This document shows, piece after piece, positions 1 to 10,105 of a stretch of DNA of 10,105 bases. The DNA comes from Candidatus Schekmanbacteria bacterium. GTDB lineage: Bacteria; CSSED10-310; JACPHN01. The notes beneath the pieces were generated by a model. That model was not told the origin of the DNA and did not search any database. It was given only the letters and a program-made list of their open reading frames with translations. Every line of letters starts with the position of its first letter. The stretch's first letter is position 1. Location of the stretch: positions 1 to 10,105 of the forward strand of contig JACPHN010000263.1 of NCBI GenBank assembly GCA_016188575.1, read 5' to 3'. The translations under genes and the position numbers were made by a program.

Positions 1-1
1 C

Positions 2-142
2 CGCTACCTCGAGCGGCTGGGCCTCGACCGCGGGGCGCTGCTGATTTTCGATCGGCGGCCCGCGGCCCTGCCGCTTCCGGACCGCGCCACGACCGCGGAG
101 GTCGCGCACGCCGGCAGACGGGTGCGAGTTGTGCGCCTGTAG
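2..142 (+). CDS. C-terminal fragment of an ATP-binding/PD-(D/E)XK-like protein (5' end outside window)
   Basis: The reading frame is open from the left edge to the TAG at 140-142 and gives 46 residues. The fragment begins RYLERLGLDRGALLIFDRR, continues through a Pro/Ala-rich stretch, and ends [10 protein letters not shown] 'YLdrLGLdeGyLvIFDrR ... gk.I.VvrL' ending is familiar from the C-terminal nuclease-like segment of AAA/PD-(D/E)XK ATP-binding proteins, where the last strand is a short basic-hydrophobic motif. That family assignment rests on recall of the motif alone; all ATPase motifs would lie upstream of the window. It ends 14 bases inside the possible TTG start of the next gene, so the two could be co-transcribed. 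Confidence 0.55.
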   Translation, partial: RYLERLGLDRGALLIFDRRPAALPLPDRATTAEVAHAGRRVRVVRL

Positions 143-863
143 CCGCCGCGAGCTCCGCGGCAGGGCGCCAGGCGGTCGGTGCGCACGGCGCATCTGGCGC
201 GTGGTGTACGGTGTCGCGCTCGCCACGATGTTCCTGTGCTCCTGGGGGTCGACCGCGCCTGCCTCGGCCGCCAGCGCCTTCGCCGTCACGCTGTCGCTCG
301 CTCCGACCGAAATCGCCATGGGCGGCACGAGCATCGTCACAGCGCGGGTGAGTCGGGGCGGAAGCGGATACGATCCGGATCTGTGCGCCACCAGCCCGTG
401 CCCGCGCGAAGTGTATTTTCAGAGCGCCCTGGGGGGACTTGCCGCGGCCGACCTTACCGCCGCGATCTGCTCCAGCGGCCGGCTTGACCAGGAGGGTTGC
501 GAGACGGCGGCGATGATCGGGTCCGCGGCGACCGTGCTCGGCCGCCACGTCTCGCCCGCGGCGGGCACCGGCACCGTGTGCGGGACGCTCGAGCTGGTGC
601 TGGTTCAGGGATGCGCGCCGCTTGCGGTGTCGGACGAGCTGCCGCCCGCTGTGCCCGTTTCTGCAACCGGCGCGGCGGAGCTCGGGGCGCTGCTTTCATT
701 GCTCTGCGCTCGCCGGCGTTACCGCGCCGCCGCCGCCTCCATCGACGGGGCGCGAGCAGCCGTGCTACTCTCTTGGCAGCCCGCGCGGAAAAGGACGCGA
801 ACAGACACTGAGGCGAGAAGGACATGGCAACCCGGATACCGACAGAAGGCGCCGATCGCGTAG
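129..863 (+). CDS. Predicted exported Cys-rich protein with C-terminal hydrophobic/arginine tail, function unknown
   Basis: I do not recognise the family. From TTG 129 the protein has 244 residues. An N-terminal basic stretch (RRIWR, 20-24) precedes a hydrophobic core (about 25-39) and an APASA-like signal peptidase site near 43-48, so export is likely. The start is uncertain: GTG 201 or 204 are alternatives that keep the hydrophobic core but lose the basic n-region, and no start has a convincing ribosome binding site. The mature part begins with a strand-rich segment ([19 protein letters not shown]) that reads like an Ig-like or bacterial surface domain. It carries six cysteines (86, 91, 114, 124, 151, 162), an even number that fits disulfides outside the cytoplasm. 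Near the C-terminus a VP motif (175-176) is followed by a short hydrophobic run (181-194) and RRRYR (195-199), like a surface-anchoring tail. The last ~45 residues are Arg-rich and may be read-through. The stop lies 40 bases inside the downstream gene. Confidence 0.6.
810..822 (+). promoter_or_regulatory. Ribosome binding site of the large regulator
   Basis: A purine-rich stretch, GAGGCGAGAAGGA, lies immediately before ATG 824. The GAGG at 810-813 and the AGAAGG at 816-821 both resemble anti-Shine-Dalgarno matches. This supports ATG 824 as the start of the 1799-residue protein, even though it lies within the 3' end of the preceding reading frame. Confidence 0.6.
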
Positions 864-3800
864 CGACGCCGATCGTGCCGGCGGGGCGACTGCTGGCGGG
901 CCGTTTTCACCTGCTCAGGCTGCTCGGCGGCAGCTCGTCGGTGGAAACCTATCTGGCGCGCGAGGCCGGAGCCGTGCACGCGCCGCTGGGAGCCGGCGGT
1001 TCCGCGGCATTTCTGGTCGTTGTCAAGGTATTGCGCCATCCGGAGATCGCCGAGCACACTTTGCAGTTCAAGCGCCAGTACCGCACCGCGCGGCGGCTCA
1101 TCCATCCCAACTTGCTCACCCCCCGAGAATTCGAAGCGGTTCCGCCGGAGCCGCCGTTTATGGTGCTCCCCTACGTCCACGCCCTGCGCGCCGAGGGTCT
1201 GCTGCGCAAGATGACCGATGGCGACCAGATCGAGCTTCTCTGGGGGCTGTTCGAGACGCTGGACTACCTGCACTCCCGCGGGTTGGTGCATGGTCGCCTC
1301 CATCAGGGCAACTTCCTCCTGGTCGAGTCCCGCGACGCTGCGCCGGGGGCGTCGCCGGGTCGCCACCCGAGCCACGCCGTGCTGATTGCCGACGCGGGAC
1401 TGGGGGAGACGACGACCGCCACGTTATCGGGCGCTGTGCGCGAGGAGTTCCACTATCTGGCGCCCGAGCTCGCCATCGGCCGCGCCTCGGATGGCCGCGC
1501 CGACCTCTATGCCGCCGGTGTGCTGCTCTACCGGATGGCCACCGGCGACTATCCGTTCACGGGAAAGACCGCCCTGGAGCTCGTCCGCCAGCATTTTCGC
1601 GCCTCGGCGCCGCCCTCGGCACCGCTGGCGGGCCTGCCGTCCGCGATCGAGGAAGTCATCCTGAAGCTGCTGCAGAAGCGCCCAAACCGCCGCTTTCGGT
1701 CGGCACAGGAGGTCCTGTCCTTCCTCGCGGAAAACCGCGCCGACTTCCGCGATGCCGCCCCGCGCCCGCGGCGCTTCCGGCTCTTCACGGGCGAGCTGAT
1801 CGGCCGCGAAAACGAGCTCGGCGTCCTCGGCAAGACGCTGGCCCTGGTGAAACGGTCGCAAGGGCACCTCGTGCTCATCTCCGGCGAGGAAGGCATCGGC
1901 AAGACGCGCCTGATGGAGGAGTTTCGCCTCTACGCCCAGCTCGAAGGCCTGCTGCCGCTGATGGCGCGATGCTTCGCGGGCGCCGGGCCTTACGTACCCA
2001 TTTCGGAAGCGCTCACCCAGCTCTTCGACCATCTCGAGCGGCGTAACCCGGAGTTTCTGATCGCCAACGGCGGTGACGTCGATCCGGAGCTGATGCGCGG
2101 AATTGTCGCACAGCTCCACCGCGGCGGCGGCGGTAGTGGCGGTGGCGGCAGAATCGATCTCCTCGACGCACTCGCAGAGTCTTTCCTGTCGGTGTCCCGA
2201 AGCTGGCCGCTACTGCTCATTCTCGATGACTTGCACATCGCCGATCGGGAAACGCTGGATTTCCTGGTGCATCTGACGCGCAAAATGACGAGCGCCAAGA
2301 TCATGGTGGTGGGCTTACTCCTCGACCGCGAAGTCACGCAGAGCCGATCGCGGGGCGAGGCGCACCCGCTTCTCCCGCTCTACGCCGACGGCGGCGGGCA
2401 GCCGCAGGTGCGTTTTCTGACCCTGGAGCGGCTGAGCCAGGCCGCTGTGGAAGCTCAGGCTGCGGCGCTGCTCGGGACGTCCAATATCCCCGGTCGGCTC
2501 GTGGAGCTGCTCATGGAGGAAACCAAGGGCAGCCCCTATTTCGTCGAGGAGCTGCTCAAGCACCTTGTCGAGTGCAACTTGCTCGAACGGACCGGAGAGC
2601 GCTGGCGGCTCGCCACCGACGCCACCGGCCTGCAGCAGCTCCCCTCGTCCATCTTCGAGATCCTCACGGCGCGCATCGAGCGCTGCACCGCCGAAGAAAA
2701 GCGGATCCTGTCCGCACTATCCGTCGTGGGCCGCGACCTGCCCCACTCGCTGCTGCGCGAGCTCTCCGACTTGCCCGAGGACGAGCTACTGGACCGCATC
2801 ACGGATCTCACGCTCATGGACCTCATCCACGAGGTCGCCGACCGGGACGGGAAGCGGACACTCGGTTTCACCCAGGACCGGCTCGCCCAGATCGTCTACG
2901 ACGGACTCTCGGCCAAGGACCGGTCGTCGCTTCATCTCCGCTACGCGGAGCTGCTGTCGCGCTTGCACGGCGCCAACCTCGACCCGGTAATCGACGAGCT
3001 CGCCCACCACTGCACCCGCGGCGGGGACCGGCAGCACGCCATTCTCTACTCGCGCCGCGCGGGTGACCGGTCGCGCACGATCTTCGCGCACTCCAAGGCC
3101 ATCGATCATTACGAGCGCACCCGCCGCCTCCTGTGGGAAGGCGAGCTTGCCGGCGATCCCCTGACCCGCTACATCGAGGTCTCGGAGCTGCTCGGCGACG
3201 TCTACGTGACGGTGGGCCGGTATCACAACGCCTTTCGCGTCTTCACGCAACTGCTCGAAATCGCCCAGCGGCTGCCGCTGTCGCGCTCCTATCTCGCCGA
3301 CTTGCACCGCCGCCTGGGGAACATCCAGGGCGCTCACGGCGAGCTGGATTCCGCGCTCGAGCATTTTCGCCAAGCCATCATCCTGATCGGCAACCAGGGG
3401 GAGACGGTACAACTGGCGCGCACCTACCTGGACCTCGGCGCCTGCCATTCTCGGTGGGGCAACGTCGTGCAGGCGCGCGAGAACGTGGCCCGGGCGCTGA
3501 AAATCGTGGAGCGATCCGAAAGCGCCGAGGAAGTGGCCAAGGCGCACGACTCGCTGGGGCGACTGGCGCTGGATCACGGCGAGATCGCCGAGGCGCGCGA
3601 GCACTTCTCGAAGAGCCTGCGGTTGCGCAGCAAGGCGAGCGACGAGGTGGGCGTCGCGTTCACCCTGGTCCACCTCGCGGACGCCGACATTCAGCAGGGG
3701 CTCAAGGGGGATGCCGTCCAGCGCCTGGAAGAGGCGATCGCGGTCTTTCGGCGCGTCGGCCAACAGCGCGGCGAGGCCGAGGCTCTGGCCCAGCTTGGGG

Positions 3801-6223
3801 TCCTCTACCACCGCTTTAGCGCCCGCTGGGACCTGGCGCGGGAAGCGCTGAGTAGCGCCATCGCCCTGAGGCAGCGCATGGGCGACGGCTTTCAGGCCGC
3901 GCTGGCGCAACTTTCACTGGCCGAGCTGGAAGCGGATCTCGGAAAGCTGGAAGAGGCGGAGCAGCGATTGAAAACCGTGCGGTCGGTGCTGGAGCGGGTC
4001 GGCAATCCGCTCGGCATGGCGCAGTGCGCGGCGGCCCAAGGCCGCTGGTGCACGCAGTTCGGCAGCCTCGTGAAGGCGCGGGAATACCTGTTGCAAGCGC
4101 AGGAGCACGTCAATACGGCGAGCGGGCACCGGCTGGCAGCGGTGCTGGATCCGGCGCTCGTGGACCTCTATGCGCGCATCGGCAACCTCGACCACGCCGT
4201 GCAGCTCTGTCGCGCGGCGCTCGGCAGGCTGCGCGAGGAGGCATATCCGCTGGCTCGGGCGGAGCTGAAGCTCCTGCTCGGCTCGACCCTGCGGCGGATG
4301 GGCGAGCTGGAGGAGTCGGAAGACGCGAGCTTCCTGGCGCTCGGCGAATTCAAGGATCTCGACGCGGAGCTCCATCAGGCGCACGCGCAGTTCGAGCTCG
4401 GCTGGCTGTGCCGCGCGCGCGGGCGGCTCGAGCAGGCGGGTGACCACTTCCACCGCGCCGAGCAGATCTACTTTCGCCTCGGCGCCGCGCGCCACCGCGA
4501 GGACGCCATGGCCGCGGCGCGCAAGCTGCAAGAGGAGACGTTCTCGGCGCTCCCGGACCCGAAGGAGGGGCGCCACGAGCTGACGATCCTCTACCGCATC
4601 AGCCAGGTGCTCGGCTCCCTGCTCGACCTGCGTCCCCTGCTTTCGAAAATCGTCGACATCGCCGTGGAGACGTTGCGCGCCGAACGCGGCCTGCTGGCAC
4701 TGGTGGACGAGAGCACGGGCGAGCTCGAAGTGAAGGCCGCGCGAAACTTCGACGTTGAGGGCACCGAGCTCAGCCTCGACTTTTCGCGCTCAGTCCTGGA
4801 GACGACCCTCGAGGGCGGCGCGCCGGTGCTGTCGAACAATCTGCAGACTGACGACCGCTTCAGCGCCAACGTCAGCGTCGTTCTCCTCGAGATCGAGTCC
4901 GTTCTGTGTGCGCCGCTGACCACGCGCAGTCGCACCGTGGGCTGCCTGTACGTGGACAATCGCCGGCAGGGCCGCGTTTTTTCCGACCAGGATCTGGCCT
5001 TCTTGACCACCCTCGGCACCCAGGCGGCGACCGCCATCGAGAACGCGTTGCTGTTCGAGAAGAACAAGGCGATCATGGAAGGGATCGACGAAGGCGTGGT
5101 CGCGATCGATCTCGGTGAGCGAGTCGTGGCGTTCAACCGCGCCGCGGAGCGGATCACGGGGCTGCGCGAAAACGAGGTCGTCGGACAGGACATCGACGAG
5201 CTGTCGATGCTGGTGCAGGCGCCCCTGGGTCGGGCGTTTCGCCGCGCGCTCGAGGGCGGCGACGAGGTGCGAGACGAGATAACTCTGACGCGGTTCTCGG
5301 GTGAGGACCGCACCGTGGAAGTGCAGTGCCGCACGATGCAGGACGCGTACGGCGAGCGGGCCAGCGTGCTCGGGCTCTTGCGCGACGTGACCGATCTCCG
5401 CCGGCTCGAGGCACAAGTGCGCATCGGCACCCGGTTGGAGGCGATGGGCGAGCTGGCGACGAAGGTCAGCGGGCGGATGACGGGATACCTGTCCGCCGTG
5501 CGCTCATTCTGTCACGGCTTGCTGGACGGCGTCGGCGAGGAGACCGCCAGCCGCGAATACGTGGAAGAGATCCTGCTCGAAGTGGACGACGCGGATCGCT
5601 ATATCCACACGACGCTGTCCGGGGAGTCGAGCAGCGGCACTGGCAAGGGAGGCCCGCGGGTCGCCGATTGTGCGCGCGTGCTCGCGGAAGTGGTGCACCG
5701 CTGGACACAGCGCGCCGAGGATCTCAACGTCAGCCTCGCGGTAACCTCGGCGCCGGCGCTGCCCGACGTGCCGGTGGCCGACGAGCTGCTGCGCGAGGCG
5801 GTGAGCAACCTCGTGGTCAACGCGCTGGACGCGCTCGAGCCGCTGGCGCGGCGCTCTGAGGAGGACACGCCCTCGGACCTGGACGTCACGCCGCCGGCAG
5901 GTTGCCGCTTTCCGCACCTCGCCGTGCAGCTCGCGGCGGAGGTCATTCCTGCGCGCGCACCGCGCCCGGAGCCGTCGCTGCCGAGCGGCGAGCTGGTCGT
6001 GGTCGAGATTCGCGACACTGGCCCCGGCATCCCCGACGACGTGCTCGAACGGATCTTCGACCCGTTTTTTACAACAAAAGCTGAAGGTAACGGCATCGGC
6101 CTGTGGCAGGTGCACCGGACCGTGGAGGAGGCGGGAGGATGCACGCGGGTTTCGACGTCACCGCGAGGAACCATCTTTCGGCTTTACCTCCCCGCGCTGG
6201 GCGCCGGCGGCGACGAGCCGTGA
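824..6223 (+). CDS. Giant multidomain signalling protein: pseudo-Ser/Thr kinase, AAA ATPase, TPR, GAF, PAS, histidine-kinase-like (degenerate)
   Basis: Cytosolic 1799-residue protein with no signal peptide or membrane span seen. Domain order: kinase-like fold ~25-300; AAA/STAND-type ATPase ~322-585, with Walker A GEEGIGKT (354-361) and Walker B LLILDD (464-469); a winged-helix-like region ~600-700; about ten TPR-like repeats ~780-1240; GAF ~1252-1412; PAS ~1416-1524; HisKA ~1530-1600; HATPase_c ~1640-1795, with N box (N1662, N1666), G1 DTGPG (1731-1735), F box FDPFFTTK and G2 GIGL (1757-1760). The architecture is known from large bacterial (PknK-like) and cyanobacterial kinase-AAA-histidine kinase fusions. 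The kinase domain keeps K68, N163 and the DFG Asp (D190, as DAG), plus APE (213-215). It has HGR instead of HRD (R158), Q85 for the alpha-C Glu, and a glycine loop missing two glycines. The HisKA box reads [10 protein letters not shown], with G1550 at the histidine position. Both phosphotransfer activities are therefore probably lost, while ATP binding at the AAA and HATPase_c sites is probably kept. Likely a ligand- and partner-sensing scaffold or switch; its ligand and target are not visible. It is followed after 15 bases by the EcsC-like gene. Confidence 0.93.
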
Positions 6224-6224
6224 T

Positions 6225-6231
6225 GGAGGAG
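6225..6231 (+). promoter_or_regulatory. Strong Shine-Dalgarno of the EcsC-like gene
   Basis: GGAGGAG lies seven bases before ATG 6239 and just after the TGA of the regulator (6221-6223). It is the best ribosome binding site in the window and fixes the start at 6239, rather than the ATG at 6223 that overlaps the stop codon in another frame. Confidence 0.8.
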
Positions 6232-6238
6232 CTCACAA

Positions 6239-7429
6239 ATGCCGAGCAAGGACCCCGCGGGGGAAGGCGCGCTGTGGTTACTGAAAGCCCTGGAGCGGTT
6301 ATTCGCTGAGGTCGATCGCGGCCGCCTCCTGGATGAAATCGAGGATTATCGCAAGCGTTTCCCCGACACCCCGGCGCCTGGCGTCGCCCGCCGCATCGTC
6401 GGCGAGATGGCGTTCACCTCGGGGGTGCGGGGCGGAATCCTGAGCGTGCCGCGGAGTGTTCCCGGGGTCGGTTGGGCACTGGGATTCGTCGGCGCGTCCG
6501 TCGACACTCTGGCGTTGATTCGCGAGCAATCGCTGCTCATTTTCAAGGTTGCCGCCCTCTTCGGGCACTCCTTGTACGAGCAGGCGCGTATCGTCGAGGC
6601 GCTTGCGGTCTTCGGCATCCTGTCCGGCGACGCGGACGCGGTCAACCAGCTCGAGGGCGTGCTCAAGGCGCTGCCCAGTGGGGCGCTGCGCGGCGCGGGC
6701 GTTGCGGTGGTGCGCGAGGCGGCGATCGCCATTGGCCAACGGCTGGCCAGGCGCGGCGTCCTCAAGTGGCTGCCGTTGATCGGGATTCCGCTCGGCGGCG
6801 CCATGAACTTCATGTCGACCGAGGACGTGGGCTGGAGCGCGATCCGCTATTACTCGCGACGCAACATCAGCCAGAAGCTGCTCGGTGACCTCTTTACCGA
6901 CGAGGAGCAGATGCGCAGGGCGCTGCTGGACGTGTATTTGTTCCTGCACTCCTCCGAGAAAGAGATTCCCAAGGAAGTCCAGACCCGGGCGGAGCGACTG
7001 GGGAGGAGCATCGGCGTGCGCGACGCGGAGAAGGTCGTGGCCGAGGCGGTGGCGGGACGCGGTCCCACCCCGAAATCCATCGCCGCGCGCCTGGAGGATG
7101 CCGCTGACCGCGCCCAGATTTTCGAGCGCGCGGTGCTCATGGCGCGGAGCATCGAATCCGACTACCTGCAGGGGTTTTTGCTCGCCAATCTCGCCGACGG
7201 CCTGGAGCTCAGCGAGGAGGAGCGCCGCCGCATCGCCGGCGATGTCCAGCGCTTCATGACGGACACCGTCGAAAACGAGCCGCCGGGACTGGCGCAGCGC
7301 GTAGGTGAGGCGGCGACCGACACGCTGCGATCCGTGGCCGCGACCGGCGCGAGCTCGGCGGCGTACGTCAAGCGCAATCTCCGCAACCTGCTCGGCCTGT
7401 CCGAGGACAAAGACGTCGAGAAAAGCTGA
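6239..7429 (+). CDS. EcsC-like protein with possible TerB-like C-terminal half
   Basis: A 396-residue protein without a signal peptide. The N-terminal half (about 48-205) has the pattern I associate with the EcsC family: a Gly/Pro-rich hydrophobic segment (61-92), a long hydrophobic helix with LIREQSLLIFKVAALFG (93-109), and a PLIGIPLGGAMN motif (179-190) followed by a Tyr-containing helix. EcsC proteins are poorly characterised; Bacillus EcsC is linked to the Ecs ABC transporter, and no transporter is seen here. The second half (about 215-340) is helical and acidic, with an 'ADGLELSEEERRRIA' segment (319-333) like the acidic signature of TerB/DUF533-type helical domains. The C-terminus (350-396) is an Ala/Arg-rich tail that may be amphipathic. 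It sits 15 bases after the large regulator and 2 bases before radA, so shared expression is likely. The EcsC-like call is moderate and the TerB-like call is weak. Confidence 0.7.
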   Translation: MPSKDPAGEGALWLLKALERLFAEVDRGRLLDEIEDYRKRFPDTPAPGVARRIVGEMAFTSGVRGGILSVPRSVPGVGWALGFVGASVDTLALIREQSLLIFKVAALFGHSLYEQARIVEALAVFGILSGDADAVNQLEGVLKALPSGALRGAGVAVVREAAIAIGQRLARRGVLKWLPLIGIPLGGAMNFMSTEDVGWSAIRYYSRRNISQKLLGDLFTDEEQMRRALLDVYLFLHSSEKEIPKEVQTRAERLGRSIGVRDAEKVVAEAVAGRGPTPKSIAARLEDAADRAQIFERAVLMARSIESDYLQGFLLANLADGLELSEEERRRIAGDVQRFMTDTVENEPPGLAQRVGEAATDTLRSVAATGASSAAYVKRNLRNLLGLSEDKDVEKS

Positions 7430-7431
7430 TC

Positions 7432-8988
7432 GTGGCCAGGAAAGAGGGAACGGAATTCGCCTGCGCGGAATGCGGATACCGGACGCCGCGGTGGATGGGG
7501 CGCTGCCCGGACTGCGGTGAATGGGGCAGCCTCAATGAGGAGCTGATTGCGGCAGAGGTGGCCCGCTCGGCGGGCCGCCCGATCGCGACCCGGAGCTGGG
7601 TAGGCGGCGGCGCAGCGGGCGCCGGCGCGGGAATCCGCCGCGCCACGGGGCGCGTCGAGGCCACGCCCACGCCAATAGCGACGGTGCAAAACGCCGCGGA
7701 AACGCGCTTTGGCTCGGGTCTTCCGGAGCTCGACCGCGTCCTGGCGGACGGCTTCGTACCGGGTGCGTCCTATCTCCTCGCGGGAGAGCCGGGCATCGGC
7801 AAGTCGACGTTGCTGTTGCAATCCCTCGCGCGCGTGGCGGCGACGCGGACGGTCCTGTACGCGACCGCCGAGGAGTCGACACAGGCGCTTCGGGGGCGCG
7901 GCGAGCGCCTCGGGGCGCTCGCGGATCGCCTCCTGGTCCTCGGCGAAAGCGAGATCGGCGCGCTTCTCGAAGGCGCTGCGGCGGCGGCCCCAGCGCTGCT
8001 GGTGATCGACAGCGTGCAGGCGACGTTTTGCCCGGACCTCGCCGGCGCACCCGGAACCGTCAGCCAGGTGCGCGAGGCCGCCCTCGCCGCGGCGCGCTTC
8101 GGCCGCGAGATCGGCTGCGCCGTGGTGCTGCTCGGCCACATTACCAAAGAGGGGGGCATTGCCGGCCCCAAGGTATTGGAACATCTCGTGGACGTCGTCT
8201 TGATGTTCGGCGGCGACCGCCACTACCCGTATCGCGTGCTGCGGTGTGTGAAAAACCGCTTCGGTCCCACCGGCGAGGTCGGCATCTTCGAAATGACGGG
8301 TAGCGGCCTACAGAGCGTCGCCAATCCCTCGGCCTTGTTCCTGACCGAACGCCCGCACCTTATGCCGGGTTCGGCGGTAACCTGCGTCCTCACGGGGGTG
8401 CGCCCGATCCTGCTGGAGATGCAAGCGCTCGTCGGGGACCGCGCGTCCCCGAGCCCGCGCCGCGTGATCCAGGGTGCCGACCAGCGCCGCGTCTCGTTCC
8501 TGCTTGCCGTGCTCGAAAAGGCGCTGGGCTTGCCGCTTTCCCAGCGGGACGTCTTTGTGAACGTGGTCGGCGGCATGCGCGTCGACGAACCCGCAGCGGA
8601 CCTCGCGATCTGCCTGGCGATCCTGAGCAGCGCCCGGAAGGAAGTGTTGCCGCCGGACCTGGTCGCCATCGGTGAGGTCGGTCTTACCGGCGAGCTGCGC
8701 CGGGTCGATCGCCTGGGCGCGCGCCTCCGCGAGTCGGCGGACCTGGGTTTTTGCGCCGCGGCAGTGCCGGCCGGGGCGACGGCCGCGGCGGCAGCCGGGA
8801 CGACGGCGACGACGCCGGCGGACAACGAGGTTGCGGATGCGCGCGCCTCGCTGCGGCTTTTCCCCCTCGCCCACCTGCGCGACAGCCTGGGTAGCATCCT
8901 GAGCGGCGCCGAGGCAGTTTCGGACCCCCCCCCGCAAGCGGCGGGAGGCAGGCGGGGGACCTTGGAGACTCGTGGTGAAATGGTATGA
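7432..8988 (+). CDS. radA: DNA repair/recombination ATPase RadA (Sms)
   Basis: RadA is a RecA-like ATPase with DnaB-type helicase activity that extends D-loops and helps resolve branched recombination intermediates. All family hallmarks are visible: an N-terminal C4 zinc finger (C11, C14, C25, C28); Walker A GEPGIGKST (118-126, K124); Walker B LLVIDS, with D193; the RadA-specific KNRFG motif (274-278); and a C-terminal Lon-protease-like domain (about 345-490) with the VFVNVVGGMRVDEPAADLA-type sequence. The start is GTG 7432, two bases after the previous stop, with only a weak purine-rich GAGAAAAG upstream. At 518 residues it is longer than the ~450-460 usual for RadA. The extra length is a Gly/Ala linker after the zinc finger (about 60-75), an Ala/Thr-rich insert late in the Lon-like domain (about 445-467), and a polar tail after the usual end (about 498-518) that begins at a run of nine C. 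The end overlaps the acyltransferase start by 17 bases. Confidence 0.97.
   Translation: MARKEGTEFACAECGYRTPRWMGRCPDCGEWGSLNEELIAAEVARSAGRPIATRSWVGGGAAGAGAGIRRATGRVEATPTPIATVQNAAETRFGSGLPELDRVLADGFVPGASYLLAGEPGIGKSTLLLQSLARVAATRTVLYATAEESTQALRGRGERLGALADRLLVLGESEIGALLEGAAAAAPALLVIDSVQATFCPDLAGAPGTVSQVREAALAAARFGREIGCAVVLLGHITKEGGIAGPKVLEHLVDVVLMFGGDRHYPYRVLRCVKNRFGPTGEVGIFEMTGSGLQSVANPSALFLTERPHLMPGSAVTCVLTGVRPILLEMQALVGDRASPSPRRVIQGADQRRVSFLLAVLEKALGLPLSQRDVFVNVVGGMRVDEPAADLAICLAILSSARKEVLPPDLVAIGEVGLTGELRRVDRLGARLRESADLGFCAAAVPAGATAAAAAGTTATTPADNEVADARASLRLFPLAHLRDSLGSILSGAEAVSDPPPQAAGGRRGTLETRGEMV
8925..8933 (+). repeat. Homopolymer of nine C near the 3' end of radA
   Basis: An uninterrupted run of nine cytosines directly follows GGA in codons for Asp-Pro-Pro-Pro near the radA C-terminus. 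Loss of one C would shift radA into the reading frame of the downstream acyltransferase with no intervening stop, and gain of one C would end radA at 8978. The run may be a slippage-prone site or a sequencing error point. Confidence 0.85.
8964..8967 (+). promoter_or_regulatory. Ribosome binding site of the acyltransferase gene
   Basis: GGAG within the end of radA lies 4 bases before GTG 8972 and 7 bases before GTG 8975. The spacing favours the second GTG, which would shorten the acyltransferase by one residue. Confidence 0.45.
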
Positions 8989-9829
8989 CGTCAATTCCCC
9001 CGCCAGCCGCGATCCGGCCAGGCTCGAGCGCTTCGTCACTGCGATCGAACCCTATCTGCAGCGGCTGTTTCGCCCGCGAGTCAGCGGCCTCGAGCACATT
9101 CCCGGCGGTCCCGTGCTGTATGTTGGCAACCACAGCGGCGGCGCGCTCACTCCCGAAAGCTACATCTTCTTCGTAGAGGTCTATCGCGCCCACGGCCTCG
9201 ACGGCGTTCCTTATGGGCTCGCGCACTCGTTTCCGTTGCGGCTGCCCGGGTTTCATCAGCTTTTCGTGCCGCTCGGCGCGGTGCGCGCCAGCCACGACAA
9301 CGCGGCGCGCGTCCTCGAAGTCGGCGGCAAGCTGCTCGTTTTTCCCGGCGGCGACATCGATTCGCTGCGCCCGTTTCACATGCGCAACCGCATCGTCTTC
9401 GGCTCGCGGCGCGGCTACGTGCGCCTGGCGTTGACCCACGGACTGCCGATCGTCCCGTTCGTCGCCGCCGGCGCTCACGCCACCTTCGCCGTGCTGAACG
9501 ACGGCCGCAAGACCGCCCGCCTGCTCGGCATCGATCGCCTCTTACGGGTGAAGACCTTCCCGGTGACGTTCAGCCTGCCGTGGGGCTTGACTGTGGGGCC
9601 GCCCCCCGCGTACATCCCGCTGCCGACGGACGTGTGGATGGAGATTCTGCCGCCCATGCGGTTCGCGCGTGCCGGGGAAGAAGCGGCGGCCGATCGGCGC
9701 TACGTCGAGGAGTGTCACCACCACGTGTTGTCGACGATGCAATCCGCGCTGACGAGACTGGCCGCCGCGCGGGGACAGGCCTCCATTCTCGAGCGAGTGG
9801 CGGAACGACTGCGGCCGTCGCGGCCATGA
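8972..9829 (+). CDS. Lysophospholipid acyltransferase-family protein (PlsC/LPLAT superfamily)
   Basis: A 285-residue protein predicted to transfer an acyl group from acyl-CoA or acyl-ACP to a lipid or lysophospholipid-type acceptor at the membrane face; the true acceptor is unknown. The catalytic block reads VGNHSGG (51-57), where the His of the HX4D-type motif is H54. The acidic residue expected a few positions later in this NHSGG subgroup appears as Glu (TPES, E62) rather than the Asp I would expect. The second block is FPGGDIDSLRPF (124-135), followed by NRIVFGSRRGYVRLAL and a GLPIVPFVAAG block (157-167), as in acyltransferases annotated as 1-acyl-sn-glycerol-3-phosphate acyltransferase-like. 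A SLPWGL segment (201-206) and PLPT (217-220) also match this subgroup. There is no clear membrane span. Start is GTG 8972 or 8975, with radA overlapped by 17 or 14 bases, which suggests translational coupling. Family is sure; substrate is not. Confidence 0.9.
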   Translation: MVKWYDVNSPASRDPARLERFVTAIEPYLQRLFRPRVSGLEHIPGGPVLYVGNHSGGALTPESYIFFVEVYRAHGLDGVPYGLAHSFPLRLPGFHQLFVPLGAVRASHDNAARVLEVGGKLLVFPGGDIDSLRPFHMRNRIVFGSRRGYVRLALTHGLPIVPFVAAGAHATFAVLNDGRKTARLLGIDRLLRVKTFPVTFSLPWGLTVGPPPAYIPLPTDVWMEILPPMRFARAGEEAAADRRYVEECHHHVLSTMQSALTRLAAARGQASILERVAERLRPSRP

Positions 9830-9912
9830 TGCAGCGCACATCGGCCGCGCGCCGGGTGCTCGGCGAAGGCGAGACGCTCCAGGGCGGCGCGTGAAATTGG
9901 GTCGTGTCCTGT

Positions 9913-10105
9913 TTATGGGGCCGGTCCGGTAGCTCTGCGCCGGCGAAAATCGGTGAAGTCCGGCTTGGGGGACGGAGTGAAACCGATAACCTGCGTCATG
10001 ATCAATTCCGCTGTGTTGAGCGGCTGCTCGGCCAAGCCTTTGACCATGGCCGGGGTTCGTGCCAGATACGTTCCGTCCAGAAGGGTTTGGCGGAGGCCTC
10101 TGTGA
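9913..10105 (-). CDS. C-terminal fragment of an unidentified protein, convergent to the operon (5' end outside window)
   Basis: On the - strand a frame is open from the right edge to a TAA at 9915-9913, giving 63 residues with a protein-like composition: LLDGTYLARTPAMVKGLAE, then LNTAELIMTQVIGF, and a Pro/Arg-rich tail. About 70 percent of its third codon positions are G or C, as expected for this genome. I do not recognise the family. The + strand is also open here in one frame to a TGA at 10103-10105, but that translation is rich in isolated Arg, Ser and Val without pattern. If the - strand gene is real, it converges on the acyltransferase with 83 bases between stops. The call rests on amino acid texture only. 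Confidence 0.5.
   Translation of the reverse strand, partial: HRGLRQTLLDGTYLARTPAMVKGLAEQPLNTAELIMTQVIGFTPSPKPDFTDFRRRRATGPAP

Follow-up and report, generated by a model that had tools for sequence, protein, structure and literature searches.

A Candidatus Schekmanbacteria homologue of dual Ser/Thr-histidine kinases in which both phosphotransfer centres appear to be lost

Closest described systems

Among described systems, the cyanobacterial cbSTKIII dual kinases, such as HstK and Alr2258, resemble the protein reported here in carrying an N-terminal Ser/Thr kinase, a GAF domain and a C-terminal histidine kinase on one chain. They are described as dual kinases (PMC2176072), whereas in the present protein both centres look dead and the HisKA domain is degenerate. 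Comparison with one Desmonostoc (Nostoc-group) genome, for which 47 of 162 candidates were scored, yielded no match that reached E 1e-40. The C-terminal part may be compared with DivL, a pseudo-histidine kinase of Caulobacter that has Tyr in place of the acceptor His together with all HATPase boxes, shows neither kinase nor phosphatase activity and regulates a partner (PMC4211667). DivL binds TNP-ATP weakly, and the substitution Y550H does not restore autonomous activity; the study cautions against taking retained HATPase boxes as proof that ATP is bound (PMC4211667). Both proteins have a PAS-DHp-CA arrangement with a residue other than His at the acceptor position. DivL has Tyr there and lacks a Ser/Thr kinase, AAA or TPR domain, whereas our protein has Gly and has moreover lost the H-box acid and Thr/Asn.

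The middle part is built as in the STAND/MalT-type NTPases, with an AAA_16 domain, a helical arm and MalT-like TPRs, but unlike these it is flanked by two kinase folds, and its oligomerisation and ligand are putative. From the AAA region on, the protein also matches the TOMM system kinase/cyclase fusion model TIGR03903, with 149 bits against a cut-off of 706; by its name this model joins a kinase to a cyclase, whereas a histidine kinase is carried here instead. The N-terminal 1200-1400 residues form a Pkinase-AAA_16-TPR-GAF scaffold that is shared by six proteins from other phyla, all of which keep the HxD Asp in their kinases. Their output is a sigma54 activator in L092, L128, L130, L131 and L132 and a SpoIIE/PP2C-type phosphatase in L127, not a His-less histidine kinase (assigned by Pfam for L092 and by eye for the others). 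This supports the view that the scaffold may be a widespread sensory switch driving whichever output is attached to it. Two Anaerolineae proteins (L315 and L317, genome G397) match the kinase-to-TPR part and have at their N-terminus an apparent hydrolase of the metallo-beta-lactamase fold (KIRIWGARGSxPxP, HxHxDH-like). These two homologues and the Chloroflexi homologue L316 were rejected as dual kinases.

Gene, domains and the two kinase modules

The window, that is, the whole stretch of DNA analysed, is an entire contig of 10,105 bases from a genome of 9.2 Mb in 275 contigs. The gene (Table 1) starts with ATG, preceded at 4 nt by the ribosome-binding-like sequence GAGAAGGA, and has no internal stops. 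Its GC3 lies between 0.80 and 0.88 across all domains and is similar in the neighbouring genes, which indicates that the frame is coding throughout. Behind it, in the stretch 6239-9829, come the EcsC-like gene, the RadA/Sms gene (DNA repair) and an acyltransferase gene, the last overlapping RadA/Sms by 17 nt, in what is likely a transcription unit. Upstream, an open reading frame at 129-863 (+) has a start resembling a signal peptide and a stretch of Ig-like appearance and overlaps the start of the kinase gene; its codon-position GC is less gene-like, with 0.66 at the second position. No response regulator or histidine kinase adjoining the gene is encoded within the 10.1 kb contig. A role in anti-phage defence was considered and rejected: PADLOC matched no more than generic models for kinases (PD-T4-6, mad6) and TPRs, and the gene has RadA and an acyltransferase as neighbours.

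Table 1. Features of the gene and of its downstream neighbours; positions are those of the window, residues those of the encoded protein
Feature	Position (nt)	Strand	Basis or remark
Double pseudo-enzyme gene, Pkinase-AAA_16-arm-TPR-GAF-PAS-DHp-HATPase_c	824..6223	+	1799 aa
Pseudo-Ser/Thr-kinase domain, residues 22-305	887..1738	+	Pkinase 2.4e-16; Pfam match 64-297
Degenerate Gly-rich loop G35-G-S-S-S-V-E-T42, second and third Gly gone	926..949	+	alignment
K68, VAIK lysine, kept	1025..1027	+	alignment
Q85 replacing the alpha-C Glu	1076..1078	+	alignment, E in 40/43
HGR 156-158 versus HRD/HGD, catalytic Asp to Arg	1289..1297	+	motif reading and alignment
D190-A191-G192 versus DFG, metal-binding Asp kept	1391..1399	+	alignment
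AAA_16 NTPase domain, residues 324-496, Walker A/B intact	1793..2311	+	AAA_16 2.9e-19
Walker A GEEGIGKT, residues 354-361	1883..1906	+	motif reading
Walker B, residues 462-475	2207..2248	+	motif reading
TPR region, residues about 766-1225, MalT-like	3119..4498	+	TPR_12 2.9e-31, TPR_MalT 4.5e-16
GAF domain, residues 1268-1406	4625..5041	+	GAF_2 7.2e-17
PAS domain, residues 1413-1527	5060..5404	+	PAS_4 3.7e-14
DHp-like helical hairpin without acceptor His, residues 1531-1605	5414..5638	+	HisKA E 0.024, predicted helices
H box: G1550 (acceptor His), R1551 (acid), G1554 (Thr/Asn)	5471..5485	+	alignment
HATPase_c, all boxes kept, residues 1655-1791	5786..6196	+	HATPase_c 3.1e-17, 63 bits
Weak EcsC-like gene	6239..7429	+	15 nt past the stop of the kinase gene; EcsC 1.9e-4, under cut-off
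RadA/Sms gene	7432..8988	+	2 nt past the EcsC-like gene; TIGR00416 8.8e-148

The N-terminal domain scores 60.4 bits against PF00069 (cut-off 31.7) and thus has the profile and fold of a protein kinase; its predicted model (pLDDT 88.3, pTM 0.88) finds PknB as its closest PDB folds. Conservation was read from an alignment of 44 kinase domains, namely this one and 43 relatives. Column 158 is Asp in 41 of the 43 and Arg (CGC) here, in agreement with the initial annotation, which had read HGR at 156-158 in place of HRD. Further conserved residues are replaced, so that the losses listed there, the HRD Asp and the acceptor His, are both right but do not make up the full list: the Gly of column 37 (42/43 relatives) is Ser, the Gly of column 40 (32/43) is Val, the Val of column 42 (40/43) is Thr, the HRDLK Lys of column 160 (38/43) is His, the Pro of column 161 (41/43) is Gln and the Phe of column 191 (38/43) is Ala. 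The same alignment has K68, H156, N163, D190, G192, E215, D223 and R290 retained. Of the hallmarks of an active Ser/Thr kinase, the HRD Asp, the alpha-C Glu and the Gly-rich loop are therefore absent (R158, Q85, GGSSSV), and the VAIK Lys, the catalytic-loop Asn and the DFG Asp are present (K68, N163, D190).

At the other end of the protein, no Pfam match to HisKA is obtained with the full-length query, and the DHp region scanned alone reaches 15.1 bits (E 0.024) against a cut-off of 26.9. The predicted DHp-CA model (pLDDT 87.4) has DHp helices at 1526-1569 and 1575-1597, with G1550 inside one continuous helix. In an alignment of 48 histidine-kinase cores (the query and 47 others), column 1550 is His in 45 of the 47 and Glu in the remaining two, among them the relative L010; the query has Gly (GGG, nt 5471-5473), as had been noticed at the outset. 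The following column holds Glu or Asp in 43 of the 47 and Arg in three, which are the clade relatives L002, L009 and L010 described below; the query has Arg as well, and no other histidine kinase among the 48 rows has Arg directly after the acceptor position. Column 1554 is Thr, Asn or Ser in 46 of the 47 and Gly in the query. Since the H box is thus without its acceptor, its acid and its Thr/Asn, neither autokinase nor phosphatase chemistry would be expected from the usual roles of H-box residues.

The remaining signatures are well preserved. The HATPase columns N1662, N1666, D1731, G1733, G1735, F1745, G1757, G1759 and G1782 are retained, and the N box (N1662/N1666), the G1 box (D1731-G1733-G1735), the F box (FDPFFTTK) and the G2 box (GNGIGLW) are intact, so that a HisKA-type histidine kinase is represented here by all four of these boxes without the acceptor His. 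The AAA_16 domain with Walker A/B and the TPR sensor correspond to the sequence definition of a STAND NTPase. Motif reading and alignment thus agree with the earlier statement that the AAA Walker motifs and all HATPase_c boxes are kept, and the idea of a STAND-like switch fits the AAA_16-arm-TPR middle. Taken together, both phosphotransfer centres look dead, each through the change of several residues, and structure prediction still gives confident folds for the two cores despite the lost catalytic residues.

Relatives and evolutionary rate

A search of eight genomes of the phylum, among which the protein's own (G000) is the sole representative of its family and order, gave no true orthologue and three full-length relatives of the same architecture: L009 and L010, both from genome G007 (31% identity), and L002 from G000 itself (27%). 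L002 keeps both centres (HGDLKPEN, DFG, AHRMKN). In L009 the kinase is dead (ALRLL, with the VAIK Lys changed to Arg; LGN for HRD; no DFG) and the His is kept (AHRMKN), and in L010 the kinase is intact (HRDLKPQN and DFG) and the acceptor His is changed to Glu (AERIRN). The four proteins thus comprise all combinations of a dead or live kinase with a lost or kept His. As L009 and L010 show, the two losses can occur apart, and the proposal that the two modules were disabled independently holds to this extent. Both centres are kept in two more distant dual kinases, L093 from the same genome and L133 from G266. Close relatives were not found by a DNA-pattern search of genome contigs, a search with the four-member alignment returned generic histidine-kinase or AAA matches only, and plasmid sequences gave no match.

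In a tree of 121 cores, the DHp-HATPase cores of the four proteins form one clade (SH-aLRT 99), within which the query groups with L010 (73) and L009 with L002 (92). The H-box chemistry may have changed in this clade before the His was lost. The query is placed with L009 in the kinase tree (84/64), on a very long branch, and with L010 in the TPR tree (83/74), and the AAA tree leaves its position and that of L009 unresolved. With the domain trees in disagreement, each kind of loss is, on these phylogenies, the outcome of one or two events, and the trees do not settle the number.

The rate of change differs between domains. Mean identity per domain was measured to the six scaffold homologues from other phyla, and the values for the query, L009, L010 and L002, respectively, are 29, 35, 38 and 39 in the kinase, 28.5, 27, 29 and 22 in the AAA domain, 25.5, 26, 27 and 26 in the arm, 20, 18, 20.5 and 21 in the TPR region and 33, 22, 27 and 22 in the GAF domain. 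Likewise, the end branch of the query is 2.44 in the kinase tree against a median of 0.96, and 1.08 against 1.18, 1.8 against 1.9 and 0.80 against 0.69 in the AAA, TPR and HK-core trees. Judged by these sequence comparisons, fast evolution is confined to the kinase domain of the query, and the AAA, arm, TPR, GAF and HATPase domains are not accelerated. This acceleration fits repurposing and relaxed constraint equally. The initial annotation had proposed that selection kept the architecture and removed both phosphotransfer chemistries; the kept architecture and the two disabled modules stand, but selection as the agent goes beyond these data.

The protein's own genome contains at least 188 Pkinase and at least 123 HATPase_c matches in its 9.2 Mb, a myxobacteria-like expansion of eukaryotic-like kinases. 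Among the matches listed, the catalytic Asp is kept in 120 of 123 distinct kinase domains with a readable catalytic loop, a sample that leans to high-scoring domains, so that pseudokinases are under-counted. The exceptions are the query, L176 (HGN; 2293-3057, -), which adjoins a second kinase domain, and L273 (HGC; 12317-13096, +). The acceptor His is kept in 105 of about 112 histidine-kinase cores with a readable DHp; other His-less proteins with a HATPase core are L206 (Glu), L230 (Gln), L266 (Arg), L228 (Ala) and L268 (Arg). At these rates, which come from an incomplete sample of one genome, about 8% of dual kinases would be expected to have lost one centre or more, and about 0.1% to have lost both. 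One or both centres are lost in three of the six dual kinases found (P about 0.008 if shared descent is ignored).

Possible modes of action

We hold it to be an even chance that the protein is a non-phosphotransferring paralogue of the dual Ser/Thr-His kinases, in which a STAND-like sensor works through a core resembling DivL to control a partner. Changes of shape and the binding of partners, not phosphate transfer, are probably how it signals. In such a mechanism, the AAA_16-arm-TPR part would respond to a ligand or partner as an oligomerising switch of the STAND type, driven by NTP, and the GAF and PAS domains would provide additional inputs. The His-less DHp-HATPase core would dimerise and, in the manner of DivL, dock a partner and alter its activity, this partner being either a response regulator or a histidine kinase paralogue. 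The pseudokinase domain could be a docking or allosteric module, perhaps occupied by a nucleotide through K68, N163 and D190. By analogy with DivL, the intact HATPase boxes would not by themselves prove that ATP is bound, and the nucleotide gating suggested in the initial annotation is putative.

The same HATPase boxes could serve a split enzyme, in which this protein would phosphorylate the His of a paralogous DHp, for example that of L002, the pair together being the kinase. L002 has the same architecture, is encoded in the same genome, possesses both the His and an HGD/DFG kinase and has its C-terminal core in the same clade of four. G000 and G007 each have one His-less and one His-bearing member of this clade, and there are precedents: in FasB/FasC the His was proposed to come from one partner and the kinase domain from the other (PMC12675982), and the pseudokinase ChrS together with HrrS has been discussed as a comparable pair (PMC9491836). 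We regard this arrangement as unlikely, but as the main alternative. The genes of the query and L002 are not adjacent, the two proteins are just 27% identical, overall as well as in the DHp, which leaves their co-dimerisation putative, the H-box changes extend past the His, and a third clade member may be present in G007.

Relaxed decay, in which function was lost recently and the dead sites mark the beginning of pseudogene formation, is compatible with the accelerated kinase domain but is improbable. It is at odds with 1799 open codons of uniform codon-position GC, with the lack of acceleration in the AAA, TPR, GAF and HATPase domains and with several base changes per site accompanied by zero frameshifts.

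We attach little weight, a shade less than to decay, to a residual or altered chemistry, that is, a different acceptor such as H1564 or a different nucleotide transfer that uses K68, N163 and D190, which are kept. H1564 does lie in the first predicted DHp helix, 14 residues or two heptads past G1550, but it should sit about 20 A along the helix from it, and the commonest residues of this column in relatives are Glu, Gln, Asp, Gly, Ala and Ser. With His not conserved there, the nearby alternative acceptor named in the initial annotation as a way to undo the loss is judged unlikely. For the kinase domain, the loss of the Gly loop, the alpha-C Glu and the HRD Asp and Lys argues against a transfer of this type.

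A wider reading, to which we give similarly slight credence, takes the dual kinases of this lineage to be complementary sets, the Ser/Thr-kinase and His-acceptor roles being split between paralogues that would form a hetero-oligomeric machine. The combinations found in the two genomes are indeed complementary: dead/His-less with live/His in G000, and live/His-less with dead/His in G007.

An error of sequence or assembly, conceivable in a draft metagenome-type genome of 275 contigs (completeness 94%, contamination 3.7%) and earlier named as something that could undo both losses, is very improbable, since at least eight separate conserved positions are altered in frame, R158 (CGC) and G1550 (GGG) are each at least two bases away from Asp or His codons and the contig is an uninterrupted gene cluster of uniform GC3.

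To return to the preferred reading of a non-phosphotransferring paralogue, each loss has a precedent when taken singly, and the combination of a pseudo-Ser/Thr kinase and a pseudo-histidine kinase flanking an intact STAND-like NTPase is apparently undescribed. Our limited literature search found no report of both kinase-type losses within one protein, and a limited look at the literature on the fungal group X dual kinases gave no usable statement on kinase residues. The cyanobacterial survey excluded proteins that miss parts of a catalytic domain (PMC2176072), and surveys of this kind would miss cases such as the present one. The query and its three relatives constitute a natural two-by-two set on one architecture, and thus a non-catalytic role of each module is directly testable.
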